From Streptomyces adustus (lineage in GTDB: Bacteria > Actinomycetota > Actinomycetes > Streptomycetales > Streptomycetaceae), in contig NZ_VJZD01000007.1 of NCBI RefSeq assembly GCF_009377175.1, positions 1 through 64,000 of the forward strand: a DNA stretch of 64,000 nucleotides, in the 5' to 3' direction. The notes below the pieces were generated by a model that was not told the origin of the DNA, made no database searches, and was given only the letters and a program-made list of their open reading frames with translations. Made by a program: the position numbers and the translations under genes. Of this stretch, positions 1-64,000 are shown one piece after another; positions within the stretch are counted from its first letter, which is position 1, and each line of letters begins with the position of its first letter.

Positions 1-135
1 GGAGCCACCCCGTACCTCCGCCTCGGGGGAACCCTACGAAAGTCGCATGTCACCGCCGACGACGAGCCGTTCGTCGCTCGTGGAAGCGACCGCTCGCCCT
101 GCCGTGAGAAGGTCCCGTCGCTGTGAAATGGGGGC

Positions 136-651
136 ATGGATGCGACAGGCAACCCCACCACGGCGACTCCGCGGCTCGGTCGCTACGCGATCGACACGGA
201 CAGCTCGTCCATCACGTTCAGGAGCAGACACTTCTTCGGTCTGGCGCCCGTGCGCGGCACGTTCGCGATCCGGGGCGGCACGGTCGACGTGGCCGAGCCG
301 CTGTCGCAGTCGCGGCTGTGCGTGGAGATCGACGCGGCGAGCTTCAGCACAGGCAACGACCAACGTGACGGCCACGTACGGTCGGTGAAGTTGCTGGACA
401 CAGAGGTACACCCGCTGATTACCTTTGTCTCCGAGCGGGTGGACGCATCGTCCGTCTCCGGCACGCTCACCGTGTGCGCAGTCGCCCGGCCTGTGAGTCT
501 GGCGATCGTGCGCTCGCAGATCCACGCCGACTCGTTCACCGTCCGCGCCACCACCCGGGTCGACCGCACGGAGTTCGGTGTGACCGCGGCCCGCCTGATG
601 GCCGGGCGTCATCTCGAACTGACGCTGGAGGTCACATGCGTTCTGGTCTGA
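136..651 (+). CDS. YceI-family protein
   Basis: This 171-residue protein matches the YceI family, small lipocalin-like beta-barrels that in other bacteria bind polyisoprenoid or amphipathic ligands. Visible family features are the opening YAIDTDSSSITFRSRHFFG block (about residues 17-35), the V-R/G-T-F pair just after it, the HVRSVKLLDTEVHPLITF block (about 81-98) where charged residues precede a core strand, and the FGVTA stretch near the C-terminus. There is no signal peptide, so a cytoplasmic location is likely. The ATG at 136 follows a G-rich run. It lies 27 bp upstream of the ABC transporter genes in the same direction and may be co-transcribed with them. Its physiological role is not evident from the sequence. 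Confidence 0.85.
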   Translation: MDATGNPTTATPRLGRYAIDTDSSSITFRSRHFFGLAPVRGTFAIRGGTVDVAEPLSQSRLCVEIDAASFSTGNDQRDGHVRSVKLLDTEVHPLITFVSERVDASSVSGTLTVCAVARPVSLAIVRSQIHADSFTVRATTRVDRTEFGVTAARLMAGRHLELTLEVTCVLV

Positions 652-678
652 CGTCGTCGCCCGCGCAGGGGACGGCGG

Positions 679-1629
679 GTGACCGCCATGTCTAGCGCGG
701 TCGTGGTCGAGGACCTGCGCAAGACCTACGGCACGGTGCGGGCCGTGGGCGGAGTGAGCTTCACCGTCGAGCACGGGGAGATCTTCGCGTTGCTGGGCCC
801 CAACGGTGCCGGCAAGACCACCACCATGGAGATCCTTGAAGGGTTCCGCACCCGCGACGGCGGGCACGTCGACGTCCTCGGCCTCGACCCGGGCGACCGG
901 TCCACGGCGCGCATCCTGCGCGAGCGGATCGGGCTGGTGCTTCAGGACATCGCGGTCGAGCCCTACCTCACCGTCCGCGAGACCATCGCCCGCAACGCGG
1001 GCTACTATCCGGCGCCGCGCGACGTCGATGAAGTGATCGGCCTGGTCGACCTCGCCGGGCAGGAGAAGAAGAAGGTCCGCACGCTCTCCGGCGGCCAGAA
1101 GCGGCGCCTGGACCTGGCGCTCGGGATGATCGGGAATCCGAGTCTGCTCTTCCTCGACGAGCCGACGACCGGATTCGATCCGAACGCGCGGCGCGGCGCC
1201 TGGCAGCTCGTGCGCAACCTGCGGGACGCGGGCACGACCATCCTGCTCACCACGCACTACATGGAGGAGGCGCAGGAGCTGGCCGACCGGGTGGCCGTGA
1301 TCTCCGACGGGCAGATCGTCGCCGAGGGCACCCCCACGACCCTCGGGGGGCGCGACACCGCGCGGGCCCGGATCCGTTTCGCGCTGCCGCCCGGCAGTAC
1401 GGTCGCCGACCTGCCGGTGGTCGCCGAGCAAGACGAGGACGGCCTGGTCACCGTGGACTCCGTGGAGCCGACCGGCACCCTGCACCAGCTCACCGACTGG
1501 GCATTGCGGCACGGCACCGTGCTCGCGGGGCTGACGGTCGACCGCCCGAGCCTGGAGGACGTCTACCTGACGCTGACCGCGCAGAACCGAAGCGCGCCCG
1601 AACGCACGCAGGAGAGGAGCGCACTGTGA
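679..1629 (+). CDS. ABC transporter ATP-binding protein (ABC-2 exporter type)
   Basis: ATPase subunit of an ABC-2 (drug/polymer export) transporter. The 316-residue protein has Walker A GPNGAGKTT (about residues 43-51), a Q-loop in VLQD, signature LSGGQKRRLDLAL and Walker B LLFLDEPTTG, followed by the H-loop histidine in TTHYMEEA. The C-terminal about 90 residues form the extra domain common in DrrA/NatA-like exporters. Two in-frame starts exist, GTG 679 and ATG 688; neither has a clearly better ribosome binding site. Its end overlaps the start of the permease gene (GTGA), so the two are translationally coupled. The substrate cannot be told; drug or lipid export is typical of the family. Confidence 0.93.
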   Translation: MTAMSSAVVVEDLRKTYGTVRAVGGVSFTVEHGEIFALLGPNGAGKTTTMEILEGFRTRDGGHVDVLGLDPGDRSTARILRERIGLVLQDIAVEPYLTVRETIARNAGYYPAPRDVDEVIGLVDLAGQEKKKVRTLSGGQKRRLDLALGMIGNPSLLFLDEPTTGFDPNARRGAWQLVRNLRDAGTTILLTTHYMEEAQELADRVAVISDGQIVAEGTPTTLGGRDTARARIRFALPPGSTVADLPVVAEQDEDGLVTVDSVEPTGTLHQLTDWALRHGTVLAGLTVDRPSLEDVYLTLTAQNRSAPERTQERSAL

Positions 1630-2432
1630 GCAACGCCGTTCTCCGCGCCGAGGGTCGGCCGACCCGACTTCGCGGCCCCGCCCTGCTGTGGCATCAGATC
1701 CGCTACGAACAGCTGACGTTCTGGCGCAATCCGCAGAGCGCGTTCTTCACCTTCGTCTTCCCGGTCGTCGTCATCGCCGTCTTCGGCGGACTGTTCGGCG
1801 GCATCGGCGAGAGCGAGTTCTACTACGGTCGCTCCGCCCTCCAGTACTACGTGTCGACGATCGCCGCGGTGTCCGTCCTGGGCTCCTGCTACAGCCAGTT
1901 GGCGATCGTGCTCGCGGCACGGCGCCAGAACGGGATGCTGAAGCGGGTGCGGGCGACACCGCTGCCCGCGTCCGCGTACTTCGTGGGACTCCTGGCGCAC
2001 TGCGTCGTCGTGAGCGTCGTCGACGTCCTGCTGATCACCATCGTCGGCCGGCTCTACGGCGTCTCGCTGCCCGCCGCCTCGCAGCTGCCCACGCTGGCCA
2101 TCACGCTGGTGCTCGGCGCCGCCGCCTTCTGCGCCCTCGGGGTCGCGGTGGCGTCGCTGATCCGCAACGCGGAGGCCGCGCCGTCGGTCGTGCAGTTCGT
2201 CCTGTTCCCGCTGGTGTTCATCTCGGGCACCTACATGCCGATCCACTCAGGTCTGCTGAACGGCATCGCCGACGCGCTGCCGGTGAAACCGTTCAACGAC
2301 GCCCTGCTCCGCGCGTTCACCACCGACCACACCGGCCTTCCCTGGCGGGACCTCGGGGTCCTGCTGCTGTGGGGAGCGGCCGGTGCGGTGGTGGCGGTGC
2401 GGCGGTTCCGCTGGGACCCGCGCGCGGAGTGA
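1626..2432 (+). CDS. ABC-2 type transporter permease
   Basis: Membrane subunit partnering the ATPase encoded immediately upstream, with which it overlaps by 4 bp. The 268-residue protein has six hydrophobic segments (first about residues 45-65, last near the C-terminus) and the ABC-2 signature region around FISGTYMPIHSGLLNGIADALPV before the last helix (roughly residues 198-220). A short cytoplasmic N-terminus ends in the WRNPQSAFFTFVFPV-type amphipathic segment usual for this family. It acts in the cytoplasmic membrane as a dimer or with itself. No accessory regulator lies next to it. Confidence 0.92.
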   Translation: MSNAVLRAEGRPTRLRGPALLWHQIRYEQLTFWRNPQSAFFTFVFPVVVIAVFGGLFGGIGESEFYYGRSALQYYVSTIAAVSVLGSCYSQLAIVLAARRQNGMLKRVRATPLPASAYFVGLLAHCVVVSVVDVLLITIVGRLYGVSLPAASQLPTLAITLVLGAAAFCALGVAVASLIRNAEAAPSVVQFVLFPLVFISGTYMPIHSGLLNGIADALPVKPFNDALLRAFTTDHTGLPWRDLGVLLLWGAAGAVVAVRRFRWDPRAE

Positions 2433-3390
2433 CCGGTCTCCTTCGAGACACCCGCCGGTAGCTCCGGCCTCAGGACCAGCCGTCCCCTCCCGCAGAGCGC
2501 GGCGTTGCGCTTCCTCGCGGGCGACCTGCTGGGCGAGGACGTTGCGGTCGATGTGTGATGTGGCCGAGACGGCGTCCGGAGTCGAGGCGACGGGAACGGT
2601 GCACAGAGGGCGGCGCGAAAGCAGGCCATCGACGGCTAGCCCAGTCTCCAGCCGCCAGGGCCGGGTGTTGGCGTCAGACGCCACAAAGAGGCTGGCGCCC
2701 AGTCCGTGCGAGCGGGTGGCAAGGGGAGCGGCCGCCAGAACCCCCAAAAAAAGGGAGATCCATCCTCACGCTACGGCCTCTCCGCCCATGCCTCCGCCTA
2801 TCCGAAGCCACGTCATGTCACCACCCGCCCGCAGAAGGGCCGTCAGCGCCGTCTTGGGCGTCCCCAAGGGCCCTCGCAGGGCTTCACGGGCCATGGCACA
2901 GCGAGGCCCTACAGGCGCAGCAGAGCGCGACGCGGCTTCCCTCTGTCGGGGTGGGCGCGGATGGGCGCGGCACCGGCCGCCGCACTCCGGGGCTCCGGCC
3001 TGGGGGAGACCGCCACTCCGTGGTCGGTCTCAGCCTCCGCGCTCCACAGTGTGTGGGGCGACGGCGGACGGGACGGGAGCTGGGTGAGTGGTGGGTCCTG
3101 TGGACACGACTGCGCCAGGCCGACGTCGAAAGCTGTGCCATATGTCCGACGCGCGCATCGAGAGCCCGGTGAGGCCCCGTTGGCGACAGTTGCCGGAACG
3201 TAGCAGAGTTCAGCTGACTTTTTTGCCGGAAGTTGCTACTCCCGGCAGGTGACCAAGTGCGCATATTGTTCAGGCGGTCTTCGCCGGGTGAATTTGATCC
3301 CGCCGATCGTGATCACGGTCCAGGACCACAGGACCGTGATGCCCGGCCGTAAAAATGACGCCATGTTTCGCTTTAGGGGGATCCTCCGCA
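2433..3390. other. Long intergenic stretch, no convincing gene
   Basis: Nearly 1 kb without a recognisable gene. On the minus strand about 2435-2747 an open frame has gene-like codon use (including an IDRNVLAQQVAREEAQRRALREG-like helix, positions about 2510-2560) but it runs antisense into the permease gene and matches no family I know; it could be a relic. Just before the next gene there are a 9-bp direct repeat and a 6-bp inverted repeat (3190-3239), listed separately. Confidence 0.4.
3190..3239 (+). promoter_or_regulatory. Direct and inverted repeats upstream of membrane-protein gene
   Basis: TTGCCGGAA occurs at 3190-3198 and again at 3223-3231, 33 bp apart (about three helical turns). 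Interleaved with it, GTAGCA (3200-3205) is inverted as TGCTAC (3234-3239). The arrangement resembles a regulator binding region 150 bp upstream of the gene at 3391; the regulator is unknown. Confidence 0.3.
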
Positions 3391-3780
3391 ATGCCTTCCC
3401 ACCTGACCACAGACGACTGGGGGCTCATCGCGGCCGGTGTCACGGTCGTCTACATGGCCGCGATGTACCGGTGCATGCCGACGCAAAAGGCGAAGTGGCG
3501 CATGGTCATCGCCCCGCTGGCCGGTTGGGTCTTTCTGTTGCCCAACGCCGCGATAAAAGGCTATTCCGTCTCACATACCCTGTACGTCTACAGTGGCGTC
3601 CTAATGATGTTCGTCATCATGTTCGTACCGGTCGCGAAAAGGGTCGCATCCGATATCGGGGAACAGGAAGAGAAGCCCTGGAGCAAGGTCCCTGTCAACA
3701 CTTTTGCCCTGTACTGGATGATTGGGGCGGCTACGGTTTGCATCGGGGGAGGGGCCTACCTCTGGCCGTTCGTTGCGTAG
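3391..3780 (+). CDS. Small four-helix membrane protein, unknown function
   Basis: A 129-residue protein with four predicted membrane segments at about residues 10-28, 36-55, 62-84 and 104-126, joined by short charged loops (KRVASDIGEQEEKPW between helices 3 and 4). No family recognised. The start at ATG 3391 is chosen because a G5 run (3376-3380) sits at ribosome-binding distance; an in-frame ATG at 3355 lacks such a site. Codon use is a little less G/C-biased than its neighbours (for example ATA, AAA, TCA codons), which may mean a different origin. It stands alone between long spacers. Confidence 0.65.
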   Translation: MPSHLTTDDWGLIAAGVTVVYMAAMYRCMPTQKAKWRMVIAPLAGWVFLLPNAAIKGYSVSHTLYVYSGVLMMFVIMFVPVAKRVASDIGEQEEKPWSKVPVNTFALYWMIGAATVCIGGGAYLWPFVA

Positions 3781-4014
3781 ACGGGAACGTCTGACACCAG
3801 CGGCTGGCACAACAGCGACGAACCGCGTACTCAACGGGGACTTCATGGGGCTGGTGGATGCTGTGCACGCATGCGCCGACGCAGCCGTGGTGACCATCGT
3901 GTCGCGGGCCGGTGCGGGCAAGGACCTTGCCCCGGGGCTCAGTGCGGCCGCTGCGGGAAAACTGCGCCGGGACAGCAGCCTCTGCCGCTCGCCGCCGTCC
4001 GGGCCCTGGCGGTC

Positions 4015-4929
4015 TTACCTGGTCAGCGGTGAGGGCGGAGCGGTCGTCGAGGTGGACTGGACGGCGTAGCCGTCGACGAGGGAGAGGGCGGCCACGTAGC
4101 GGTGCGCGGTGTAGGCGGAGCGGCTCACCGTGTCGGTCGACAGGGGGTGCCAGGTGAGGTAGACGGTTCCCTCGACCGGGGATTTCTCCGGTCTGCCGTC
4201 TGTCTGGAGGTCGCCGGTCTCCGCACTGGGCGTGCACGGAAGCTCCGCCACCGCCACTTGCAGCCGGAGGCCGAGCCCTCCGTGCGGAACGGCGCGCTTC
4301 TGCGTGGCCGGGCCGTACGTCGTGGACAAGCAGATCGGCCGCGAACCCGGGGGTTCCGTGCTTCCCTGCTGCGACGCGGCCGGGGACGGGTCACCGCCGG
4401 CCTGGCTCAGCCAGGTCGCCATCCCAGTCAGCGTGTTCAGGGACGAACCCGAACCCACCCACTCCTGCTCGGCCAGCACCGCGTCGAGTTGGCGGAGGTG
4501 CGTGCGAATGTCCCCGTCGAACGCGAGGTAGAAGACGGTGCTGCGAACGCAGTTGATCGGTGCCCAGCTCGCCGGCCCGAGGAACGGGTTCCGGTCCTCC
4601 GTCCGACAGGAGTCCGCCACCGACGTGCCGAGCGGAACGGCCCAGGGCAGCGCCGACGTCAGATTCGTCATACGTGCGGAACTCGTCCGTGCCGCGGCCG
4701 CGCCGGCGGTCCGGGTGGCGGCGGAGTGCGCGAAGGCGCCGACATCGGGCGGCGTGCGGTCCAAGGCGCGGTGAAACCGCCACAGCAGGCAGACCACCAG
4801 CGCACACCCCACGCCGCCCGCGACCAGCACCGCGAGCAGCACCGTGGCCATGCATCCGCGTGCCGGTGCCCCCGCCCGACCGCGTCCCCCCGTCGGATAA
4901 TCCATGTCTGCATGGTCGCGGGTCGACAC
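4015..4929 (-). CDS. Membrane-anchored hypothetical protein
   Basis: A protein of about 300 residues of no family I recognise. One strongly hydrophobic segment near the N-terminus (about residues 27-50, ATVLLAVLVAGGVGCALVV) is preceded by arginines, which predicts a single-pass anchor with the C-terminal about 250 residues outside. The exported part carries four or five cysteines (in SCRTED, INCVRS, ICLST, LPCTP), compatible with disulfides. A second in-frame ATG at 4905 gives a protein eight residues shorter and may be the real start. It is divergent from the gene at 3391 only in the sense of facing it; both neighbours are separated by more than 230 bp. Confidence 0.6.
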   Translation of the reverse strand: MSTRDHADMDYPTGGRGRAGAPARGCMATVLLAVLVAGGVGCALVVCLLWRFHRALDRTPPDVGAFAHSAATRTAGAAAARTSSARMTNLTSALPWAVPLGTSVADSCRTEDRNPFLGPASWAPINCVRSTVFYLAFDGDIRTHLRQLDAVLAEQEWVGSGSSLNTLTGMATWLSQAGGDPSPAASQQGSTEPPGSRPICLSTTYGPATQKRAVPHGGLGLRLQVAVAELPCTPSAETGDLQTDGRPEKSPVEGTVYLTWHPLSTDTVSRSAYTAHRYVAALSLVDGYAVQSTSTTAPPSPLTR

Positions 4930-5258
4930 CGGGTTCGGGACAACGGACCGGTCTCCTTACGGTCTCGCCAACCGGAACGGCCCGTACCTCCCGCCGAAGG
5001 CATCCAATGACGTGGCGGACCGACGGGTCCTCGTGAACGCAGGCCCGCGTTTGTCAGAGGCAGTCGGACTGAGGCAGTCGGACTGAGGCGGTCTGACTGT
5101 CCTCTCCCTGACGACCCGCAGCCTCCCATCCTCAAGTGACCGGCTCCACGGCCGACCTCTGCGGACCGAGTCGGCTCCCCCGTGCCGCAACTGCGCCACC
5201 ACTGTGCCGAAATGGCGGGGGTTCAGCACAGTGAACGGGGCCGTCCACGAGACCTGGG
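4930..5258. other. Intergenic region with a short tandem repeat
   Basis: About 330 bp between two minus-strand genes. It contains a 14-bp tandem repeat (5059-5100) and otherwise no clear gene or RNA. Confidence 0.5.
5059..5100. repeat. 14-bp tandem repeat, three units
   Basis: GGCAGTCGGACTGA is present twice head to tail (5059-5072, 5073-5086), followed by a diverged third unit GGCGGTCTGACTGT (5087-5100). It lies about 130-170 bp upstream of the minus-strand gene at 4015-4929, so it might affect that promoter or be neutral. Confidence 0.8.
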
Positions 5259-5795
5259 TCAGTCGAAGAGGGCAACGACTCCATTCACCCAGATCGCGAG
5301 GAACGCAAGGGCCCCCACCAGGCAGCCCGCGCCCGCCAGCACACCGCTGACCGTCCACGGTCCGGGGGACGCCTCCTCGTACTTCTCCTCCAGGCCATCC
5401 CGGTAGGAGGCGGGGTCGTCCCAGTCGACGGGGTGCCCCAGCTCCTCGGCGCAGGCGGTCCGCACAGCGACCAGCTGCTTCTCCGCGAAGGAGGTGGCAG
5501 CCATCGCCTCGGTGCCGCGCCAGGCAAGGGCCTTCATCCGCCACCCGGCAGACTCGTACCGCGCCTCGAAGGCGGCGGCCTCGTCGGCGTTGCGGTCCTC
5601 CTCGAGGTACATCCAGCGTCCGGCCTCGGCGGCATCGCCGTAGAGCCGGTACACCTCGGCCAGACGCCGACGGAGCGTCAGGTCGTTCGGGAAGGATGAG
5701 ACGAGACCGCGCAAACGCTGGCGCGCGACGGGGACCCGGCCGGCGGCCAGGTCTGCATCGACTCGGGCGAGCGTCTCTCTCAGGGGCATGAACAC
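5259..5795 (-). CDS. DUF6584-like TPR-type protein with C-terminal membrane helix
   Basis: A 178-residue protein with two helical repeat-like units (LAAGRVPVARQRLRGLVSSF and LTLRRRLAEVYRLYGDAAEA, about residues 16-60) typical of the streptomycete DUF6584 group, then a charged middle region and one hydrophobic segment near the C-terminus (about 152-172). Its function is unknown; TPR-like proteins usually mediate protein contacts. The ATG at 5795 and a second in-frame ATG at 5789 are both possible starts and neither has an obvious ribosome binding site. It is followed by a spacer containing the 14-bp repeat. Confidence 0.7.
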   Translation of the reverse strand: MFMPLRETLARVDADLAAGRVPVARQRLRGLVSSFPNDLTLRRRLAEVYRLYGDAAEAGRWMYLEEDRNADEAAAFEARYESAGWRMKALAWRGTEAMAATSFAEKQLVAVRTACAEELGHPVDWDDPASYRDGLEEKYEEASPGPWTVSGVLAGAGCLVGALAFLAIWVNGVVALFD

Positions 5796-5911
5796 ATGAT
5801 CGGGTACCGCGTTGATCCATGTCGACTCGGTTTGTTGCCCAGCACTTCCCGCTGCAACGACATCGACCGAACCCCACTCCGAGACTGGGCACCCTCACCT
5901 GCGTGGACTGG

Positions 5912-6673
5912 CTACTCCTCGGGCTCCCAGGCGATCAGCTGCTCGAACACCTGCTGGTCGCCATCGGTCTTCAGGTCGCTCAGCGTGAGGCGGCCCCAGA
6001 CGAAGAGGAGCAGTTGCTCGGCCGTGCCCGTGGCCGAAGCGGAGGCGGGCGCGGCGTCGTCCGTGAGGGGTGCGGGCCAGGCGCCGGTGCCGTCCAGCGT
6101 GAGGAGCCAGGAGCGGCCCTCGGTGGCGTGGTAGTGGATGGTGGCGGCTTCGTGCGGCCAGGGGACCGGGGTGGAGTTGCAGGTGTCGAGAAACTCGGCC
6201 ACGCCGTCGATCGCGACGTCCGCCGGCATCGGCTGCACGGCGCCTGCGGCGAGCTGGGCGTCGTAGGTGTGCACCAGCACCTCGTGCACCCGGCGCCGGG
6301 CAACGCCCCAGGTATTCGCCGGCGACACGCCGGCGCTCCACCACGTCCAGCACTCGCGCTCCGGGCCGGCCTCGCGCAGTGCGCTCAGCAGCAGCTCGTT
6401 CGACTCGGCGTACCAGGCCAGCAGCGCCTCGAGCTCGCGCGGCACCTCCGCGGCATTTTTGGCCGGCGGAGCCTCGGCCGGGCCCGCGGCGACGATCGCG
6501 GCCCACCAGCGCTGGCCCGTACCCAGGTGCTGTACCAGATCGAACAACGTCCACTCGGGGCAGGACGGCACCGGCGCGTCAAGGCTGGGCGCGGCGGCAA
6601 CCGCACTCCGGAACGCGGCCGACCGCTCGTCGATCAGTTGCAGCAGGGCGGAATACTCAAGACTCTCTGTCAC
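5912..6673 (-). CDS. Maleylpyruvate isomerase family, mycothiol-dependent-type enzyme
   Basis: A 253-residue member of the DinB-like MDMPI family. The N-terminal four-helix domain has the CPEWTLFDLVQHLGTGQRWW block (about residues 39-58), in which the aspartate/histidine region binds metal in characterised members, a second histidine in the RRVHEVLVHTYDAQLAAG helix (about 155-172), and the C-terminal MDMPI domain including GTAEQLLLFVWGR (about 218-230). Such proteins use mycothiol as thiol cofactor in actinobacteria; the true substrate here is unknown. The GTG at 6673 is preferred because AGGAAG precedes it; an upstream ATG at 6688 has no such site. Confidence 0.85.
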   Translation of the reverse strand: MTESLEYSALLQLIDERSAAFRSAVAAAPSLDAPVPSCPEWTLFDLVQHLGTGQRWWAAIVAAGPAEAPPAKNAAEVPRELEALLAWYAESNELLLSALREAGPERECWTWWSAGVSPANTWGVARRRVHEVLVHTYDAQLAAGAVQPMPADVAIDGVAEFLDTCNSTPVPWPHEAATIHYHATEGRSWLLTLDGTGAWPAPLTDDAAPASASATGTAEQLLLFVWGRLTLSDLKTDGDQQVFEQLIAWEPEE

Positions 6674-6716
6674 ACCGCTTCCTATCACCCCAGATCAGCC
6701 GACCGCACCCTGTTTT

Positions 6717-6896
6717 CCAGGCCGTCAGTTGCGGGACTGGCACGGGGCTGGGGTGTGGGACCGGCTGCACCAGATGCTGCTGACCGAGCTGCACCGTGCC
6801 GGGAAGCTGGACCGGTCCCGGGCGGTGATCGACGGCTCCCACCAGCAGGCCCGTCGGGGCGGCCAAAACAGGGTTCGGCGCACGGTCTCGGAGTAA
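6717..6896 (+). pseudogene. IS5-family transposase remnant
   Basis: About 60 codons reading GVWDRLHQMLLTELHRAG then DRSRAVIDGSHQQARRGG. This matches the internal part of IS5-group (IS427-like) transposases, where an aspartate in the 'IDGS' motif belongs to the DDE catalytic triad. The N-terminal part, the second D and the E are absent and no terminal inverted repeats could be recognised, so it is a decayed insertion-sequence fragment between two intact genes. Confidence 0.75.
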
Positions 6897-6937
6897 TGCC
6901 TTGCCGGGGAGGGGTCCGTCGTGCTGACACTGGTCCC

Positions 6938-7774
6938 ATGGCCAGGGCTGTGAGGGAACCTCTACCGGGAGGCGGTGTCGTCCTGGCTGTGCCGGATGAG
7001 CTGTCGGGGCCGCCGCTGCTGCGCTTCGAGCGGGTCACGGACCGCGAGTGGATCCTGCGGCAGGGCGAACGGCCGCTGATCCAGGCCCGGTCGGAGGGCG
7101 ACGGCTGCTGCCGCGACCTTCACCTGCGCCGCCTTCCCGGCCACCGCTCACCGCTGCCGCCTGTGACCGCCGCGGCGATGCGGACCGGGGCCGACTGGCC
7201 GCACAGATACGCGCTGTGGCTGGAGGAGACGGGGCTCGGCCCGCTGCACCTCGGGCGCTGGCTGCTGGCTCCGCGCTCCACGTTCGCTCCGGGTATCTGG
7301 GAATGCGACCTCGTCCAGGACTGGCCGGACGCAACCCTCGAACTGCTCTGCGGGGGCGGCTGGCACGGTGTCCTGCCGCTGCGTCCGCTGCCTGCACCGG
7401 ACGCCTCGCGCGTGAAGGCGTACCGCAAGCACGCCCGGGAGGGCACCCTCGCCCCGGTCCTGCTGTGGTGGGTGTCCTTTCTGGACGGCTGGCTGCTCCT
7501 CGACGGTCATGACCGGGCTGCTGCCGCTCTGGCCGAGGGCATGCAACCGGCCTGCGTGGAGCTGGTCCGCGTACCGGACGACACCGACTGGCGGGCGACC
7601 GCCGAGACGATCACCGAGGCACACGAGGAACGAGTGGCGCGATTGGCCGAGCGCCCCACGAACCCACACACCGCACGTGAACGGCAGACGCTCGACCGGG
7701 GCTACGCCGACGTGATTTCCAACCTGGCGTACGACGCGAAAGCCACTCCCGTGTTCGAACGCCCCCGCGACTGA
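6938..7774 (+). CDS. Hypothetical protein next to beta-propeller cluster
   Basis: A 278-residue cytoplasmic-looking protein that I do not recognise. It begins MARAVREPLPGGGVVL and contains several tryptophan-rich segments (for example WECDLVQDWPD, GGGWHGVLPLRPL) and a conserved-looking LLWWVSFLDGWLLLDGHDRAAAALAEGM block at about residues 175-202, where an LDGHDR motif could be a functional site. No signal peptide or membrane helix is clear. The long open frame extends further upstream but codon use becomes gene-like only from the ATG at 6938. It ends 19 bp from the convergent WD40 gene. Confidence 0.65.
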   Translation: MARAVREPLPGGGVVLAVPDELSGPPLLRFERVTDREWILRQGERPLIQARSEGDGCCRDLHLRRLPGHRSPLPPVTAAAMRTGADWPHRYALWLEETGLGPLHLGRWLLAPRSTFAPGIWECDLVQDWPDATLELLCGGGWHGVLPLRPLPAPDASRVKAYRKHAREGTLAPVLLWWVSFLDGWLLLDGHDRAAAALAEGMQPACVELVRVPDDTDWRATAETITEAHEERVARLAERPTNPHTARERQTLDRGYADVISNLAYDAKATPVFERPRD

Positions 7775-7793
7775 CCACCTCGTGCCGTGCCTC

Positions 7794-9974
7794 TCAGCGG
7801 CGATGGGCCAGGACCGCTATGTCCGCGCCGAAACCGACCACCAGCCGCCCGTCGGGCGCCATCGTCAGTCCCCTGATACGGGAAGGAAAGGCGTACACAC
7901 CGATTCGCTGACCTGTGCTTGCGTCCCACATCCATACGGTTCGGTCGCCGCCGGCGACGACGACAGGGCGACCGTCCAGCGTGCCGGTCGCCCCCGCACG
8001 CACTTCACTGGTGTGTCCCGTCAGCGGCGGTGCCAGCAGTTCGCCCGTGGCCAGGTCCCAAAGATGGACTCCTTCTGCTTTGAGGCTGGTGAGAATGACG
8101 CTGCGGCCTTCGAGTGTCTCCAGGGCGAGGGCGCCTCGTTGCCGCGGCTGCACTCCGATCCATCGGCTCGCGGTCAGGTCCCAGACGCGGCCTTCCCCGG
8201 TCACACCGACGAAGCGGCCGTCGACCGCCGCGAAGAACTCGATGGAGGGACTGGTGTACTCGCTGGTCGACCGTCCGTGCAGCTCTTCCCGGGTGGTCAG
8301 GTCCCATATCCGCACTGTCTTGTGCCAGTCGCCGCGGGTCAGGAGGGTGGGTCGTCCGTCCACCGTCCCCGCTGTCAGCAGGTCCACGGAATTGGTGTGG
8401 CCGGGCAGGGGCTCACCGCGCTGTCCCCTGCCGTCGAGGTCCCATATCCGTATTCTCGAGTCCGAGCCGCCGGTGACGACGACGCAACTGCCGTCCACGA
8501 CGGCCGTGGTGACCCCTGTCACGTAGTCGGCATGACCGGTCAGCCGGCTGCTCGTCTCCCTTTCACCGTCGAGGTCCCAGACCCGGACTGATCTGTCGTC
8601 CCCACCGGTGACCGCGAGGTGACGCCCGTTCACCACTGCCATCGCGACTCCCCGCACAGCCGCCTCGTGGCCCGTCAGCGACGGCCGCAGCTGCCTGAGG
8701 GTGGGCAGCTCCCACACCTCGACCGGCCCGTGGGCGGATGCGGCGAGGACGGCGGGGCGGTCGTGGAGCACCGTCACGGCTGCCGTTTCCACGGACATGG
8801 CCGCAGCGGGCCGACCGACCTGCTCGCGCGTGGCCAGGTTCCAGACGTGCACCTCGTAGGCGTTGGCGCTGACGGCCATCGGGCACTCGGACGCCGGATC
8901 CGTCGCCAGAAAGTGTGCCGTGGCGTTGAGGTCCGGAGTGACGCAGTGCCGTGCGTCGCCGTCGCCGTCGCCGTCGCCTTCCAGCGTCCGGTCGTACGCC
9001 GGGTCCGCGAATACGGGGGGCTCGTCGGGACGGTCGTCCAGGGCGCCGAGCTCCCGTCCCGTGATCAGGTCCCACACTCGGAGGGTTTCCTCCCCCGTGA
9101 TCAGGTCCGTCGCCGCAAGTTCTCTGGAGTGGCTGGTGACAGCGACGGGACGGCCGTCCAGCACCGTCGTCGCCAGAGTGGACGCAAAGCCGGTGTGCAG
9201 GGTCAACGGCTCACTGTGCTGGGAGAGGGTGGCCAGATCCCACACTCTCACCACGTCGTCGACGCAGGCGCCGACCACCACCGGCCGCCCCTCGACCACT
9301 CCCGCGGCCAGCAGTTTCACCCAGGAGTCATCGTCGGCGGAACACGTACCGAGCAGTTCTCCCCGCGCCAGGTCCCATACCCGAACGGTTTGGTCGGAGC
9401 CGCCGGTGACAGCGACGGGACGGCCGTCCAGCACGGCCGTCGCCAGCGTGCTTACGGCGCCGGTGCGAGCGGACACGGACTTGCCGTATCGGCTGCCCGT
9501 GGCCAGATCCCACGCGTGCAGCGTGCCGTCCTCGCAACCGGCGACAGCGAGTCCGCGGTCCTCCACGATCATGGTGGCCAACGCGCTCACCTTGGCCGGG
9601 ACGGGCAGTGCGTACCGCAGCCGGGAGTCCAGGTCGCTGCCTGTCGCCCACTGCACGACCCAGGGGTCATCCATCTCCTGGCGCACCGCGACCCGGGCGA
9701 TGTTTGTCGCCAGTTTCCGGTTCCCGTGCCGGGCGGCGTCCAGCGCCAGTACCTGCCGCCGCGTCCCCGCACCGGCGTCACGGTGCACATGCCCGGACGT
9801 CCGGTACACAGCGGCCGCCAGCATCTCCTCCTGCCCGCTGGCGCCGTCCAGGCCCGCGAGGATCAGCTCCGGGTCGCCGTGCACCAGCCATCCAGGATCG
9901 GTCAACCGGCCATCTGTCGCCGTAACTTCACGGTTCGGGCCGCTGCTCGGGAGTTCGCCGGACATGACCGGCAT
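7794..9974 (-). CDS. WD40-repeat beta-propeller protein (about 12 blades)
   Basis: A 726-residue protein made almost wholly of WD40 repeats, probably two propellers. At least twelve blade-ending motifs are visible (such as HAWDLATG, RVWDLARG, RVWDLITG, HVWNLATR, RIWDLDGR, HLWDLATG, WMWDASTG), with a 100-residue non-repeat N-terminus. No kinase, NACHT or signal sequence is attached, so it is a free cytoplasmic scaffold-type propeller. The start at ATG 9974 follows GAGGGTGG; the frame stays open further upstream, but that part overlaps the divergent gene at 10138. An insert of alternating Gly-Asp (EGDGDGDGDAR) is encoded by a (GTCGCC)4 microsatellite. It is divergent from another WD40 gene, which suggests joint function; the partner or process is unknown. 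Confidence 0.85.
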   Translation of the reverse strand: MPVMSGELPSSGPNREVTATDGRLTDPGWLVHGDPELILAGLDGASGQEEMLAAAVYRTSGHVHRDAGAGTRRQVLALDAARHGNRKLATNIARVAVRQEMDDPWVVQWATGSDLDSRLRYALPVPAKVSALATMIVEDRGLAVAGCEDGTLHAWDLATGSRYGKSVSARTGAVSTLATAVLDGRPVAVTGGSDQTVRVWDLARGELLGTCSADDDSWVKLLAAGVVEGRPVVVGACVDDVVRVWDLATLSQHSEPLTLHTGFASTLATTVLDGRPVAVTSHSRELAATDLITGEETLRVWDLITGRELGALDDRPDEPPVFADPAYDRTLEGDGDGDGDARHCVTPDLNATAHFLATDPASECPMAVSANAYEVHVWNLATREQVGRPAAAMSVETAAVTVLHDRPAVLAASAHGPVEVWELPTLRQLRPSLTGHEAAVRGVAMAVVNGRHLAVTGGDDRSVRVWDLDGERETSSRLTGHADYVTGVTTAVVDGSCVVVTGGSDSRIRIWDLDGRGQRGEPLPGHTNSVDLLTAGTVDGRPTLLTRGDWHKTVRIWDLTTREELHGRSTSEYTSPSIEFFAAVDGRFVGVTGEGRVWDLTASRWIGVQPRQRGALALETLEGRSVILTSLKAEGVHLWDLATGELLAPPLTGHTSEVRAGATGTLDGRPVVVAGGDRTVWMWDASTGQRIGVYAFPSRIRGLTMAPDGRLVVGFGADIAVLAHRR
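8955..8978. repeat. (GTCGCC)4 microsatellite inside WD40 gene
   Basis: Four perfect hexamer units encode alternating Gly-Asp on the minus strand between two WD40 blades. Being in-frame hexamers, copy-number change would lengthen or shorten the linker without a frameshift. Confidence 0.85.
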
Positions 9975-10137
9975 GGTAACCACGCCACCCTCGCCGACCG
10001 TCCGGGCACACACGCCGAAGGAATGTCCCGCAGCAACGTACGCACTTCCACTCGTCGATCGGATGACGAACCGAGGGAAGGCGTGCCGGACACCAAGCCG
10101 CCTGCTGATTGTCAGTGCCGCCTGCGAGACTCGTTCC
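9975..10137. promoter_or_regulatory. Divergent promoter region of two WD40 genes
   Basis: 163 bp separating the divergent starts at 9974 (minus) and 10138 (plus). It must hold both promoters; no clear palindrome or consensus -10/-35 pair was found by eye. Confidence 0.45.
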
Positions 10138-12171
10138 ATGATTGCGAAGCTGCCCTTGGACAGCCCTCGTTGGCGTGATTTTCGCGGCGTGAAGGTCGAG
10201 GAGATGCAGGTGCTCCTGGAGCAGCTGGCCTCCGCGGCTGCTACCGGGGGCGGCGAGGCGTGGCGGCGGACCTGGACGGACCTGTCCGGCCGGCTGATGG
10301 ATGACGGAGTCGTCGCCGACGGGGCGTATGCGGCCCTGCCGTATCTCGTCGAGGCGGCAGCGGTCCTGCCTCCGGGACAGACCGTTGGCTTCTGGGTGGA
10401 TCTCGGATTCATGGTGACCGCCGATTACCGGCCCTCCGTCCCGGCCGATCTCGAGGCGGGCTTCGGCGCCGCACTGCGGCTGGCCGAACGGGCGTGCGTC
10501 CGCAGCCTCCTCGCCGCGCCTGCTCCGGGGCCGGTCTGTGCCCAACTCGCGCTTTCCGGGCTGGCCTTGGCACGTCACCCCCTGGGCGAGGTGCTGTCGC
10601 AGTTCCCGGAACATCAGGAAGGCGGGCTGCTGTTGTCGTGCCCCGCATGCGAAAGCGACACCGAGTTCCCCGACTTCTTCGCGGACCCGATACGACCACC
10701 TCTCGATGCTCCTCTGCTGCCTGCTCCCTCCCCTGCGCGAGAGGAAGGACATCCCTGGGGCGAGGCCGCGGCGGTATTGCGGGAGGATGCGCTGGGGGAC
10801 GGGCCGGAGCCCTACCTACGGGTGGCGCGCGATGTCGCGGTGAAGGGGGTGTCCCCCGAGACACCAGGTCAGGCCGTCCTGTGTCTGGTCGCCGGGTTGG
10901 TCGCGGTCAGGGGCACCCCGCAACGGGCCGCGGGGGAGCTGGCACGTCGGCTGATGTCGCTCACCGGGCACTTCCGCTGCTGGGACTGCGAGCGGACGTG
11001 GACGATCGCGGACGGCCTGGCGGAGAACCCGGACGGTGCGCTCTCTCCACCCACTCCGACTCGGGCGTGGACGGAATCCGACGCGTCGACCGCGGCAGCG
11101 GAATGCGCGGCGGGCGGAGGAACCAGCCGCACGGCGGTCCGGTTCCGGCAGGAGCAGAACGTGGTGGTCGCGGCCGACGGCACACCCTGGGGCCGTATAA
11201 CGGCGTTCTCCGATTCCGTACCCGGTGCGGCCGGGGGCGTCGACGCTCTGGCGGTCGTGTTCCGCCCCGGTCGGCCGACCCTTGTGGCCGGCGCCGGGGA
11301 CAAGGGCGTGGTGTGCGTGTGGGACGTGACCGACGGCCGACTCGTCCACGATCCGCTGCCAGGGCATCCGGACGCCGTACGCTCGATGACCACCCTGCTC
11401 CTGCCCGACGGCCGCGCCCTCGTGGCGAGCGGAGGCGACAGCGGCACGATCGCCGTGTGGAACCCCCTCACGGGCCGGCCGGTTCGTGAACCTGCCGGTG
11501 ACTGGCCCGGTGGGGTGACCGCCATGTGCGCCGCTGTCGTCCCCGACGGCCGCACCCTGCTCGTCACCGCCACTCCCCGAGGATCCGTCCGGGTGTGGGA
11601 ACCGGGAAGCGGTGAGTGCGTCGGCCACCTCAACCCCTACGGCAGTCCGATCCGGTCGCTCACCGCCGTCCCGATCTCCGCCGACCACACGCTGATCGTC
11701 GCCGCGGACACCGCGGGTCGCGTGCACGTGTGGGATTCAGCCGTCGACGACCCCTGGGACCGCGGCGCGGCCGTGCCGCTGAACGTACGTGCGCTCGCCG
11801 ATGCCGACCACCGGGTGGCGGCCGTGGAGGCTGTCCCGACACCCGACCGAACGCTCCTGGCAACGGCGGACGGCCTCGGCGCGGTCATGCTGTGGGATCC
11901 GGCCACGGGTGCCCCGGTCGGCGATGGTCTGCCCAGTTCCACCGGCACCGTCGGCCCGCCGCTCCTCGCCGCGGCCACGGCACACGGCGGCCGCACCGTC
12001 CTGGTCACCGGCACCCGTCACGATCACCGGCTGCGGGTGTGGGAACCGCAGGCGGGCGACGTACGGCACATCATCTTGGACGTGTCGCTCACCTGTCTGG
12101 CCACGGCGGGTACGGAGCTGATCGTCGGACATGACCGCGGAGTCCTCCGCCTTCCGCTCATGAGGCAGTGA
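10138..12171 (+). CDS. WD40 protein with N-terminal CxxC-containing domain
   Basis: A 677-residue two-part protein. The N-terminal about 340 residues are alpha-helical, of a type I cannot name, and contain two separated CxxC pairs: CPAC (about residue 166) and CWDC (about 282), a spacing that could bind zinc. The C-terminal half is a six- or seven-bladed WD40 propeller with blade ends VCVWDVTDGR, IAVWNPLTGR, VRVWEPGSGE, VHVWDSAVD, VMLWDPATGA and LRVWEPQAGD. No signal peptide. The chosen ATG opens with MIAKLPLDSPRW; the open frame upstream is antisense to the neighbouring gene. It faces away from the other WD40 gene and is followed by a PQQ-repeat gene, forming a beta-propeller cluster of unknown role. 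Confidence 0.8.
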   Translation: MIAKLPLDSPRWRDFRGVKVEEMQVLLEQLASAAATGGGEAWRRTWTDLSGRLMDDGVVADGAYAALPYLVEAAAVLPPGQTVGFWVDLGFMVTADYRPSVPADLEAGFGAALRLAERACVRSLLAAPAPGPVCAQLALSGLALARHPLGEVLSQFPEHQEGGLLLSCPACESDTEFPDFFADPIRPPLDAPLLPAPSPAREEGHPWGEAAAVLREDALGDGPEPYLRVARDVAVKGVSPETPGQAVLCLVAGLVAVRGTPQRAAGELARRLMSLTGHFRCWDCERTWTIADGLAENPDGALSPPTPTRAWTESDASTAAAECAAGGGTSRTAVRFRQEQNVVVAADGTPWGRITAFSDSVPGAAGGVDALAVVFRPGRPTLVAGAGDKGVVCVWDVTDGRLVHDPLPGHPDAVRSMTTLLLPDGRALVASGGDSGTIAVWNPLTGRPVREPAGDWPGGVTAMCAAVVPDGRTLLVTATPRGSVRVWEPGSGECVGHLNPYGSPIRSLTAVPISADHTLIVAADTAGRVHVWDSAVDDPWDRGAAVPLNVRALADADHRVAAVEAVPTPDRTLLATADGLGAVMLWDPATGAPVGDGLPSSTGTVGPPLLAAATAHGGRTVLVTGTRHDHRLRVWEPQAGDVRHIILDVSLTCLATAGTELIVGHDRGVLRLPLMRQ

Positions 12172-12315
12172 ACGTGTTCGGCCGCGGCCGCGGCCTCGTG
12201 CGAGCCCGGTGCCATGGTCGGCTGCCGCGCCTGGTCGCTGGGCACGGCGTCAGCGAACGCCGCCGGAGGGCGCAAGGGTCCTCGGAACAGACGGTCCCGA
12301 CAGGGAGGGGAATCG

Positions 12316-13413
12316 ATGACTGATGCCGAGGTGACCGACAGAACGCTGTGGTGCGTGCCGGGCGGGGGCGTGCTCTACCGCACGCCCGCGATGGCCGACG
12401 GCGCCGTCCACGTCCTCGACGGGTTCTTCGATCTGGCGGCAATCGACGCGGACACCGGACAGCGGCGCTGGACGCTGCGCGCCGACGCCGGGATCGGGAC
12501 ATCGCCGGTGGCCGTCGACGGCGGCGTCTACTTCGCCGACACCGTCGGCTGTCTGACGGCGGTGGACGCCGCGACCGGCGAGGTGCGGTGGAAGTGGAGA
12601 GCGCGCCGGTCGAAGATGTCGAAACCGACGGTGGCCGACCACATCGTCTACTCCCTCGCGCACGACGGCAGCATGTGGGCGGTGGACGGACTCACCGGCC
12701 AACCGGTGTGGAACGTCAGGGTGGCGGACCATCCGACATCCAACGATCCATCGCCGGCCGTGTCCCAGGGGTCGCTGTACGCGGCCGTGGGAGGGCGCCT
12801 GCTGGCTCTGGACACCACCACCGGAAGCAGGCGTTGGGACGTACGCCCCTTCGGCGGCGTTCGGCAGACGCCGACGGTGGCCCGCGGCGTGGTGTACGTG
12901 GGCGGCGACGAAGGCCTGGTCGCGATGGACGCGGCGACGGGCCAGGAACGCTGGCGGCTGTCCCCGGGAGGGGCGGTGTGGGCGAGCCCCGCGGTGGACG
13001 AGGGCATCGCAGTCTTCGGTGTCGAGGGCTGGTGTCTGACCGCGGTGGACACGGGGACCGGCCAGGAGAGGTGGCGGGTGAAGACCCGCGGTGAGATCCA
13101 CTCGTCACCGGTGGTCGTCGACGCCACCCTGTACATCCGCAACGGGAAGCATCTGTGGGCCGTGGACGCGGTCACCGGGGAGGAACGCTGGAAGCAGGAG
13201 ACCGGAGCCGCTCAGGAGTCGTCGGCGGCGGTCGCGGACGGGACCGTGTACATCGGCAGCGAGGACGAGTCGCTCTGGGCGGTGGACGCGGTCACCGGTG
13301 AGGAACGCTGGCGCCTGCATACCGGCGGGGAGGTGCGTGCGACGCCCGTGGTGGCGGACGGAACCGTGTATGTCGGCAGCGAGGACGATTTCCTGTACGC
13401 GATTCACACCTGA
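12316..13413 (+). CDS. PQQ-like beta-propeller repeat protein
   Basis: A 365-residue protein of about eight PQQ-like (BamB/quinoprotein-type) repeats, each with an AVDAATGxxRW-like turn, for example AIDADTGQRRW, AVDAATGEVRW, ALDTTTGSRRW, AMDAATGQERW and two nearly identical AVDAVTGEERW. There is no signal peptide and no quinone-ligand set, so it is a cytoplasmic structural propeller rather than a dehydrogenase. The start ATG 12316 has a strong GGGAGGGG (12303-12310). Two repeats spaced exactly 120 bp apart (around 13160-13190 and 13280-13310) are almost identical in DNA, a sign of recent internal duplication. It follows the WD40 gene by 144 bp in the same direction. Confidence 0.85.
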   Translation: MTDAEVTDRTLWCVPGGGVLYRTPAMADGAVHVLDGFFDLAAIDADTGQRRWTLRADAGIGTSPVAVDGGVYFADTVGCLTAVDAATGEVRWKWRARRSKMSKPTVADHIVYSLAHDGSMWAVDGLTGQPVWNVRVADHPTSNDPSPAVSQGSLYAAVGGRLLALDTTTGSRRWDVRPFGGVRQTPTVARGVVYVGGDEGLVAMDAATGQERWRLSPGGAVWASPAVDEGIAVFGVEGWCLTAVDTGTGQERWRVKTRGEIHSSPVVVDATLYIRNGKHLWAVDAVTGEERWKQETGAAQESSAAVADGTVYIGSEDESLWAVDAVTGEERWRLHTGGEVRATPVVADGTVYVGSEDDFLYAIHT

Positions 13414-13434
13414 CGCCCCGCGTCCACGCCTGCC

Positions 13435-13953
13435 TCAGGCCGGGTAGCGCACGGTGAGGATCGCTTCGACGTCACCGGACACGGCGGCGTACACGTGCGG
13501 GATGTCGGCGGGCCAGTGAGCGTGTTCGCCCGGGCCTGCCTCGACGGGGGCCGAGGCCGCGCCGACGCGGGCCGTGCCGGACAGGACGATGAGGTGCTCC
13601 TGGGTGCCCGGGGGATGGGCATCGGATTCTTGGACGGCGCCGGTGCGGATGCGGATGCGGTAGATCTCGGTGACGGCGGCTGGGTCCTCGTACCGTTCGA
13701 CGAGAACCGCGTCCACGGCGCGGCCTGACAGCGTTGCTCGCGCCGGGTCGGGCCCGAGTACGGCGGTGAGGGGGCTGTCCAACGCGGTCGTGAGCGCGTA
13801 GAGGGTCTCCAGTGTGGCGTTGCGGCGCCCGGCTTCCAGTTCGGAGAGTGTGCCCTTGCCGACACCGGACAGGCGCGCCAGCGCGGACAGCGAGAGGTTG
13901 CGTTCCAGTCGTAGTTCACGCAGCCGACTGCCCACCTGCTGTGCCAGCTCCAT
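13435..13953 (-). CDS. XRE-family transcriptional regulator with cupin domain
   Basis: A 172-residue one-component regulator. The N-terminal HTH_3 domain (about residues 5-60: RLRELRLERNLSLSALARLSGVGKGTLSELEAGRRNATLETLYAL) is followed by a C-terminal cupin with the ligand or metal pocket sequence around GTQEHLIVLSGTARVG and ADIPHVYAAVSG. This architecture usually senses a small molecule (amino acid, amine or similar). It is divergent from the aminotransferase gene at 14051, and a 32-bp palindrome lies between them, so it most likely controls that gene and itself. Start choice: ATG 13953 has GGAG/GGGAG upstream; ATG 13977 would add eight residues but lacks a clear ribosome site. Confidence 0.9.
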   Translation of the reverse strand: MELAQQVGSRLRELRLERNLSLSALARLSGVGKGTLSELEAGRRNATLETLYALTTALDSPLTAVLGPDPARATLSGRAVDAVLVERYEDPAAVTEIYRIRIRTGAVQESDAHPPGTQEHLIVLSGTARVGAASAPVEAGPGEHAHWPADIPHVYAAVSGDVEAILTVRYPA

Positions 13954-14003
13954 ATCTCCCGCTCTCCACGAAGCCATTGACCGTCCCGGGCCGCATGCCT
14001 AGT

Positions 14004-14035
14004 GTTCCATAAACAGAACGTTCTGTTTACGGAAC
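14004..14035. promoter_or_regulatory. 32-bp near-perfect palindrome, likely operator of the XRE-cupin regulator
   Basis: The left half GTTCCATAAACAGAAC (14004-14019) and right half GTTCTGTTTACGGAAC (14020-14035) are reverse complements at 15 of 16 positions. It sits centrally between the divergent regulator and aminotransferase starts (13953 and 14051), the right half ending 15 bp before the aminotransferase ATG. The low local GC content stands out. Repression of both genes by the cupin regulator is the simplest reading. Confidence 0.85.
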
Positions 14036-14050
14036 GAAATGGGAGGCCTC

Positions 14051-15211
14051 ATGACCGTGTCGCGTCTGCAGCACATCCCGGGAATCGGAGTCGACATCGT
14101 GGGCGATGCCGCCGATGCAGCCCACGACCCCGACATGCTGCGGCTCGAGAATCTCGACACCGACCTGCGGCCGCCTCTCATCGCCCTCGACGTGACGCGG
14201 CGGGCGATCGATGACGACGCCGCGAACAGCTATCTCCCCTTCCACGGCCGACGCGGTCTGCGTGAGGCTGCCACTGCCCATGTCGGCCGGATCGCCGGCC
14301 GCGACTACGACCCGGCGGCAGGCTGCGCGATCGTCGCCGGGGGCCTCAACGGCGTCCTCAACGCACTGCTGGCCACCGTCGAGCCGGGGCAGGAGGTGGT
14401 GATCGGCGACCCGGTCTATGCCGGGCTCGTCAACAGAATCCGCCTCGCCGGCGGCGTCCCGAGACACGTGCCGTGCCGCCCGACGCCCACCGGCTGGCGC
14501 ACCGACCCGGCCGAACTGGCCGCCGCGGTAGGGCCGAAGACGGCGGCAGTGCTGGTGATGTCCCCCGCGATGCCCACCGGCGATCTGCTCGGACACGCAC
14601 ACTGGGACGCCTTGGCCCCGGCGGTGGCCGAGCGCGACTGCTGGGTGATCTACGACGCGGCCATGGAGCGCATCCGGTTCGACGGACAGGCCCCGGAGCA
14701 CCCCGCTGCCCATCCCCAACTGGCCGAGCACACCATCACGGTGGGCTCCGCGTCCAAGGAGCTGCGGCTCATCGGCTGGCGGGTCGGCTGGGTCGTCGGT
14801 CCGCCGCGCATCATGGCCGACGTCGCCCTGGTCGGCATGGCCAACGTGGTGACTCCCGTCGGCATCGCCCAGCAGGCGGTGGCTGCTGCCCTCGACGCTC
14901 CGGATGCGGACGCCGACGTGGCCGCGGCCACCGGCATCTGGCGGCAACGCTGCGACCTGATCCTGTCGGAACTGGCCGACTATCCGTGCGTACGGCCGCA
15001 CGGCGGCTGGTCGCTACTCATCGACACCACCGCGCTGGGCCTGACTCCGGCGGAGGCGTCCGAACGGCTCTTCCGGCACGGGAAGGTGGCGGCGACCCCC
15101 ATGGCCGGCTGGGGTCCACACGGCGACCACCACCTGCGGCTGGTCTTCGCCAACGAACCCGTCGAACGCCTCGACGGGCTACGGGACCGCTTCGTAGCCG
15201 CCTTCGGCTAG
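14051..15211 (+). CDS. PLP-dependent aminotransferase, class I/II fold
   Basis: A 386-residue fold-type I PLP enzyme. Visible are the substrate/PLP region around GGLNGVLNALLATV (about residues 97-110), the AMPTGDLLG variant of the usual NPTG motif (about 176-184), the D/A..Y element YDAAMERIRF (about 202-211) and the Schiff-base lysine in SASKELRLIGWRVGW (about 234-248). Asparagine of the usual NP-TG motif is replaced (SPAMPTG), which is also seen in divergent members. The start at ATG 14051 follows GGGAGG closely. It is controlled in all likelihood by the divergent XRE-cupin regulator through the 14004-14035 palindrome. The amino donor cannot be told. Confidence 0.88.
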   Translation: MTVSRLQHIPGIGVDIVGDAADAAHDPDMLRLENLDTDLRPPLIALDVTRRAIDDDAANSYLPFHGRRGLREAATAHVGRIAGRDYDPAAGCAIVAGGLNGVLNALLATVEPGQEVVIGDPVYAGLVNRIRLAGGVPRHVPCRPTPTGWRTDPAELAAAVGPKTAAVLVMSPAMPTGDLLGHAHWDALAPAVAERDCWVIYDAAMERIRFDGQAPEHPAAHPQLAEHTITVGSASKELRLIGWRVGWVVGPPRIMADVALVGMANVVTPVGIAQQAVAAALDAPDADADVAAATGIWRQRCDLILSELADYPCVRPHGGWSLLIDTTALGLTPAEASERLFRHGKVAATPMAGWGPHGDHHLRLVFANEPVERLDGLRDRFVAAFG

Positions 15212-15234
15212 AAGGTCTTCGAAGGGCAGGGCGT

Positions 15235-15987
15235 CTACAGATGGTCGTACATCCTGAACGTGTAGGTCGCGTCGTAGGTCATCAGATTTCCGCTCGAAGC
15301 CGGCAGCCCGAGCCGTGCGTTGAGGGGCGCTGTGAGCGGCCCGCAGTGTTCGGCGGCGGGAGCGGCGAAGGTGTCGTCGTACGCCGAGAACTTGATCAGC
15401 GGCGGATCCTGTGAGACCCACTGCGACGGCCCCGACCGCTTCATCCGGAAGTCGACCGGCTGGTTCGTCCCGATGGTGCATCCCTGCGGCAGCAGCGGGC
15501 TCAGCAGCCGGAAGCGCAGGCTGAACTGCCCGGTGTAGAAGTCGGATCGGCCACCGTACTCCGGCTTGATCGCCAGTCGAAGCCGCCGCGGGTCCTTGCC
15601 GGCCGAGGTGCCGGTCAGTCCGCCCGGAACGGAGGTCGGTGCACTGTGCATCGCACCCCACACCTGCCCGTCGGTGCCGTCCGGCAGCGGCCCCTCGGCG
15701 TGCGTCATGGTGATCGGAGCGAGGGTCACGACGGCCTTGCCCATCGTCAACTGCGGTGACGCAGTGTGCACTTCACACCTCCAGCGAGCCGGATCGGCAC
15801 CGGCGGGAAGGGGCGGGCAGTCACTGAAATCGGTAGCGGACCGGGCAGTGGCGGTACGAGGTTCGGCGTGCGCGGTACCCGGTGTGTACAGCCCCGCAAG
15901 GCCTGTCAGGGCAGCAGCGCCGACGAGAGCGACCGCCGCGCGGCGGGCGAGGGACGGGCGGGAGAGATCGGCAGTGGTGTTCGGCAT
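15235..15987 (-). CDS. Secreted protein, unknown function
   Basis: A 250-residue exported protein. The N-terminus has positive residues (SLARRAAV), a hydrophobic core (about residues 17-35) and a signal peptidase site near TAHAEP (about residue 38). The mature part is rich in beta-strand-like sequence, has four or five cysteines that may pair, and matches no family I know. The ATG at 15987 is preferred: GGGAGG lies 9 bp upstream, whereas an earlier ATG at 15996 directly abuts that site. It ends 23 bp after the convergent aminotransferase gene. Confidence 0.75.
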   Translation of the reverse strand: MPNTTADLSRPSLARRAAVALVGAAALTGLAGLYTPGTAHAEPRTATARSATDFSDCPPLPAGADPARWRCEVHTASPQLTMGKAVVTLAPITMTHAEGPLPDGTDGQVWGAMHSAPTSVPGGLTGTSAGKDPRRLRLAIKPEYGGRSDFYTGQFSLRFRLLSPLLPQGCTIGTNQPVDFRMKRSGPSQWVSQDPPLIKFSAYDDTFAAPAAEHCGPLTAPLNARLGLPASSGNLMTYDATYTFRMYDHL

Positions 15988-16077
15988 GACCGACATCCTC
16001 CCGATCGTGCCGGACCGGCCGCCATCGGTGACCACCCTGTCTCAACCCTGAGTCGGCCCTGACGACTTGTCGGGGGG

Positions 16078-16536
16078 TCAGACCGGCGCGGCGTCGGCCG
16101 ACGACGGTGTGGTGTACGGCCGCCCTTCCAGGGCCTCGGCGAGCTGTGCGAGCAGGTGATCCAACTCGTCGCCCGCGAACAGATGCCCCAAGTCCCGCCA
16201 GTCGGAACGCACTTCGCGTGCCATCGACTGCCAGCGCTGCATGCCCCGCGGGGTGAGGCGGGCCAGGACGCGGCGTCGGTCGGCCGGGTCGACGCGACGG
16301 TAGACCAGGTTCTGGTCGACGAGCTGGTCCATCAGTTTGGTGAGGCTCGGCGCCGGCAGGAAGGCGTGGTCGGCGAGGGCGGTCATGTTGTGGCCCTGCC
16401 CGTCGGAGAGCAGATCGAGCACCCGCCATGCCTCCACGGAGCAGTCGAACTCGTCCAGAAGCGACTGCACTCGACGCACGGCGAGACGTTCGGCCCGCGT
16501 GAGCAGGTAGAGCAGTTTCTCGGGCCGTCTCGCCAT
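16078..16536 (-). CDS. MarR-family transcriptional regulator
   Basis: A 152-residue winged-helix regulator. The recognition region is ALADHAFLPAPSLTKLMDQLVDQNLVYRR (about residues 54-82), followed by the wing DPADRRRVLARLTPRGMQRW (about 84-103), the classic MarR D-x-R-D-R-R-x-x-x-x-x-LT pattern. It probably binds a palindrome as a dimer and responds to a phenolic or other small ligand. GGAGG lies 7 bp before the ATG. It stands between a secreted-protein gene and the divergent urea transporter operon, 397 bp away, so regulation of that operon is possible but unsupported. Confidence 0.9.
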   Translation of the reverse strand: MARRPEKLLYLLTRAERLAVRRVQSLLDEFDCSVEAWRVLDLLSDGQGHNMTALADHAFLPAPSLTKLMDQLVDQNLVYRRVDPADRRRVLARLTPRGMQRWQSMAREVRSDWRDLGHLFAGDELDHLLAQLAEALEGRPYTTPSSADAAPV

Positions 16537-16933
16537 CGTGCTCCTCCACTCGTGCTCGCCGACCGGTGCCTGAGCCCACCGCCGATCACCAGTCCCTTGA
16601 AAAGGGGGAATCAGAATAACTGATCCTTTCCATGGGAAGCATTGATCGCCGTTGCTGTGATGCCCTCGACGAGTGTATTCGGCAGCGGGTTGTCCGTCTT
16701 TTGTCGACCGCGTTACTTTCACTGGAAACTGTTCATCAATTGCTCCGAAACGCGATGGAAACAGTTTCCCCGCAGGCTGTGGTCGCACTTCAGCGACCAG
16801 CCCGGACAACACCCCGGAACGGCTGGGGAAACCGTGCGCCGACACCGCCACTTCTGAAGCGCCTACCCCTTCATTCCCTCCCCAGAGTCTTTCCGCTCTC
16901 TTCGCATCGCCCTTCGGGGCAAGGAGGTTGTGC
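16537..16933. other. Upstream region of the urt operon
   Basis: 397 bp between the MarR gene and urtA, AT-richer in the middle than its surroundings. It contains three phased GAAAC half-sites and an inverted repeat (listed separately) and must hold the divergent promoters. No coding sequence seen. Confidence 0.6.
16724..16769 (+). promoter_or_regulatory. Phased GAAAC half-sites, GlnR-like operator candidate
   Basis: GAAAC occurs at 16725, 16747 and 16758, i.e. spaced 22 and 11 bp, the helical phasing known for GlnR boxes (GTnAC/GaAAC half-sites every 11 bp). A GTTAC lies at 16712, 2 bp off phase. The last site forms the perfect 13-bp palindrome GGAAACAGTTTCC (16757-16769), and GGAAACTGTT (16724-16733) is inverted as AACAGTTTCC (16760-16769). 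GlnR control of urea uptake is established in streptomycetes; assignment here is inference. Confidence 0.5.
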
Positions 16934-18187
16934 ATGTCCGGGTTCAGCATCAGCAGGCGCGGTCTCCTGGCCGGTATCTCGGCCGCCGGCGCATCAGCAG
17001 CCCTCAGCGCGTGCGGCGCCAAAACAGGCGACACCACGTCCACCGGCTCCGGCGCCCAGGCCGACACGTCCGGCGACACCGTCAAGGTCGGCCTGCTGAA
17101 CTCGCTCTCGGGCACCATGGCGATCAGTGAAGTCACCGTCCACAACGCGTTGTTGCTCGCGGTGAAGGAGATCAACGCCGCCGGTGGCGTGCTGGGCAAG
17201 AAGCTCGAGGCCGTCAGCCAGGACGGCGCCTCCGACTGGCCCACCTTCGCCGAGAAGGCGGAGACCCTCATCAAGGACGACAAGGTCGTGGCCACCTTCG
17301 GCTGCTGGACCTCGGCCAGCCGAAAGGCCGTCAAGCCGGTCTTCGAGCGGTACAAGTCGCTGCTGTTCTACCCGGTGCAGTACGAAGGCCTGGAGCAGTC
17401 GCCGTACATCTTCTACATCGGTGCCACCACCAACCAGCAGATCGTGCCCGCGCTGGACTACCTCAAGAAGCGGGGCCTGACCAAGCTCTACCTGGTCGGC
17501 AGCGACTACGTATTCCCGCGCACCGCCAACAAAATCATCAAGGCGTACGCGAAGGCCAACGGCATGGAGGTCGTCGGCGAGGACTACGCGCCCCTCGGTT
17601 CCACGGAGTTCGGCACCATCGTCAACAAGGTCAAGGGTGCAGGCGCGGACGCCGTGTTCAACACCCTCAACGGTGACTCCAACGTGGCCTTCTTCAAGGA
17701 GTACAAGTCCGCGGGCCTGACCGCGAAGGGCCTGCCGGTGCTGTCGGTCTCCATCGCCGAGGAGGAGGTCAAGAGCATCGGCACCCAGTACCTGGACGGC
17801 CAGCTCACGGCCTGGAACTACTACGAGACCACGCCGGGCGCGGCCAACACGAAGTTCGTGGCCGCGTATCAGGCGGCGTACGGCAAGGACAAGCCGACCT
17901 CCGACCCGATGGAGGCCGCCTACATCTCCGTCCACCTGTGGAAGGCGATGGTCGAGAAGGCCGGGTCCTTCGACGTGGCGAAGGTGAAGGCGGCCTCCGA
18001 CGGCATCGAACTCGACGCTCCCGAGGGCAAAGTGACCGTGGACGGCGCCACCCAGCACGTCTACAAGACCGCCCGGATCGGCAAGGTCGGCTCCGACGGC
18101 CTGATCACCGAGGTGTGGAACTCCGGCAAGCCGGTCAAGCCGGACCCGTACCTCAGGGGCTACTCCTGGGCCTCCGGACTCTCCTGA
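16934..18187 (+). CDS. urtA: Urea ABC transporter substrate-binding lipoprotein UrtA
   Basis: Periplasmic-type binding protein of the urea ABC importer, 417 residues. The N-terminus has a twin arginine (ISRRGLLAG, residues 6-14) and a lipobox LSAC with the acylated cysteine at residue 27, so it is a membrane-tethered lipoprotein, perhaps Tat exported. The body shows UrtA hallmarks: [44 protein letters not shown] and [23 protein letters not shown] precedes the ATG. It is the first gene of a five-gene operon; a strong hairpin separates it from urtB, which fits higher expression of the binding protein. Confidence 0.96.
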
Positions 18188-18208
18188 GCCACGCCCCGCC
18201 CGGCACCA

Positions 18209-18236
18209 GGTCCGGCCCTCTCCGGAGGGCCGGACC
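18209..18236 (+). terminator. Intercistronic hairpin between urtA and urtB
   Basis: Arms GGTCCGGCCCTC (18209-18220) and GAGGGCCGGACC (18225-18236) pair perfectly over 12 bp around a TCCG loop (UNCG class, unusually stable). It lacks a T-run. Likely a partial terminator or an RNA-stabilising hairpin that raises urtA over the downstream membrane genes. Confidence 0.75.
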
Positions 18237-18292
18237 ATGCCCAAGGCACACGCGTACAGCCGCACTTCTGTCCCCGACCCGGAGCCGCCCCC

Positions 18293-19180
18293 ATGACGGT
18301 CATCCTCAACCAGTCCCTCACCGGCATCAGCATCGGTGCCGTCCTGCTGCTCATCGCCCTCGGTCTGACCCTGACCTTCGGCCAGATGGGTGTGATCAAC
18401 ATGGCGCACGGCGAGTTCATCATGGCCGGCGCCTACACCACGTACGTGCTGCAGAAGTCCATCAGCAGCGCGGGCGTCTCGCTGCTCGTCGCCCTGCCGG
18501 TCGCCTTCCTGGTCGCCGGAGCCATGGGCGCCCTGCTGGAATGGCTGCTCATCCGCCGCCTCTACACACGCCCCCTGGACACGCTGCTCGTGACCTGGGG
18601 CGTCTCGCTGATGCTCCAGCAGCTCGCCCGTGACATCTTCGGCGCCCCCAACGTGCAGACCGCCGCGCCCGACATCCTCACTGGCAACATCGCGCTGGGC
18701 GGCGGCATCACCTTCGCCAACAACCGCCTGTTCATCCTCGGCCTGGCCCTGCTGAGCGTCCTCGCCCTCACCCTCATCCTGAAACTCACACCGCTGGGCC
18801 GCCGTATCCGGGCCGTCGTCCAGAACCGCGACCTGGCCGAGGTCTCCGGGATCGCCACCGGACAGGTCGACCGCATCACCTTCTTCATCGGCTCGGGCCT
18901 CGCGGGCGTCGCCGGCGTCGCCCTCACCCTGGTCGGCCCGATCGGCCCGACGACGGGCACCAACTACATCGTCGACGCCTTCCTGGTCGTCGTCGTGGGC
19001 GGCATCGGACAGCTCAAGGGCAGCGTCATCACCGCCTTCGCGCTGGGCATCCTGCAATCGGTCCTCGAATACTCGACCACGGTCAGCGTCGCCAAGGTCA
19101 TCGTGCTCGTGGCGATCGTCGCCTTCCTGCAGTGGCGACCCCAGGGCCTGTACACACTGCGCACCCGGAGCCTGGCATGA
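18293..19180 (+). CDS. urtB: Urea ABC transporter permease UrtB
   Basis: Inner-membrane permease, 295 residues, of the LivH type. About eight hydrophobic segments are visible, beginning LTGISIGAVLLLIALGLTLTF, followed by the conserved GQMGVINMAHGEFIM motif (about residues 32-46) and a cytoplasmic EAA-like loop around RNRDLAEVSGIATGQVDR (about 180-196). It pairs with UrtC to form the channel. The end overlaps urtC by 4 bp (ATGA), giving translational coupling. Confidence 0.95.
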   Translation: MTVILNQSLTGISIGAVLLLIALGLTLTFGQMGVINMAHGEFIMAGAYTTYVLQKSISSAGVSLLVALPVAFLVAGAMGALLEWLLIRRLYTRPLDTLLVTWGVSLMLQQLARDIFGAPNVQTAAPDILTGNIALGGGITFANNRLFILGLALLSVLALTLILKLTPLGRRIRAVVQNRDLAEVSGIATGQVDRITFFIGSGLAGVAGVALTLVGPIGPTTGTNYIVDAFLVVVVGGIGQLKGSVITAFALGILQSVLEYSTTVSVAKVIVLVAIVAFLQWRPQGLYTLRTRSLA

Positions 19181-20301
19181 CGACAACGACCACCCCCGCC
19201 TCCGCCGCGGTGACGCCGCCGTCCCCGTCCGTGCCGGAGCGGCTCCGCGTCCCCGCCGGGTTCGTTCTCGGCGCCGTCCTCCTCCTCGGCGTCGCACCGG
19301 TCCTTCTCTCCGACTTCCGCCTCAACCTCCTCGCCAAGTACCTGTGTTACGCGATCGTCGCGGTCGGCGTCAGCCTCGCCTGGGGCCGCGGCGGGCTCAT
19401 GGTGCTCGGCCAGGGCGTCTTCTTCGGGCTCGGCGGCTACGCCATGGCCATGCACCTCAAGCTCACCGACGCGGCCGCCACCGGTGAGACCCTGCCCGAC
19501 TTCATGCAGCTGTACGGCACCGGCGACACCTTGCCCTGGTGGTGGAAGCCGTTCGCCGATCCGGCCTTCGCGCTCGCCATGACGGTGCTGCTGCCGATGG
19601 CGGTCGCCGCGCTGCTCGGCTTCTTCGTCTTCCGCCGCCGGGTGAAGGGCGCCTACTTCGCCATCCTCAGCCAGGCGCTGGCCGCCGCCCTGTCCATCTG
19701 GCTGATCGGCCAGCAGGCCACCACCGGCGGCACCAACGGCCTCACCGACATCCAGGGCTTCTTCGGCTACTCCCTCGACGACCCCGTCAACCAGCGGATG
19801 GTGTACTTCGTTATCGCCGCCGTCCTGCTGCTCCTGATGATCGGCGCCCGACAGCTGTTCGTCAGCCGGTTCGGTGAACTCCTCGTCGCTGCTCGGGACT
19901 CCGAGGAGCGGGTGCGCTTCCTCGGCTACGACCCGGCCAACGTCAAGCTCGTCGCGTACGTCCTCGCGGCCGGCGCGGCGGGCCTGGCGGGCGCCCTTTT
20001 CGTCCCCGCGGTCGGCATCATCTCCCCGGCGCTGATCGGGATCGTGCCCTCCATCGGCTTCGTCATCGGCGCGGCGGTCGGCGGCCGGGCCTCGCTGGTG
20101 GGCGCGGTGCTCGGCGCGATCGCGGTGGCCTGGACGCAGAGCACGCTGTCCGACGCCTTCCCCGCCGCGTGGACGTATCTCCAGGGCCTGCTGTTCGTGC
20201 TCGCGGTCGGCTTCCTGCCCGGCGGTCTGGCCTCCCTGGGCGTCGTCCTGCGCAGGCGCCGTACCGCTGGCGCAACTCGTACGACGGGAGAGACGGCATG
20301 A
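19177..20301 (+). CDS. urtC: Urea ABC transporter permease UrtC
   Basis: Second membrane subunit, 374 residues, LivM type. After a 30-residue Thr/Pro/Ala-rich N-terminus come about nine hydrophobic segments; GRGGLMVLGQGVFFGLGGYAMAM (about residues 69-91) and the EAA-like loop AARDSEERVRFLGYDPANVKL (about 242-262) are typical. QATTGGTNGLTDIQGFFGY is a UrtC-specific looking block. It overlaps urtB and urtD by 4 bp each. Confidence 0.95.
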   Translation: MTTTTTPASAAVTPPSPSVPERLRVPAGFVLGAVLLLGVAPVLLSDFRLNLLAKYLCYAIVAVGVSLAWGRGGLMVLGQGVFFGLGGYAMAMHLKLTDAAATGETLPDFMQLYGTGDTLPWWWKPFADPAFALAMTVLLPMAVAALLGFFVFRRRVKGAYFAILSQALAAALSIWLIGQQATTGGTNGLTDIQGFFGYSLDDPVNQRMVYFVIAAVLLLLMIGARQLFVSRFGELLVAARDSEERVRFLGYDPANVKLVAYVLAAGAAGLAGALFVPAVGIISPALIGIVPSIGFVIGAAVGGRASLVGAVLGAIAVAWTQSTLSDAFPAAWTYLQGLLFVLAVGFLPGGLASLGVVLRRRRTAGATRTTGETA

Positions 20302-21080
20302 GCGGCGAAGGACTGACCGTGCGCGACCTGCGGGTGACCTTCGACGGCTTCACCGCCGTCGACGGCGTCGACCTCGACATCCACCCCGGCGACCTGCGCT
20401 TCCTCATCGGCCCCAACGGCGCGGGCAAGACCACCCTCGTCGACGCCGTCACCGGCCTGGTGAAGGCTGCGGGCTCGGTGCGCTTCGGCGACCAGGACCT
20501 GCTGGGCAGGCCGGTCCACAAGATCGCCCGCATGGGGATCGGGCGTACCTTCCAGACGGCCACGGTCTTCGAGGAACTGACCGTCCTGCAGAACCTCGAC
20601 ATCGCGGCGGGCGCCGGGCGGGGCCCGTGGACGATGCTCCGGCGGCGAAAAGACATCCCCGAGCCGGTCGCGAAGGCACTGGAGACCACCGGGCTGACCC
20701 ACCTGCGCGACCGTCCCGCCGGCGTCCTCGCCCACGGGCAGAAGCAGTGGCTGGAGATCGGCATGCTGCTCGTCCAGGACGTGCGGCTGCTGCTGCTCGA
20801 CGAACCGGTCGCCGGCATGAGCCACGACGAGCGCGAGGCCACCGGCGCGCTGCTCCAGCGGATCAGCACGGACCGCACGGTCGTCGTCATCGAGCACGAC
20901 ATGGACTTCATGCGCTCCTTCGCCCGCAGCGTCAGTGTCCTGCACGCCGGCAAGGTCCTCAGCGAGGGCACCGTCGCCGAGGTCCAGGCCGACGCCAAGG
21001 TCCAGGAGGTCTACCTCGGCCGCACCACGCAACCCGAGCCCGCTCCCGCCACTGCCGTGGCCGTCGCCGAGGAGGCGTGA
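20298..21080 (+). CDS. urtD: Urea ABC transporter ATP-binding protein UrtD
   Basis: First ATPase subunit, 260 residues. Walker A GPNGAGKTT (about residues 39-47), Walker B LLLLDEP and D-loop VAGMSHDE, with switch histidine in VVIEHDMDFM. The signature region reads LAHGQKQWLEIG instead of LSGGQ, which is the normal form in UrtD and supports the assignment over a generic branched-chain amino acid ATPase. A C-terminal Pro/Ala tail of about 20 residues is extra. Coupled to urtC by ATGA. Confidence 0.95.
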   Translation: MSGEGLTVRDLRVTFDGFTAVDGVDLDIHPGDLRFLIGPNGAGKTTLVDAVTGLVKAAGSVRFGDQDLLGRPVHKIARMGIGRTFQTATVFEELTVLQNLDIAAGAGRGPWTMLRRRKDIPEPVAKALETTGLTHLRDRPAGVLAHGQKQWLEIGMLLVQDVRLLLLDEPVAGMSHDEREATGALLQRISTDRTVVVIEHDMDFMRSFARSVSVLHAGKVLSEGTVAEVQADAKVQEVYLGRTTQPEPAPATAVAVAEEA

Positions 21081-21085
21081 GTCAG

Positions 21086-21778
21086 ATGCTGGAGATCAGC
21101 TCCGTCCAGGCCGGCTACGACCGCACCACGGTCCTGCACGGCGTCACGGTCACCGTCCCGAAGGACGGTGTCGCCACCGTCCTCGGCCACAACGGCGCCG
21201 GCAAGAGCACGCTGCTGCGCGCCGCCATGGGCCTCATCAAGCCCAGGAGCGGCACCGTCCGGCTCGACGGCGAGGACATCACCCACCTCGCCCCGCACCA
21301 ACGGGTCGCCCGCAAGATGGCGTACGTCCCCCAGGGCCAGCAGTCCTTCCCCCACCTCACCACCGCCGAGAACCTTCGACTCGTCGCAGACGGCCGCCCC
21401 GACGGCGGAGCGGCGACCGCCGAGACACTCGACCTCTTCCCGGCCTTGCGCGAGCTCTCCGGCCGCCGCGCCGGGCTGCTCTCCGGCGGCCAGCGCCAGC
21501 AACTCGCCATCGCCCGCGCGCTGATCACCCGCCCCAGGCTCCTGCTGCTCGACGAGCCGACGGAGGGAATCCAGCCGTCGGTCGTCGCCGAGATCGAGGA
21601 GACGATCCTCGCCCTGACCCGGCGCGGCGGCCTCTCCGTCCTCCTCGTCGAACAGCACGTCGGATTCGCCATGCGCGCCGCCCAGCAGTACTACGTGATG
21701 GAGGCCGGGCGGGTGACGTCCTCGGGCGAGGGCGGAACAGCAGCGGAACAGGCCGTACGAGCGGTGCTCAGCGTGTGA
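21086..21778 (+). CDS. urtE: Urea ABC transporter ATP-binding protein UrtE
   Basis: Second ATPase subunit, 230 residues: Walker A GHNGAGKST (about residues 34-42), VPQGQQSFPHLT Q-loop segment, signature LSGGQRQQLAIARAL, Walker B LLLLDEPTEGIQPSVV and switch histidine in VEQHVGFAM. ATG 21086 has GAGGAGG at good distance; an in-frame GTG at 21077 overlapping the urtD stop is the alternative. It ends the operon; a hairpin group follows at 21857-21900. No urease genes are present in the window. Confidence 0.95.
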   Translation: MLEISSVQAGYDRTTVLHGVTVTVPKDGVATVLGHNGAGKSTLLRAAMGLIKPRSGTVRLDGEDITHLAPHQRVARKMAYVPQGQQSFPHLTTAENLRLVADGRPDGGAATAETLDLFPALRELSGRRAGLLSGGQRQQLAIARALITRPRLLLLDEPTEGIQPSVVAEIEETILALTRRGGLSVLLVEQHVGFAMRAAQQYYVMEAGRVTSSGEGGTAAEQAVRAVLSV

Positions 21779-22160
21779 GATCCGGCTGTCGACGCATGCC
21801 CTCGACCGAGTGACGCGGAGGCCGGAAGAGGGTGCGTTCGGCTGCGCGGTGCGTAAGGCCGGCTTTTCGGCCGGTACGGCGTACGGAGCGCCGTACCGGC
21901 GCCGGGGGGTGCCCCTATGTCTTTGGCGCCGGCGGAGGGGTGCGCTGGGTGACCGTGGGTCTGCGGTGCATCAAGGATGGGTTCTGCGAGGTCCATGGCG
22001 ACTGGTAGCTCGACTACGGACCGATGGATCACCTCCTGACCATGGTCTGGGTCTGCGGAGAGACGGTCCGGACTGGCTGCGTTGAGAAAAGGTTCCGTCG
22101 ACGGTCGGCGACGCATTTGATCACGAGCCCTCATTGTCGCAGCGCTGTTATATTAGTGCT
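21779..22160. other. Intergenic region after urtE
   Basis: 382 bp. It holds the terminator-like hairpins at 21857-21900 and, at its end, the promoter and operator of the MarR gene. Around 21949-22085 one frame looks weakly coding but carries an in-frame TAG (22006) and cannot be named. Confidence 0.5.
21857..21900 (+). terminator. Terminator hairpins downstream of urtE
   Basis: A small hairpin GGCCG/CGGCC (21857-21861, 21868-21872) directly precedes and partly overlaps a strong 12-bp perfect stem, GCCGGTACGGCG (21870-21881) with CGCCGTACCGGC (21889-21900), loop of 7. No T-run, as usual in this GC range. Confidence 0.7.
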
Positions 22161-22161
22161 G
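22140..22161 (+). promoter_or_regulatory. MarR promoter with overlapping inverted repeat; probable leaderless start
   Basis: CAGCGCT (22140-22146) and AGTGCTG (22155-22161) form an inverted repeat with one mismatch around TATATT (22149-22154), which fits a -10 element. The GTG start is at 22161, about where transcription from this -10 would begin, and there is no ribosome binding site, so a leaderless mRNA repressed by its own MarR product is likely. Confidence 0.5.
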
Positions 22162-22649
22162 TGACATCTTCAGATCCCACGGAGCTGCCCGACCCCTGGC
22201 ACTCCCTGCACGAGCTGCTGGCAGCCATGGACGCCGAAATCGAGCAGGTCTACGTCGAGCGGGGCATCGAGGGGGTGCGGCCTCGATTCGCCTATCCGCT
22301 GATCCGGCTCGCCCACACCGGGCCACTGACCATTCGTGAGCTTGCGAAGTCCCTGGACCGCTCGCATTCCGCGATCAGCCAGACCGTGGCCGCCATGCGC
22401 AAGGAGGATCTCGTCACCTCCGAGCCGGGGCCTGACGCCCGCACCCGGCGAATCGACCTGACCGAGCGTGGCCGATCGCTGGTGCCGTTCCTGGAGGCGG
22501 AGTGGCGCGCTACCCACGCGACGGTCGCCGAGCTGGACAGCGAACTCCCGTACGCGATGACCGCCCTTGTGGAGGAGGTGCGGCGCGCACTGCAACACCG
22601 GTCGATGCGGCAGCGGATCCTCCACCACCTTGTCGAGCCACCGCGATGA
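22161..22649 (+). CDS. MarR-family transcriptional regulator
   Basis: A 162-residue winged-helix regulator: recognition helix region ELAKSLDRSHSAISQTVAAMRKEDLV (about residues 62-87) and wing GPDARTRRIDLTERGRSLV (about 92-110). It overlaps the following MFS gene by 4 bp (ATGA), so the pair forms an operon in which the regulator probably controls the exporter and itself. The GTG 22161 start is chosen because an inverted repeat and -10-like TATATT sit directly upstream; no ribosome site precedes it. Confidence 0.9.
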   Translation: MTSSDPTELPDPWHSLHELLAAMDAEIEQVYVERGIEGVRPRFAYPLIRLAHTGPLTIRELAKSLDRSHSAISQTVAAMRKEDLVTSEPGPDARTRRIDLTERGRSLVPFLEAEWRATHATVAELDSELPYAMTALVEEVRRALQHRSMRQRILHHLVEPPR

Positions 22650-23935
22650 GGGGGCGTGTCCGTGTCCGGTTCCTCGACGTCCGCCCGCTGCGTAGCAGTC
22701 GGTCGTTTCGTCACCTGTGGCTCGGTACCTCCGCCTCTCAACTCGGCGGACAGATAGCCAATGTGGCGGTGCTGGCCCAGGTCTGGGACCTGACCGGCAG
22801 CCCGGTGGGCACAGGTGCCATCGGGCTCGCCACCGGCCTGCCGATGGTGCTGTTCGGGCTGCTCGGCGGCACGTTGGCCGACACCTTCGATCGCCGCGCG
22901 GTGGTGCGGGCCACCACCGCGGGCCAACTGCTGGCCGCCGCAGGGCTGGGTGCCCAGGCCCTGGCGGGCAACCGAAACGTGCTGCTGCTCGCCCTGGTCG
23001 CCATGGGCACGAGCTGCGGCGCTCTCGGCGCTCCTGCCCGGCGTACCTTCCCCGTCCGGCTGTTGCCGGGCGAGCAGGTCGCGGCCGGTCTCGCGCTGAC
23101 CAACGTCTCCTTCCAGGCGGCGATGCTGGCCGGTCCCGCGATGGCCGGGCTGATCATCGCTCGCTGGGACGTCCCTGCCGCATACGCGACCCAGGCCGTG
23201 GCCGTGGCAGTCTCGATGCTCACAGTGATCCGCCTGCCATCCATGCGGCCCGAAGGCGCCGACGCGGTCGGCGGCAGGCACCGGCCAGAGCGCGGCGGTT
23301 GGCGGATCGTCCTGCGACGCCCGACGCTGTGGGGCTCTATGGCCACCGACCTGTCCGCAACGCTGCTCGCCATGCCCGTCGCGCTCTTCCCGCTGGTCAA
23401 CGAGATCCGCTTCGGAGGAAACCCGCAGACCCTTGGCCTGTTCCTCTCGGCCGTCGCGGTCGGGGGGATCACGGCCGGCATGCTCTCCGGCACGGTGACG
23501 CGCTGGCGCCGTGGCGGCCTGGTTCAGCTGTCCGCAGCCGGGATCTGGGGCCTGGCGCTGGCCTGTTTCGGTCTGGCGGGGCCGTTGTGGCTGGCGCTCG
23601 GCTGCCTGGCCGTGGCGGGCGCTGCCGACACCGTGTCTGTCGTCACCCGCAGCGCTCTGGTCCAATTGGAGACCCCGGACGCGTATCGGGGGCGGGTTTC
23701 CTCGGTGGAACACGTCATCGGTGTCGCGGGTCTCGAGCTCGGCAACTTTCGTGGCGGCCTCTTGGCGTCGGCCACCTCCGCCTCCTTCTCCCTGGTCTTC
23801 GGCGGACTGTCCGCCATCCTGGTGATCGCTGCCGTGTCCGTGACCAACGCGCCCCTTCGCGCCTACCGCACGCCGCCTGGTGCCGCGAAGCCGACTGCCC
23901 CCGAAGTCGCCGACGCGGCGGTGACCGCGGGTTGA
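22646..23935 (+). CDS. MFS transporter (drug efflux type)
   Basis: A 429-residue major facilitator with about twelve hydrophobic segments, of the MFS_3/enterobactin-exporter-like group. The loop after helix 2 reads GGTLADTFDRRAVV (about residues 77-90), the family's G-x-L-A-D-x-x-x-R-R motif A, and a second copy of the half-motif is VTRWRRGGLVQL after helix 8. It probably exports a drug or metabolite sensed by the MarR protein encoded just upstream, with which it is translationally coupled. Confidence 0.92.
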   Translation: MRGRVRVRFLDVRPLRSSRSFRHLWLGTSASQLGGQIANVAVLAQVWDLTGSPVGTGAIGLATGLPMVLFGLLGGTLADTFDRRAVVRATTAGQLLAAAGLGAQALAGNRNVLLLALVAMGTSCGALGAPARRTFPVRLLPGEQVAAGLALTNVSFQAAMLAGPAMAGLIIARWDVPAAYATQAVAVAVSMLTVIRLPSMRPEGADAVGGRHRPERGGWRIVLRRPTLWGSMATDLSATLLAMPVALFPLVNEIRFGGNPQTLGLFLSAVAVGGITAGMLSGTVTRWRRGGLVQLSAAGIWGLALACFGLAGPLWLALGCLAVAGAADTVSVVTRSALVQLETPDAYRGRVSSVEHVIGVAGLELGNFRGGLLASATSASFSLVFGGLSAILVIAAVSVTNAPLRAYRTPPGAAKPTAPEVADAAVTAG

Positions 23936-24334
23936 TGGCTGTCCCCGAAGAGCTGTTCGCCGCAATCCCCAAGAACGGGGTGGCTGTGACCGGACTCAAG
24001 GAGGCGTTGCTCGCCGACCACGCTCCCGCACAGGCGGAAGTCATGGGCCGACTCATGGACGCGTTCATGGAAAAGGGCTGGGGGCGGGTTCTACGCGGAC
24101 CGCAACGGCCGCAAGACGGGTCTGACGCCCATGGTGGGACTGACGGCGGAGTGTGTCGACGCCGGTCGGCACCTGCCCCGCGCGGCGCCGTGCGTAGTGG
24201 TGGTCGACTCCCTCGCCCGAGGACATGGCCGCTCTTCCGCACGGCGGGAATGCGAGCGCCGGTATGCAGCGTTTGCAAGCAGAGCAACCGCAGAGAACCC
24301 CGCAGCTTCCCTGCAGCAGGCACGCACTCCGTAA
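23935..24334 (+). pseudogene. Small unknown gene with a frameshift in a G5 run
   Basis: Two adjoining frames read as one gene. From ATG 23935 (overlapping the MFS stop as TGATG) comes MAVPEELFAAIPKNGVAV and so on to FMEKGW; coding quality then moves to another frame: GGFYADRNGRKTGLTPM followed by VGLTAECVDAGRHLPRAAP. Removing one G from the run of five at 24080-24084 joins them as GW-GGFYAD without any break, giving a product of about 132 residues. I do not recognise the family. Either a real +1 mutation, a variable homopolymer, or a base-calling error. Confidence 0.5.
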
Positions 24335-24366
24335 AACACCTGTTCACGCGTTGAGGAGACACCTAC

Positions 24367-25467
24367 GTGAGCACGCTCTTCGAGCCACTGACCCTTCGGT
24401 CGCTGACGATCCCGAACCGGATCTGGATGGCCGCCATGTGCCAGTACAGCGCCGCTCCGGACGGTGATCGGACAGGTGTACCGAACGACTGGCATTTCAC
24501 GCACCTCGCGGCGCGTGCCACCGGGGGTGCCGGGCTGATCATCACCGAGGCCACCGCGGTCAGCCCCGAGGGGCGCATCAGTCCCTACGACCTCGGCATA
24601 TGGAACGACGCCCAGGCCGAGGGCTTCCGACGGATCACCGCGTTCCTGAAGTCCCAGGGCACCGTGCCCGGCATCCAGCTCGCACATGCAGGCCGCAAGG
24701 CCTCCACCGAGCGGACCTGGGTGGACCGCGGCGCCCCGATCGCCCCGAGCGAGGAACACGGCTGGACCCCGGTCGGCCCGAGCGCCGCCCCGTTCGGGCC
24801 GGCGTCCACCACGCCCGAGGAGCTTTCGGACGAGGCGATCAGCCGCATCGTGGAGGACTTCGCCGACGCCGCACGACGAGCCCTGGACGCCGGATTCCAG
24901 GTGGCCGAGATCCACGGCGCGCACGGCTACCTGATCCACCAGTTCCTCTCCCCGCACAGCAACCAGCGCACCGACGCCTACGGCGGCGACTTCGCAGGCC
25001 GCATCCGCTTCGCCCTGGAGGTCGTCGAAGCCGTCCGCGCCGTCTGGCCTGCTGACCTGCCTGTCTTCTTCCGCGTCTCGGCCACCGACTGGCTCCAGGA
25101 GACCGGCGACGCCGACCGCGAAGGATGGACCGCGGACGAGACCGTACGGCTGGCGAAGGAACTTCGCGCCCGCGGTGTCGACCTCCTCGACGTCTCCACC
25201 GGCGGTAACGTGCCCGACGCGAAGATCCCGGTCGGCCCCGACTACCAGGTGCCCTATGCCAGCCGCGTCCGCGCGGAGGCGGACATGCCCGTCGCTGCCG
25301 TAGGCCTGATCACCGAGCCCGACCAGGCCCAGGCGATCCTCGCCTCCGAGAAGGCCGACGCAGTCCTCCTCGGCCGGGTGCTGCTGCGCGACCCGTACTG
25401 GCCCCGGCACGCAGCCACGGCCCTGGGAGGGACGATGCCCACCCCCGTCCAGTACCACCGCGCCTGA
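24367..25467 (+). CDS. NADH:flavin oxidoreductase, Old Yellow Enzyme family
   Basis: A 366-residue FMN-dependent TIM-barrel ene-reductase, YqjM-like by length. Visible: LTIPNRIWMAAMCQYSA (about residues 14-30, with the FMN-contacting cysteine region typical of the thermophilic-like OYE class), QLAHAGRKAS (about 102-111), the IHGAHGYLIHQFLSP catalytic/FMN block (about 182-196), RTDAYGG and RFAL helix, and GLITEPDQAQAIL with GRVLLRDPYWP near the end. It would reduce activated C=C bonds with NAD(P)H; the natural substrate is unknown. GTG start with GAGGAG upstream. A strong terminator follows at 25547-25578. Confidence 0.94.
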   Translation: MSTLFEPLTLRSLTIPNRIWMAAMCQYSAAPDGDRTGVPNDWHFTHLAARATGGAGLIITEATAVSPEGRISPYDLGIWNDAQAEGFRRITAFLKSQGTVPGIQLAHAGRKASTERTWVDRGAPIAPSEEHGWTPVGPSAAPFGPASTTPEELSDEAISRIVEDFADAARRALDAGFQVAEIHGAHGYLIHQFLSPHSNQRTDAYGGDFAGRIRFALEVVEAVRAVWPADLPVFFRVSATDWLQETGDADREGWTADETVRLAKELRARGVDLLDVSTGGNVPDAKIPVGPDYQVPYASRVRAEADMPVAAVGLITEPDQAQAILASEKADAVLLGRVLLRDPYWPRHAATALGGTMPTPVQYHRA

Positions 25468-25869
25468 AGCACGCAGGGAAGGCACGAGCACGGTGAAGCA
25501 TTCCGAGGGGCCTGCGGCCTGACTCGCTACAGGGACCCCTACCCGAACAGGCCCCCGTCGACAGTGGCGGGGGCCTGTCCCATACGCACGAGCCCGGCAC
25601 AGTGACGACCGACCGAGAGCCCGACCACATCCCGCCCGTGGCCGGGCGTCCCGGCCAGCCGTGCCGCTGCCCCGATTCGCTGCTCGGCGACGACGTCATC
25701 GCAAGACGGCTCTGATGGCAGGGCTCATCTTCGCCTTGTGGTTCACCTGGTTCTCTGTCACATGGCTCGGGAACCACCTTGGCAGCCGCAACTCACTGAG
25801 CAGCGCCACCGATCAACCACTGCACGCCAGCAAGATCGTGTCACGAGCTCAAGGGTGGGCTTGCCGTGC
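25468..25869. other. Intergenic region between convergent genes
   Basis: 402 bp containing the terminator at 25547-25578. A possible short frame at about 25661-25882 has one hydrophobic stretch (LIFALWFTWFSVTWLG) but poor codon use and no ribosome site; I do not call it. Confidence 0.5.
25547..25578 (+). terminator. Terminator after the OYE gene
   Basis: Perfect 11-bp arms ACAGGCCCCCG (25547-25557) and CGGGGGCCTGT (25568-25578) around a 10-nt loop, 80 bp after the stop. Confidence 0.8.
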
Positions 25870-26397
25870 TCAGCGCTCGTAGGTGCCATACATGGTGGCC
25901 CGTGCGATGGCGTGGGTGAACAGGAGAAAGTCCATGAGGGCCGGGGACGTCGTCTCCGACACGTCCAGCTTGCGCACGCCCACGGCATGAACGACGAGGA
26001 AGTAGCGGTCCGGACCGTTGCCCGGCGGCGGCGCCGGGCCGAGATATCGGCGGTGTCCGGCGTCGTTGGGGAGTGTCACCGCGCCGCCCGGCAGGTCGCT
26101 GCCGTCTCCTGCCCCGGCGGGAAGTTCGGTCACGGAGGCTGGAAGGTTCGCCACAGCCCAGTGCCAGAAGCCTGAGGCGGTGGGCACGTCCGGATCGAAC
26201 ACGGCCACGGTGAAGCTCTGTGTCTCCTCGGGGAACCCGGACCAGCTCAGCTGCGGTGAGATGTCCGCTCCGCCCGCCCCCAGGATGCCGCTCACCTGCT
26301 CCAGGGCCAGCCGCCCGCCGTCGGCCACGGACTCCGAGGTCACCGCAAAGCTCCTGATCGGCGGCATGAAATCGTAGGGACCGTAGGATTTGATCAT
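25870..26397 (-). CDS. YbhB/YbcL-type phosphatidylethanolamine-binding protein
   Basis: A 175-residue PEBP (Raf-kinase-inhibitor-like) protein. The two conserved ligand-pocket segments are visible: [29 protein letters not shown] with the DPD motif (about residues 45-73), and [12 protein letters not shown] with the H-W-x-x-x-N element (about 77-88), then [20 protein letters not shown] (about 119-138), the G-P-x-P-P-x-x-G-x-HRY-like block. No signal peptide. Function of bacterial PEBPs is mostly unknown. ATG 26397 has GGAAG upstream. Confidence 0.9.
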
Positions 26398-26760
26398 GAA
26401 GGTTCTTCCTGTCCGCGCACACCGTGCGTCGCGACCTGACCAGGACGAGCCGCTCGCGTCCTGACCGACCCATGAGCGCCGCACTCCCACCGGTCAACCG
26501 TAGGCCTCCACAGGAGGCCGTACCACTGCGCGCGACGGTACGGATTCCCCCGTCCAGCCGGACGTCGGTCTCGCACATGTTGGCGCGGCACCGAGAGCGG
26601 GAGGCCGCCAAGCGTGGTGTTCGCGCGCCAGGACCTGGATGCACGGCGACGGTGAATGTAGGAAGCTGGTGCTATCCGAAGCGGTGGCCGCCGTAGCCAG
26701 CGCTGAAGTCGTGACGCCGGCCCACGTGCACCGCTTCTCGCGAGCGAAGGCGAGGGTCCC
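26398..26760. other. Divergent intergenic region
   Basis: 363 bp between the divergent PEBP and alcohol dehydrogenase genes; must hold both promoters. No palindrome or RNA structure stood out. Confidence 0.5.
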
Positions 26761-27834
26761 ATGCAGATGCGAGCAGCTCGGATGCACGGATACAACGAAC
26801 CCCTCCGAGTCGAAGAGGTGGCGGTACCGGAACCTGGACCGGACGAAATCCTGTTGAAGGTCGCGGCCACCGGGATGTGCCGAAGCGACTACCAACTCCA
26901 GGACGGCTATTTCAAGGGGCCGTTCCCCGTGGACTTCCCCTACATCCCCGGTCACGAGGTCACGGGCCGGGTCTCCGGGCTGGGCAGTGGCGTGCCGTCG
27001 ACGGTGGGCTACACGGAGGGCGACATGGTCGTCGTCAATCCCAGTTGGGGCGACGGCACCTGCCGCCAGTGTCGAGAGGGCAACGAGCAGCTCTGCAGCG
27101 GGAACGGCAGGTGGGTGGGGTTCGGTCCTCCGGGGGGCTTTGCCGAGTACATGGCCGTGGAGTGCCGGCACGCAATACCGGTGTCGGAGGAAGCCGCGAA
27201 GACACCTGAGCTGCTGGCCCCGATGACGGACGCGGGGATGACCCCGTACCGGGGAATGCGAAAGCTTCGGGAAGCAGGGAAGCTCGGCCCTGGACGGACC
27301 GTCGCGGTCACGGGGATCGGAGGCCTCGGCAGCTACGCCATCCAGTACGCGAAACTGCTCGGAAGCGGTGCCACAGTGGTGGCCCTGGCGCGCTCGGACA
27401 ACAAGCTGAACGTGGCGAAGGAGAACGGCGCGGACTACGGCATCAATGTACGCGACAAGTCCGTCGAAGCGATCCAGGACGAGCTGGAGGCGTTCACGGG
27501 CCGTAGGAAGATCGACGCCATCCTGGACTGTGTGGGCAGCGAGGCGTCCATTTCCATGGGGTTCGACCTCCTGGGTCCGGAGGGCGCCCTTGCTGCCGTG
27601 GGCCTGATGAGCCATCGCGTCGAGCACAACCAGTTCCCGTTCGTCGGGACGGAGTTGTCCTACCTCGGTTCCTTCTGGGGCAACCACTTGGACCTCGTCG
27701 AGGTGCTCTCCCTGGCCGAAGCCGGTCTCGTCAAGCACAACGTCACCAAGGTCAGGCTCGAAGACGTCAACGAGAACCTGGAGGCGCTCGGGCGCGGAGA
27801 CGTCGTGGGACGACGGGTCATCGTCTTCGACTGA
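26761..27834 (+). CDS. Zinc-type alcohol dehydrogenase
   Basis: A 357-residue medium-chain dehydrogenase. The GroES-like domain has the catalytic-zinc cysteine in GMCRSD (about residue 40) and PGHEVTG (about 66-72). The structural zinc loop reads GDGTCRQCREGNEQLC, with three cysteines and an Asp where the first cysteine usually is. The Rossmann domain has GIGGLGSYAIQYAK (about residues 184-197) for NAD(P) binding. Bulk of sequence resembles the NAD-dependent, AdhA-like group acting on primary alcohols. The start ATG 26761 precedes QMRAARMHGYNEPLRVEEV. Confidence 0.9.
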   Translation: MQMRAARMHGYNEPLRVEEVAVPEPGPDEILLKVAATGMCRSDYQLQDGYFKGPFPVDFPYIPGHEVTGRVSGLGSGVPSTVGYTEGDMVVVNPSWGDGTCRQCREGNEQLCSGNGRWVGFGPPGGFAEYMAVECRHAIPVSEEAAKTPELLAPMTDAGMTPYRGMRKLREAGKLGPGRTVAVTGIGGLGSYAIQYAKLLGSGATVVALARSDNKLNVAKENGADYGINVRDKSVEAIQDELEAFTGRRKIDAILDCVGSEASISMGFDLLGPEGALAAVGLMSHRVEHNQFPFVGTELSYLGSFWGNHLDLVEVLSLAEAGLVKHNVTKVRLEDVNENLEALGRGDVVGRRVIVFD

Positions 27835-28002
27835 ACACCGCGCCCCAGACGTTGTCGGGGGTCAGCCCTCATCCGATGTCGCCCGGGGCTCCGGCGTGGC
27901 CCCGTGCCCCGCCACCAGCCGAGGATGCGCGGCGTCGAGTTGCCGTGGAGACTCGGGGTTACCGGTGCGAGAGGAAGACCACCCGACGGGAGATGGTCGC
28001 CC
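27835..28002. other. Spacer with weak hairpin
   Basis: 168 bp; a weak imperfect hairpin (CCCC at 27843-27846 with GGGG at 27857-27860) may terminate the dehydrogenase transcript. The MOSC gene start follows a GGGAGA-like site. Confidence 0.4.
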
Positions 28003-29775
28003 ATGGCGACACTGATCGCGGTGAATGTGGGGTTGCCGCAGGACGTGCCCTGGAAGGGCCGCACCACGCACACGGGCATCTGGAAGCGGTCGGTCACGGG
28101 GCCGCGGATGGTCCGGCGGCTCAACATCGACGGTGACGGGCAGGGTGACCTGGGCGGTCACGGCGGCCCCTATCGGGCAGTCCTGGTCTACCAGTTGGAC
28201 TCCTACCGTCACTGGCAGAAGCATCTGGGACGGAACGACTTCGTCCACGGTCAGTTCGGTGAGAACTTCACGGTGGAGGGCCTGCCGGACGACGAGGTCT
28301 GCATCGGGGACCAGTACCGCATCGGGGACGCGCTGTTCGAGGTCACTCAGCCCCGTGTGACGTGCTACCGCGTCGGCCTGCGCATGAACGAACCCCGGAT
28401 GCCCGCCCTGCTCGTGGCCCACGGTCGTCCCGGCTTCTATCTGAAGGTGCTGACCGAAGGACTCGTACAGGCAGGCGACGACATCATCAAGACCGCCGAG
28501 GGTCCGGAGGGCATGACCGTGGCGGACATCGACGCCCTTCTCTACAAGTCCGACCACCCTCGCCCGCAACTGGAACGCGCCCTGCGCATCGCCGCATTGA
28601 GCCCCGGCTGGCGGACCTCCATGCAGGCACTCCTCGATGACACGCACGGCGCGGGGGAGTCCACCGGAAATGCCGGACTGACCGCCGCGGGGGCGGCTGC
28701 GCCACCGGCCTGGCAAGGATTCCGCCCCTTGACGGTCACCGGTATCGCCCCGGAGAGCGCCGGCGTCTTCTCCCTCGTCCTCGGCTCCCCGGACGGTGCA
28801 CCACTCCCTGCCGCCCTGCCCGGCCAGTTCGTCACGGTCCGCATGCAGCCGGACCCGCAAGGACCTTCCGTCATCCGCAGCTACTCCCTGTCGGGACGGC
28901 CCGGCGACGCCTCGTACCGGATCAGTGTCAAACAAGAGCCCCACGGTGTCGGCAGCGGCTATCTGCGCCAGCACATCGCCGTCCACGACACCCTTGACGT
29001 GGCAGCACCCCGAGGCACCTTCGTTCTCGGCAAGACCCCGGCGCCGGTGGTGCTGATCTCCGCGGGCGTGGGAGCCACCCCCGTCCTGGCGATACTGCAC
29101 AGCCTGGCCGCGGGCAAGGACCCCCGCCCGGTGTGGTGGATCCACGGAGCACACGACGGCGCCGAACATCCCTTCGCTCAAGAGGTCCGCGTCCTGCTGA
29201 CCCGTCTGCCCTCGGCCCACCGGCACATCGCCTACAGCAGGCCTCGCGAGGACGACCGCCAGGGCGAGGACTACACCGGCGTCGGCAGGCTGTCCGGCGC
29301 CGTCCTGTCCGGCCTGCACCTGCCGCCGGAGGCGGAGGCGTACATCTGCGGGCCGACCGCGTTCATGGACGACATGACCAAGGCCCTGGTGGACTGCGGG
29401 CTGGACCCGTCGCGCATCCACACCGAGGTCTTCGGATCGGTCTCAGCGATCACACCCGGTGTGCTGCCGACCGGCGCCCGCGCACCCCACCTGCCCGCCT
29501 CCCCGCTCGGGTCCGGCACCGGTCCGACCGTCACGTTCGCCCGCAGCAGCCTCGCCGTGCCCTGGGATTCCGGCTACGGCACCCTCCTCGAACTGGCCGA
29601 AGCCTGCGACGTCCCCGTCCGGTGGTCCTGCCGCACCGGGGTCTGCCACACGTGCGAGACCGCACTCGTCGGCGGCCAGGTCGACTACTTCCCCGACCCC
29701 GTCGACGCCCCGGCCAACGGCAACGTTCTGATCTGCTGCTCCCAGCCCCGCCGCGATGTGATCCTCGATCTTTGA
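28003..29775 (+). CDS. MOSC domain - ferredoxin reductase - [2Fe-2S] fusion protein
   Basis: A 590-residue three-part redox protein. Residues 1-160 form a MOSC domain of the YiiM type (GDGQGDLGGHGG, GQFGENFTVEG, VTQPRVTCYRVG with the Mo-ligand-type cysteine), followed by the YiiM 3-alpha domain (to about 215). Residues 240-470 are a ferredoxin-NADP reductase module with FAD motif RSYSLSG and NAD-binding GVGATPVLAIL and YICGPTAFMDD. Residues about 505-590 are a plant-type [2Fe-2S] ferredoxin with CRTGVCHTC spacing and a final cysteine in LICC. It may reduce N-hydroxylated compounds, as YiiM does, using its own reductase; this is inference. The start ATG 28003 begins MATLIAVNVGLPQDV. Confidence 0.92.
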   Translation: MATLIAVNVGLPQDVPWKGRTTHTGIWKRSVTGPRMVRRLNIDGDGQGDLGGHGGPYRAVLVYQLDSYRHWQKHLGRNDFVHGQFGENFTVEGLPDDEVCIGDQYRIGDALFEVTQPRVTCYRVGLRMNEPRMPALLVAHGRPGFYLKVLTEGLVQAGDDIIKTAEGPEGMTVADIDALLYKSDHPRPQLERALRIAALSPGWRTSMQALLDDTHGAGESTGNAGLTAAGAAAPPAWQGFRPLTVTGIAPESAGVFSLVLGSPDGAPLPAALPGQFVTVRMQPDPQGPSVIRSYSLSGRPGDASYRISVKQEPHGVGSGYLRQHIAVHDTLDVAAPRGTFVLGKTPAPVVLISAGVGATPVLAILHSLAAGKDPRPVWWIHGAHDGAEHPFAQEVRVLLTRLPSAHRHIAYSRPREDDRQGEDYTGVGRLSGAVLSGLHLPPEAEAYICGPTAFMDDMTKALVDCGLDPSRIHTEVFGSVSAITPGVLPTGARAPHLPASPLGSGTGPTVTFARSSLAVPWDSGYGTLLELAEACDVPVRWSCRTGVCHTCETALVGGQVDYFPDPVDAPANGNVLICCSQPRRDVILDL

Positions 29776-29784
29776 CCACCGGAA

Positions 29785-29806
29785 ACGGCCGGGCCGGCCC
29801 GGCCGT
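29785..29806. terminator. Bidirectional terminator hairpin
   Basis: ACGGCCGGGCC (29785-29795) and GGCCCGGCCGT (29796-29806) form a perfect 22-bp palindrome between the convergent MOSC and GlxA-type genes. Confidence 0.6.
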
Positions 29807-29843
29807 CGAGCGGGGGGCCATCACCGTCAGGTGCTGCGGGATG

Positions 29844-30866
29844 TCAGGCGCGCTCGCCGTCGCGCGCGGCGCCCGCGACCTGTGTGCTGTCCGTCGTGCG
29901 GAAGCGGGTCCGATAGGCCCCGGGCGTGATGCCGAGGTTGCGCGTGAAGGCCCGGCGCAGCGACTCCGGTGAGCCGAAGCCGGTGCGCCGGGCGACCGTG
30001 GCCATGGGGTCGTCGCTGCCTTCGAGCATCACCTGGGCGGCTTCCATGCGGACCTGCTCGACGTAGCGGGCAGGGGTCATGGCCATCTCGTCGTGGAACA
30101 GGCGCGTCATGTGCCGGGTACTCACGCCCGCCCGGCGCGCCATGGTGGCGAGGGTGTGCTCGGCGGACGGGTCCTCGGCGACCGCGTCCAGGACCCGGCG
30201 CAGCATCTCCTGTCGCGGGCGCGGGCTGTGCGTGCGGACACTGAACTGTGACTGGCCTCCCGGCCGCTGCATGAAGACGACCATGTCCTTGGCGACGGCG
30301 CGGGCGACGTCGGCACCGAGGTGCTCCTCGACCAGGGCGAGCGAGAGGTCGATGCCCGAACTGACGCCCGCGGAGGTCATGATGTGGCCGTCGCGGACGA
30401 ACAGGGCGTCGGCCTCGACGGTCACCTGCGGGTAGCGCAGGGCGAGCCGGTCGGCGAAGCGCCAGTGCGTGGTCGCTCTGCGTCCGTCGAGCAGTCCGGC
30501 GGCGGCGAGCAGGAAGGCGCCGGTGCAGATGGACGCGGTCAGGCGGCTGTGGGAGTCGAGTGCTCTGACGGCGTCCAGTACGGCGTCGTCCTTGACGAGC
30601 GAGGGCCACTCGGGGCCGCCGGGGATGATGACGACGTCGCTCACGTCGTCCATCTGCGCGGCGACCTGGTCGACGTGGAGCCCGGTGCCGGCCGAGGTGA
30701 CCACGTCGGCACCGTCCGGGGAGACCATGCGTACGCGGTAGCGGCCGCCGAAATCGTTGGCCGACGCGAAGACCTCGATCGGGCCGGCGACGTCGAGCAG
30801 GCGTACGCCCGGGAAGACAAGAACGGTCACCAGCAGCGGCTTCCTGCCGGACGGCCTGTCCTTCAT
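29844..30866 (-). CDS. GlxA-type AraC-family regulator with DJ-1/PfpI domain
   Basis: A 340-residue transcriptional regulator. The N-terminal DJ-1/PfpI-like domain (about residues 11-190) has LLDVAGPIEVFASAN, VVIIPGGPEW and the nucleophile-elbow SICTGAFLLAAAGLLDGRRATTHW region (about 112-135) with its cysteine. The C-terminal AraC domain has both helix-turn-helix units: TLATMARRAGVSTRHMTRLFHDEMAMTP and PMATVARRTGFGSPESLRRAFTRNLGITPGAYR. GGAGG precedes the ATG. Members respond to small nitrogenous or aldehyde-related signals; the ligand here is unknown. It converges on the MOSC gene and is divergent from the TDT transporter gene at 31300. Confidence 0.94.
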   Translation of the reverse strand: MKDRPSGRKPLLVTVLVFPGVRLLDVAGPIEVFASANDFGGRYRVRMVSPDGADVVTSAGTGLHVDQVAAQMDDVSDVVIIPGGPEWPSLVKDDAVLDAVRALDSHSRLTASICTGAFLLAAAGLLDGRRATTHWRFADRLALRYPQVTVEADALFVRDGHIMTSAGVSSGIDLSLALVEEHLGADVARAVAKDMVVFMQRPGGQSQFSVRTHSPRPRQEMLRRVLDAVAEDPSAEHTLATMARRAGVSTRHMTRLFHDEMAMTPARYVEQVRMEAAQVMLEGSDDPMATVARRTGFGSPESLRRAFTRNLGITPGAYRTRFRTTDSTQVAGAARDGERA

Positions 30867-31299
30867 CGCACGCCTCCTGACCGGACGGACTCACCGAGGG
30901 TAAACTCCATGGTTTTGATCATCAAACCCACATGGGCAGTCGGTCGACCTGGCGACTCGCCGCGGGCAGGACGCACGGGAAATCACCCACCTCCGACGAC
31001 CGGGCGATCGGCTGTGGTCGCCTCACGCTCTGCTCTCCTCGTCCCGGCGAATCGGTGGCGTCGTGCCGACGCGGCTCGTCGTGAATCCGAACGGCCGGCG
31101 CGGGTGCCCGATGTCCTGGTGTGAGGGCGTTGTGTCGCGTGCGGTGCTGTGGCGGGATCCGCGGTCCGCCATAGGTTCGAAGCCGCCAACATGCCGTCGG
31201 TCCCGGCCGCGCGCCGCTCGGTGCAGGCCGGGCCGCCGGCCGGTCACCGTCGCAGAACGTCGGCGGTGAAGAGACCGACCCCAGAAGAGGCACCACGTC
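30867..31299. other. Divergent intergenic region
   Basis: 433 bp between the GlxA-type regulator and the TDT transporter. AT-rich TTTTGATCATCAAA near 30913-30926 is a short palindrome close to the regulator start and a candidate operator. No gene seen. Confidence 0.5.
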
Positions 31300-32448
31300 G
31301 TGGCACCCCACTCCAGTACCGGCCGAGCGGTCCCGTCCCAGGGCGGCCCGGCTTCGAGACCGTCCGTACACGCCCGTGACCGGCCGGTCGAGGCGCACGA
31401 CAGAGGCAGGGGCCGGCTCGCTCCCAGCTGGTTCGCGGCCGTCATGGGCAGCGGGATCGTCGCCGTGGCGGCCGCTACGCTGCCGCGCGGCTTTCCGGGG
31501 CTCGGCGTGGCTGCCACAGTGGTCTGGGCCGGCACCGCCCTGCTGCTGATCGTGCTGGTGGCCGCGTACCTCGGGCAGCGGCTGCTGCGCGTGCATGCCG
31601 GTGATCCGGTGCTGGCCCAGTTCTTCGGGGCGCCGCCGATCGCGCTGCTCACCGTCGGGGCGGCGACGCTGCTGCTGGGCGGGCGGGTGATCGGGCAGCG
31701 TGCGGCACTCTGCGCGGACCTGGTGTTGTGGTCCGCCGGGACGGTGCTCGGTCTCGTCACCGCCTGCACCGTTCCGTATCTGATGGTCACGCGGCACCGT
31801 TTTGCGCCGGACGCCGCGTTCGGCGGCTGGCTGCTGCCCGTGGTGCCCCCGATGGTCTCCGCAGCGACGGGTGCGCTGCTCATCCCGTGGGTGCCGGCCG
31901 GGCAGGTGCGGCTGGCCATGTTGCTGGGCTGCTACGCCATGCTCGGACTCGGGCTGATCGCGGTCGTGCTGGTCCTGGCCATGGTCTACAGCCGCCTCGT
32001 GCATCACGACGCTCCCAGCGGTGCGTCGGTGCCCACGGTGTGGATCGGCGTGGGGGCGCTGGACCAGGCGGTGACGGCGCTGGGTGCGCTGGCCACGGCG
32101 GCGCCGAGCGCGCTGCCCGCCCCGTACGCGCGCGGGTGTGCGGTCCTGGCGTTGCTGGGAGGGCTCGGCATCTGGGGCTTCGCCCTGCTGTGGCTGGTGC
32201 TCGCCACGGCGCTGACCGTGCGGGAGATCCGCACGGGCTTGCCCTTCGCACCCACCTGGTGGTCCTTCATCTTCCCCCTCGGGGCCTGTGTCACCGGCAC
32301 CAGCGCTCTTGCTTCCCGTACCGGATCGCAGCTGTTCGTCTGGGGCGCCGTCGTCCTGTATGCCCTGCTCGTCGCCGCGTGGGCGGTGGTCGCCTGGCAC
32401 TCTCTGCGCCACGTCGGCGGCGTCCGGCGCGAGCGCGCCCGACGATGA
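31300..32448 (+). CDS. TDT-family (tellurite-resistance/dicarboxylate) transporter
   Basis: A 382-residue membrane protein with about ten hydrophobic helices after a 40-residue polar N-terminus. The first helix has LAPSWFAAVMGSGIVAVAAATL, the TDT/SLAC1-like start (P-x-W-F-x-x-V-M-G-T/S-G-I), and later APTWWSFIFPLGACVTGTSAL matches the family's second conserved helix, W-W-x-x-x-F-P-x-G. Family members carry anions such as malate, sulfite or C4-dicarboxylates; the substrate here is open. GTG 31300 follows GAAGAGG. The stop lies within a 21-bp tandem duplication. A decayed second family member follows. Confidence 0.88.
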   Translation: MAPHSSTGRAVPSQGGPASRPSVHARDRPVEAHDRGRGRLAPSWFAAVMGSGIVAVAAATLPRGFPGLGVAATVVWAGTALLLIVLVAAYLGQRLLRVHAGDPVLAQFFGAPPIALLTVGAATLLLGGRVIGQRAALCADLVLWSAGTVLGLVTACTVPYLMVTRHRFAPDAAFGGWLLPVVPPMVSAATGALLIPWVPAGQVRLAMLLGCYAMLGLGLIAVVLVLAMVYSRLVHHDAPSGASVPTVWIGVGALDQAVTALGALATAAPSALPAPYARGCAVLALLGGLGIWGFALLWLVLATALTVREIRTGLPFAPTWWSFIFPLGACVTGTSALASRTGSQLFVWGAVVLYALLVAAWAVVAWHSLRHVGGVRRERARR

Positions 32449-32476
32449 CCGATCCGCGCCCGACGATGACCGATCC
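32435..32476. repeat. Perfect 21-bp tandem duplication over the TDT stop codon
   Basis: GCGCCCGACGATGACCGATCC is repeated exactly (32435-32455, 32456-32476). The stop TGA of the TDT gene is in the first copy and is itself duplicated. Confidence 0.95.
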
Positions 32477-32603
32477 CGGAAGCGGCCTGCCGTGACACGG
32501 GGCGCGGCGTCCGGCCGAACCCACCGTGGTCCCTCGCAGGGCCGGTGGGTTCGCGCCGACGGTGTGCCTGGAGCAGCGTCCGGGCGGACGAGGGGCCCTG
32601 CTC

Positions 32604-33588
32604 TCAGCGCGGGGCGCCTGCCCCGGATCGGCGGCGGGTCCCCGCGCGGCCGCTGAGCGGGGCCGCGGCCAGGCGGCCCACCATGGCGGCGAACACGACG
32701 GCCCAGACCGCTGCGGCGATCCAGATCTCCCAGCGGCCCGTGGCCGTCATCCACCCGGTTCCGGTCGCGCGTCCCAGCTCGTGCGTGGCGACCGCGTACA
32801 TGCCGACCGGGAAGACGATGTTCCACCAGCCGAGCTCATAGCGCAGCGGAACGCGGCGCACCAGGTGCCGCCATGCGTCCAGGGCCAGCAGGAGCGGGAT
32901 CAGCCGGCTGGAGAACGACCACAGGACGACGGACGACCCGGCGATGAGCTGATGAGACAGCAGCGCGCCGCCCGGTGGGAGCGCGATCAGCCGCACCCCC
33001 GGCGAGGACGGCGATCGCTGCCGCACCCATGAAGATCCAGACCGATGTCATGAGGCCTTCGGGCTGTATCGGCCGTGCCAGCAGCCTGGCCAGCACGATC
33101 GTGGCGACCAGCAGGTACTGCACGAGTCCGATGGCCCAACAGACCACCGCCAGCACCGGCAGGACCTGACTCGAGGTCACCCGGGCCAGTGAAGCCGCCG
33201 CGAGCGCCACGGACTCGGATCCCACCGCCCACAGGAACCAGGTGCCGTTCACCTGGTCGAACGACGGGCCCCGCTTCAGCGAGGTGATGAGCGCGAGGGG
33301 AATGCCGTAGTCCAGCACCAGCCACCCCAACGCCCCGAACGCCAGGAACGCCCCGGCCACGGCGGTGTGGCCCTGCGGCACGAAGCGCGCGGCCAGCACG
33401 TTGGAGGAGATGGCGAGGGTGAGGAAGGCGAAGGCGCGCGGCTCGAGGAGATCTGCGACGAACCGTCGGCGATGGCACAGCAGCCGCCGGACGTAGGCGG
33501 GCACCAGCACCGCGAATCCGGCCAGGGCCACCCCGAGCAGCGCGGCGGATGCGGTGCCCGCGCCGTTGACCGGCTGGGCCCGGCGCAA
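32604..33588 (-). pseudogene. Second TDT-family transporter, frameshifted and 5'-truncated
   Basis: Two adjoining minus-strand frames together give a TDT-type protein: upstream frame from about 33570 (GTASAALLGVALAGFAVLV to FMGAAAIAVLAG), then a different frame (VRLIALPPGGALLSHQLIAG, later YELGWWNIVFPVGMYAVA with the family W-W-x-x-V-F-P-x-G motif). Removing one base from the C5/G5 run at 32996-33000 restores a continuous frame (LAG-VRLIALPPGG). The normal N-terminal helix with the W-F-x-x-V-M-G-T-G motif is missing; the gene starts abruptly at the border of the tnpB element. Probably non-functional. Confidence 0.8.
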
Positions 33589-33680
33589 GCCGCGTCCTTC
33601 AGGGCGGGGTAGGCCGGAACGGTTTGCAGGGCGAGGCTGTCCTGGCCGGTGTTGTCAGTGCCGGGCCGTAGGTTGATCTC

Positions 33681-34904
33681 ATGCAGCTTCGGTACAACTT
33701 CCGTGTGTATCCCGAGCCCGCGCAGCGTGATGCGTTGGCCAGGGCGTTCGGGTGTGCCCGCGTGGTCTTCAACGACGGTCTTCGGGCCCGTCGGGATGCA
33801 CATGCGGCGGGGCTGGCGTATATCAAGGACACCGACCTTCAAAAGCAGGTCATTACTGCGGCCAAGCGCACCGGGGAGCGTGTGTGGCTGTCCGAGGTGT
33901 CGTCGGTGGTGCTGGTGCAGTCCTTGCGGGACCTGCATACCGCCTACCGTAACTTCTTCTCCTGTGTCACCGGCAGGCGCAAGGGCTCGAGGGTTGCGCC
34001 GCCCCGGTTCAAGTCCAGGCGGGACTACCGGCAGTCGATCCGGCTCACCGCCAACGGGTTCTGTCTGCGCGGCAACAGCCGCCTGTACGTGGCGAAGGTC
34101 GGGGACCTGCGGGTGCGCTGGTCGCGCCCGCTTCCGGCCGTGCCTACCTCGGTCACGGTCACGATGGACGCGGCCGGCCGGTACTGGGCATCGTTCGTCG
34201 TGGACACCGACCCGGAGTTCCTGCCCCAGACCCACGCCGAGACCGGTGTCGATCTCGGCCTGTCCGCGTTCGCGGTCCTCTCCGACGGACAGAAGATCGC
34301 TTCCCCCCGCTTCCTGCGCCGCGCCGAGAAGAAGCTCAAGCGGTTGCAGAAGGACTTGAGCCGTAAGGCGAAGGGGTCGAAGAACCGGGCCAAGGCCCGT
34401 ATCAAGGTCGCGCGTCAGCACGCCCGTGCGGCGGACCGGCGCCGGGACTGGCACCACAAGACATCCACGAAGATCATCCGCGAGACCCAAGCGGTGTATG
34501 TGGAGGACCTTGCGGTGTCCGGTCTCGCGCGCACCCGGCTCGCCAAGTCCGTGCACGACGCTGGATGGTCCGCGTTCGTGAACATGCTGGAGTACAAGGC
34601 CGCCAGGCACGGCCGATACTTCGGCAGGATCGGACGCTTCGAGCCCACCTCTCAGGTGTGCTCGGCCTGCGGGATCAAGGACGGCCCCAAGCCCCTGCAC
34701 GTGCGCGAGTGGACCTGTCAGGCGTGCGGGACCGTCCACGACCGCGACGTCAACGCCGCACGCAACATCCTGGCCGCCGGACGGGCGGACAGGCTAAACG
34801 CCTGTGGAGCGCGGGTAAGACGGGCACACGTGCCCGCACAGCGCGGTGAAGCAGGAAGCCACCAGAAGGGCCAGACGGCCCAGGCTGGAATCCCCGTCTT
34901 TTAG
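33681..34904 (+). CDS. tnpB: TnpB, RNA-guided nuclease of IS200/IS605-type element
   Basis: A 407-residue TnpB. The N-terminal wedge/REC part begins MQLRYNFRVYPEPAQRDALARAF. The RuvC-like nuclease is complete: Asp in GVDLGLSAFAVL (about residue 191), Glu in VYVEDLAVSGLA (about 276), and Asp in HDRDVNAARNIL (about 355), with the zinc-ribbon CSACG...CQACG between the last two. Family members cut DNA guided by an RNA from the element's right end, next to a TAM. The ATG 33681 is about 110 bp inside the left end. All catalytic residues being present, it may still be active. Confidence 0.93.
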   Translation: MQLRYNFRVYPEPAQRDALARAFGCARVVFNDGLRARRDAHAAGLAYIKDTDLQKQVITAAKRTGERVWLSEVSSVVLVQSLRDLHTAYRNFFSCVTGRRKGSRVAPPRFKSRRDYRQSIRLTANGFCLRGNSRLYVAKVGDLRVRWSRPLPAVPTSVTVTMDAAGRYWASFVVDTDPEFLPQTHAETGVDLGLSAFAVLSDGQKIASPRFLRRAEKKLKRLQKDLSRKAKGSKNRAKARIKVARQHARAADRRRDWHHKTSTKIIRETQAVYVEDLAVSGLARTRLAKSVHDAGWSAFVNMLEYKAARHGRYFGRIGRFEPTSQVCSACGIKDGPKPLHVREWTCQACGTVHDRDVNAARNILAAGRADRLNACGARVRRAHVPAQRGEAGSHQKGQTAQAGIPVF

Positions 34905-34921
34905 GGCGGGGAGCACGTCAA
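34780..34921 (+). ncRNA. Predicted omega (reRNA) guide RNA of TnpB
   Basis: In this family the guide RNA scaffold overlaps the 3' end of tnpB and the right end of the element, with the guide being the flanking DNA. Here the right end contains the hairpin CCCCG...CGGGG (34892-34896 with 34907-34911) and ends in TCAA at 34921, so the guide would start at 34922 (TTCTTGTCCTGATCCGAG). The 5' limit is a guess. Confidence 0.5.
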
Positions 34922-35048
34922 TTCTTGTCCTGATCCGAGGGTTAAGGGTTCCCTGTCCGCTCGGCCTGCCATCGGCGCCGCATGGAACGTGGTTCGGACC
35001 ATGTGCCCGCCGGCCCGCGGCCGGAGAACCCACCATCGGGGACGGAAC

Positions 35049-35417
35049 ATGATCGACGGCGGTCCGTTGGACATCACACAGCGGCCTCTGCCCATCCTGC
35101 GGGGCCTGGGAATCCTGCACGGCGAGTTGCGGAGTCTGTACGATCTGTCACTTCACGACTACCTGATCCTCGGTGTTCTCGCCGAGGCCGAGGGTCGGCC
35201 CGTACGCGTGGCCGGACTGGCCGATTCCCTCGGGGAGTCCGGGACCCGGATGTCCTTCCTCCTCAAAGGCCTGCAAGCGGCCGGCCTGATCGAACGCCAT
35301 CGCCGTGACGGGGATCGCAGGACGGTCGAGGTCGCCCTGACCGACGCGGGACGTGCCAGGTTCGCCGACGCCGAGAGCACCGCGCGCGCATGGCTGAGTC
35401 GGCATCTCACTCCGTGA
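35049..35417 (+). CDS. MarR-family transcriptional regulator
   Basis: A 122-residue winged-helix protein: LRSLYDLSLHDYLILGVLAEAEG leads into the recognition region VAGLADSLGESGTRMSFLLKGLQAAGLIER (about residues 52-80) and wing HRRDGDRRTVEVALTDAGRARF (about 81-102). Slightly shorter than typical MarR proteins (the N-terminal dimer helix is reduced). It starts just outside the tnpB element and has no obvious partner gene; the next gene downstream is convergent. Confidence 0.85.
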   Translation: MIDGGPLDITQRPLPILRGLGILHGELRSLYDLSLHDYLILGVLAEAEGRPVRVAGLADSLGESGTRMSFLLKGLQAAGLIERHRRDGDRRTVEVALTDAGRARFADAESTARAWLSRHLTP

Positions 35418-35758
35418 CGTCTCCCGCCCCGGGGTCGGCGGCCGGTCGCCGCCGGTGCACCCCGACGGTGGCCCGGTCGACGTCGGTCCAGGAGCGTCGC
35501 GGGGACGGCCCCGGCAGCTCGGCCACCGCGGGTTCAGCCGCCATGCAGTAGTAACTGACCTGCGAGTTGCAGGGTCCGCAGAAACCTCGTTGTCTTCGCC
35601 GGCCTTGCCGCAGACGGCATCCTGGCACCCGCGCCGTCGGCTGCGGACAGCGGAGATCGACGGTCATGGCTATGGCGTCCCGGCCAGGGCGGACGGCGAG
35701 CAGGCGGAGGGGACTGACCTCGCTCGGTCTGACCTGCGCGAGGGTTCTTGGCGCGCGA
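35418..35758. other. Intergenic region, one doubtful small frame
   Basis: 341 bp. A minus-strand frame at 35407-35667 (86 codons) contains GFCGPCNSQVSYYCMAAEP with three close cysteines and plausible codon use, but no ribosome site or family match; it could be a small Cys-containing protein. Confidence 0.35.
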
Positions 35759-36487
35759 TCAGGCGTACGGAGCGCCGCTGTCCGCTGCCAGGCGGGTGAG
35801 CCACTCGCGCAGCAGGTGCTGCTCGGCGTCGCTCAGGACATCGCCATCGTCAGGGAGGGCGGCGCGCAGGGCGCGGGCCGCCGCGGCGGGGCCGGTCTCC
35901 GCGGCGGGGACCGTCGGCTCGGCGCGGGTGACGGCGGCGACCATGGACTCGCGGAGGATGGTCAGCAGTGCCGGATTGCGGCGTTCGGCGGGGGTGGAGT
36001 GCCAGGTGGTGACCGCGCCCTGGCCGGTTGCCTGGATGATCTGGGCGGCCAGATCCTCGTCGACCCGCAGCCACCCCCCGGCCGCCAGCCGGCGTACCCG
36101 CCCATGGAGGATCTCCAGGCCGGCGCGGTGTGCTGCGTCCGATGACCGGCCGGTGGCCCGGTTCATCACCGCGAACAGCTCCGGGCGCGAGACCCCGAAC
36201 TCCACCACCATGTCCCAGCCGTGGCGCAGTTCCTCCACCGGGTCCTGCGGGTCGGGGTCGAGCTGCGCGCGCTTGCTCCGAAGGAACTGGGCGTAGCCGT
36301 GCTCGGCGACCGCCTCCAGCAGTCCTTCCTTGTCGCCGAAGAGGCGGTAGATCGCCGGGGGCTGCATCCCGGCCGCGGCGGCGACCGCGCGGGTGCTCAC
36401 CGCGTCGGGGCCGCCGCTCTCCAGTAGCTCGACCGCTGCCTCGACGATGCGGCGACGAGGGCTGTCGGATGTCTCACGCGTAGCCAT
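35759..36487 (-). CDS. TetR/AcrR-family transcriptional regulator
   Basis: A 242-residue regulator. The N-terminal HTH is SPRRRIVEAAVELLESGG then VSTRAVAAAAGMQPPAIYRLFGDKEGLLEAVAEHGY (about residues 30-66). The rest is the ligand-binding, dimerising helical domain. It is clearly paralogous to the TetR protein encoded at 55773-56483 (shared STRAV-AAAG, YR-FGDK-GLL-AVA, RGWDM-V-FG and final LLREWL-RLA). Divergent from the NmrA-like reductase gene at 36576, which it probably represses through sites in the 88-bp gap. ATG 36487 chosen by start of the conserved domain. Confidence 0.92.
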   Translation of the reverse strand: MATRETSDSPRRRIVEAAVELLESGGPDAVSTRAVAAAAGMQPPAIYRLFGDKEGLLEAVAEHGYAQFLRSKRAQLDPDPQDPVEELRHGWDMVVEFGVSRPELFAVMNRATGRSSDAAHRAGLEILHGRVRRLAAGGWLRVDEDLAAQIIQATGQGAVTTWHSTPAERRNPALLTILRESMVAAVTRAEPTVPAAETGPAAAARALRAALPDDGDVLSDAEQHLLREWLTRLAADSGAPYA

Positions 36488-36575
36488 GTATCGATGATAT
36501 CGAAGGTTGCTTCCATCGTTATTTCCAGTGTTACGGTTGAAATGATTCCACTGGAAACAGCGTCGGGGGAACCCA
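36488..36575. promoter_or_regulatory. Divergent TetR/reductase promoter with inverted repeat
   Basis: TTTCCAGTG (36522-36530) is inverted as CACTGGAAA (36549-36557), 18 bp apart, in an AT-rich gap. Centre spacing (27 bp) is longer than a single TetR site, so these may be two half-sites bound by two dimers or a looped site. A GATATC core at 36496-36501 lies beside the TetR start. Confidence 0.5.
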
Positions 36576-37436
36576 ATGATCATCGTGACCGGAGCCACCG
36601 GAAAGCTCGGCCGCCGTACCGTCGAGCGCCTCTTGGAGCGCGTCCCCGCCGACCGCGTCGGCGTCAGCGTCCGCGACCCGCGCAAGGCCCAGGACCTCGC
36701 CGACCGCGGCGTCCGTGTCCGGCAGGGCAGCTTCGACGACCCCGCCTCGCTCGTGCACGCTTTCGAGGGTGCCGAGCAGCTGCTCCTCGTCTCCCTCGAC
36801 CGCACGGGCCAGGAGTGCGTCACCGGCCACCGCGCCGCCATCGACGCCGCCGTGCGGGCCGGCGTCGGCCGCATCCTCTACACCAGCCAGATGGGCGCCG
36901 CCCACGACTCCCGCTTCCAGGCCTGCCGCGACCACGCCCGGACCGAGGACCTGCTGCGCGCCACCGGCCTGCCCTGGACCGCGCTGCGCAACGGCTTCTA
37001 TGCCTCCAGCGCCCTGCAGTTCCTGGAGTCCGCCCGCCACACCGGCGACATCGCCCTCCCCGCCGACGGCCCCGTCGCCTGGACCGGTCACGACGACCTC
37101 GCCGATGCCACCGCCGCGATCCTCACCGAGAAGGCCCGCTTCGAGGGGCCCACCCCGCCGCTCACCGGCCCGGCGGCGCTCGACTTCGACACCGTCGCCG
37201 AGATCGCCTCCCGGGCCACCGGACGGCCCTTCACCCGCACCGTCGTCCCCGACGACGCCTTCCGCGAGCAGGCCCTGGCGCACGGCGCCCCCGCCCCGAT
37301 CGCCGACCTGCTGCTGAGCATCTTCGCCGCGGCCCGCGACGGCGAGTTCGCCGCTGTCGACTCGACGCTGGCCGAGCTGATCGAGCGGAAGCCCGCCACC
37401 TTCCTCTCCCAGTTGGAGCGCGCCTGGGCCGAATAG
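36576..37436 (+). CDS. NAD(P)-binding NmrA-like oxidoreductase
   Basis: A 286-residue atypical short-chain dehydrogenase. The N-terminus has the dinucleotide motif TGATGKLGRRTVERLL (about residues 5-20), then a basic VRDPRKAQDL (likely NADP-selecting), YTSQMGAAHDS where the tyrosine of the SDR triad is not conserved, and HARTEDLLRATGLPWTALRNGFY (about 124-146), typical of the NmrA/quinone-reductase-2-like group. Such proteins reduce quinones or sense redox cofactors. GGGGGAA precedes ATG. Paired with the divergent TetR regulator. Confidence 0.9.
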   Translation: MIIVTGATGKLGRRTVERLLERVPADRVGVSVRDPRKAQDLADRGVRVRQGSFDDPASLVHAFEGAEQLLLVSLDRTGQECVTGHRAAIDAAVRAGVGRILYTSQMGAAHDSRFQACRDHARTEDLLRATGLPWTALRNGFYASSALQFLESARHTGDIALPADGPVAWTGHDDLADATAAILTEKARFEGPTPPLTGPAALDFDTVAEIASRATGRPFTRTVVPDDAFREQALAHGAPAPIADLLLSIFAAARDGEFAAVDSTLAELIERKPATFLSQLERAWAE

Positions 37437-37566
37437 ATCCGATCCATGGGGGCGCCCGGACGGCGTGGACCCACAAGAACGCACCCGGCGAACTCGCCGT
37501 CATCACTGAGCCAGGGCTGGAGCCCGACCCGCGACTGCTCTCCCGGACGATGGTTCGTGGGAGACC

Positions 37567-37584
37567 GCCGGCCGTTCGGCCGGC
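37567..37584. terminator. Hairpin between convergent genes
   Basis: GCCGGCCG (37567-37574) and CGGCCGGC (37577-37584) pair perfectly around TT, in the 228-bp gap between the reductase and the convergent subtilase gene. Confidence 0.55.
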
Positions 37585-37664
37585 AGCCACGCCGCGTGGG
37601 CAGGGCCGCCGGCTGCGGTCCCACCCATGCGGTGCTGTCCCGGGTGACCTCCCCGGGAGTGACG

Positions 37665-40600
37665 TCAGCGCAGGCCGAAGGCCCGGGTGATCGTCTGCGA
37701 GACGGTGTTGCCCGCGCTGTCCCGGGCGCCGACCCGGAGGGTGACGAAGTCGGCGGACCGTGGCGCGCGCAGGTTCGTCCGCCATCCGTCGTCGCACCGG
37801 CTCAGGTCGGTCCGCTGCCAGGTCGCACCGTCGTCGTACGACACCTCGACGGTCGGCCTCCCGATGGTGGCAGTGGTGCCCGGCAGGTGCGAGGCGGTCA
37901 CCGTCAGGCCGGCGTGCCGGTCGGCACGGCCGGACTTGTCGGTGTCCACGCCGTAGTCGAGCTGGATGAGCGGCAGGGACACCACCGCATCGCTGCCGGT
38001 GACCGCGGAGGTGAAGTCCCACTCGGTCAGCGTGTGCGTCGAGTACGGGCCGGCCCAGGTGCCGCGGTCGTTGTCGAGGACCAGCCGGTAGGGCAGGCGC
38101 TCGGCGCCGAGGCCGGGAACCTGCAGGTACTCGGCGTTGCCCCAGTCGAGCTGCTGGTCGCCCTGGTAGAGCGACATCCAGTCCTTGACGTCGAAGTTCG
38201 CGTTGGCCTCGCCGACATGGCCGGACCCCGAGTCACCCCAGCCGGGCGCAGTGATGTACATCGTGTCGAGGTAGCGGACCGGCTGGTAGTTGATCGGGCC
38301 CATACGCGGCCGCTGGATCGGGCCGAACCAGCTGACCTTGCCGGTCTTGCGCGCCGGGTAGTTCAGCGGGGCGATCGAGTGCTGCCCGGTCTCGCCCTGG
38401 ATGAAGGCGTCGTCAAGCCACGTGGTGCCGGCGGAGACCCAGTCGGTGCGCTCGCCCTGGGCGGGAGCGGTGAGCTGGTTGCCGACAGCCCAGCCGCGCC
38501 AGACGTCCGGACGGAACTCCATGGCCTTGCCCTGCCGGTAGTTCCGGAAGGAGACGTTCACCCGGCCGAGGTCCTTGGACTCCTCACGCCAGGTCGGGTC
38601 CGCCGGAACGGCGCCCGTCCAGTGGTGCACGACGTCGTAGACATAGTCGGTCGTGGGGTGCGAGGTGACCTTCAGCGAGACCGCGCCGTTGCGGAGTCGG
38701 CCGAGCAGGTCGGCGCCCTGGTCGGCGTTGAGCGTCGCCACCGTCACCGGGGCCGGGCTCGCCGGGCTCCAGGGGTTCTCGTCCCAGGGTTGCAGGCGGC
38801 CGACGCCGTCGTTGACGACCAGCAGCAGCCGGGCGCCGGCGGCCGCGGCGGCCTCCGCCTGGGCCTTGACCCCTCCCGTTCCGGCGCCGCGCACCACGAC
38901 CGCCTTGCCGCGCACGTTCTGCCGCGCGAGCTCCTCGGTCGTGCCGTAACCGGCGAAGACCGCCGTCATGTTGCGGGTACCGGCGGGCAGCGGCGTGGCC
39001 GCGCGCTTGACCAGCGGGTCGTTGAAGGTCGTCGACTTCGTGCTCACGGTCAGCGCGGGCTGCTCGAGGCGGAAGCGGGCGCCGGCCTCGAACTCGCCGT
39101 CGGTGACCTTCTTGCCGGTCGGGAGCGCCCAGACGCTGTCGTACGACGGGTCCGGCAGCATCGACGTCTCCACCAGACTGTCGGTGAAGGACCGGTGGGC
39201 GTCCAGGCGCGGTGCGACGGCGGTGGCCTGCTGCGGCACGCGCGCCAGGATCCGGCGCGCCTTGCGGCCGTCCAGGGTGACGGTACGGTCCTGGTCCAGC
39301 TTCACGTCGTTGAAGGCGAGCAGCACCATGCCGCGCGAGTGCGGGCCTTCGGCGCCCTGCACGTCACCGGTGAGCCAGCCGCTGTAGCTGCCGACGGGCA
39401 GTCGTACCGTGCCGGTGCCGGACGCGTCGAGGTCCATCACCGTGAAGAGGTGCTCGGCGCTCAGGACGACCCGGCCCTCCATCGGCCTGCCCGAACGGTC
39501 CTTGGCGACCACGGTCAGGTTCTGCCGCTGGCCTTCGCGGGCCGCACCGATCAGAGTCCGGGCGCGGACCGCTCCGCTGCCGTCGGTACCAGTGATCATG
39601 GCGCTGACCGACTGGTCGCCGCCCAGCTTGTCCAGATCCGCCGTCAGGGTGACCGTGGCGGTGCCGTGGGCGGGCACGGTGACATCGTCGGCGGAGAGGC
39701 TGAACAACCCCGCCGGGACGGTGCCGTCGACCGCCAGCTTGAGGTCGGCCGATGCGTCGCCGACGTTGGTGTACGTCACCGTCCGGACGTCGGTCTGGCC
39801 CGGCTTCGGCGGCCACGTGTGGAAGCCGGAGTAGGCGCTCGTCGTGGCGAAGACCGTGGCGTGCACCGCCGCCGGCGCGTCGAGCCGGCCGGCGCCCGCC
39901 TGGTACGGGGTGTACGCCGGGGTCGCCCTGGCACTGCTGACCAGTGCCTCCTTGAGCTGGGTGCCCGTCCAGTCGGGGTGCGCAGAAGCGAGGAGCGCGG
40001 CGGCACCGGCGACGTGCGGCGTCGCCATCGACGTACCGCTCATCGTGGTGTAGTAGCCGGAGCCGCGCTTGTAGTGCGAACGCGCCGCGACGATGTCGAC
40101 GCCGGGAGCGGTGATCTCCGGCTTCAGCCCGGCGTCGCCGTCACGCGGGCCCTGGCTGGAGAAGTCGGCGAGCGTGTCGGTGGAGTCGACGGCGCCGACG
40201 GTCAGCGCGGAGTCCGCGGCACCGGGGCTGCTGATGGAGTGCGGGCCGCCGTTGCCCGCCGCGATCACGAACAACGCGCCCGTGTCCCGGCTGAGTTCGT
40301 CGACAGCCTGGCTCATCGGGTCGGTCTTGTCACCGCTGCCGCCCAGACTCATGCTGATGATCCTGGCCTTCTGGTCGCGGGCGGCCCACTCCATGCCCGC
40401 GATGATCCAGGATTCCTGGCCGCTGCCCTCGGAGTTGAGCACCTTGCCGACGGCCAGCCGGGCGCCGGAGGCGACACCCCGCTCCTTGCCGTCGGAGGCA
40501 CTGCCCGTGCCGACGATGGTCGAGGCGACGTGTGTGCCGTGGCCGTTGTAGTCGGCGATGTCGTCCTCGCCGGGTACGAAGCTGGCGCTGTCGGACACCT

Positions 40601-41378
40601 GCCCGACCAGGTCCGGGTGTTCGGTGTCCGCGCCGCTGTCGAGCATCGCGACCTTCACGCCCTGGCCGGTGTCACCCTCCGCCCACACCTTGTCCGCGCC
40701 GATCTGCGCGGTGGAGTCGGCCAGGTCGGCCTTGACCTTGCCGTCGAGCCACACCTTGGCGACGCCGCCCGCGAAGGACGGCTTCGCGGACCAGGCCGCC
40801 GCGCCGGAACCTCCGGTGAGCGAGGACCAGAACTCCGATGCCTGCTCGTGGTTCTGCGCGAGGGCCGCGCCCTGGATGCTGTCCAGGCGGCGGACGTCGG
40901 TCGAGCCGGCCATCTTCGTCCGGGTGCGGGCCTCGGCGGCAGCTCCGGTGTAGCGCACGATCAGCGGCAGCCGGGAGCTGTGGGCGTCGTCGTAGCCCTC
41001 GGCGATCAGCCGCGTCACGTTGAAGAGCTGCTTGTCGAGCTTGCCGGCGCTCACGTACGGCAGGGCGGCGTCGGGGTAGACGTAGGTGGCGCCGTCCACG
41101 ACAGCGCGATGGAAGCCGGTGGTGGCTCCGCTCGCGGCCTGGAAGGAGCGCACGACGGTGCCGTCGGCGGCGGTCCCGATGGTGACCTTGTCACCCGTGA
41201 TCAGGGTGACGGTGTGCGTGCCGGCATCGCCGGGGGTTCGGTGTCCGGCGTCGTTGTGCGACACCTCACCGGTGGAGTGCACGGACACAGCGGCGGTCGC
41301 TGGTATGACGCCGAGTGTGAGCACGGCCGCCACGGCGAGGGCGATCGGCCCGGGCCGGGGGATGGGAACCTTGGGCAA
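37665..41378 (-). CDS. Large secreted S8 family (subtilisin-like) serine peptidase
   Basis: A 1237-residue exported protease. The start is a TTG at 41378, chosen because AGGAG lies 6 bp upstream and a signal peptide follows at once (PGPIALAVAAVLTLG, cleavage near residue 30). A propeptide-like region (about 50-225) precedes the catalytic domain: Asp247 in VAMLDSGAD, His280 in NGHGTHVAS, Asn376 in AAGNGGP and Ser450 in SGTSMATPHVAG. Further on are Fn3-like beta domains and a PA-like insert (about 790-880, VRGKAVVVRGAG). It is divergent from a paralogous protease at 42029, and both have the same GCTTGGCGTAA motif upstream. Function: extracellular protein degradation or processing. Confidence 0.93.
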   Translation of the reverse strand: MPKVPIPRPGPIALAVAAVLTLGVIPATAAVSVHSTGEVSHNDAGHRTPGDAGTHTVTLITGDKVTIGTAADGTVVRSFQAASGATTGFHRAVVDGATYVYPDAALPYVSAGKLDKQLFNVTRLIAEGYDDAHSSRLPLIVRYTGAAAEARTRTKMAGSTDVRRLDSIQGAALAQNHEQASEFWSSLTGGSGAAAWSAKPSFAGGVAKVWLDGKVKADLADSTAQIGADKVWAEGDTGQGVKVAMLDSGADTEHPDLVGQVSDSASFVPGEDDIADYNGHGTHVASTIVGTGSASDGKERGVASGARLAVGKVLNSEGSGQESWIIAGMEWAARDQKARIISMSLGGSGDKTDPMSQAVDELSRDTGALFVIAAGNGGPHSISSPGAADSALTVGAVDSTDTLADFSSQGPRDGDAGLKPEITAPGVDIVAARSHYKRGSGYYTTMSGTSMATPHVAGAAALLASAHPDWTGTQLKEALVSSARATPAYTPYQAGAGRLDAPAAVHATVFATTSAYSGFHTWPPKPGQTDVRTVTYTNVGDASADLKLAVDGTVPAGLFSLSADDVTVPAHGTATVTLTADLDKLGGDQSVSAMITGTDGSGAVRARTLIGAAREGQRQNLTVVAKDRSGRPMEGRVVLSAEHLFTVMDLDASGTGTVRLPVGSYSGWLTGDVQGAEGPHSRGMVLLAFNDVKLDQDRTVTLDGRKARRILARVPQQATAVAPRLDAHRSFTDSLVETSMLPDPSYDSVWALPTGKKVTDGEFEAGARFRLEQPALTVSTKSTTFNDPLVKRAATPLPAGTRNMTAVFAGYGTTEELARQNVRGKAVVVRGAGTGGVKAQAEAAAAAGARLLLVVNDGVGRLQPWDENPWSPASPAPVTVATLNADQGADLLGRLRNGAVSLKVTSHPTTDYVYDVVHHWTGAVPADPTWREESKDLGRVNVSFRNYRQGKAMEFRPDVWRGWAVGNQLTAPAQGERTDWVSAGTTWLDDAFIQGETGQHSIAPLNYPARKTGKVSWFGPIQRPRMGPINYQPVRYLDTMYITAPGWGDSGSGHVGEANANFDVKDWMSLYQGDQQLDWGNAEYLQVPGLGAERLPYRLVLDNDRGTWAGPYSTHTLTEWDFTSAVTGSDAVVSLPLIQLDYGVDTDKSGRADRHAGLTVTASHLPGTTATIGRPTVEVSYDDGATWQRTDLSRCDDGWRTNLRAPRSADFVTLRVGARDSAGNTVSQTITRAFGLR

Positions 41379-41470
41379 GGAAGACTCCTGATTCGCGGCG
41401 AAGAGCGAAAGATCACTGGATCCTCCGGGCCTCCACCGCCGTCGTTCAAGGGGTCGCACATGTCGCTGTA

Positions 41471-41495
41471 GTGCCATGGCACAGTTACGCCAAGC
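41471..41495 (-). promoter_or_regulatory. Promoter motif of the minus-strand subtilase
   Basis: Read toward the gene, GCTTGGCGTAA (41495-41485) is followed by a perfect palindrome GTGCCATGGCAC (41471-41482), about 107 bp upstream of the TTG start. TTGGCG could be a -35 element, with TACAGC 17 bp further as -10, placing the palindrome between them. Confidence 0.5.
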
Positions 41496-41946
41496 GCAGA
41501 CGGAGTCGTCGGTCACCGCGCGTCTGGGGGCGGCGGACCGCCCCATTCGGCGTGTCGAGGGACGGAGCAACGGGCCCGTGGGGCACCCCGGTCGGCGACT
41601 CCGCGCATGTCCCCGCCGGGGCGGACGTCAGGTGCGGCGGGCCCGCGCTCTCACGTCATCGATGCGCCTGGGACCGGATGCGCCCTCGCCTCGCTCATCG
41701 CGGCCCCCTGGCCGGAGCATGCGGACGAGGAACTGCCCATCCCGCACCTCACGTTGATGCGGCTGAAGCTTGAGCGTCTGCCGGGCGACCGGGACCCGGA
41801 ACCCGTCCGGCCCTGGACCTCGCAAGACCGGCGCGAGCGCCGAACCCATCCGCCCAGGCCCCGAACGACACCATCCGGGGAGTGGCTCGTTCGGTTCGTC
41901 CATGGGCCGCCGACTTGGTCACCTTGCCCCCATTGTGCGTTATGGG

Positions 41947-41957
41947 GCTTGGCGTAA
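41947..41957 (+). promoter_or_regulatory. Promoter motif of the plus-strand subtilase
   Basis: GCTTGGCGTAA, identical and in the same gene-relative orientation as the copy at 41485-41495, 72 bp upstream of the ATG at 42029; the similarity continues as xxGTGxC. Candidate binding site of the regulator encoded at 45559-46557, or a shared promoter core. Confidence 0.5.
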
Positions 41958-42028
41958 AGGTGACTTGACGCCTGGTGGACAGGGCAAATTGCTGACCTCG
42001 GCACTTGACGGCACCACGCTGTCCTCCC

Positions 42029-45000
42029 ATGAGAGACATGAACAACAGGTGGAGCCGCGGGATCCGCGCTCCCCGGCCCCGGCATACGGCGGCAGCCGCC
42101 GCCCTCGTGGCGCTCGTGGCCGGTCTGACCGCCGTCCCCGGCGCCGCTCAGGAGCTCGGCCCGCACACAGGGCGAACGGAAGCCACCGCGCAGACCGCGG
42201 CGGCCCGGTCGCCGATCACCTCCCGGCATCAGCTCACCCTGATCACCGGCGACCGCGTCACGCTGGAGACGGACGCCTCGGGCAGGCAGAGCGTGTCGGT
42301 CGAGCCCGCCGCGGGCCGCGAACGCATCGCGTTCATCAAGCGCCAGACCGGTCGCGACTGGACGGTCATACCCGCCGACACGCTCCCACTGCTCGCAACG
42401 GGCCGCCTCGACAAGGCGCTGTTCAACGTCTCCGCCCTGGTCCGGGGCAAGTACGCGCAGCGGTCGAGCCTGCCGCTGATCGTCGAGTACGCCGGGGACG
42501 CGGGCACCGCCCGGCGACAGCTGACCGCCGCCGGAGCCGACACCGTCCGCCCCATTGGCGGGACCCCCTTCGCGACCCTCGGCGAACACCGTGCGGACGC
42601 CGCCGGGTTCTGGAAGGGCATCGCCCCCGGCCGGGCGGACGCCAGGTCCTTCGGGGCGGGTGTGCGCCGGATCTGGCTGGACGGCCACTCCAGGATCCAG
42701 CTCGACAGCACGGTGCCGCGCATCGGCGCCCCGCACGCCTGGGAGAAGGGCTACACCGGCACCGGCGTCAAGGTCGCCGTGCTCGACACCGGTTACGACC
42801 CCGGCCACCCGGACCTCAAGGGCCTCGTCACCGAGTCCGCGAACTTCACCACCGAGCCGAACACCGACGACCTGAACGGTCACGGCACCCATGTGACCTC
42901 CACGGTGGCCGGCTCGGGCGCGGCCTCCGACGGCACGTACAAGGGTGTGGCACCCGGTGTGCAGATCCTGTCCGGCAAGGTGTGCACCGCGGACGGCAAC
43001 TGCGACAACTCGAACATCGTCGAGGGACTGGCCTGGGCCGCCCAGCACGGCGCCAAGGTGATCAACCTCAGTCTGGGCGACACGGACACACCGGAGACCG
43101 ACGCCCTGGAGGCCATGGTCGACACCGTGACCCGTGACTACGGCACGCTGGTCGTGGCCGCGGCCGGCAACAGCGGTCCCGGCAAGGTCTCCTCGCCCGC
43201 CTCCGACGACCGGGCGCTGGCCGTCGGCGCGGCCGAGGAGGACGACGACGTCGCCGTCTTCAGCTCGGTCGGCCCGCGGGTGGGCGACTCCGGCCTCAAG
43301 CCGGACATCATCGCCCCCGGCGTCAATGTCGTCGCCGCGCGGGCGGGCGGCACCACCGCCGACGACGGCTATGTCGCCATGAGCGGCACGTCCATGGCCA
43401 CACCCCATGTGACCGGAGCCGCCGCCATCCTGTTCCAGCAGCACCCCGACTGGACCGCGGAGCAGGTCAAGCGCCAGCTGATGCAGTCGGCGACCGGCGC
43501 CAAGGAGCACGGCGCCTACCTCCAGGGCGCCGGACGCGTCGACGTCGCCCGGGCGGTCGACCAGGACGTCACCGCCGACACCACCGCACTGGACTTCGGG
43601 CTGATCCGCTGGACGGACGGCACGCGTCCCCCGGTGACCAAGACCATCACCTACCGCAACCCGGGCGCCGAGCCGGTCACCCTGCAGCTGAAGGACAACC
43701 CGAGCAGCGGGAAGAAGGACGTGCCCGCTCCCGCCGGCCTGTTCCGGCTCAGCGCCGATGCGGTCACCGTGCCCGCGCACGGAACGGCGGCCGTCACCCT
43801 CACTGCGACCCCGGAGGCGACCACCACGTACGCCGCCTACAGCGGTGTGGTCAGCGCGAGCACCGTGGACGGGCGGGTGTCGGTGCGCGTCCCGTTCGGC
43901 ATGGACGTCGAGCAGCCGTCGTACGACCTGCGCATCGACATGAAGAGCCGCACGGGCGCGGCCCCCGACAACGCCTACCTGCTGGTCGAGTCGGCCGACG
44001 GCAAGGCGTACGAGGTCGAGGCGCTCGGCAGGAACAGCACGGTGGTGCGACTGCCGAAGGACACCTACTCGGTGAGCGGCTTCTTCTTCGACGCCTCCTT
44101 CACCGAAGGCGTCATCGTCGGCGTGCCGAAGGTCGTGATGAGCGCCGACCGGCAGGTGACTGTCGACGCCCGCAAGGCGAAGCCGGTCACGGTGTCGGCG
44201 CCGAGCCGCTCCGCGCGCATCATGTCGGCCGAGATCGGCACGATCAGCATGGCCGACGAGCTGCTCTCGGTCACCATGTACAACGCGATCGGCACCGACC
44301 ACATCGACGGCGTGTACGCGGTGCCGACGGCCTCGTACAAGGACTCGAAGTTCACGTACCTCGTCACCAGTGTCTGGGGCGACCCGGCCGGCCCGGACGG
44401 GAACCCCGCCTCGGTCTACTACCTCACGCGACCGGTGCACGGCGCCATCCCGGCGGACCCCGCCTACAACCCCCGCAGGTCGGAACTGGCCAGGGTGAAC
44501 ACCACGTTCGCCGCCACCACGCCGGGCACCACGGCCATGCGCCTCGTGTGGACGTACGTCGGCAACGTGCGCTTCAGCGGAAGGGCGATGGAGGGTATTC
44601 CGGTCCCGGCCCGGCGCGTCGACTACTTCTCGGCGGCCGACGGCCTGCGCTGGCAGACGGCCTTCGACCAGAACAACATCTTCGACCCGAACTCGCACGG
44701 ACAGAGCTACCTGGGCGACCTGCACGGCTACCGGGCCGGCTCCCAGGTCGAGGAGCGCTGGAACGGCGGGATCCAGGCCGTGGGCCTCTCGTCCCAGATG
44801 GCCGCCTTCCGCGAGGGCGACACGATGTACCGGCCCTTCCAGTCGGCGGCGAACGGCAACCTCGACCTGGTGGCCGACACCACGTCCGGCCTGCCCGAGG
44901 TGAAGCTGTGGCGCAACGGCGAACTGGTCTCCCAGGACTGGAGCATGAGCGACGTCCCGGCCGACGCCACCCCCGCCGACTACCGACTGACGGCCCGGAC

Positions 45001-45415
45001 CGACCGTGACACCGCGCCCAGCTCCGTCTCCACGAGCGTGCGAGCCGAATGGCGGTTCCGGTCGCAGACCACGGCGACCCGGCAGTTCCTGCCGCTGTAC
45101 GCGGTCCGTATGTCGCCGAAGCTGGACGAGTGGAACCGGGCCGAGGCCGGCCGCACGCTCGACATCCCGGTCCTGATCCAGCGGACGCCGGGCGCTCCGG
45201 CGTCGCCCATCCGCGTCTTCACCACCGAGGTCTCCTTCGACGAGGGGAAGACCTGGCAGTCGGTGCGGGTCAAGGGCTCCGGCATGGAGCGCACCGTGAC
45301 CGTGGAGCATCCGCGCCGCACCGCGGGCGGCTCGGTCAGCCTGCGCGTCCACGTCGAGGACGCGGCGGGCAACTCCTTCAAGGAGACCGTCATCAAGGGC
45401 TACCTGCTCAGTTAG
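42029..45415 (+). CDS. Large secreted S8 family (subtilisin-like) serine peptidase
   Basis: An 1128-residue exported protease, paralogous to the divergent one. A basic N-terminus (MNNRWSRGIRAPRPRH) and hydrophobic AAAAALVALVAGLTAV give a signal peptide with cleavage near residue 40. A propeptide region follows (about 65-235, LTLITGDRVTLETD similar to the partner's VTLITGDKVTI). Catalytic residues: Asp253 in VAVLDTGYD, His285 in NGHGTHVTS, Asn381 in AAGNSGP, Ser455 in SGTSMATPHVTG. The C-terminal half consists of beta-rich repeats ending in VEDAAGNSFKETVIKGYLLS, the same kind of end as the partner, but lacks the PA-like insert. Starts at ATG 42029 or 42038. Confidence 0.93.
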   Translation: MRDMNNRWSRGIRAPRPRHTAAAAALVALVAGLTAVPGAAQELGPHTGRTEATAQTAAARSPITSRHQLTLITGDRVTLETDASGRQSVSVEPAAGRERIAFIKRQTGRDWTVIPADTLPLLATGRLDKALFNVSALVRGKYAQRSSLPLIVEYAGDAGTARRQLTAAGADTVRPIGGTPFATLGEHRADAAGFWKGIAPGRADARSFGAGVRRIWLDGHSRIQLDSTVPRIGAPHAWEKGYTGTGVKVAVLDTGYDPGHPDLKGLVTESANFTTEPNTDDLNGHGTHVTSTVAGSGAASDGTYKGVAPGVQILSGKVCTADGNCDNSNIVEGLAWAAQHGAKVINLSLGDTDTPETDALEAMVDTVTRDYGTLVVAAAGNSGPGKVSSPASDDRALAVGAAEEDDDVAVFSSVGPRVGDSGLKPDIIAPGVNVVAARAGGTTADDGYVAMSGTSMATPHVTGAAAILFQQHPDWTAEQVKRQLMQSATGAKEHGAYLQGAGRVDVARAVDQDVTADTTALDFGLIRWTDGTRPPVTKTITYRNPGAEPVTLQLKDNPSSGKKDVPAPAGLFRLSADAVTVPAHGTAAVTLTATPEATTTYAAYSGVVSASTVDGRVSVRVPFGMDVEQPSYDLRIDMKSRTGAAPDNAYLLVESADGKAYEVEALGRNSTVVRLPKDTYSVSGFFFDASFTEGVIVGVPKVVMSADRQVTVDARKAKPVTVSAPSRSARIMSAEIGTISMADELLSVTMYNAIGTDHIDGVYAVPTASYKDSKFTYLVTSVWGDPAGPDGNPASVYYLTRPVHGAIPADPAYNPRRSELARVNTTFAATTPGTTAMRLVWTYVGNVRFSGRAMEGIPVPARRVDYFSAADGLRWQTAFDQNNIFDPNSHGQSYLGDLHGYRAGSQVEERWNGGIQAVGLSSQMAAFREGDTMYRPFQSAANGNLDLVADTTSGLPEVKLWRNGELVSQDWSMSDVPADATPADYRLTARTDRDTAPSSVSTSVRAEWRFRSQTTATRQFLPLYAVRMSPKLDEWNRAEAGRTLDIPVLIQRTPGAPASPIRVFTTEVSFDEGKTWQSVRVKGSGMERTVTVEHPRRTAGGSVSLRVHVEDAAGNSFKETVIKGYLLS

Positions 45416-45497
45416 CCGCCTTCGCGGAGTAGCCACGTCCTTGAGCCACCGCCTCCGCAAGGAGCACGGCTCGGCCGCAGTGGCCGGACGAACAGGG

Positions 45498-45531
45498 ACA
45501 GGGCCCGCCGGACACGTCCGGTGGGCCCTGT
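45498..45531. terminator. Strong bidirectional terminator
   Basis: A 16-bp stem (45498-45513 with 45516-45531, outer arms ACAGGGCCC and GGGCCCTGT, one G-T pair) with a 2-nt loop lies between the convergent subtilase and regulator genes. Confidence 0.85.
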
Positions 45532-45558
45532 TCGTGTGCGTCGCGGGGTCCGCCGTGC

Positions 45559-46557
45559 TCAGAGCCAGTCGCGGCGGGCCGCGTGCCAGCCCAGCTGCAT
45601 ACGGGTCGCGACGCCCGCCAGGCTCATCAGTCCCTGGATGCGACGCTGGACGGTGCGCTTGCTGATCCGTAGCTGTCCGGCTATCGCGTCGTCCGTCATG
45701 CCGGCGACCATCAGGGAGAGCAGGTGCCGGTCCTCCCCGACCGGCGAGGCTGCATCCGCGGGGCCGGCGCCGCCGATCTGGCCCTCCTCGGTCACCCGGA
45801 GCGGGGCACCGACCTCCCAGTGGTGTTCGAACAGGGCGATGAGCGCGTCCAGCAGGCTGCTCTCCCGCACCACCGCGGCCCGCAGTTCCCGGGGGTTGCT
45901 GGACGTGGCCGAGGTGGCCAGCGGCAGGATGGCCACCGAGCGGTCGGCGATCGCCATCCGCAGCGGCAGCAGAGGCACCGCCCGGGACACCTCGCCGGCG
46001 CACACACCCTTGACGACGTAGTCCACGGAGTCGGGGTCGTCGAAGTACGCCTGCTCGTACAGGGCCCTGTAGAGCACGCCCCGGTCCAGGGCGTCGAATT
46101 CTTCCTGATTGCTCTCCGGGGACATGGCCACGTACTGGGCCTTCACGAACCACATCATCTCGCGGTCGGCACCGTGCTGGAGCTGGCGCAGATGCTGGCG
46201 CAGTGCCGCCGCGCCGGTGATGATCTCGACGGTCTCGCCCGTGCTCCGGGCCCATGCGCTGCGGCGGTGTGTCTCCGCAAGTTCGTAGACCGCGGCCCGG
46301 GTCTGTTCCAGGGCGTCGAAGTGGCGTTGGAGCCGGGGCATGAGGGCCACCTGCGGAGGCACGGCCGTGAACCATTCGGGATTGTCCTCGACCGCCGACG
46401 CCAGCCCCTTGTGCTCCAGCGCGCGCAGCAGAAGCAGCGCGGTCACGACGTCGAGGTCCGAGCGGCCGGAGATCTCCTCGGCGGACGCCGTCCCGGCGGC
46501 GACCAGCAGGCGGTACACCTCGCTCTCGTCGGCCGTCAGGCCCACCGTCTCCAGCAT
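45559..46557 (-). CDS. TrmB-like / LuxR-type HTH transcriptional regulator
   Basis: A 332-residue regulator. The N-terminus resembles a TrmB winged helix (LTADESEVYRLLVAAGTASAEEISGRSDLD, about residues 7-36), the middle (about 95-235) is a sensor-like region with VEIITGAAALRQHLRQLQHGADREMMWF, and the C-terminus is a LuxR HTH (LMVAGMTDDAIAGQLRISKRTVQRRIQGLMSLAGVATRMQLGWHAARR, about 280-328). This architecture is common next to secreted-protease genes in Streptomyces. Start ATG 46557 with AAAGGT upstream. Likely activates one or both neighbouring subtilases; the signal is unknown. Confidence 0.88.
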   Translation of the reverse strand: MLETVGLTADESEVYRLLVAAGTASAEEISGRSDLDVVTALLLLRALEHKGLASAVEDNPEWFTAVPPQVALMPRLQRHFDALEQTRAAVYELAETHRRSAWARSTGETVEIITGAAALRQHLRQLQHGADREMMWFVKAQYVAMSPESNQEEFDALDRGVLYRALYEQAYFDDPDSVDYVVKGVCAGEVSRAVPLLPLRMAIADRSVAILPLATSATSSNPRELRAAVVRESSLLDALIALFEHHWEVGAPLRVTEEGQIGGAGPADAASPVGEDRHLLSLMVAGMTDDAIAGQLRISKRTVQRRIQGLMSLAGVATRMQLGWHAARRDWL

Positions 46558-47138
46558 GCAGCTACCTTTCTCACCGTCGGGACCGTCTTCGCCGGGGTTC
46601 CCGTGCGGATGGCGGTTCCCGGAGGGACAACGCCGTCCGCCCGGCGCATGATTCCACCAGCCTCGGCGACCGGACACCACGACGGTTGTCGTCGGTGATC
46701 CGGTCATCCGGCGCAGGTACCACTGGCCGCGGGTCTCGCCCTTGATCGACCGGCGCTCGAAGACCTGCACGCCCTCGGGGAAGGGCCCGCACATGATCAC
46801 CGAGTGGGACCAGATGGTTGCTGACCTTCCGGTCGGGGATCGCGGGTCACCTTGTGGCGGCGGATGCGGCTGATCGTCGTCCGGGAAAGACCGACCCGGA
46901 CCCCGCCGGCGAGGAGCTCACCGCGTCGATCGAGAAGAGCCGGATGCGACGTGACGGGATGGCCTGGGAGAAGAAGGACGAGGTACGCGTCGCCGTACCG
47001 GTCGCCGATCCCCTGCGGGAGGGGCGGCTGTAGGACCCGGAGCGCAGGTCGTCTGCGTTTCCGGGACCGTTTCCGCAAAGTTTCCCGTGCGTGATGCGCG
47101 TCACGTACGGATCTTCGGCCAGGCAGTACGCTGAGCAC
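46558..47138. other. Long intergenic region
   Basis: About 580 bp between the regulator and a leader-peptide operon. Frames here (for example 46818-47033 plus) have some coding bias but no family match or ribosome site. The distal end carries the Crp-like palindrome at 47091-47104 and the promoter for the operon. Confidence 0.4.
47091..47104 (+). promoter_or_regulatory. Crp-like palindrome upstream of leader-peptide operon
   Basis: GTGATGCGCGTCAC fits the streptomycete Crp pattern GTG-N6-GNCAC and is a near palindrome. It lies 35 bp before the leader peptide start; TACGCT at 47127-47132 could be the -10. Confidence 0.4.
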
Positions 47139-47213
47139 ATGCTTGCGCTCGTTCGACGCCGCCACGTGGACTACGTCCGCGTCACCAGCATGGGCTGTCG
47201 ACGCTTCCTCTGA
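47139..47213 (+). CDS. Cysteine/sulfur-type leader peptide (24 aa)
   Basis: A 24-codon frame reading MLALVRRRHVDYVRV then TSMGCRRFL and stop. It has the pattern of actinobacterial 'putative leader peptides', RR/x-H-V/I-D-L/Y-x-R-V followed by a near-terminal Cys-Arg, which precede sulfur- and cysteine-related genes and are thought to sense cysteine by ribosome behaviour at the Cys codon. The TGC codon is the 20th of 24. It is 147 bp upstream of the oxygenase gene, the spacer being pyrimidine-rich. Too short for automated gene calling. Confidence 0.8.
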   Translation: MLALVRRRHVDYVRVTSMGCRRFL

Positions 47214-47360
47214 GCCGTCCGGCCTCTCTGCGCGGTCTCGCGCTTCTGCGTTTTCTGCGGTTCACAGCCGCCTGCGCTTTCTCCTCTCCGTCCACCCGGC
47301 ACCCCTGCGCCAGCTCACCCATGGCGGGCGCGCGGGACCCCGTACACCCGCGGATGCACC
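47214..47360 (+). promoter_or_regulatory. Pyrimidine-rich spacer after the leader peptide
   Basis: The RNA between leader stop and oxygenase start is C/U-rich with few G (for example TTCTGCGTTTTCTGCGGTTC and GCTTTCTCCTCTCCGTCCAC). Such stretches can load Rho when not covered by ribosomes, which would fit a leader-peptide-controlled premature termination. No strong intrinsic hairpin is visible. Confidence 0.4.
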
Positions 47361-48398
47361 ATGACGAACGTGACCCGGACGACTGCGACGCCGTCGTACC
47401 GGCAATTGCCGATCATCGATCTCTCCGCCGCCGACCGAGGGCCGCAGGCCCGGGCGCTGTTGCACAGCCACTTGCGCAGTGCCGCCCACGACGTGGGCTT
47501 CTTCCAGCTCGTGGGGCATGGGGTGAGCGAGGAGGAGACCGAGGGCCTGCTCTCCGCCATGCGGCGGTTCTTCGCCCTGACGGAGGCCGAGCGGCTCGCG
47601 ATCGACAATGTGAACTCGCCGCACTTCCGGGGGTACACAAGGACTGGTGACGAGCGGACCGGCGGGCGGCAGGACTGGCGCGATCAGCTCGACATCGGGG
47701 CCGAGCGGCCCGCGCGGGTGCCGAGGCCCGGCGAACCGGCGTACTGGTGGCTGGAGGGGCCCAATCAGTGGCCGGCCGGGCTTCCCGAGCTGCGGGTGGC
47801 CGCCCTGCGGTGGATGGAGCGGCTCAGTGATGTCGCCGAGAAGCTGCTGCACGAACTGCTCGCCTCGATCGGGGCGCCCGCCGACTTCTACGACTCGGTC
47901 TTCGGGGAGCGGGCACATCCGCATCTGAAGCTGGTGCGGTATCCGGGGAATGCGGGGAACGGGGCCGAACAGGGGGTGGGAGCCCACAAGGACTACGGAT
48001 TCCTGACCTTGCTGCTTCAGGACCAGGTGGGTGGGCTTCAGGTGCAGCGGGAGGACGGGCTGTTCCACGATGTGCCGCCGCTGCCCGGTGCCTTCGTCGT
48101 GAATCTCGGGGAGTTGCTGGAGGTGGCCACCAACGGATATCTCGTCGCCACCAATCACCGGGTGGTGTCGCCGCCCAGCGCCGTCGAGCGGTTCTCCGTG
48201 CCGTTCTTCTACAACCCTCGGCTGGACGCGCGCGTGGAGCCGCTGCCCTTCCCGCACGCCTCCGCCGCCCCCGGCGTGACCGACGATCCGGCCAACCCTC
48301 TGTTCGCCGAGTACGGGTTCAACGAGCTGAAGGGCAAGCTGCGGGCGCATCCGCTTGTCGCGGAGCGGCATCACGCGGAGCTGCTCAGCCCCGCGTGA
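47361..48398 (+). CDS. Isopenicillin N synthase-like Fe(II)/2-oxoglutarate oxygenase
   Basis: A 345-residue non-heme iron dioxygenase of the IPNS/DOXC type. The N-terminal DIOX_N domain begins LPIIDLSAADRG and contains GFFQLVGHGVSEEETEGLL (about residues 46-64). The jelly-roll core has the iron-binding HKDYGFLTLL (His/Asp at about 209/211), NLGELLEVATNGYLVATNHRV with the second His (about 266), and RFSVPFFYNP with the Arg-x-Ser that contacts the co-substrate (about 275-284). Genuine IPNS genes occur with ACV synthetase, absent here. The upstream Cys-type leader peptide links it to sulfur or thiol supply, but its reaction is unknown. Confidence 0.9.
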   Translation: MTNVTRTTATPSYRQLPIIDLSAADRGPQARALLHSHLRSAAHDVGFFQLVGHGVSEEETEGLLSAMRRFFALTEAERLAIDNVNSPHFRGYTRTGDERTGGRQDWRDQLDIGAERPARVPRPGEPAYWWLEGPNQWPAGLPELRVAALRWMERLSDVAEKLLHELLASIGAPADFYDSVFGERAHPHLKLVRYPGNAGNGAEQGVGAHKDYGFLTLLLQDQVGGLQVQREDGLFHDVPPLPGAFVVNLGELLEVATNGYLVATNHRVVSPPSAVERFSVPFFYNPRLDARVEPLPFPHASAAPGVTDDPANPLFAEYGFNELKGKLRAHPLVAERHHAELLSPA

Positions 48399-48498
48399 TG
48401 CCGCTCGTCCTCACCTGGTGGGCGACGTCCTGAGCGAAACCCCGGTGCGCGATGTCCCCTTGACCTGCTGCTTGGGCTGAAGCCCGTGGACTCTGGCC

Positions 48499-48547
48499 TT
48501 CTGCGCCGGATGCCGTGCCGCTACGCGGTACGGCATCCGGCGCAGAA
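48499..48547. terminator. Very long-stem bidirectional terminator
   Basis: Arms 48499-48516 (TTCTGCGCCGGATGCCGT) and 48530-48547 (ACGGCATCCGGCGCAGAA) pair perfectly over 18 bp; with inner pairs the stem reaches about 22 bp around a 5-nt loop. It separates the convergent oxygenase and thioredoxin operons. Confidence 0.9.
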
Positions 48548-48571
48548 TCCGTGGCTTCCTTCAACGCCCTC

Positions 48572-49015
48572 TCAGACTGCCGCTGCCAGCTCCACTGCCG
48601 ACACCACGTCGGCCCGGGTCGGCGCGCCGGAGGCGCGGCGAACCACACGACCGGTGCGGTCGAGGACGAGTACCGTCGGTGTCCGCATGACTTCGAAGCG
48701 GCGGACCAGTTCGAGCCGTGTCTCGGCGTCGATCTCCACGTGGCGTACACCGGGAGTTCCGTCAGCCACACCGGCCAGCAGACGGCGGGTACCGGGGCAG
48801 GTGGCACAGAGGGCCGTCGAGAACTGCACCAGCGTCGCCCGCTCGCCGAGCGTCACGCCCAACTCGCCGGAGGACAAGCGCAGTACGTCGCCTTGGGCCG
48901 TGTCGCGCAGCCTGCCGTCGCGTCGGACCCGTACCAGCCCGAAGACGGTTGCGGCCACCAGGACGACGGCGGCCACGAGAAGCCCCGTCGGATCGCTCAC
49001 GGCCGCCTCACCCAT
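48572..49015 (-). CDS. Membrane-anchored thioredoxin-like protein
   Basis: A 147-residue protein: one N-terminal membrane helix (about residues 8-28, TGLLVAAVVLVAATVFGLV), then a thioredoxin fold with the active-site-like FSTALCATCPGTRRLLAG (CATC, about residues 71-74) in place of WCGPC, and the cis-proline region in MRTPTVLVLD (about 111-120). It probably reduces or oxidises disulfides at the membrane. It overlaps the DUF4395 gene upstream by 8 bp (an in-frame GTG at 49000 is an alternative start). The pair is preceded by a cysteine-type leader peptide, fitting thiol-linked control. Confidence 0.9.
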   Translation of the reverse strand: MGEAAVSDPTGLLVAAVVLVAATVFGLVRVRRDGRLRDTAQGDVLRLSSGELGVTLGERATLVQFSTALCATCPGTRRLLAGVADGTPGVRHVEIDAETRLELVRRFEVMRTPTVLVLDRTGRVVRRASGAPTRADVVSAVELAAAV

Positions 49016-49457
49016 GTCCCAGTCGGGTGCGGCTACGGACCGTGAGCAGGTAGAGCTCGCAGCCCAGGCAGTAGCCGAAGGCGGCATTCAGGAAGGCCGC
49101 GGTGAGCGCCGCCGCACTCGCCGCGATGCCGAGCCAGGTCGCGCCGGAGAGGTAACCGACCATCCCGATGGCGGCGAAGGCCAGGCCGACGGCCTGTGCG
49201 AACCGTGGCGGCCGTGCGTCCTCGAACTCCTGCGGCGGCCCGAGACGAGGACGCACCAGGCGGCTGTAGAGCCAGCCGTACGGGGACCAGCGCAGCCCCA
49301 GGATGGCACCGAGGGCGAAGACGACGGCCTGCGCCGCGAGCAGGGTGCCGCTGCCGGTGGCCAGTACCAGGAGGAGGACGAGGCTGGTGAGTACGGCGGC
49401 GAAGCGTTGGCCACGCGGGTCGACTCTGACAGGTGTTCCAGGCGTGCGGTCGGGCAT
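49008..49457 (-). CDS. DUF4395 family membrane protein
   Basis: A 149-residue protein with four hydrophobic segments (about residues 20-37, 41-55, 92-110, 114-130) and the DUF4395 features FAAVLTSLVLLLVLATGS, the loop RPRLGPPQEFEDARPPRFAQAVG, and a C-terminal FGYCLGCELYLL with a CxxC pair (about 130-133). DUF4395 proteins are regularly found beside thioredoxin-like or sulfurtransferase genes. Here the gene overlaps the thioredoxin gene, and a leader peptide lies 49 bp upstream. A function in sulfur or redox handling at the membrane is inferred, not shown. Confidence 0.9.
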   Translation of the reverse strand: MPDRTPGTPVRVDPRGQRFAAVLTSLVLLLVLATGSGTLLAAQAVVFALGAILGLRWSPYGWLYSRLVRPRLGPPQEFEDARPPRFAQAVGLAFAAIGMVGYLSGATWLGIAASAAALTAAFLNAAFGYCLGCELYLLTVRSRTRLGHG

Positions 49458-49506
49458 GACGAGCTCCGGGATCTTTCGAATGGGGACGATGTGAATCGGC
49501 GCGTGG

Positions 49507-49581
49507 TCAGCGACACGCGGCGGACCACACCCGGCCGAAGTCGATGTGGGCCCTGATCACCAGGCACGTCCCGGAGTGCAT
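49507..49581 (-). CDS. Cysteine/sulfur-type leader peptide (24 aa)
   Basis: A 24-codon frame reading MHSGTCLVIRAHIDFGRV then WSAACR and stop. It shares with the leader at 47139 the R-x-H-V/I-D-F/Y-x-R-V core and a terminal Cys-Arg, and has an additional Cys at position 6. It lies 49 bp before the DUF4395 gene in the same direction. A cysteine-responsive translation or attenuation control of the DUF4395-thioredoxin operon is likely. Confidence 0.85.
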   Translation of the reverse strand: MHSGTCLVIRAHIDFGRVWSAACR

Positions 49582-49849
49582 GCCGGTATTGCAACAGCCA
49601 CCACTGCCGTGGTCAATCAGTGCTCACCTGTCGGACACGAGCAGCCGCTGACGGCCCATCGCGCAACAGGTCGGCCAAGGGGGTCGTGCTCGGCCTCACC
49701 CTCGGCGAGCATTCCGACGAACTGCGGCAGGCCCCGCTGAACCGGTGGACGTGTCCACGATCCCTTCGTGCCGGGTTACGCAGTCGGTGCAGTGGCGGGT
49801 CAGACCCGGCCATGACCGGTGGGTGACCGGTCACAGCCAGGCACCGACA
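49582..49849. other. Spacer between chitinase 3' end and leader peptide
   Basis: 268 bp; no gene or strong hairpin recognised. It holds the promoter of the leader-DUF4395-thioredoxin operon. Confidence 0.5.
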
Positions 49850-51649
49850 TCATCCGAAGTAGTTGTCGAACGTCCGCTGGAACTCTCCGCCCGCGAAGCG
49901 GTCCCAGTTGATCGACCACGTCATCAGGCCGCGCAGGGCGGGCCAGGTGCCGTGCGGCGTGTACGAGCCGCAGTTGGTCCTCTTCGTCAGGCAGTCCAGG
50001 GCCTTGGTGACCTCGGCCGGGGCGACGTAGCCGTTGCCCGCGTTGGTGGACGCCGGCATGCCGATCGCGATCTGGTCCGGGCGCAGCGCCGGGAAGACGT
50101 TGTTGGCGTTGCCGGCCACCGGGAAGCCCGAGAGCAGCATGTCGGTCATGGCGATGTGGAAGTCCGCGCCGCCCATGGAGTGGTACTGGTTGTCGAGGCC
50201 CATGATGGGTCCCGAGTTGTAGTCCTGGACGTGCAGCAGCGTCAGGTCGTCGCGCAGGGCGTAGATCACCGGAAGGTAGGCCCCGCACCGCGGGTCCTGA
50301 CCGCCCCACTGGCCCGTGCCGTAGAACTGGTAGCCCATCTGCACGAAGAAGGTCTCGGGCGCCATGCTCAGGACGAACTTGGAGCCGTACTTGGCCTTCA
50401 GGGTCTTCAGCGCCGAGATGAGGTTCACGATCGTCGGCGTCTTCGGGTTCTTGAAGTCCGTGTCGTCGGTGTTCAGCGACAGGGAGTGGCCCTCGAAGTC
50501 GACGTCCAGGCCGTCGAGGCCGTACTCGTCGATGATCTTCGAGACGGACGAGACGAAGGTGTCGCGGGCTGCCGTCGTGGTCAGCTGGACCTGTCCGTTC
50601 TGTCCGCCGATGGAGATGAGCACCTTCTTGCCGGCCGCCTGCTTGGCCTTGACGGCTGCCTTGAAGTCGGCGTCGCTCTCGACGTTCGGGCATTCGGTGA
50701 CCGGGCAGCGGGTGAAGCGGATGTCGCCGGAGGTGGTGGAGGTGGGCTCACCGAAGGCCAGGTCGATGACGTCCCAGCTGTCGGGGACGTCGGTCATGCG
50801 CGTGTAGCCGGCGCCGTTGGCGAAGCTCGCGTGGAGGTAGCCGACCAGAGCATGGGTGGGCAGGTCGGTGGATCCTCCGCCGCCCGATCCCGCGGTCGTC
50901 GTCGCCGTCACCGCCGTCGACTTCGCCGACTCGCCGGCGTTGTTCACGCCGGCGACCTGGAACGTGTACGCGGTGGCGGCGGCCAGGCCGGTCACGGTGG
51001 CCGAAGTGCCGTTCACCGTCTGCACCTTGACGCCGTCGCGGTAGACCGCGTAACTCGTCGCGCCACTTGCCGCCGACCAGGACAGCGCGACGCTGGAGGA
51101 CGTGGTGGCGCCGGCCGTGAGACCGGTCGGCACGGCGGGCGGCTGGCCGGCCGGGGCGCCCGGGCCGAAGACGGAGACGTCGTCGGCGTAGTACGCGCCG
51201 GTGTTGTACCAGCCGTGGGTGTAGATCGTCACCTGGGTGGTGGACGCGCCGGTGCGGAACGTCGTCGTGAGCTGCTGCCAGTCGGAGGCGGCCTGGGTCC
51301 ACGTGGAGACGTCGGTGGTGCCGGTGCCGCTCGCGCCGAGGTAGACGTAGGACCCGCGGACGTAACCGGACAGTGTGTACTGGGAGTTCGGCTGTACGGT
51401 CACCGTCTGCGAGCACTGCGCGTAGTCATTGCCGGCCGGGGTCGCCTGGAGTGCCGAGGCACCGGTGCGGACGGGGCTGGTGACCGTCTTGCCGGCTGTG
51501 CAGCTCCAGCCGTCGAGGCCTGCCTCGAAGCCGCCGTTGCGGATGAGTTCGGCGTCGGCGGCCTGTGCGGTCGGCGTGAGTGCGGCGATACCGGACGCGG
51601 CCAGTGCCGCAGTTGTCAGCAGGGCGAGGACAGGTCTGGGGCGGTCCAC
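49850..51649 (-). CDS. Secreted multi-domain GH18 chitinase
   Basis: A 599-residue exported chitinase. GTG 51649 has GGAGG 6 bp upstream and is followed by a signal peptide (LALLTTAALAASGIAA, cleavage after AQA, residue 30). A carbohydrate-binding module (about 34-163, ELIRNGGFEAGLDGW) and an Fn3 domain (about 172-252) are joined by a Gly-rich linker to the GH18 barrel (about 265-599). The catalytic signature DGLDVDFE lies at 379-386 with Glu386 as acid/base; the substrate-assist MAPET and final LMTWSINWD are typical of bacterial class chitinases. A DasR-type box upstream indicates control by GlcNAc metabolism. Confidence 0.96.
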   Translation of the reverse strand: MDRPRPVLALLTTAALAASGIAALTPTAQAADAELIRNGGFEAGLDGWSCTAGKTVTSPVRTGASALQATPAGNDYAQCSQTVTVQPNSQYTLSGYVRGSYVYLGASGTGTTDVSTWTQAASDWQQLTTTFRTGASTTQVTIYTHGWYNTGAYYADDVSVFGPGAPAGQPPAVPTGLTAGATTSSSVALSWSAASGATSYAVYRDGVKVQTVNGTSATVTGLAAATAYTFQVAGVNNAGESAKSTAVTATTTAGSGGGGSTDLPTHALVGYLHASFANGAGYTRMTDVPDSWDVIDLAFGEPTSTTSGDIRFTRCPVTECPNVESDADFKAAVKAKQAAGKKVLISIGGQNGQVQLTTTAARDTFVSSVSKIIDEYGLDGLDVDFEGHSLSLNTDDTDFKNPKTPTIVNLISALKTLKAKYGSKFVLSMAPETFFVQMGYQFYGTGQWGGQDPRCGAYLPVIYALRDDLTLLHVQDYNSGPIMGLDNQYHSMGGADFHIAMTDMLLSGFPVAGNANNVFPALRPDQIAIGMPASTNAGNGYVAPAEVTKALDCLTKRTNCGSYTPHGTWPALRGLMTWSINWDRFAGGEFQRTFDNYFG

Positions 51650-51694
51650 AAGTGCCTCCGGGTGGGGGGTGGTTGAACTGCGGAGCGCGCTTAA

Positions 51695-51710
51695 TTTGGT
51701 CCAGACCAAT
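51695..51710 (-). promoter_or_regulatory. DasR-responsive element (dre) of the chitinase
   Basis: The palindrome TGGTCCAGACCA (51697-51708), flanked by AT pairs, matches the dre consensus (A-S-TGGTCTAGACCA-S-T) with one core change. It is 48 bp upstream of the GTG. DasR represses chitin genes until GlcN-6-P rises; established in Streptomyces, inferred here. Confidence 0.85.
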
Positions 51711-51813
51711 TCGTTTGTCAAGGCCCGCGGCGGGCAGTCTCTGCCCCCGTCCAGCCCTCACTTCTCCCAGGGCGACTCTCCGAAGGATCACGTGCTGTGG
51801 GGCGCCCCGCTGG

Positions 51814-52434
51814 TCACCTCGGGAGCTGTCGGTCCGCTCCGGAACCAGTGGGGGCGCCGCTGCCGAGAGCCCACGACTCGATGTCGCGATAATGGATCGG
51901 CCCGCGGCTGCGGCCGGCATTGCTGCCGACCAGGTGCAGGCGTTCGGCAGGCCAGGGCAGACCGGTGAATTCGGCCAGCCCCTCAGCGATCTCTCCCGCC
52001 GACGACCGATCTCCTCGGCGGGCGCGCGCCAGCGTCAGATGGGGGCGCAAGGGCCGCTCCTCGAAGACGATCCCGCAGTTCTTGACCGCGGTACGCACAT
52101 CGTCGGCGAGCACGTGCAGCGCATCGAGGTCTCCGTCGACTCCGCTCCACAGCACCCGGTCGTCGAAGTTTCCGCTGCCGCGCAGGGACAGGGGGATCGG
52201 CTGTCGCCCGGCAGCGAGGTCGGCGAGCGGCGCTTGCAGCTTCAGCGCCGTCGTGGGCGGCAGCTCTCCGAGGAACGCCAGAGTGATGTGCCAGTCCTCC
52301 ACCCGGTTCCATCGCATGTGCGGATGCGTGCCGTAGGCGGAGTGCAGTTCCCGGGCCAGTTCCTCCTTGGCGTGGTCGGGCGGCGCGAGGGCGATGAACA
52401 CGCGAACGGCGGCGGGTCGGGTCTGATCGGTCAC
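51814..52434 (-). CDS. thpR: RNA 2',3'-cyclic phosphodiesterase (2'-5' RNA ligase family)
   Basis: A 206-residue 2H phosphoesterase. The two HxT motifs are present: HITLAFLG (about residues 48-55) and HLTLARAR (about 130-137), each giving one catalytic histidine. RVFIALAPPDHAKEELA opens the fold and the two lobes are related by pseudo-symmetry. The enzyme opens 2',3'-cyclic phosphate ends of RNA. The GTG at 52434 is chosen by start of the domain. Stands alone between the chitinase and the divergent helR gene. Confidence 0.92.
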   Translation of the reverse strand: MTDQTRPAAVRVFIALAPPDHAKEELARELHSAYGTHPHMRWNRVEDWHITLAFLGELPPTTALKLQAPLADLAAGRQPIPLSLRGSGNFDDRVLWSGVDGDLDALHVLADDVRTAVKNCGIVFEERPLRPHLTLARARRGDRSSAGEIAEGLAEFTGLPWPAERLHLVGSNAGRSRGPIHYRDIESWALGSGAPTGSGADRQLPR

Positions 52435-52639
52435 AACGCAATTCCTGTCGCGGACGGCGGGTCGCTTTCCACGGACGATACGAGTGCGGAGGACCCGGAG
52501 CCTCGGCGCGGGTCGGTCGCGGCGGCCGTGCCGGCCACCGCCTGCGGCCGGCCCCTCGCGCAGACGGACAACCTCGGGCACACCGTCGCGTACGTATGTC
52601 GGCGTCAGCAGGGTCGGGCCTACCGGCTGAGTCGGACAA

Positions 52640-52680
52640 GTAAGTCAAGCCTTACCTTTGGGGAGATCCGGCTGCATAGT
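52640..52680 (+). promoter_or_regulatory. helR promoter region with inverted repeat
   Basis: GTAAG (52640-52644) is inverted as CTTAC (52651-52655). It overlaps TTACCT (52652-52657), a possible -35, 17 bp before CATAGT (52675-52680). The repeat may be a rifamycin-associated element known upstream of such genes; I cannot confirm against the published consensus from memory. Confidence 0.35.
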
Positions 52681-52709
52681 GGAGGGCCGAGTCGAGAGGA
52701 TGGCCGCCG

Positions 52710-54824
52710 TTGTCGCAGTTCAATGAGAGTGCCGCAAGTCAGATCGAAGTGGAGCAGGCACATGTGGCCGCCATGTACGCGCTGCTCGACGAGCGCGAGG
52801 CGGATGTACGGGCCGAGCTGACGAACGTGGTGGGATCGTCGGCCGACAGCGCGGGCGAGGTGTACGCGCGCGATGTGGCCGCACAGCGACTGGCGCGGGA
52901 GCTTCGCCGGCTCGAGGATGCCGAGGAAGGACTGGTGTTCGGCCGGATCGACGGCGCGGACGGAACAAGTCTGCACGTCGGGCGCCTCGGCCTGCACCTG
53001 GCCGACCGGGACCTGCCCCTGCTCGTCGACTGGCGGGCAGACGCGGCGCGGTCCTTCTACACGGCGACGACCATCCACCCGATGGGTCTGCGGCGGCGCC
53101 GTCACCTGAGGACCGAGAAGCGTGCGGTACGGGCGGTGAGCGACGAGCTGCTGGACGGATCCGCACCTGCGGCCGACGACATCGTCGGTGACGGGCCGTT
53201 GACGGAGGCGCTGGAGGCGCGGCGCACGGGGCGGATGCGTGCTGCGGTGGCGACGCTTCAGGCGGAGCAGGACGCGATCGTCCGATCGCCGCATCAGGGG
53301 GTGACGGTGGTGCAGGGCGGACCCGGCACGGGCAAGACCGTCGTCGCACTGCACCGTGCGGCCTTCGTTCTCTACGCGTTTCCGCGGATCGCCGGTCGCG
53401 GGGTCCTGGTGCTCGGACCGAACGCACGGTTCCTCGACTACGTCTCCCAGGTGCTTCCCTCGCTCGGCGAGAACGACGTCGTCCTGGCGACGTGCGAGGA
53501 GCTGGCCGAGACGGTTCTGGAGACGATGGAGCCGTGCGATGTCGCCCGGCTCAAGGGGACTTCTCCGCTGGCCGAGGCGCTGGCGGGCCTGGTGCACGCA
53601 CGGCAGGCACCCTCGCGCGGCGCGTTCGCGGTCCGAGTGGGGCAGGAGTGGGTCCGTCTGACGAGCACCGAAGTCGCGACGGCGAGGGCAGCGGCGGTGG
53701 CGAGCGGCTCGGTGCACAACCGGGCGCGGGAAGTGTTCAAGGAACATCTGGTCGACGCGGTGGCGGCCACGCTGAAGCGCGGCACGATAGAGGCCCTCGA
53801 GAACATCGACGCCGAGATCGCCGGAAGTACGGGCCTGGATCTCGACGCCGCAGCCGCGGCCGACCTATTGGCGCTCGGCTTCGACGGCGACCCCCCGTCC
53901 GCGGCTGCGGCCGAGGCCGAGGCGTTCGACGCAGAGGCCCTGCGGGACAATCTCATGGGAGACGCGCACGTCGACCACGCGGTGGAATCGCTGTGGCCAC
54001 GGCTGACCTCCGAAGCAGTCGTGCGGGCCCTGCTGACCGAGGCCGACACGCTGGCCACGCACCTGCCCTCACTCACCGACGACGAGCGTTTGCGCCTGCT
54101 GCGCCCTGCCGACGCGCCGTGGACCGACGCCGATGGCCCACTGCTGGACGAGGCGACCGACCTGGTGGACGGGCCGCCGGAGCGGACGTTCGGACACGTC
54201 GTCGTGGACGAGGCCCAGGAACTGACCGCCATGCAATGGCGGATGGTGATGCGCCGGTGTCCGGCCAGGTCCATGACGCTGGTGGGAGACTTCGCCCAGG
54301 CCGGCCCCGCAACGGCAGTCGGCGACTGGTCGCAGGCGCTGGGCCCGCACATCGGCGGTCGATTCGCCCTGCACACGCTGACCGTCAGCTACCGCACCAC
54401 CGAGGAGATCCTGGCGACCACGCACGACTTGCTCGCCCGGATCGCCCCGGGACAGACTCCCAGCCGGTCGATCCGCCACGGCGACCGTCCTCGCGCCCTC
54501 ACCGCATCCCCGCACAGTCTCGCCACCACGGTGACCGGCGAACTGCGCGCGCAGGCCGCAGCACACCCGGATGACCTGCTGGCGCTGATCTGCGCCGATG
54601 CCCGGGTCGCGGACATGGCATCCGCCGGTGTCGCCCGATGGGCACGCCTCGTGCCGGCGTCCGAGGCCCGAGGCCTGGAGTTCGACGCAACCGTCGTCGT
54701 CGATCCGGAGGAGATCGCCACGGCCCGCCCCAGCGGCGAGCGCGACTTGTACGTCGCTCTCACCCGTGCGACCAAGAGACTGTGCACGATCACCGTCGAC
54801 GTTCCGCCACAGTACGCCTCATGA
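52710..54824 (+). CDS. helR: HelR-like RNA polymerase recycling ATPase (UvrD/HelD type)
   Basis: A 704-residue SF1-like ATPase. Walker A GGPGTGKT (residues 203-210), Walker B VVVDEAQEL (about 497), VGDFAQAG motif III, SYRTTEEIL motif IV-like, ARGLEFDATVVVDPE motif V and YVALTRATKRL motif VI near the C-terminus. The N-terminal about 170 residues (long helix, then FGRIDGADGTSLHVGRLGL) match the HelD/HelR secondary-channel part. Actinobacterial HelR removes stalled polymerase and rifamycins. TTG 52710 is the start, GAGAGGA lying upstream; an out-of-frame ATG at 52700 soon stops. Neighbours do not suggest a rifamycin cluster. Confidence 0.88.
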   Translation: MSQFNESAASQIEVEQAHVAAMYALLDEREADVRAELTNVVGSSADSAGEVYARDVAAQRLARELRRLEDAEEGLVFGRIDGADGTSLHVGRLGLHLADRDLPLLVDWRADAARSFYTATTIHPMGLRRRRHLRTEKRAVRAVSDELLDGSAPAADDIVGDGPLTEALEARRTGRMRAAVATLQAEQDAIVRSPHQGVTVVQGGPGTGKTVVALHRAAFVLYAFPRIAGRGVLVLGPNARFLDYVSQVLPSLGENDVVLATCEELAETVLETMEPCDVARLKGTSPLAEALAGLVHARQAPSRGAFAVRVGQEWVRLTSTEVATARAAAVASGSVHNRAREVFKEHLVDAVAATLKRGTIEALENIDAEIAGSTGLDLDAAAAADLLALGFDGDPPSAAAAEAEAFDAEALRDNLMGDAHVDHAVESLWPRLTSEAVVRALLTEADTLATHLPSLTDDERLRLLRPADAPWTDADGPLLDEATDLVDGPPERTFGHVVVDEAQELTAMQWRMVMRRCPARSMTLVGDFAQAGPATAVGDWSQALGPHIGGRFALHTLTVSYRTTEEILATTHDLLARIAPGQTPSRSIRHGDRPRALTASPHSLATTVTGELRAQAAAHPDDLLALICADARVADMASAGVARWARLVPASEARGLEFDATVVVDPEEIATARPSGERDLYVALTRATKRLCTITVDVPPQYAS

Positions 54825-54863
54825 CCCTTCGGGGCAGGCGCAGTTGATGCGGTGCCGGTTGTC

Positions 54864-55277
54864 TTAGTACCAGTGGTGGGTCTGCCAGAAGTCCCAGGCC
54901 TGGGCGGGGCTGCCGTAGCGGGAGTTCATGTAGTCCAGGCCCCACTTGATCTGGGTGGCGGGGTTGGTCTTCCAGTCGGAGCCGGCGGTGGCCATCTTCG
55001 AGCCGGGCAGGGCCTGGACGAGGCCGTAGGCGCCGGAGGAGGAGTTGGTGGCGGTGTGGTTCCAGCCGCTCTCGTGGGTGACGATCTGGTTGAAGGCGTT
55101 GTACTGGGCCGTGTCCGGGATCATCCGGTGGGCGATCGCCTGGGCGGAGGAGGCGGACGTCGTGGCGGCCTGGGCCGGGGCCGCGGCGAGGGCCATTCCG
55201 GCGGTGGCGGCGGCCACGGCGACGACGGAGAGGGCCTTCTTCGGGCTGGCGATGCGGCGGATGGCGGAGACGGACAC
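54864..55277 (-). CDS. Secreted lytic transglycosylase (SLT domain)
   Basis: A 137-residue exported cell-wall enzyme. Signal peptide: ASPKKALSVVAVAAATAGMALAAAPAQA, cleavage near residue 38. The mature part is a minimal SLT-like lysozyme domain: catalytic Glu in VTHESGWNHTATN (about residue 69), then SGAYGLVQALPGSKMATAG and IKWGLDYMNSRYGSPAQAWDFWQTHHWY. It cleaves peptidoglycan between MurNAc and GlcNAc. Start is GTG 55277 with GAGG upstream. The 5' leader contains a strong hairpin (55363-55393). Confidence 0.92.
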   Translation of the reverse strand: MSVSAIRRIASPKKALSVVAVAAATAGMALAAAPAQAATTSASSAQAIAHRMIPDTAQYNAFNQIVTHESGWNHTATNSSSGAYGLVQALPGSKMATAGSDWKTNPATQIKWGLDYMNSRYGSPAQAWDFWQTHHWY

Positions 55278-55772
55278 AGAGAACCTCGTTCTTCGGGGAC
55301 AGGGGGTCGCTCGCTCGCCGGATCCGGGTGGTGCGGGTGGTGCGTGGGTCCTGGCATGCGGAGGCACCGTGACCCCTGGGGGGCCGTGGTGCCTGGCGAC
55401 GTCCTCAAGACAACCAGCCCCGACCGGTGTCCGCAGTGACCCCTTTTACTAGTTGTGGCCGCATTGGGGTGTTTGCTGGTCTGTGTGAGCTGGCTCTCAA
55501 TCCGCAGGTCAAGGCATGTGTGTGTGCCTAAACATGCCCGCTTTCGTCCACTATCGCGGGTAGTGAGTGACGTGCGTCATGTGGGGTGCTTCACCGGTTC
55601 CGCGACGCTGTGTGCGCGGGGATGCACGGTGCGAGTCTCGGAGGCGAGTTCGCAGAGGATGCAGTCCGATGCGGGTCGGCGTAGGCGAGCGCCGCCTGTA
55701 GGGCATGGCGAGATCGCGCCTCGCACCGTACGCGGCCGATCGGCCGCGCCGGAGGAGTGCGGGAGGGTCGGT
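55278..55772. other. Upstream region of transglycosylase gene
   Basis: 495 bp. It includes the structured leader (55363-55393), a CACTA/TAGTG inverted repeat near 55548-55564, GTGACGTGCGTCAT at 55567-55580 (Crp-like), and a 16-bp palindrome GCGGCCGATCGGCCGC (55732-55747) that may end the TetR transcript. Confidence 0.5.
55363..55393 (-). promoter_or_regulatory. Structured 5' leader hairpin of transglycosylase gene
   Basis: On the transcribed strand the arms GGCACC (outer) and GGCCCC (inner) pair with GGTGCC and GGGGTC, with a symmetric AC/AC internal loop and a CCA loop. It ends 86 bp before the start codon. Cell-wall hydrolase genes in Streptomyces often have c-di-AMP riboswitches (ydaO); I cannot align this one by eye. 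Confidence 0.4.
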
Positions 55773-56483
55773 TCACTCCGAGGTGGCGAGCCGCTCCAGC
55801 CATTCGCGCAGCAGGACCGTCTCGGTGGAGCCGAGGGCGGTGGGCCGGTCGCCGAGCGCGGCGTTCAGGGCGAGGGCGTGGACGGGCACGGCGTCGCCGG
55901 AGGCCGGCGCGGCCGGCCGGGCTTCGGTGGTCACGGAGGCCAGGACGGTGTCGCGCACCCGGACGGACAGGCCGCGGTCGCGGGCGTCGGCGGGGGAGGA
56001 GATCAGTGCGAGGGTGACGCCGGCGGAGGTGGCCTGGATGGTCTGGGCTGCCGCGTCGACGGGGATGCGCAGGCGTCCCGCGCGGGCGGTGCGCTCGAGC
56101 ATGGCGCGCAGCAGCGCGTAGGCGTCCTCGGCGGCGGCCGGGCGGTGGCCGGGCCGGACGGTGCCGTACATCAGGACGTAGAAGGCCGGGTGGGTCAGGC
56201 CGAAGTCGACGTGCATGTCCCAGCCGCGCCGCAGGTCCTCCACCGGGTCCTCGGTCGGTGCAAGCGAGTGCTTCTCGGCCAGGTAGCGCTCGAAGCCGTA
56301 GCCGGCCACGGCGTCCAGCAGTCCGTCCTTGTCGCCGAAGACCCGGTACAGGGTGGGGGCCTGTACTCCGGCGGCGGCGCAGACGGCCCTGGTGGACAGC
56401 GCCTCGCTGCCGCCCTCGGCCAGCAGGCGGGCGGCCGCCCGGAGGATGCGCTCGCGGGTCTCCGGAGATTTTTCTGCGCTCAT
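55773..56483 (-). CDS. TetR/AcrR-family transcriptional regulator
   Basis: A 236-residue regulator paralogous to that at 35759-36487. HTH: SPETRERILRAAARLLAEGG then LSTRAVCAAAGVQAPTLYRVFGDKDGLLDAVAGYGF (about residues 24-60). The C-terminal ligand domain carries the shared RRGWDMHVDFGL and LLREWLERLA segments. It is divergent from the aldo/keto reductase gene at 56576; two tandem operators lie between. It probably represses both genes and is released by a compound the reductase acts on. Confidence 0.93.
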   Translation of the reverse strand: MSAEKSPETRERILRAAARLLAEGGSEALSTRAVCAAAGVQAPTLYRVFGDKDGLLDAVAGYGFERYLAEKHSLAPTEDPVEDLRRGWDMHVDFGLTHPAFYVLMYGTVRPGHRPAAAEDAYALLRAMLERTARAGRLRIPVDAAAQTIQATSAGVTLALISSPADARDRGLSVRVRDTVLASVTTEARPAAPASGDAVPVHALALNAALGDRPTALGSTETVLLREWLERLATSE

Positions 56484-56490
56484 GGAATCA

Positions 56491-56548
56491 ACGCTACCGG
56501 ACAGGCGTTAGCATCGATGTAGCAACGCTAACGACATCGCGTTAGCGT
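56491..56548. promoter_or_regulatory. Two tandem TetR operators
   Basis: Site 1: ACGCTACCG (56491-56499), 6 bp, CGTTAGCAT (56506-56514). Site 2: ACGCTAACG (56525-56533), 6 bp, CGTTAGCGT (56540-56548), a perfect 9-6-9 inverted repeat. Both have the same architecture and are 34 bp apart centre to centre. Site 1 is next to the TetR start, site 2 next to the reductase start. Confidence 0.85.
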
Positions 56549-56575
56549 CGATTCGATGAGAAGGAACGGCTCTCC

Positions 56576-57571
56576 GTGAACCACCGAACCCTTGGCACCA
56601 CCGGTCCCCGCGTCTCGTCCCTCGGCCTCGGTCTGATGGGCATGTCCGACCTGTACGGACCCGCCGACGAGTCGGAGTCCATCGCGACGATCCACGCCGC
56701 CCTGGACGCCGGCCTCACCCTGCTGGACACCGGCGACTTCTACGGCATGGGCCACAACGAGCTGCTGCTGCGCGACGCCCTGCGCGGACGCAACCGCGAC
56801 AGCGCCGTCATCAGCGTCAAATTCGGCGCCCTGCGCGACGCCGACGGCGGCTGGAGCGGTTACGACGGCCGCCCCGAGGCGGTGAAGAACTTCCTCGCCT
56901 ACTCCCTGCGCCGCCTGGGCACGGACCACATCGACATCTACCGTCCCTCCCGCCTGGACCCGAACGTGCCGATCGAGGAGACCGTCGGTGCCATCGCCGA
57001 GATGGTCCAGGCCGGCCACGTCCGCCACATCGGACTGTCCGAGGTGGGCGTCGAGACCTTGCGTCGCGCCCAGGCCGTCCACCCCATCGCCGACCTGCAG
57101 ATCGAGTACTCCCTGCTCTCCCGCGGCATCGAGGAGACCATCCTGCCCACCGCCCGCGAGCTGGGCATCGGCATCACGGCCTACGGCGTGCTCTCCCGTG
57201 GCCTGCTCTCCGGCCACTGGACCCGGGACCGTGAACTCGGCGCCCAGGACTTCCGTGGCATCAGCCCCCGTTTCCAGGGCGAGAACCTCGACCGCAACCT
57301 GACCCTGGTCGAGGCCCTCCGAAAGATCGCCGCGGACAAGGGGGCCGGCGTCGCCCAGATCGCCATCGCCTGGGTGGCCGCCCAGGGCAGCGACATCGTG
57401 CCGCTGGTCGGCGCCCGCCGCCGCGAACGCCTCGTCGAAGCCCTCGGCGCCCAGGCCGTCACGCTCACCACGGACGACCTCGCCGCCATCGAGCAGGCCG
57501 TCCCGGCCGACGCCGCGGCCGGAACCCGCTACGCGGCGCCGCTGATGGACCACCTCGACAGCGAGCGCTGA
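56576..57571 (+). CDS. Aldo/keto reductase
   Basis: A 331-residue NADPH-dependent reductase of the AKR13/YakC-like type. Visible: LGTTGPRVSSLGLGLMGMS (about residues 5-23), LLDTGDFYGMGHNELLL with the catalytic Asp and Tyr (about 51-67), IDIYRPSRLDPNVPIEETVGAI (about 124-145) where the usual His is replaced by P-S-R-L, and VGARRRERLVEAL for the cofactor phosphate. Starts at GTG 56576 with AAGGAA upstream. Regulated by the divergent TetR gene. Confidence 0.92.
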   Translation: MNHRTLGTTGPRVSSLGLGLMGMSDLYGPADESESIATIHAALDAGLTLLDTGDFYGMGHNELLLRDALRGRNRDSAVISVKFGALRDADGGWSGYDGRPEAVKNFLAYSLRRLGTDHIDIYRPSRLDPNVPIEETVGAIAEMVQAGHVRHIGLSEVGVETLRRAQAVHPIADLQIEYSLLSRGIEETILPTARELGIGITAYGVLSRGLLSGHWTRDRELGAQDFRGISPRFQGENLDRNLTLVEALRKIAADKGAGVAQIAIAWVAAQGSDIVPLVGARRRERLVEALGAQAVTLTTDDLAAIEQAVPADAAAGTRYAAPLMDHLDSER

Positions 57572-57749
57572 GGCGCCACGCCCATCTGCGGAAGGGTTGG
57601 GGCCCGACCGGCCCCGGCCCGCACACAATGAGTCCACGAGAGGAGACCGCCCGCCCGGCGGCGCGCAGCAGGACGGCCACGCTCACGCCACCCTCTGCCA
57701 CACGCCGCACCACGGCACACCACGCCGCCACCGGCAAGGGACCGCGGCG

Positions 57750-57769
57750 CCGGTCGGACGCCCGACCGG
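57750..57769. terminator. Hairpin between convergent genes
   Basis: CCGGTCGG (57750-57757) and CCGACCGG (57762-57769) pair perfectly around ACGC in the gap between the reductase and sigJ-like genes. Confidence 0.55.
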
Positions 57770-57814
57770 GTCAGCCCGTCGCCACGGGGGAGCGCCGGCC
57801 GCCGAGTCGACCCG

Positions 57815-58753
57815 TCACCAGGCGTTGACGACCGGCGCGCCGGGCTCGTACAGCCGCCAGGCCTTCTCGAGGCGCGCGAGCCGGCCGGCGGCGGCGATGC
57901 CGTACAGGGAGGTGACCTTGCCGTCGCCGACCTCGAATGCCACCGCGCCCACGACCCGGTCCTCGATCACGGCGACGACGGCCGGGGAGCCGTTGACCAG
58001 CGCGATGTGGAGGGCGGGGGAACCGCCGGCCAGCCGCCGCTTCGCCGGGGTGGGTTTGAAGCCGGCCCGCACGTAGGAGGCGACGCGCTCACGCGTGATG
58101 AACCGCAGCAGCCGCCTGCTCAGTCCGGCGCCGTCCGAGACCGCCGTCACGTCGTCGGTGAGCAGCGCCACCAGCCGCTCGGTGCGCCCCGACATGGCGG
58201 CGGCGAGGAACTCCTCGACGACCCGGCGCGCGGACGCGGGGTCGGTCTGTGTGCCGCGGCGACGCTCCGCGGCGACCCGGACGCGGGCGCGGTGGAGATG
58301 CTGCTGGCTCGCGGGCTCGGTGATGTCGAGGATCCCGGCGATCTCGGAGTGGCTGTAGGAGAAGGCCTCGCGCAGGACGTAGACGGCCCGCTCGACCGGT
58401 GAGAGGCGCTCCATGAGGGTCAGTACCGCCAAGGACACCGATTCGCGCTGCTCGAAGGTGTCGGCCGGGCCGAGCATGGGGTCGCCCTCGAGGAGCGGCT
58501 CGGGCAGCCACGCGCCGGCCGTGCGCTCGTGGCGTGCGTGCGCCGACCGGAGCCGGTCGAGGCAGAGATTGGTGAGGGCCTTGGTCAGCCACGCCTGCGG
58601 CACCTCGACCCTGTCTCGGTCGGCGGCCTGCCAGCGCAGGAACGTGTCCTGCACGGCGTCCTCGGCATCGGCCGCCGAGCCGAGCAGACGGTACGCGAGC
58701 GAGGCCAGCCGGCCCCGGCCGGCCTCGAACACGTCGGTGGCTGCACTGTCCAT
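57815..58753 (-). CDS. sigJ: ECF41/SigJ-type RNA polymerase sigma factor
   Basis: A 312-residue extracytoplasmic-function sigma factor with a C-terminal SnoaL-like domain. Region 2 spans RLASLAYRLLGSAADAEDAVQDTFLRWQ (about residues 13-40), region 4 spans LSPVERAVYVLREAFSYSHSEIAGILDITEPASQQHLHRARVRV (about 115-158). The C-terminal domain (about 180-310) replaces an anti-sigma factor in this family. The usual SDGGGK element reads SDGAGLSRR here. Start ATG 58753 follows the FAD oxidoreductase stop by 10 bp, so they form one operon, which fits the ECF41 habit of sitting beside an oxidoreductase gene. Confidence 0.9.
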   Translation of the reverse strand: MDSAATDVFEAGRGRLASLAYRLLGSAADAEDAVQDTFLRWQAADRDRVEVPQAWLTKALTNLCLDRLRSAHARHERTAGAWLPEPLLEGDPMLGPADTFEQRESVSLAVLTLMERLSPVERAVYVLREAFSYSHSEIAGILDITEPASQQHLHRARVRVAAERRRGTQTDPASARRVVEEFLAAAMSGRTERLVALLTDDVTAVSDGAGLSRRLLRFITRERVASYVRAGFKPTPAKRRLAGGSPALHIALVNGSPAVVAVIEDRVVGAVAFEVGDGKVTSLYGIAAAGRLARLEKAWRLYEPGAPVVNAW

Positions 58754-58763
58754 GCGGGACAAC

Positions 58764-59954
58764 CTACGCGGACGCCCTCGCACCGGCCCGATCGGGCGTG
58801 GTGGCCAGGCGGTGCCTGCGCTTCGGCATGCCGAAGGTGGGGTGCGCGATGCTCCACCCGGCCCCGTGGAGGATGCCCGACTTGAGCCGCGCGGCGCTCG
58901 GGCCGCCCAGGTACCAGGACTTGGACCGGGCGTCCCCGTCCACCATCTGGAAGATCGCGTCCCGCCGTCCGAGGCTGATGTGGTTGCCGTAGTACTTCAG
59001 CCCGGTCGTCGGGACCTTGGTGCCCGACAGGCGCGCGATGATCGCCGCTGTCGCCTGCATGGCGGTGAAGCCCGCCGAGGCGCAGGACATCGGCAGCGGC
59101 CGGCCGTTGTCCCCGATCGCGTAGGCGCAGTCACCGGCGGCGTAGACGTCCGGGTGCGAGAGCGAGCGCATGGTGCGGTCGACGACGATCTGACCGGTCC
59201 CGGCGACCTCCAGGCCGCTCGCGGCCGCGAGGGGATGTACGGCGAACCCGGCCGCCCACACGGTCACGTCGGCCGGGACGGACGCGTCGGCGGCGATCGC
59301 CCGGGCCGGCTCGACCGCGTCGATCGCCGTGTGTTCGTGGACGGTGATGCCGAGCCGGTCGAAGGCCTGGCGCAGGTGGCGGCGGGCCTTGGGGGAGAGC
59401 CAGGCGCCCAGCGCGCCGCGGGCGGCGAGCGCGACCGAGAGGTCGGGCCGCGACTCGGCGAACTCGGTGGCGGTCTCGATACCGGTCAGCCCCTCACCGA
59501 CGACCAGCACCGTGCCGCCCTCGCCCAGCCCCGCCAAGCGCTCACGCAGACGCAGCGCCGAGGACCGGCTGGTCACATCGAAGGCGTGCTCCGCCACACC
59601 GGGAACGCCCTGGTGGGCGACGGAGCTGCCCAGCGTGTAGAGCAGCGTGTCGTACGCGAGTTCGCCGCTCTCGCCGTCCTCGCCGGTCACGGCGACGGTC
59701 CGGCCCGCGGGGTCGACACCGGTGACGCGTGCCAGGCGCAGCCGCACGCCGGTACCGGCGAATACGTCGGCGAGCCCGCGGAAGGCGATGTCCCGGCCGC
59801 TCGCGAGCTGGTGCAGCCGCATCCGCTCGACGAAGTCGGGCTCGGCGTTGACGACGGTGATCTCGAAGTCGGCGGGGGAGAGCCGCCGGGCCAGGTTCCC
59901 GGCAGCGTAGGCTCCGGCGTACCCGGCGCCGAGTACGACGATGCGGTGCTTCAT
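58764..59954 (-). CDS. FAD-dependent NAD(P)H oxidoreductase (NDH-2-like)
   Basis: A 396-residue flavoprotein. FAD-binding GAGYAGAYAAGNLA (about residues 9-22), second dinucleotide fold VVGEGLTGIETATEFAE (about 154-170) for NAD(P)H, and FAD-closing DVYAAGDCA (about 278-286). C-terminal residues include LKYYGNHISLGRRDAIFQMV, as in type II NADH dehydrogenase-like proteins. Cytoplasmic or membrane-peripheral. It is the first gene of an operon with the SigJ factor; the sigma factor may control it. Confidence 0.93.
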   Translation of the reverse strand: MKHRIVVLGAGYAGAYAAGNLARRLSPADFEITVVNAEPDFVERMRLHQLASGRDIAFRGLADVFAGTGVRLRLARVTGVDPAGRTVAVTGEDGESGELAYDTLLYTLGSSVAHQGVPGVAEHAFDVTSRSSALRLRERLAGLGEGGTVLVVGEGLTGIETATEFAESRPDLSVALAARGALGAWLSPKARRHLRQAFDRLGITVHEHTAIDAVEPARAIAADASVPADVTVWAAGFAVHPLAAASGLEVAGTGQIVVDRTMRSLSHPDVYAAGDCAYAIGDNGRPLPMSCASAGFTAMQATAAIIARLSGTKVPTTGLKYYGNHISLGRRDAIFQMVDGDARSKSWYLGGPSAARLKSGILHGAGWSIAHPTFGMPKRRHRLATTPDRAGARASA

Positions 59955-60024
59955 GGCGATGCTCCTGTCTCGTTCGCGTGCCCCTTGAACGAGACGGCGC
60001 CCCGATTGCTGACAGAAGCCGAGT

Positions 60025-60038
60025 GTGACGCCGGTCAC
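60025..60038 (-). promoter_or_regulatory. Crp-like palindrome upstream of FAD oxidoreductase
   Basis: GTGACGCCGGTCAC fits GTG-N6-GTCAC and is a near-perfect palindrome, 70 bp upstream of the start at 59954. Binding by Crp is inference; ECF41 promoters have a different pattern. Confidence 0.4.
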
Positions 60039-60097
60039 CGGAGGCTCAGCAGCGGCTGAGCCTCCGGCAGACGCTCGGGCCCCGGCGGGCGGACGGG

Positions 60098-60931
60098 TCA
60101 GCGCAGCCCGGCGAAGAGGTCGTTCTCGGGCACGGCCGCGCCGGTGGTGTCCTGGACGCGTACGAAGGTCTCGACACCCATCAGCTCGGTGAACCTCTGC
60201 CGGCCCATCTTGAGGAAGAAGATGTTCTCGCCCTGGCTGGCGTGCGCGGCCAGCGCGTCGAACTTCTGAGCGCCGAAAGCTGAGGTGTCCACCCAGGTGG
60301 TGATCTCCTCGTCGGGGAGCCCGATCTCGGCCATCGCGGCGGCCTCGGCGGGATCCGGCTCCTGCCAGTCCGCACCGAACTCGCGCATGGTCTCCCCGAA
60401 CCGCTGCATCATCGAGCGGGGCGCAGTCGTCCAGTACACCTTCGGCGTCGGCGAGGTCATCGCGAGCGCCGCCATCGTGATGCGGTTGGCCTGGATGTGG
60501 TCGGGGTGGCCGTAGAAGCCGTTCTCGTCGTAGGTGACGACCACATCGGGCCGATAGCGCCGCAAGAGTTCCGCGAGCCGGGCGGCGCCCTCCTCGACGG
60601 GCGTCCGCCAGAAGGATCCGGGGGCGTCATTGTTCGGCCAGCCCATCATCCCGGAGTCGGCGTAGTCGAGTGTCTCCAGATGACTGACCTTCAGGACTTC
60701 GCAGCTCGCCTCGAGTTCACGACGTCGCATCAAGGCGACGGCCGCCGGATCGTGCCCGGGCTCGCCCGGCTTGACACCCCCCGGTCCGTCGCCGCAACCG
60801 CCGTCGGTACACGTCACCAGGACCGTGCGGATGCCCTCCGCCGCGTAGCGCGCGAGGACACCTCCCGTCCCCGTGGCCTCGTCGTCGGGGTGAGCGTGTA
60901 CCGCCATGAGCGTCAAAGGCCGGTCAGTCAT
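60098..60931 (-). CDS. PIG-L family deacetylase, mycothiol conjugate amidase-like
   Basis: A 277-residue zinc amidohydrolase of the LmbE/PIG-L fold. The metal motif AHPDDE lies at residues 12-17, with the second ligand histidine in GFYGHPDHIQANRI (about 140-153). The TDGGCGD and Mca-like MRRRELEASCEVLKVSHLETLDYADSGM segments are characteristic of the MshB/Mca group, which acts on GlcN-Ins containing thiols. Could be a mycothiol-conjugate amidase or relative. GGAGGA precedes ATG 60931. Upstream, in frame and without a stop, lies a STAS remnant. Confidence 0.88.
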   Translation of the reverse strand: MTDRPLTLMAVHAHPDDEATGTGGVLARYAAEGIRTVLVTCTDGGCGDGPGGVKPGEPGHDPAAVALMRRRELEASCEVLKVSHLETLDYADSGMMGWPNNDAPGSFWRTPVEEGAARLAELLRRYRPDVVVTYDENGFYGHPDHIQANRITMAALAMTSPTPKVYWTTAPRSMMQRFGETMREFGADWQEPDPAEAAAMAEIGLPDEEITTWVDTSAFGAQKFDALAAHASQGENIFFLKMGRQRFTELMGVETFVRVQDTTGAAVPENDLFAGLR

Positions 60932-61183
60932 GAACAAGTCCTCCGGTGTGAAAAGGCTTCTGTCCGAACTCGGGGCGGACGGACGGGTGGCCGCCCCGGC
61001 ATCGGGTGGCCGGACGCGCCCGGCCCGAGGACCCGGGACAGCCTCCGGCGCACGCCCTTCCGGTGTCTCTGTGCCTTGCCCGCGCGGCCCCGCTCCCTCG
61101 ACCGGTGCAACAGCGTCGGCCGGACCGGCTGTTCCCGCCGTGCCCGAGAAGATCTCTGGACGGTCGAGTCCGACGATGCCGGA

Positions 61184-61369
61184 GACCCGGCTGACACGCT
61201 CGGGGACGGCGGCCGGGGCGACGCCGGCGTGGGCCTGGCGGGCGATGTTGCGCCAGGCGATCAGGACGGTGATACCGCCGGAGTCGCAGCAGGTGATGCC
61301 GTCGAGGTCGATGACGACGGCACGGCGGGCCCGCCGTCGGCCGGGCGGGCGCACGCCGGTGGTTGTCAC
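61184..61369 (-). pseudogene. Truncated STAS-domain (anti-sigma antagonist) remnant
   Basis: Codons at 61369-61184 encode RAVVIDLDGITCCDSGGITVLIAWRN and RVSRVSGIVGLD, matching the second half of a STAS domain (the D-S-G phosphosite region and the following helix), but the first strand and helix are missing, and the rest of the frame is Pro/Ala/Gly-rich. It starts 21 bp after the stop of the upstream FAH gene. The frame continues without stop into the PIG-L gene, so a fused long product is formally possible. Confidence 0.6.
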
Positions 61370-61390
61370 CCTCGTGCGCCCGGCGTGACT

Positions 61391-62257
61391 TCATGCCGAA
61401 GCAGGCCGCAAAGCCTCCGGATCCGAGCGGAAGGTCTGGCGCAGCTCGCCCAGACCCTCGATTCGGCTGACCAGGATGTCGTCGGGGCCGAGGAAGCGCT
61501 GCGGCACCCGACGGTTGCCGACGCCCGAAGGCGTTCCCGTGAAGATGAGGTCGCCCGGGTGGAGCGGGCAGACCGCGCTGATGAACTCGATCAGCCGGGG
61601 AACCGAGAAGATCATCTCGCTGGTCCGGGCGCCCTGGACGCTCTCGCCGTTGAGCAGGCACTCGATGGCCAGATCGTCACGGTCGGCGAGCTCGTCCGGG
61701 GTGACCAGGGCAGGTCCGGTCGGGCCGAAGCCGGGATAGGACTTGCCCAAGGAGAACTGGGCCGGCTTGCCGGTCAGCTGCAGCCGCCGTTCGGACAGGT
61801 CCTGGCCCACGGTCAGGCCGGCGACGACCTCCCATGCCTCGGCGGCCGGGACACGGTGGCAGGCTCGGCCGATCACGGCCACCATCTCCAGCTCCCAGTC
61901 GACGTTGCCGTCGGGCAGTTCGACCTCGGCGTGGGGGCCCGTTATGCACGAGGGGAACTTGGTGAAGAGCAGCGGGATCTCGGGAGCGACGTAGCCCGCC
62001 TCGGCCGCGTGCGGCCGGTAGTTCAACGCGACGGCGAACACCTGCCGGGGACGGGGGACGGGCGCGTTCAGGTCGGTTTCGCGGTAGGGCGTCGCGGCGG
62101 GCAGTTCTGCCTGCCCGGCCCAGGCTACGAACTCGTCCCATTCGGCGAGGAGTTGCATCGGGTCGGAGCCGAAGCGGCCGTGGGAGGCGGTGGCGATGTC
62201 GACCGCCCCGTCCCCGACGAGCAGGACGGCGCGGTCGGCCAGCGTGGCGAGTCGCAT
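61391..62257 (-). CDS. Fumarylacetoacetate hydrolase family protein
   Basis: A 288-residue FAH-fold hydrolase. The metal-site elements are visible: the E-x-E pair in VDWELEMVAVIGR (about residues 120-132), then Asp in TVGQDLSERRLQ (about 151-162) and the core KSYPGFGPTGPALV. The C-terminal LHPGDLIFTGTPSGVGNRR is the family end-motif. It cleaves or decarboxylates C-C bonds in ring-opened aromatic intermediates. It lies downstream of a second FAH gene in the same direction, separated by 9 bp, with which it shares a common operon. Confidence 0.93.
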   Translation of the reverse strand: MRLATLADRAVLLVGDGAVDIATASHGRFGSDPMQLLAEWDEFVAWAGQAELPAATPYRETDLNAPVPRPRQVFAVALNYRPHAAEAGYVAPEIPLLFTKFPSCITGPHAEVELPDGNVDWELEMVAVIGRACHRVPAAEAWEVVAGLTVGQDLSERRLQLTGKPAQFSLGKSYPGFGPTGPALVTPDELADRDDLAIECLLNGESVQGARTSEMIFSVPRLIEFISAVCPLHPGDLIFTGTPSGVGNRRVPQRFLGPDDILVSRIEGLGELRQTFRSDPEALRPASA

Positions 62258-62266
62258 CTGTTCTCC

Positions 62267-63148
62267 TCAGTTCGTCGGGCCGTAGAGGTCGATCGAGTAC
62301 GGTTCGCTGTCGTGCGCGTCCTTCCAGGCGATCACCGGATTGCGCAGGGTGCCGATCCCTTCGATCTCGGCTTCGATCCGGTCGCCTGGTCGGAGGTAGA
62401 AGTCGAAGGGGTTGGGCTGCACCGCCGCGACCCCCGAGATCGTTCCGGTGGTGACGATGTCGCCGGCGCTGTAGCCCTGCGCCGAGTGGTAGGCCACCAG
62501 GTGCGGGATGGAGATCACCATCTGCCGTGTGTTGCCGGCCTGCCGCCGCTCGCCGTTGACGCGCAGCTCCATGGCGAGTGCCTGCGGGTTCGGCACCTCG
62601 TCCTTGGTGACGATCCACGGGCCGATGGGGCAGAAGGTGTCGATCGCCTTGGAGAAGGAGAAGACGCCGGACTGCATCTCGCGGCGTTGGATGTCGCGGG
62701 CGGTGATGTCGTTGAAAACGGTGTAGCCGGCGATGTAGTCCTCGGCTTCCTCCGGGCCGAAGAACTTGCCGCTCCTGCCGATCACGATTGCCAGCTCGAG
62801 CTCGTAGTCGAGCTCCTCGGTGAGTCCTTCGGGGTAGACGACCGCCTCGTCGGGGCCGATGATCGCGTCGACGTTCTGGAAGAAGACGATGCCCTTGTGT
62901 ACCGGGTGCGACCAGTCGACGGCGGTCAATTCGTCGTGGTGGTCGGTGAAGTTGCCGGCCGTGTGGAAGAACTTCTTCGGCACGATCGGGGCCCGCAGGC
63001 GTACGTCCGCGAGGGCGAAGCGCCGGCCGGTCTCGCTGACCTCGCCGCCGCGCTCGAAGTAGTCGCGCATCGACGGAACGTCGAGTTCCACCACGTCATC
63101 GCGGTCGAGGCGGCCGACCTGGCCGTTGTCGAAGGTCACGAGTTTCAT
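62267..63148 (-). CDS. Fumarylacetoacetate hydrolase family protein (second copy)
   Basis: A 293-residue FAH-type hydrolase, divergent from the neighbouring copy. Metal-site elements: LDYELELAIVIGR (about residues 115-127), VFNDITARDIQRRE (about 148-161), and SGVFSFSKAIDTFCPIGPWIV. C-terminal region SAGDIVTTGTISGVAAVQ is the family's TGTPxG motif with a changed residue (Ile for Pro). ATG 63148 has GGAGA upstream and overlaps the stop of the preceding gene (ATGA). Probably acts with the neighbours in degrading an aromatic or ring-cleavage acid. Confidence 0.93.
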   Translation of the reverse strand: MKLVTFDNGQVGRLDRDDVVELDVPSMRDYFERGGEVSETGRRFALADVRLRAPIVPKKFFHTAGNFTDHHDELTAVDWSHPVHKGIVFFQNVDAIIGPDEAVVYPEGLTEELDYELELAIVIGRSGKFFGPEEAEDYIAGYTVFNDITARDIQRREMQSGVFSFSKAIDTFCPIGPWIVTKDEVPNPQALAMELRVNGERRQAGNTRQMVISIPHLVAYHSAQGYSAGDIVTTGTISGVAAVQPNPFDFYLRPGDRIEAEIEGIGTLRNPVIAWKDAHDSEPYSIDLYGPTN

Positions 63149-63720
63149 GCGGGGTCTCCTGGTTGTCCGACGCGGAAGACGCGCAGCTGAAGCGCGAGCG
63201 TCGCGTAGTAGCCCACCAGGGTGGTGAGCTCCACCACCGCCTCCATGCCGTTCAATGAAACGGCACGGCCGAAGAGTGCGTCGTCGACGTCGCCGCTCGC
63301 CACCAGCGCCGTCACGAGGTCGGCCGCGGCCGCTTCCGCCGGGTCGCTCAGCTCCGGTGCCGTGCCGGAGCGGATGGCGACGAGCTGGGCATCGCACAGG
63401 CCGACCGCTCGGCCGATCGGCTCGTGCGCGTACCGCTCGAAGGCGCAGTCCCAGTGCGCCGCGACGATCAGGACGGCCGTCTCGCGAACGCGGTCGCTCA
63501 GTGTGGAGCGATACCTGAGGGCCGATCCGAGTTCCTGCAAAGCGGATCCGACGGCCGGGGCGTGCAGCATCGCGTTGAACGGTCCGTTCAGGCGGCCTTC
63601 GCCGTCCGTGAGGGAGAAGAACTGCGGACCGTTCGCTCGGGGGCCGCCCGCAATGGTGTCGTAGAGGACACGTTGTGCGGGGTCCAGTTCATGGGGTGTG
63701 AGGCGGGGGAGGCGGGTCAT
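63145..63720 (-). CDS. Carboxymuconolactone decarboxylase family protein
   Basis: A 191-residue AhpD-like helical protein. RETAVLIVAAHWDCAFERYAHEPIGRAVGL (about residues 82-111) is the CMD helix pair, with E/H residues in the usual place; the AhpD-type CxxC is absent. LPRLTPHELDPAQRVLYD is the typical start. It overlaps the FAH gene by 4 bp, so it is the first gene of a three-gene coupled operon. Its reaction is not determined; related proteins act on lactones in protocatechuate breakdown. Confidence 0.88.
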   Translation of the reverse strand: MTRLPRLTPHELDPAQRVLYDTIAGGPRANGPQFFSLTDGEGRLNGPFNAMLHAPAVGSALQELGSALRYRSTLSDRVRETAVLIVAAHWDCAFERYAHEPIGRAVGLCDAQLVAIRSGTAPELSDPAEAAAADLVTALVASGDVDDALFGRAVSLNGMEAVVELTTLVGYYATLALQLRVFRVGQPGDPA

Positions 63721-63849
63721 GACCCCACCGTGCGGCGGACGCCGGGCCGTGGCGACGGGCATGCCGGGCAATGGCATGCCGGTCCCGAGGTGTGCCGGTG
63801 AATGAAACACCCGTAGTGCGCGTCACCCGGGCCGCCTTGGATGCTCGGC
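63721..63849. promoter_or_regulatory. Divergent promoter region of the catabolic cluster
   Basis: 129 bp between the divergent starts at 63720 and 63850. Contains GTGCGCGTCAC at 63817-63827 as a possible regulator half-palindrome; no clear consensus promoter. Confidence 0.4.
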
Positions 63850-64000
63850 ATGACGGATTGGCTCGGACTTCGTGATCGCGCTGCTCTCGTCGCCGGTGCC
63901 GGTGGCATCGGCGCGGCGGCCGCGCTGGCCCTCGCCCGACAGGGCGCGCGCGTGATGGTGGCGGATGTCGACGAGGAACGGCTGGCCAAACTGACGGAGC
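63850..64000 (+). CDS. SDR-family oxidoreductase, truncated by window end
   Basis: The first 50 codons of a short-chain dehydrogenase: LGLRDRAALVAGAGGIGAAAALALARQGARVMVADVDEERL. The GAGGIG cofactor motif (residues about 16-21) and an Asp in ADVD that favours NAD are visible. The catalytic S-Y-K lies beyond the window. Divergent from the CMD-FAH operon and likely part of the same pathway. Confidence 0.85.
   Translation, partial: MTDWLGLRDRAALVAGAGGIGAAAALALARQGARVMVADVDEERLAKLTE

Follow-up and report, generated by a model that had tools for sequence, protein, structure and literature searches.

The stretch of Streptomyces adustus DNA analysed here (the window, 64,000 nucleotides) contains two convergent operons, each preceded by a frame of 24 codons, and it raises the questions of whether these short frames are regulatory leader peptides, what signal they could read and whether the operons belong together. 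An earlier note had described both frames as carrying an R-x-H-(V/I)-D-(F/Y)-x-R-V core and a Cys-Arg, at 147 bp from an oxygenase gene and 49 bp from a DUF4395 gene; rereading of the sequence found them as stated, and the coordinates give the same distances from leader 1 to the oxygenase ATG (47361) and from leader 2 to the DUF4395 start (49457). Each leader lies upstream of its gene on the same strand, with the Cys codon near the end of the frame.

47139..47213, + strand: leader peptide 1, MLALVRRRHVDYVRVTSMGCRRFL, 24 codons (NF042936 match, conservation, pN/pS)
47361..48398, + strand: 2OG-Fe(II)-type oxygenase (IPNS/EFE-like), 345 aa, no Cys (Pfam DIOX_N and 2OG-FeII_Oxy, PDB sequence search)
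48572..49015, - strand: thioredoxin-like protein (CATC), its start picked by eye (Pfam PF00085, E 4.3e-5)
49008..49457, - strand: DUF4395 protein (CLGC) (PF14340, E 1.4e-46)
49507..49581, - strand, starting at 49581: leader peptide 2, MHSGTCLVIRAHIDFGRVWSAACR, 24 codons (NF042936 match, related leaders in the 2 nearest Streptomyces homologues)

NCBIfam holds two profiles that bear on these frames, NF042934 (cis_reg_atten) and NF042936 (Ms4527A Cys-rich leader). In a search of the whole genome with NF042936 they ranked third and fourth among 14 matches, with E-values, scaled to one genome, of 1.6e-4 for leader 1 and 6.5e-4 for leader 2; their scores (27.1 and 26.0 bits) are below the curated cut-off of 45, as is that of leader 1 against NF042934 (19.5, cut-off 27), which 10 other leaders of this genome exceed, one of them only together with its neighbours in frame. 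Leader 1 was present at all 80 named oxygenase loci, the closest relatives, and the opposite-strand control at the same loci gave 0/80. In a wider sample of the genus, which leaves out L139 with its 38 nt of upstream sequence, the leader was found at 42 of 62 testable loci and was absent from 20, and all 13 oxygenase relatives of a sister family were without it. The pN/pS of the oxygenase leaders was 0.15 in the leader frame, while the remaining frames gave 4.36 and 1.13, a pattern indicating that selection acts on the leader peptide. Both frames are cis-acting leader peptides and belong to the Cys type of actinobacteria. The assignment made in the earlier note is supported, as are its association of leader and oxygenase and, for leader 1, the conservation of the sequence.

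For leader 2 the count was lower. With a pattern that demands Cys at +11 from the motif His, the DUF4395 leader was found at 3 of 39 DUF4395 loci, our own included (2/38 others). Before the nearest Streptomyces homologues (L147, L148) lie short frames whose Cys comes late and whose motif has Val at the His position; in these, the TGT is informative and the distance was read by eye. A thioredoxin match adjoins DUF4395 in 38/38 other loci, and elsewhere this pair often adjoins a leader preceding a flavin reductase-like gene.

The spacing between motif and Cys codon can be followed from three positions in the window.

47163..47165, + strand: motif His codon of leader 1, counted as position 0 (His in 80/80 loci)
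47196..47198, + strand: TGT Cys codon at +11, leader 1, proposed sensor codon (TGT in 80/80 loci and in 42/42 relatives' leaders)
49513..49515, - strand: TGT Cys codon at +11, leader 2 (codon read from sequence)

A scan for R-x-H-[VI]-D-[LFY]-x-R, run without any condition on Cys, returned 121 distinct sites, L253 (GTT at +11, probably no leader) being kept among them; in 118 of them the residue at exactly +11 from the motif His is Cys, and its codon is TGT in 118/118, although these are not independent trials because many of the leaders are homologous. Cys at other offsets in the scanned sites is TGT in 17/63, and the baseline from long frames nearby is 73 TGT among 953 Cys codons, while GC3 of the other 13 leader positions is 92%. 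The oxygenase leaders keep the distance of 11 in 80/80. Fourteen of the 15 leaders kept from our own genome have TGT at +11, after weak matches that were not leader-like by eye (L010, L013, L014, L028, L030-L036) and L015, which occupies the same place as L026, were left out. The best genus matches of NF042934, a profile whose last position is the +11 Cys according to the match coordinates, have it in 29/29, L189 being omitted because the motif is missing where it would be expected. From a separate set, L252 and L262 were left out, their sequences departing from the motif pattern. The rule extends to 30 poly-Cys leaders of another family (f3), which we take from their appearance to be mycobacterial, with TGT at +11 in 30/30, TGC at +4 in 30/30 and TGC at +10 in 27/29. 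Exceptions are a GST-like leader (L021), with GGC at +11 and its sole Cys at +7, and a similar leader in L243, with a stop at +11.

The sequence on either side of leader 1 has recurrent properties as well.

47127..47132, + strand: TACGCT, -10-like element 6 nt from the leader 1 ATG (leaderless-type promoter), read in the sequence
47214..47360, + strand: spacer between leader 1 and the oxygenase gene, C-rich, G-poor and of variable length in relatives

TANNNT ending 4-9 positions ahead of the leader ATG occurs at 79/80 named oxygenase loci versus 0/80 in a control window, and because this element directly precedes the ATG, the leader 1 mRNA probably starts at the leader start codon. Reading of our own sequence by eye found no clear -10 element for leader 2. 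The first 60 nt past the leader stop in the 80 relatives have C and G fractions of 0.52 and 0.21, compared with 0.37 and 0.37 upstream, and a C-rich spacer is present at 80/80 oxygenase loci versus 12/80 upstream, a composition that is not in itself proof of Rho action. From leader stop to protein match, the distance varies between 44 and 243 nt across the 80 loci.

We consider it likely, from these sequence properties, that the frames are cysteine leader peptides on which the ribosome would stall at the single UGU under shortage of Cys-tRNA, with help from the nascent chain. The sequence shows a layout that runs from the -10-like element (leader 1) through the leader ATG, R-x-H-[VI]-D-[LFY]-x-R, the UGU Cys at +11 and the stop to the spacer and the gene. 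With enough Cys-tRNA, the ribosome would read through the UGU and depart, leaving the gene low, either via Rho acting at the C-rich spacer or via poor access to the gene start. Under shortage of Cys-tRNA, translation would halt with UGU in the A site and the gene would presumably be switched on; by then the motif would have moved some 8-13 residues into the exit tunnel, where it may strengthen or time the stall. UGU may be preferred at this position if the Cys tRNA, which would read it by wobble, decodes it more slowly. As in arrest peptides, the conserved residues keep a constant spacing to the presumed stall codon, UGU. A more far-reaching version, which we put forward tentatively and at slightly less than even chances, is that these are nascent-chain-assisted sensors in which R-x-[HA]-[VI]-D-[LFY]-x-R, lying in the tunnel, prepares the ribosome for the readout of a single, invariably UGU Cys 11 residues on, Cys-tRNA hunger and arrest being combined; such sensors would occur in Streptomyces as well as in one or more further families of actinobacteria and would mark a sulfur-scavenging regulon that includes an orphan 2OG-type oxygenase.

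A simpler account would be plain codon-counting attenuation, in which the Cys codon alone has a function and shared ancestry accounts for the likeness of the peptides. It agrees with how published work on poly-Cys leaders is cited, and a slow codon would raise its sensitivity, but we regard it as rather unlikely, given that the motif is kept as amino acids despite synonymous change and that the motif-Cys distance is fixed across leaders of unrelated genes, whereas counting needs no such distance. That the frames are open by chance, which their scores under the curated cut-offs could suggest, has a negligible probability: for leader 1 it is already refuted by conservation at 80/80 named loci, the TGT rule speaks against it, and related leaders stand at the two nearest DUF4395 homologues.

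The conserved bases could also form an RNA or DNA element, a pairing partner or an operator, with the frame incidental. Several codons of the oxygenase leaders, such as GTG at +1 and GTC at +6, are invariant (80/80), and in this family the 9-21 nt preceding the UGU pair somewhat more than expected with the start region, but the pN/pS of 0.15 is confined to the leader frame and Y, F or L at +3 is encoded by different bases. For the bases around the UGU, pairing with the start region was not in excess in three leader families, represented by 68 oxygenase cases (our own and 67 named), 21 cases from flavin reductase leaders and 3 from DUF4395, and an Rfam search gave no family match. RNAalifold, applied to 80 oxygenase leader regions and anchored, like the accessibility runs, for the oxygenase one codon before the TGT (GGC), found a weak fold only. 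Accessibility of the start region in 18/68 oxygenase cases (our own included) was 0.54 with the leader free, 0.55 with it masked and 0.41 with it shuffled, and since the free and masked values are nearly equal there is no support for leader-start pairing; masking raised it from 0.47 to 0.57 in 3 DUF4395 cases and from 0.48 to 0.61 in 5 flavin reductase cases, a hint only. An explanation by RNA folding is unsupported by RNAalifold, accessibility, pairing at the UGU and Rfam, and we hold such an element to be improbable. Stalling at the UGU with help from the peptide remains the preferred reading.

What the leaders control can be addressed through the genes behind them. The oxygenase is closest by PDB sequence search to 9ovh (3.9e-54), named an ethylene/succinate-forming enzyme, followed by 6jyv (3.1e-47), with the best IPNS at about 5e-10; isopenicillin N synthase proper is not its closest solved structure by sequence. 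The Fe(II)/2OG residues, His-Asp-His and Arg-x-Ser (HDHRS), are present in 122/122 leader-bearing relatives and in 32/33 leaderless ones, the remaining one not being aligned there. Its lack of Cys (4 in 41,516 residues of the 122 leader-bearing relatives) was discarded as proof of a link to cysteine because leaderless relatives share it, with 0 in 4,280 residues in 13 sister-family members and 8 in 6,450 in 20 genus relatives. The most likely role of the enzyme would be to oxidise an organosulfur compound, or some other substrate that helps the cell when sulfur is limiting. Of the 12 other leaders in this genome whose following gene was inspected, 8 stand before a sulfur gene, clear or plausible, in agreement with the earlier expectation for such leaders: four are clear (CysO/CysM-like, cysteine dioxygenase, SfnG and SsuA) and four plausible (a nitrite/sulfite reductase, whose best profile is nitrite reductase, under cut-off, two NtaA/DmoA-type monooxygenases and a flavin reductase), while two family-5-type binding proteins, a GST-like protein and the gene at L024 have no clear sulfur role.

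Between the two operons lies one more feature.

48499..48547, no strand assigned: intergenic inverted repeat, a possible terminator for both convergent genes (23-nt arms, 96% complementary, 3 nt between arms)

The intergenic stem of the earlier note is present, and its role as a terminator is only possible, with no U tract in the bases inspected. It is plausible that both facing operons answer to one signal. That they would form one redox or sulfur machine, as the earlier note proposed, is very unlikely: they are adjacent here, both with a leader, and DUF4395 and thioredoxin do adjoin in the 38 other loci, but the available flanks of 109 other oxygenase loci contained no DUF4395 or thioredoxin match, so the facing arrangement does not recur there. 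The leader in only 2/38 other DUF4395 loci, and the frequent position of the pair beside a leader and a flavin reductase-like gene, also argue against it, and it is on the synteny of the oxygenase loci that we reject the single machine. We propose instead that the oxygenase and the DUF4395/thioredoxin pair may be separate members of one cysteine-limitation regulon. The view that the oxygenase link is undescribed holds at most for the oxygenase as a target, because the leader type is already known from papers and from NCBIfam.

In the literature as far as consulted, actinobacterial cysteine attenuation has been described through contiguous Cys codons. A fixed peptide-codon distance with an invariant rare codon turns the role of the nascent chain into a testable question. 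The rule finds single-Cys leaders that lie under annotation cut-offs, allows candidate genes of sulfur limitation to be listed from sequence alone, in this case the oxygenase family and the DUF4395/thioredoxin pair, and would tie a poorly understood oxygenase to sulfur supply. Mycobacterial leaders are said to respond to cysteine, according to passages that cite Canestrari 2020. The titles and abstract openings searched contained no fixed motif-Cys distance or invariant UGU for such leaders, and Canestrari 2020 may still mention the codon; as far as these searches reach, the fixed register with an invariant UGU is new.

Candidate Cys leader frames before cys operons were proposed by Seliverstov et al. 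2005 (PMC1262725), with Cys-codon runs in Mycobacterium, Propionibacterium and Bifidobacterium, no terminator found and Rho weakly suggested; the passages available from that work mention neither a cys leader from Streptomyces nor a peptide motif. The mycobacterial cysteine-responsive attenuator uORFs are described as short frames heading sulfur operons, with Cys near the end and a leaderless start, in passages that do not contain the fixed register or the invariant UGU (PMC4633059). Our leaders share with these uORFs, as far as described, the short frame before the gene and the Cys near its end, and the f3 poly-Cys leaders have both the motif and the +11 UGU; unlike them, the leaders here often have a single Cys rather than a run, and the oxygenase and DUF4395/thioredoxin are new targets. 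Arrest peptides of the TnaC/SecM type keep a constant spacing between their key residues and the codon at which the ribosome stalls. The leaders described here resemble these peptides in their fixed residue-to-codon distance and differ in that the presumed stall codon would be a hungry Cys codon.

Both 24-codon frames proposed in the earlier note were found at their positions, with gene distances of 147 and 49 bp that match as well.

47139-47213, + strand: leader 1, 147 bp upstream of the oxygenase gene
47361-48398: oxygenase, 345 aa (Pfam DIOX_N, 2OG-FeII_Oxy)
49581-49507, - strand: leader 2, 49 bp upstream of the DUF4395 gene

The operon of leader 2 encodes DUF4395 and a thioredoxin-like protein (Pfam), and an inverted repeat with 23 nt arms, 3 nt apart, sits between the convergent genes. 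The leader profile NF042936 (Ms4527A Cys-rich leader) matches both frames and NF042934 (cis_reg_atten) matches leader 1 alone, with all scores below the curated cut-offs.

Conservation of leader 1 with the oxygenase gene holds in relatives. The leader is present at 80/80 of the best 80 of 351 related oxygenase loci from named genomes, a set skewed toward close relatives (79 carry the title Streptomyces, including one MAG, and the other is titled 'Actinobacteria bacterium'), and at 0/80 on the opposite strand. The genus sample comprised 150 genomes, our own included, 61 of which had an oxygenase match at E up to 1e-60 (64 matches in total, 63 outside our own genome, 62 with sufficient upstream DNA), and here the leader was found at 42 of 62 loci. 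Its presence follows oxygenase identity, with 39/39 at 72% or more, 3/17 at 63-70% and 0/6 below 57%, and in a sister family of the same order it was found at 0 of 13 oxygenase loci (52-73% identity). A quick tree with 76 rows requires 5 changes of the leader label vs a mean of 25.1 in shuffles.

Selection on these leaders acts on the peptide, with a pN/pS over 45 distinct oxygenase leader sequences of 0.15 in frame vs 4.36 and 1.13 in shifted frames; some codons are invariant at base level too, and an additional RNA constraint is possible. Counting from the His of the motif R-x-H-[VI]-D-[LFY]-x-R as position 0, the distance to the Cys is constant in 80/80 oxygenase leaders, with 5 or 6 codons from Cys to stop, while the leader stop lies 44-243 nt from the protein match. 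Because the distance to the Cys is constant and that to the gene is not, these alignments point to the ribosome, rather than a hairpin, as the probable reader of the spacing.

Scanning all loci for the motif, with Cys not required, yielded 121 sites, counted as distinct over 42 nt and reaching a stop in at most 30 codons. Cys occupies +11 in 118 of them. Loci recruited by a profile ending at this Cys have the distance partly built in, whereas oxygenase and flavin reductase loci do not. Codon choice was built in for none, and the +11 Cys is TGT in 118/118, against 17/63 for Cys at other offsets and a baseline of 73/953 Cys codons in long high-GC3 frames (possibly overlapping) of the 80 loci; GC3 of the remaining 13 positions is 92%. 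The rule is carried by 62 distinct 14-residue words, related sites being non-independent. TGT was likewise found in 29/29 of the 30 genus loci listed for NF042934 (one lacked the motif at the expected place) and in 24 of the 25 motif-bearing loci among 27 from the phylum sample. In one genus of family f3 that appears by eye to be mycobacterial (30 loci listed, 40 genomes searched), TGT is used at +11 in 30/30, +13 in 27/30 and +9 in 25/27, and TGC at +4 in 30/30 and +10 in 27/29.

In poly-Cys leaders (L305-L331, L240-L242) the choice between TGT and TGC depends on position, with TGT predominant at +9 and invariable at +11, TGC predominant at +10, and TGC for Cys at +16 and +17. The +11 Cys is missing at three sites, namely L253, L002 (the same place as L021, C5:7527-7580 of our own genome, ahead of a GST-like gene) and the L243 site, which has a stop at +11. 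L021 and the L243 site read RRHIDLxRVCSAI, keeping the motif with Cys at +7 (TGC in L021), and +11 is Gly or stop in leaders of this type; they are possibly a sub-class with a different sensor position.

TANNNT lies directly upstream of the ATG in 79/80 oxygenase leaders and in 0/80 of the control window, which would fit leaderless transcription. In the 60 nt past the leader the fraction of C is 0.52 and that of G 0.21, vs 0.37 and 0.37 upstream, and C exceeds G by >0.15 in 80/80 after the leader vs 12/80 upstream, leaving room for a possible role of Rho at this spacer. Seliverstov et al. (PMC1262725) tentatively suggested Rho for cys leaders. Masking tests at the oxygenase did not support hiding of the start site by the leader as the route from a presumed ribosome stall to expression of the gene.

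In our own genome, 15 leader-like frames were retained and weak matches not resembling leaders discarded; besides leader 1, leader 2 and L029, 12 had a downstream gene that was examined. Clear sulfur genes are CysO/CysM-like (ThiS and PALP families), cysteine dioxygenase, SfnG and SsuA. Plausible ones are a nitrite/sulfite reductase (top NCBIfam name nitrite reductase, below cut-off), two NtaA/DmoA-type monooxygenases, one below cut-off, and a flavin reductase. A sulfur role is unclear for two family-5-type binding proteins, the GST-like protein and the L024 ORF, which had no match in the NCBIfam search and which we take to be DUF1416. The L029 leader (C406:110-160, RRYVDLRRQGTATC) carries TGT and is divergent to a gene that we presume to be a BioY-type biotin transporter; its own target falls past the contig end, 94 bases beyond the leader. 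With an E limit of 0.05, NF042934 had 570 matches, weak ones included, across 61 genomes from the genus (3-17 per genome). In the phylum sample the limit was E 0.001, and 15/198 genomes had a match: 8 belong to this genus, 5 to f3, 1 to f4 and 1 to f31, the last of which looks like chance.

In sequence, the oxygenase resembles enzymes named as 2OG-dependent ethylene/succinate-forming (E 3.9e-54 with 9ovh) more than it does IPNS (E about 5e-10), and HDHRS is retained in 122/122 leader-bearing relatives. It lacks Cys and contains 3 Met, and markedly low Cys and Met is common to several regulon proteins (L012, L017 and L018, the last with 0 and 0 in 428 aa); Cys plus Met is at most 0.9% in 1.6% of 258 comparison frames. 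This poverty fits sulfur economy, but leaderless oxygenase relatives are roughly equally Cys-poor, which counts against the argument.

That the oxygenase, thioredoxin and DUF4395 form one joint machine, as formerly suggested, was not borne out, since the DUF4395/thioredoxin pair was not found beside the oxygenase at 109 other loci (80 with up to 4 kb and 29 with up to 1.5 kb per side). A response of both operons to one signal is plausible. A leader precedes DUF4395 at 3/39 loci, all with TGT, in our own genome and the two nearest Streptomyces homologues, where the motif reads R-R-V-V-D-L-C-R; DUF4395's own leader would then be recent or frequently lost. At 38 other DUF4395 loci the thioredoxin match is upstream on the opposite strand, and in the Streptomyces loci L149-L175 the two genes are divergent. 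A flavin reductase-type leader follows the thioredoxin in 21 of 29 other genus loci (the next frame starts like our own flavin reductase in 16, and an overlapping frame is given in 5); therefore, the pair accompanies the regulon.

Canestrari et al. (2020) are said to have demonstrated cysteine-dependent attenuation. For mycobacteria, a 2015 study (PMC4633059) reports upstream frames that are Cys-rich and conserved, and finds ribosomes occupying the cysA2 locus. In the sections consulted, none of the eight leaders named by the S. lividans re-annotation (PMC8079986) is assigned to cysteine; in its Table 4 the 'metL' leader before metNIQ terminates CMCRRMCAF, with three Cys, and may respond to cysteine instead of methionine. 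The titles and abstract openings found do not mention a fixed distance or invariant UGU, which full texts may report. The leaders are a real finding of an already known kind; what is new here is the rule that ties peptide to codon.
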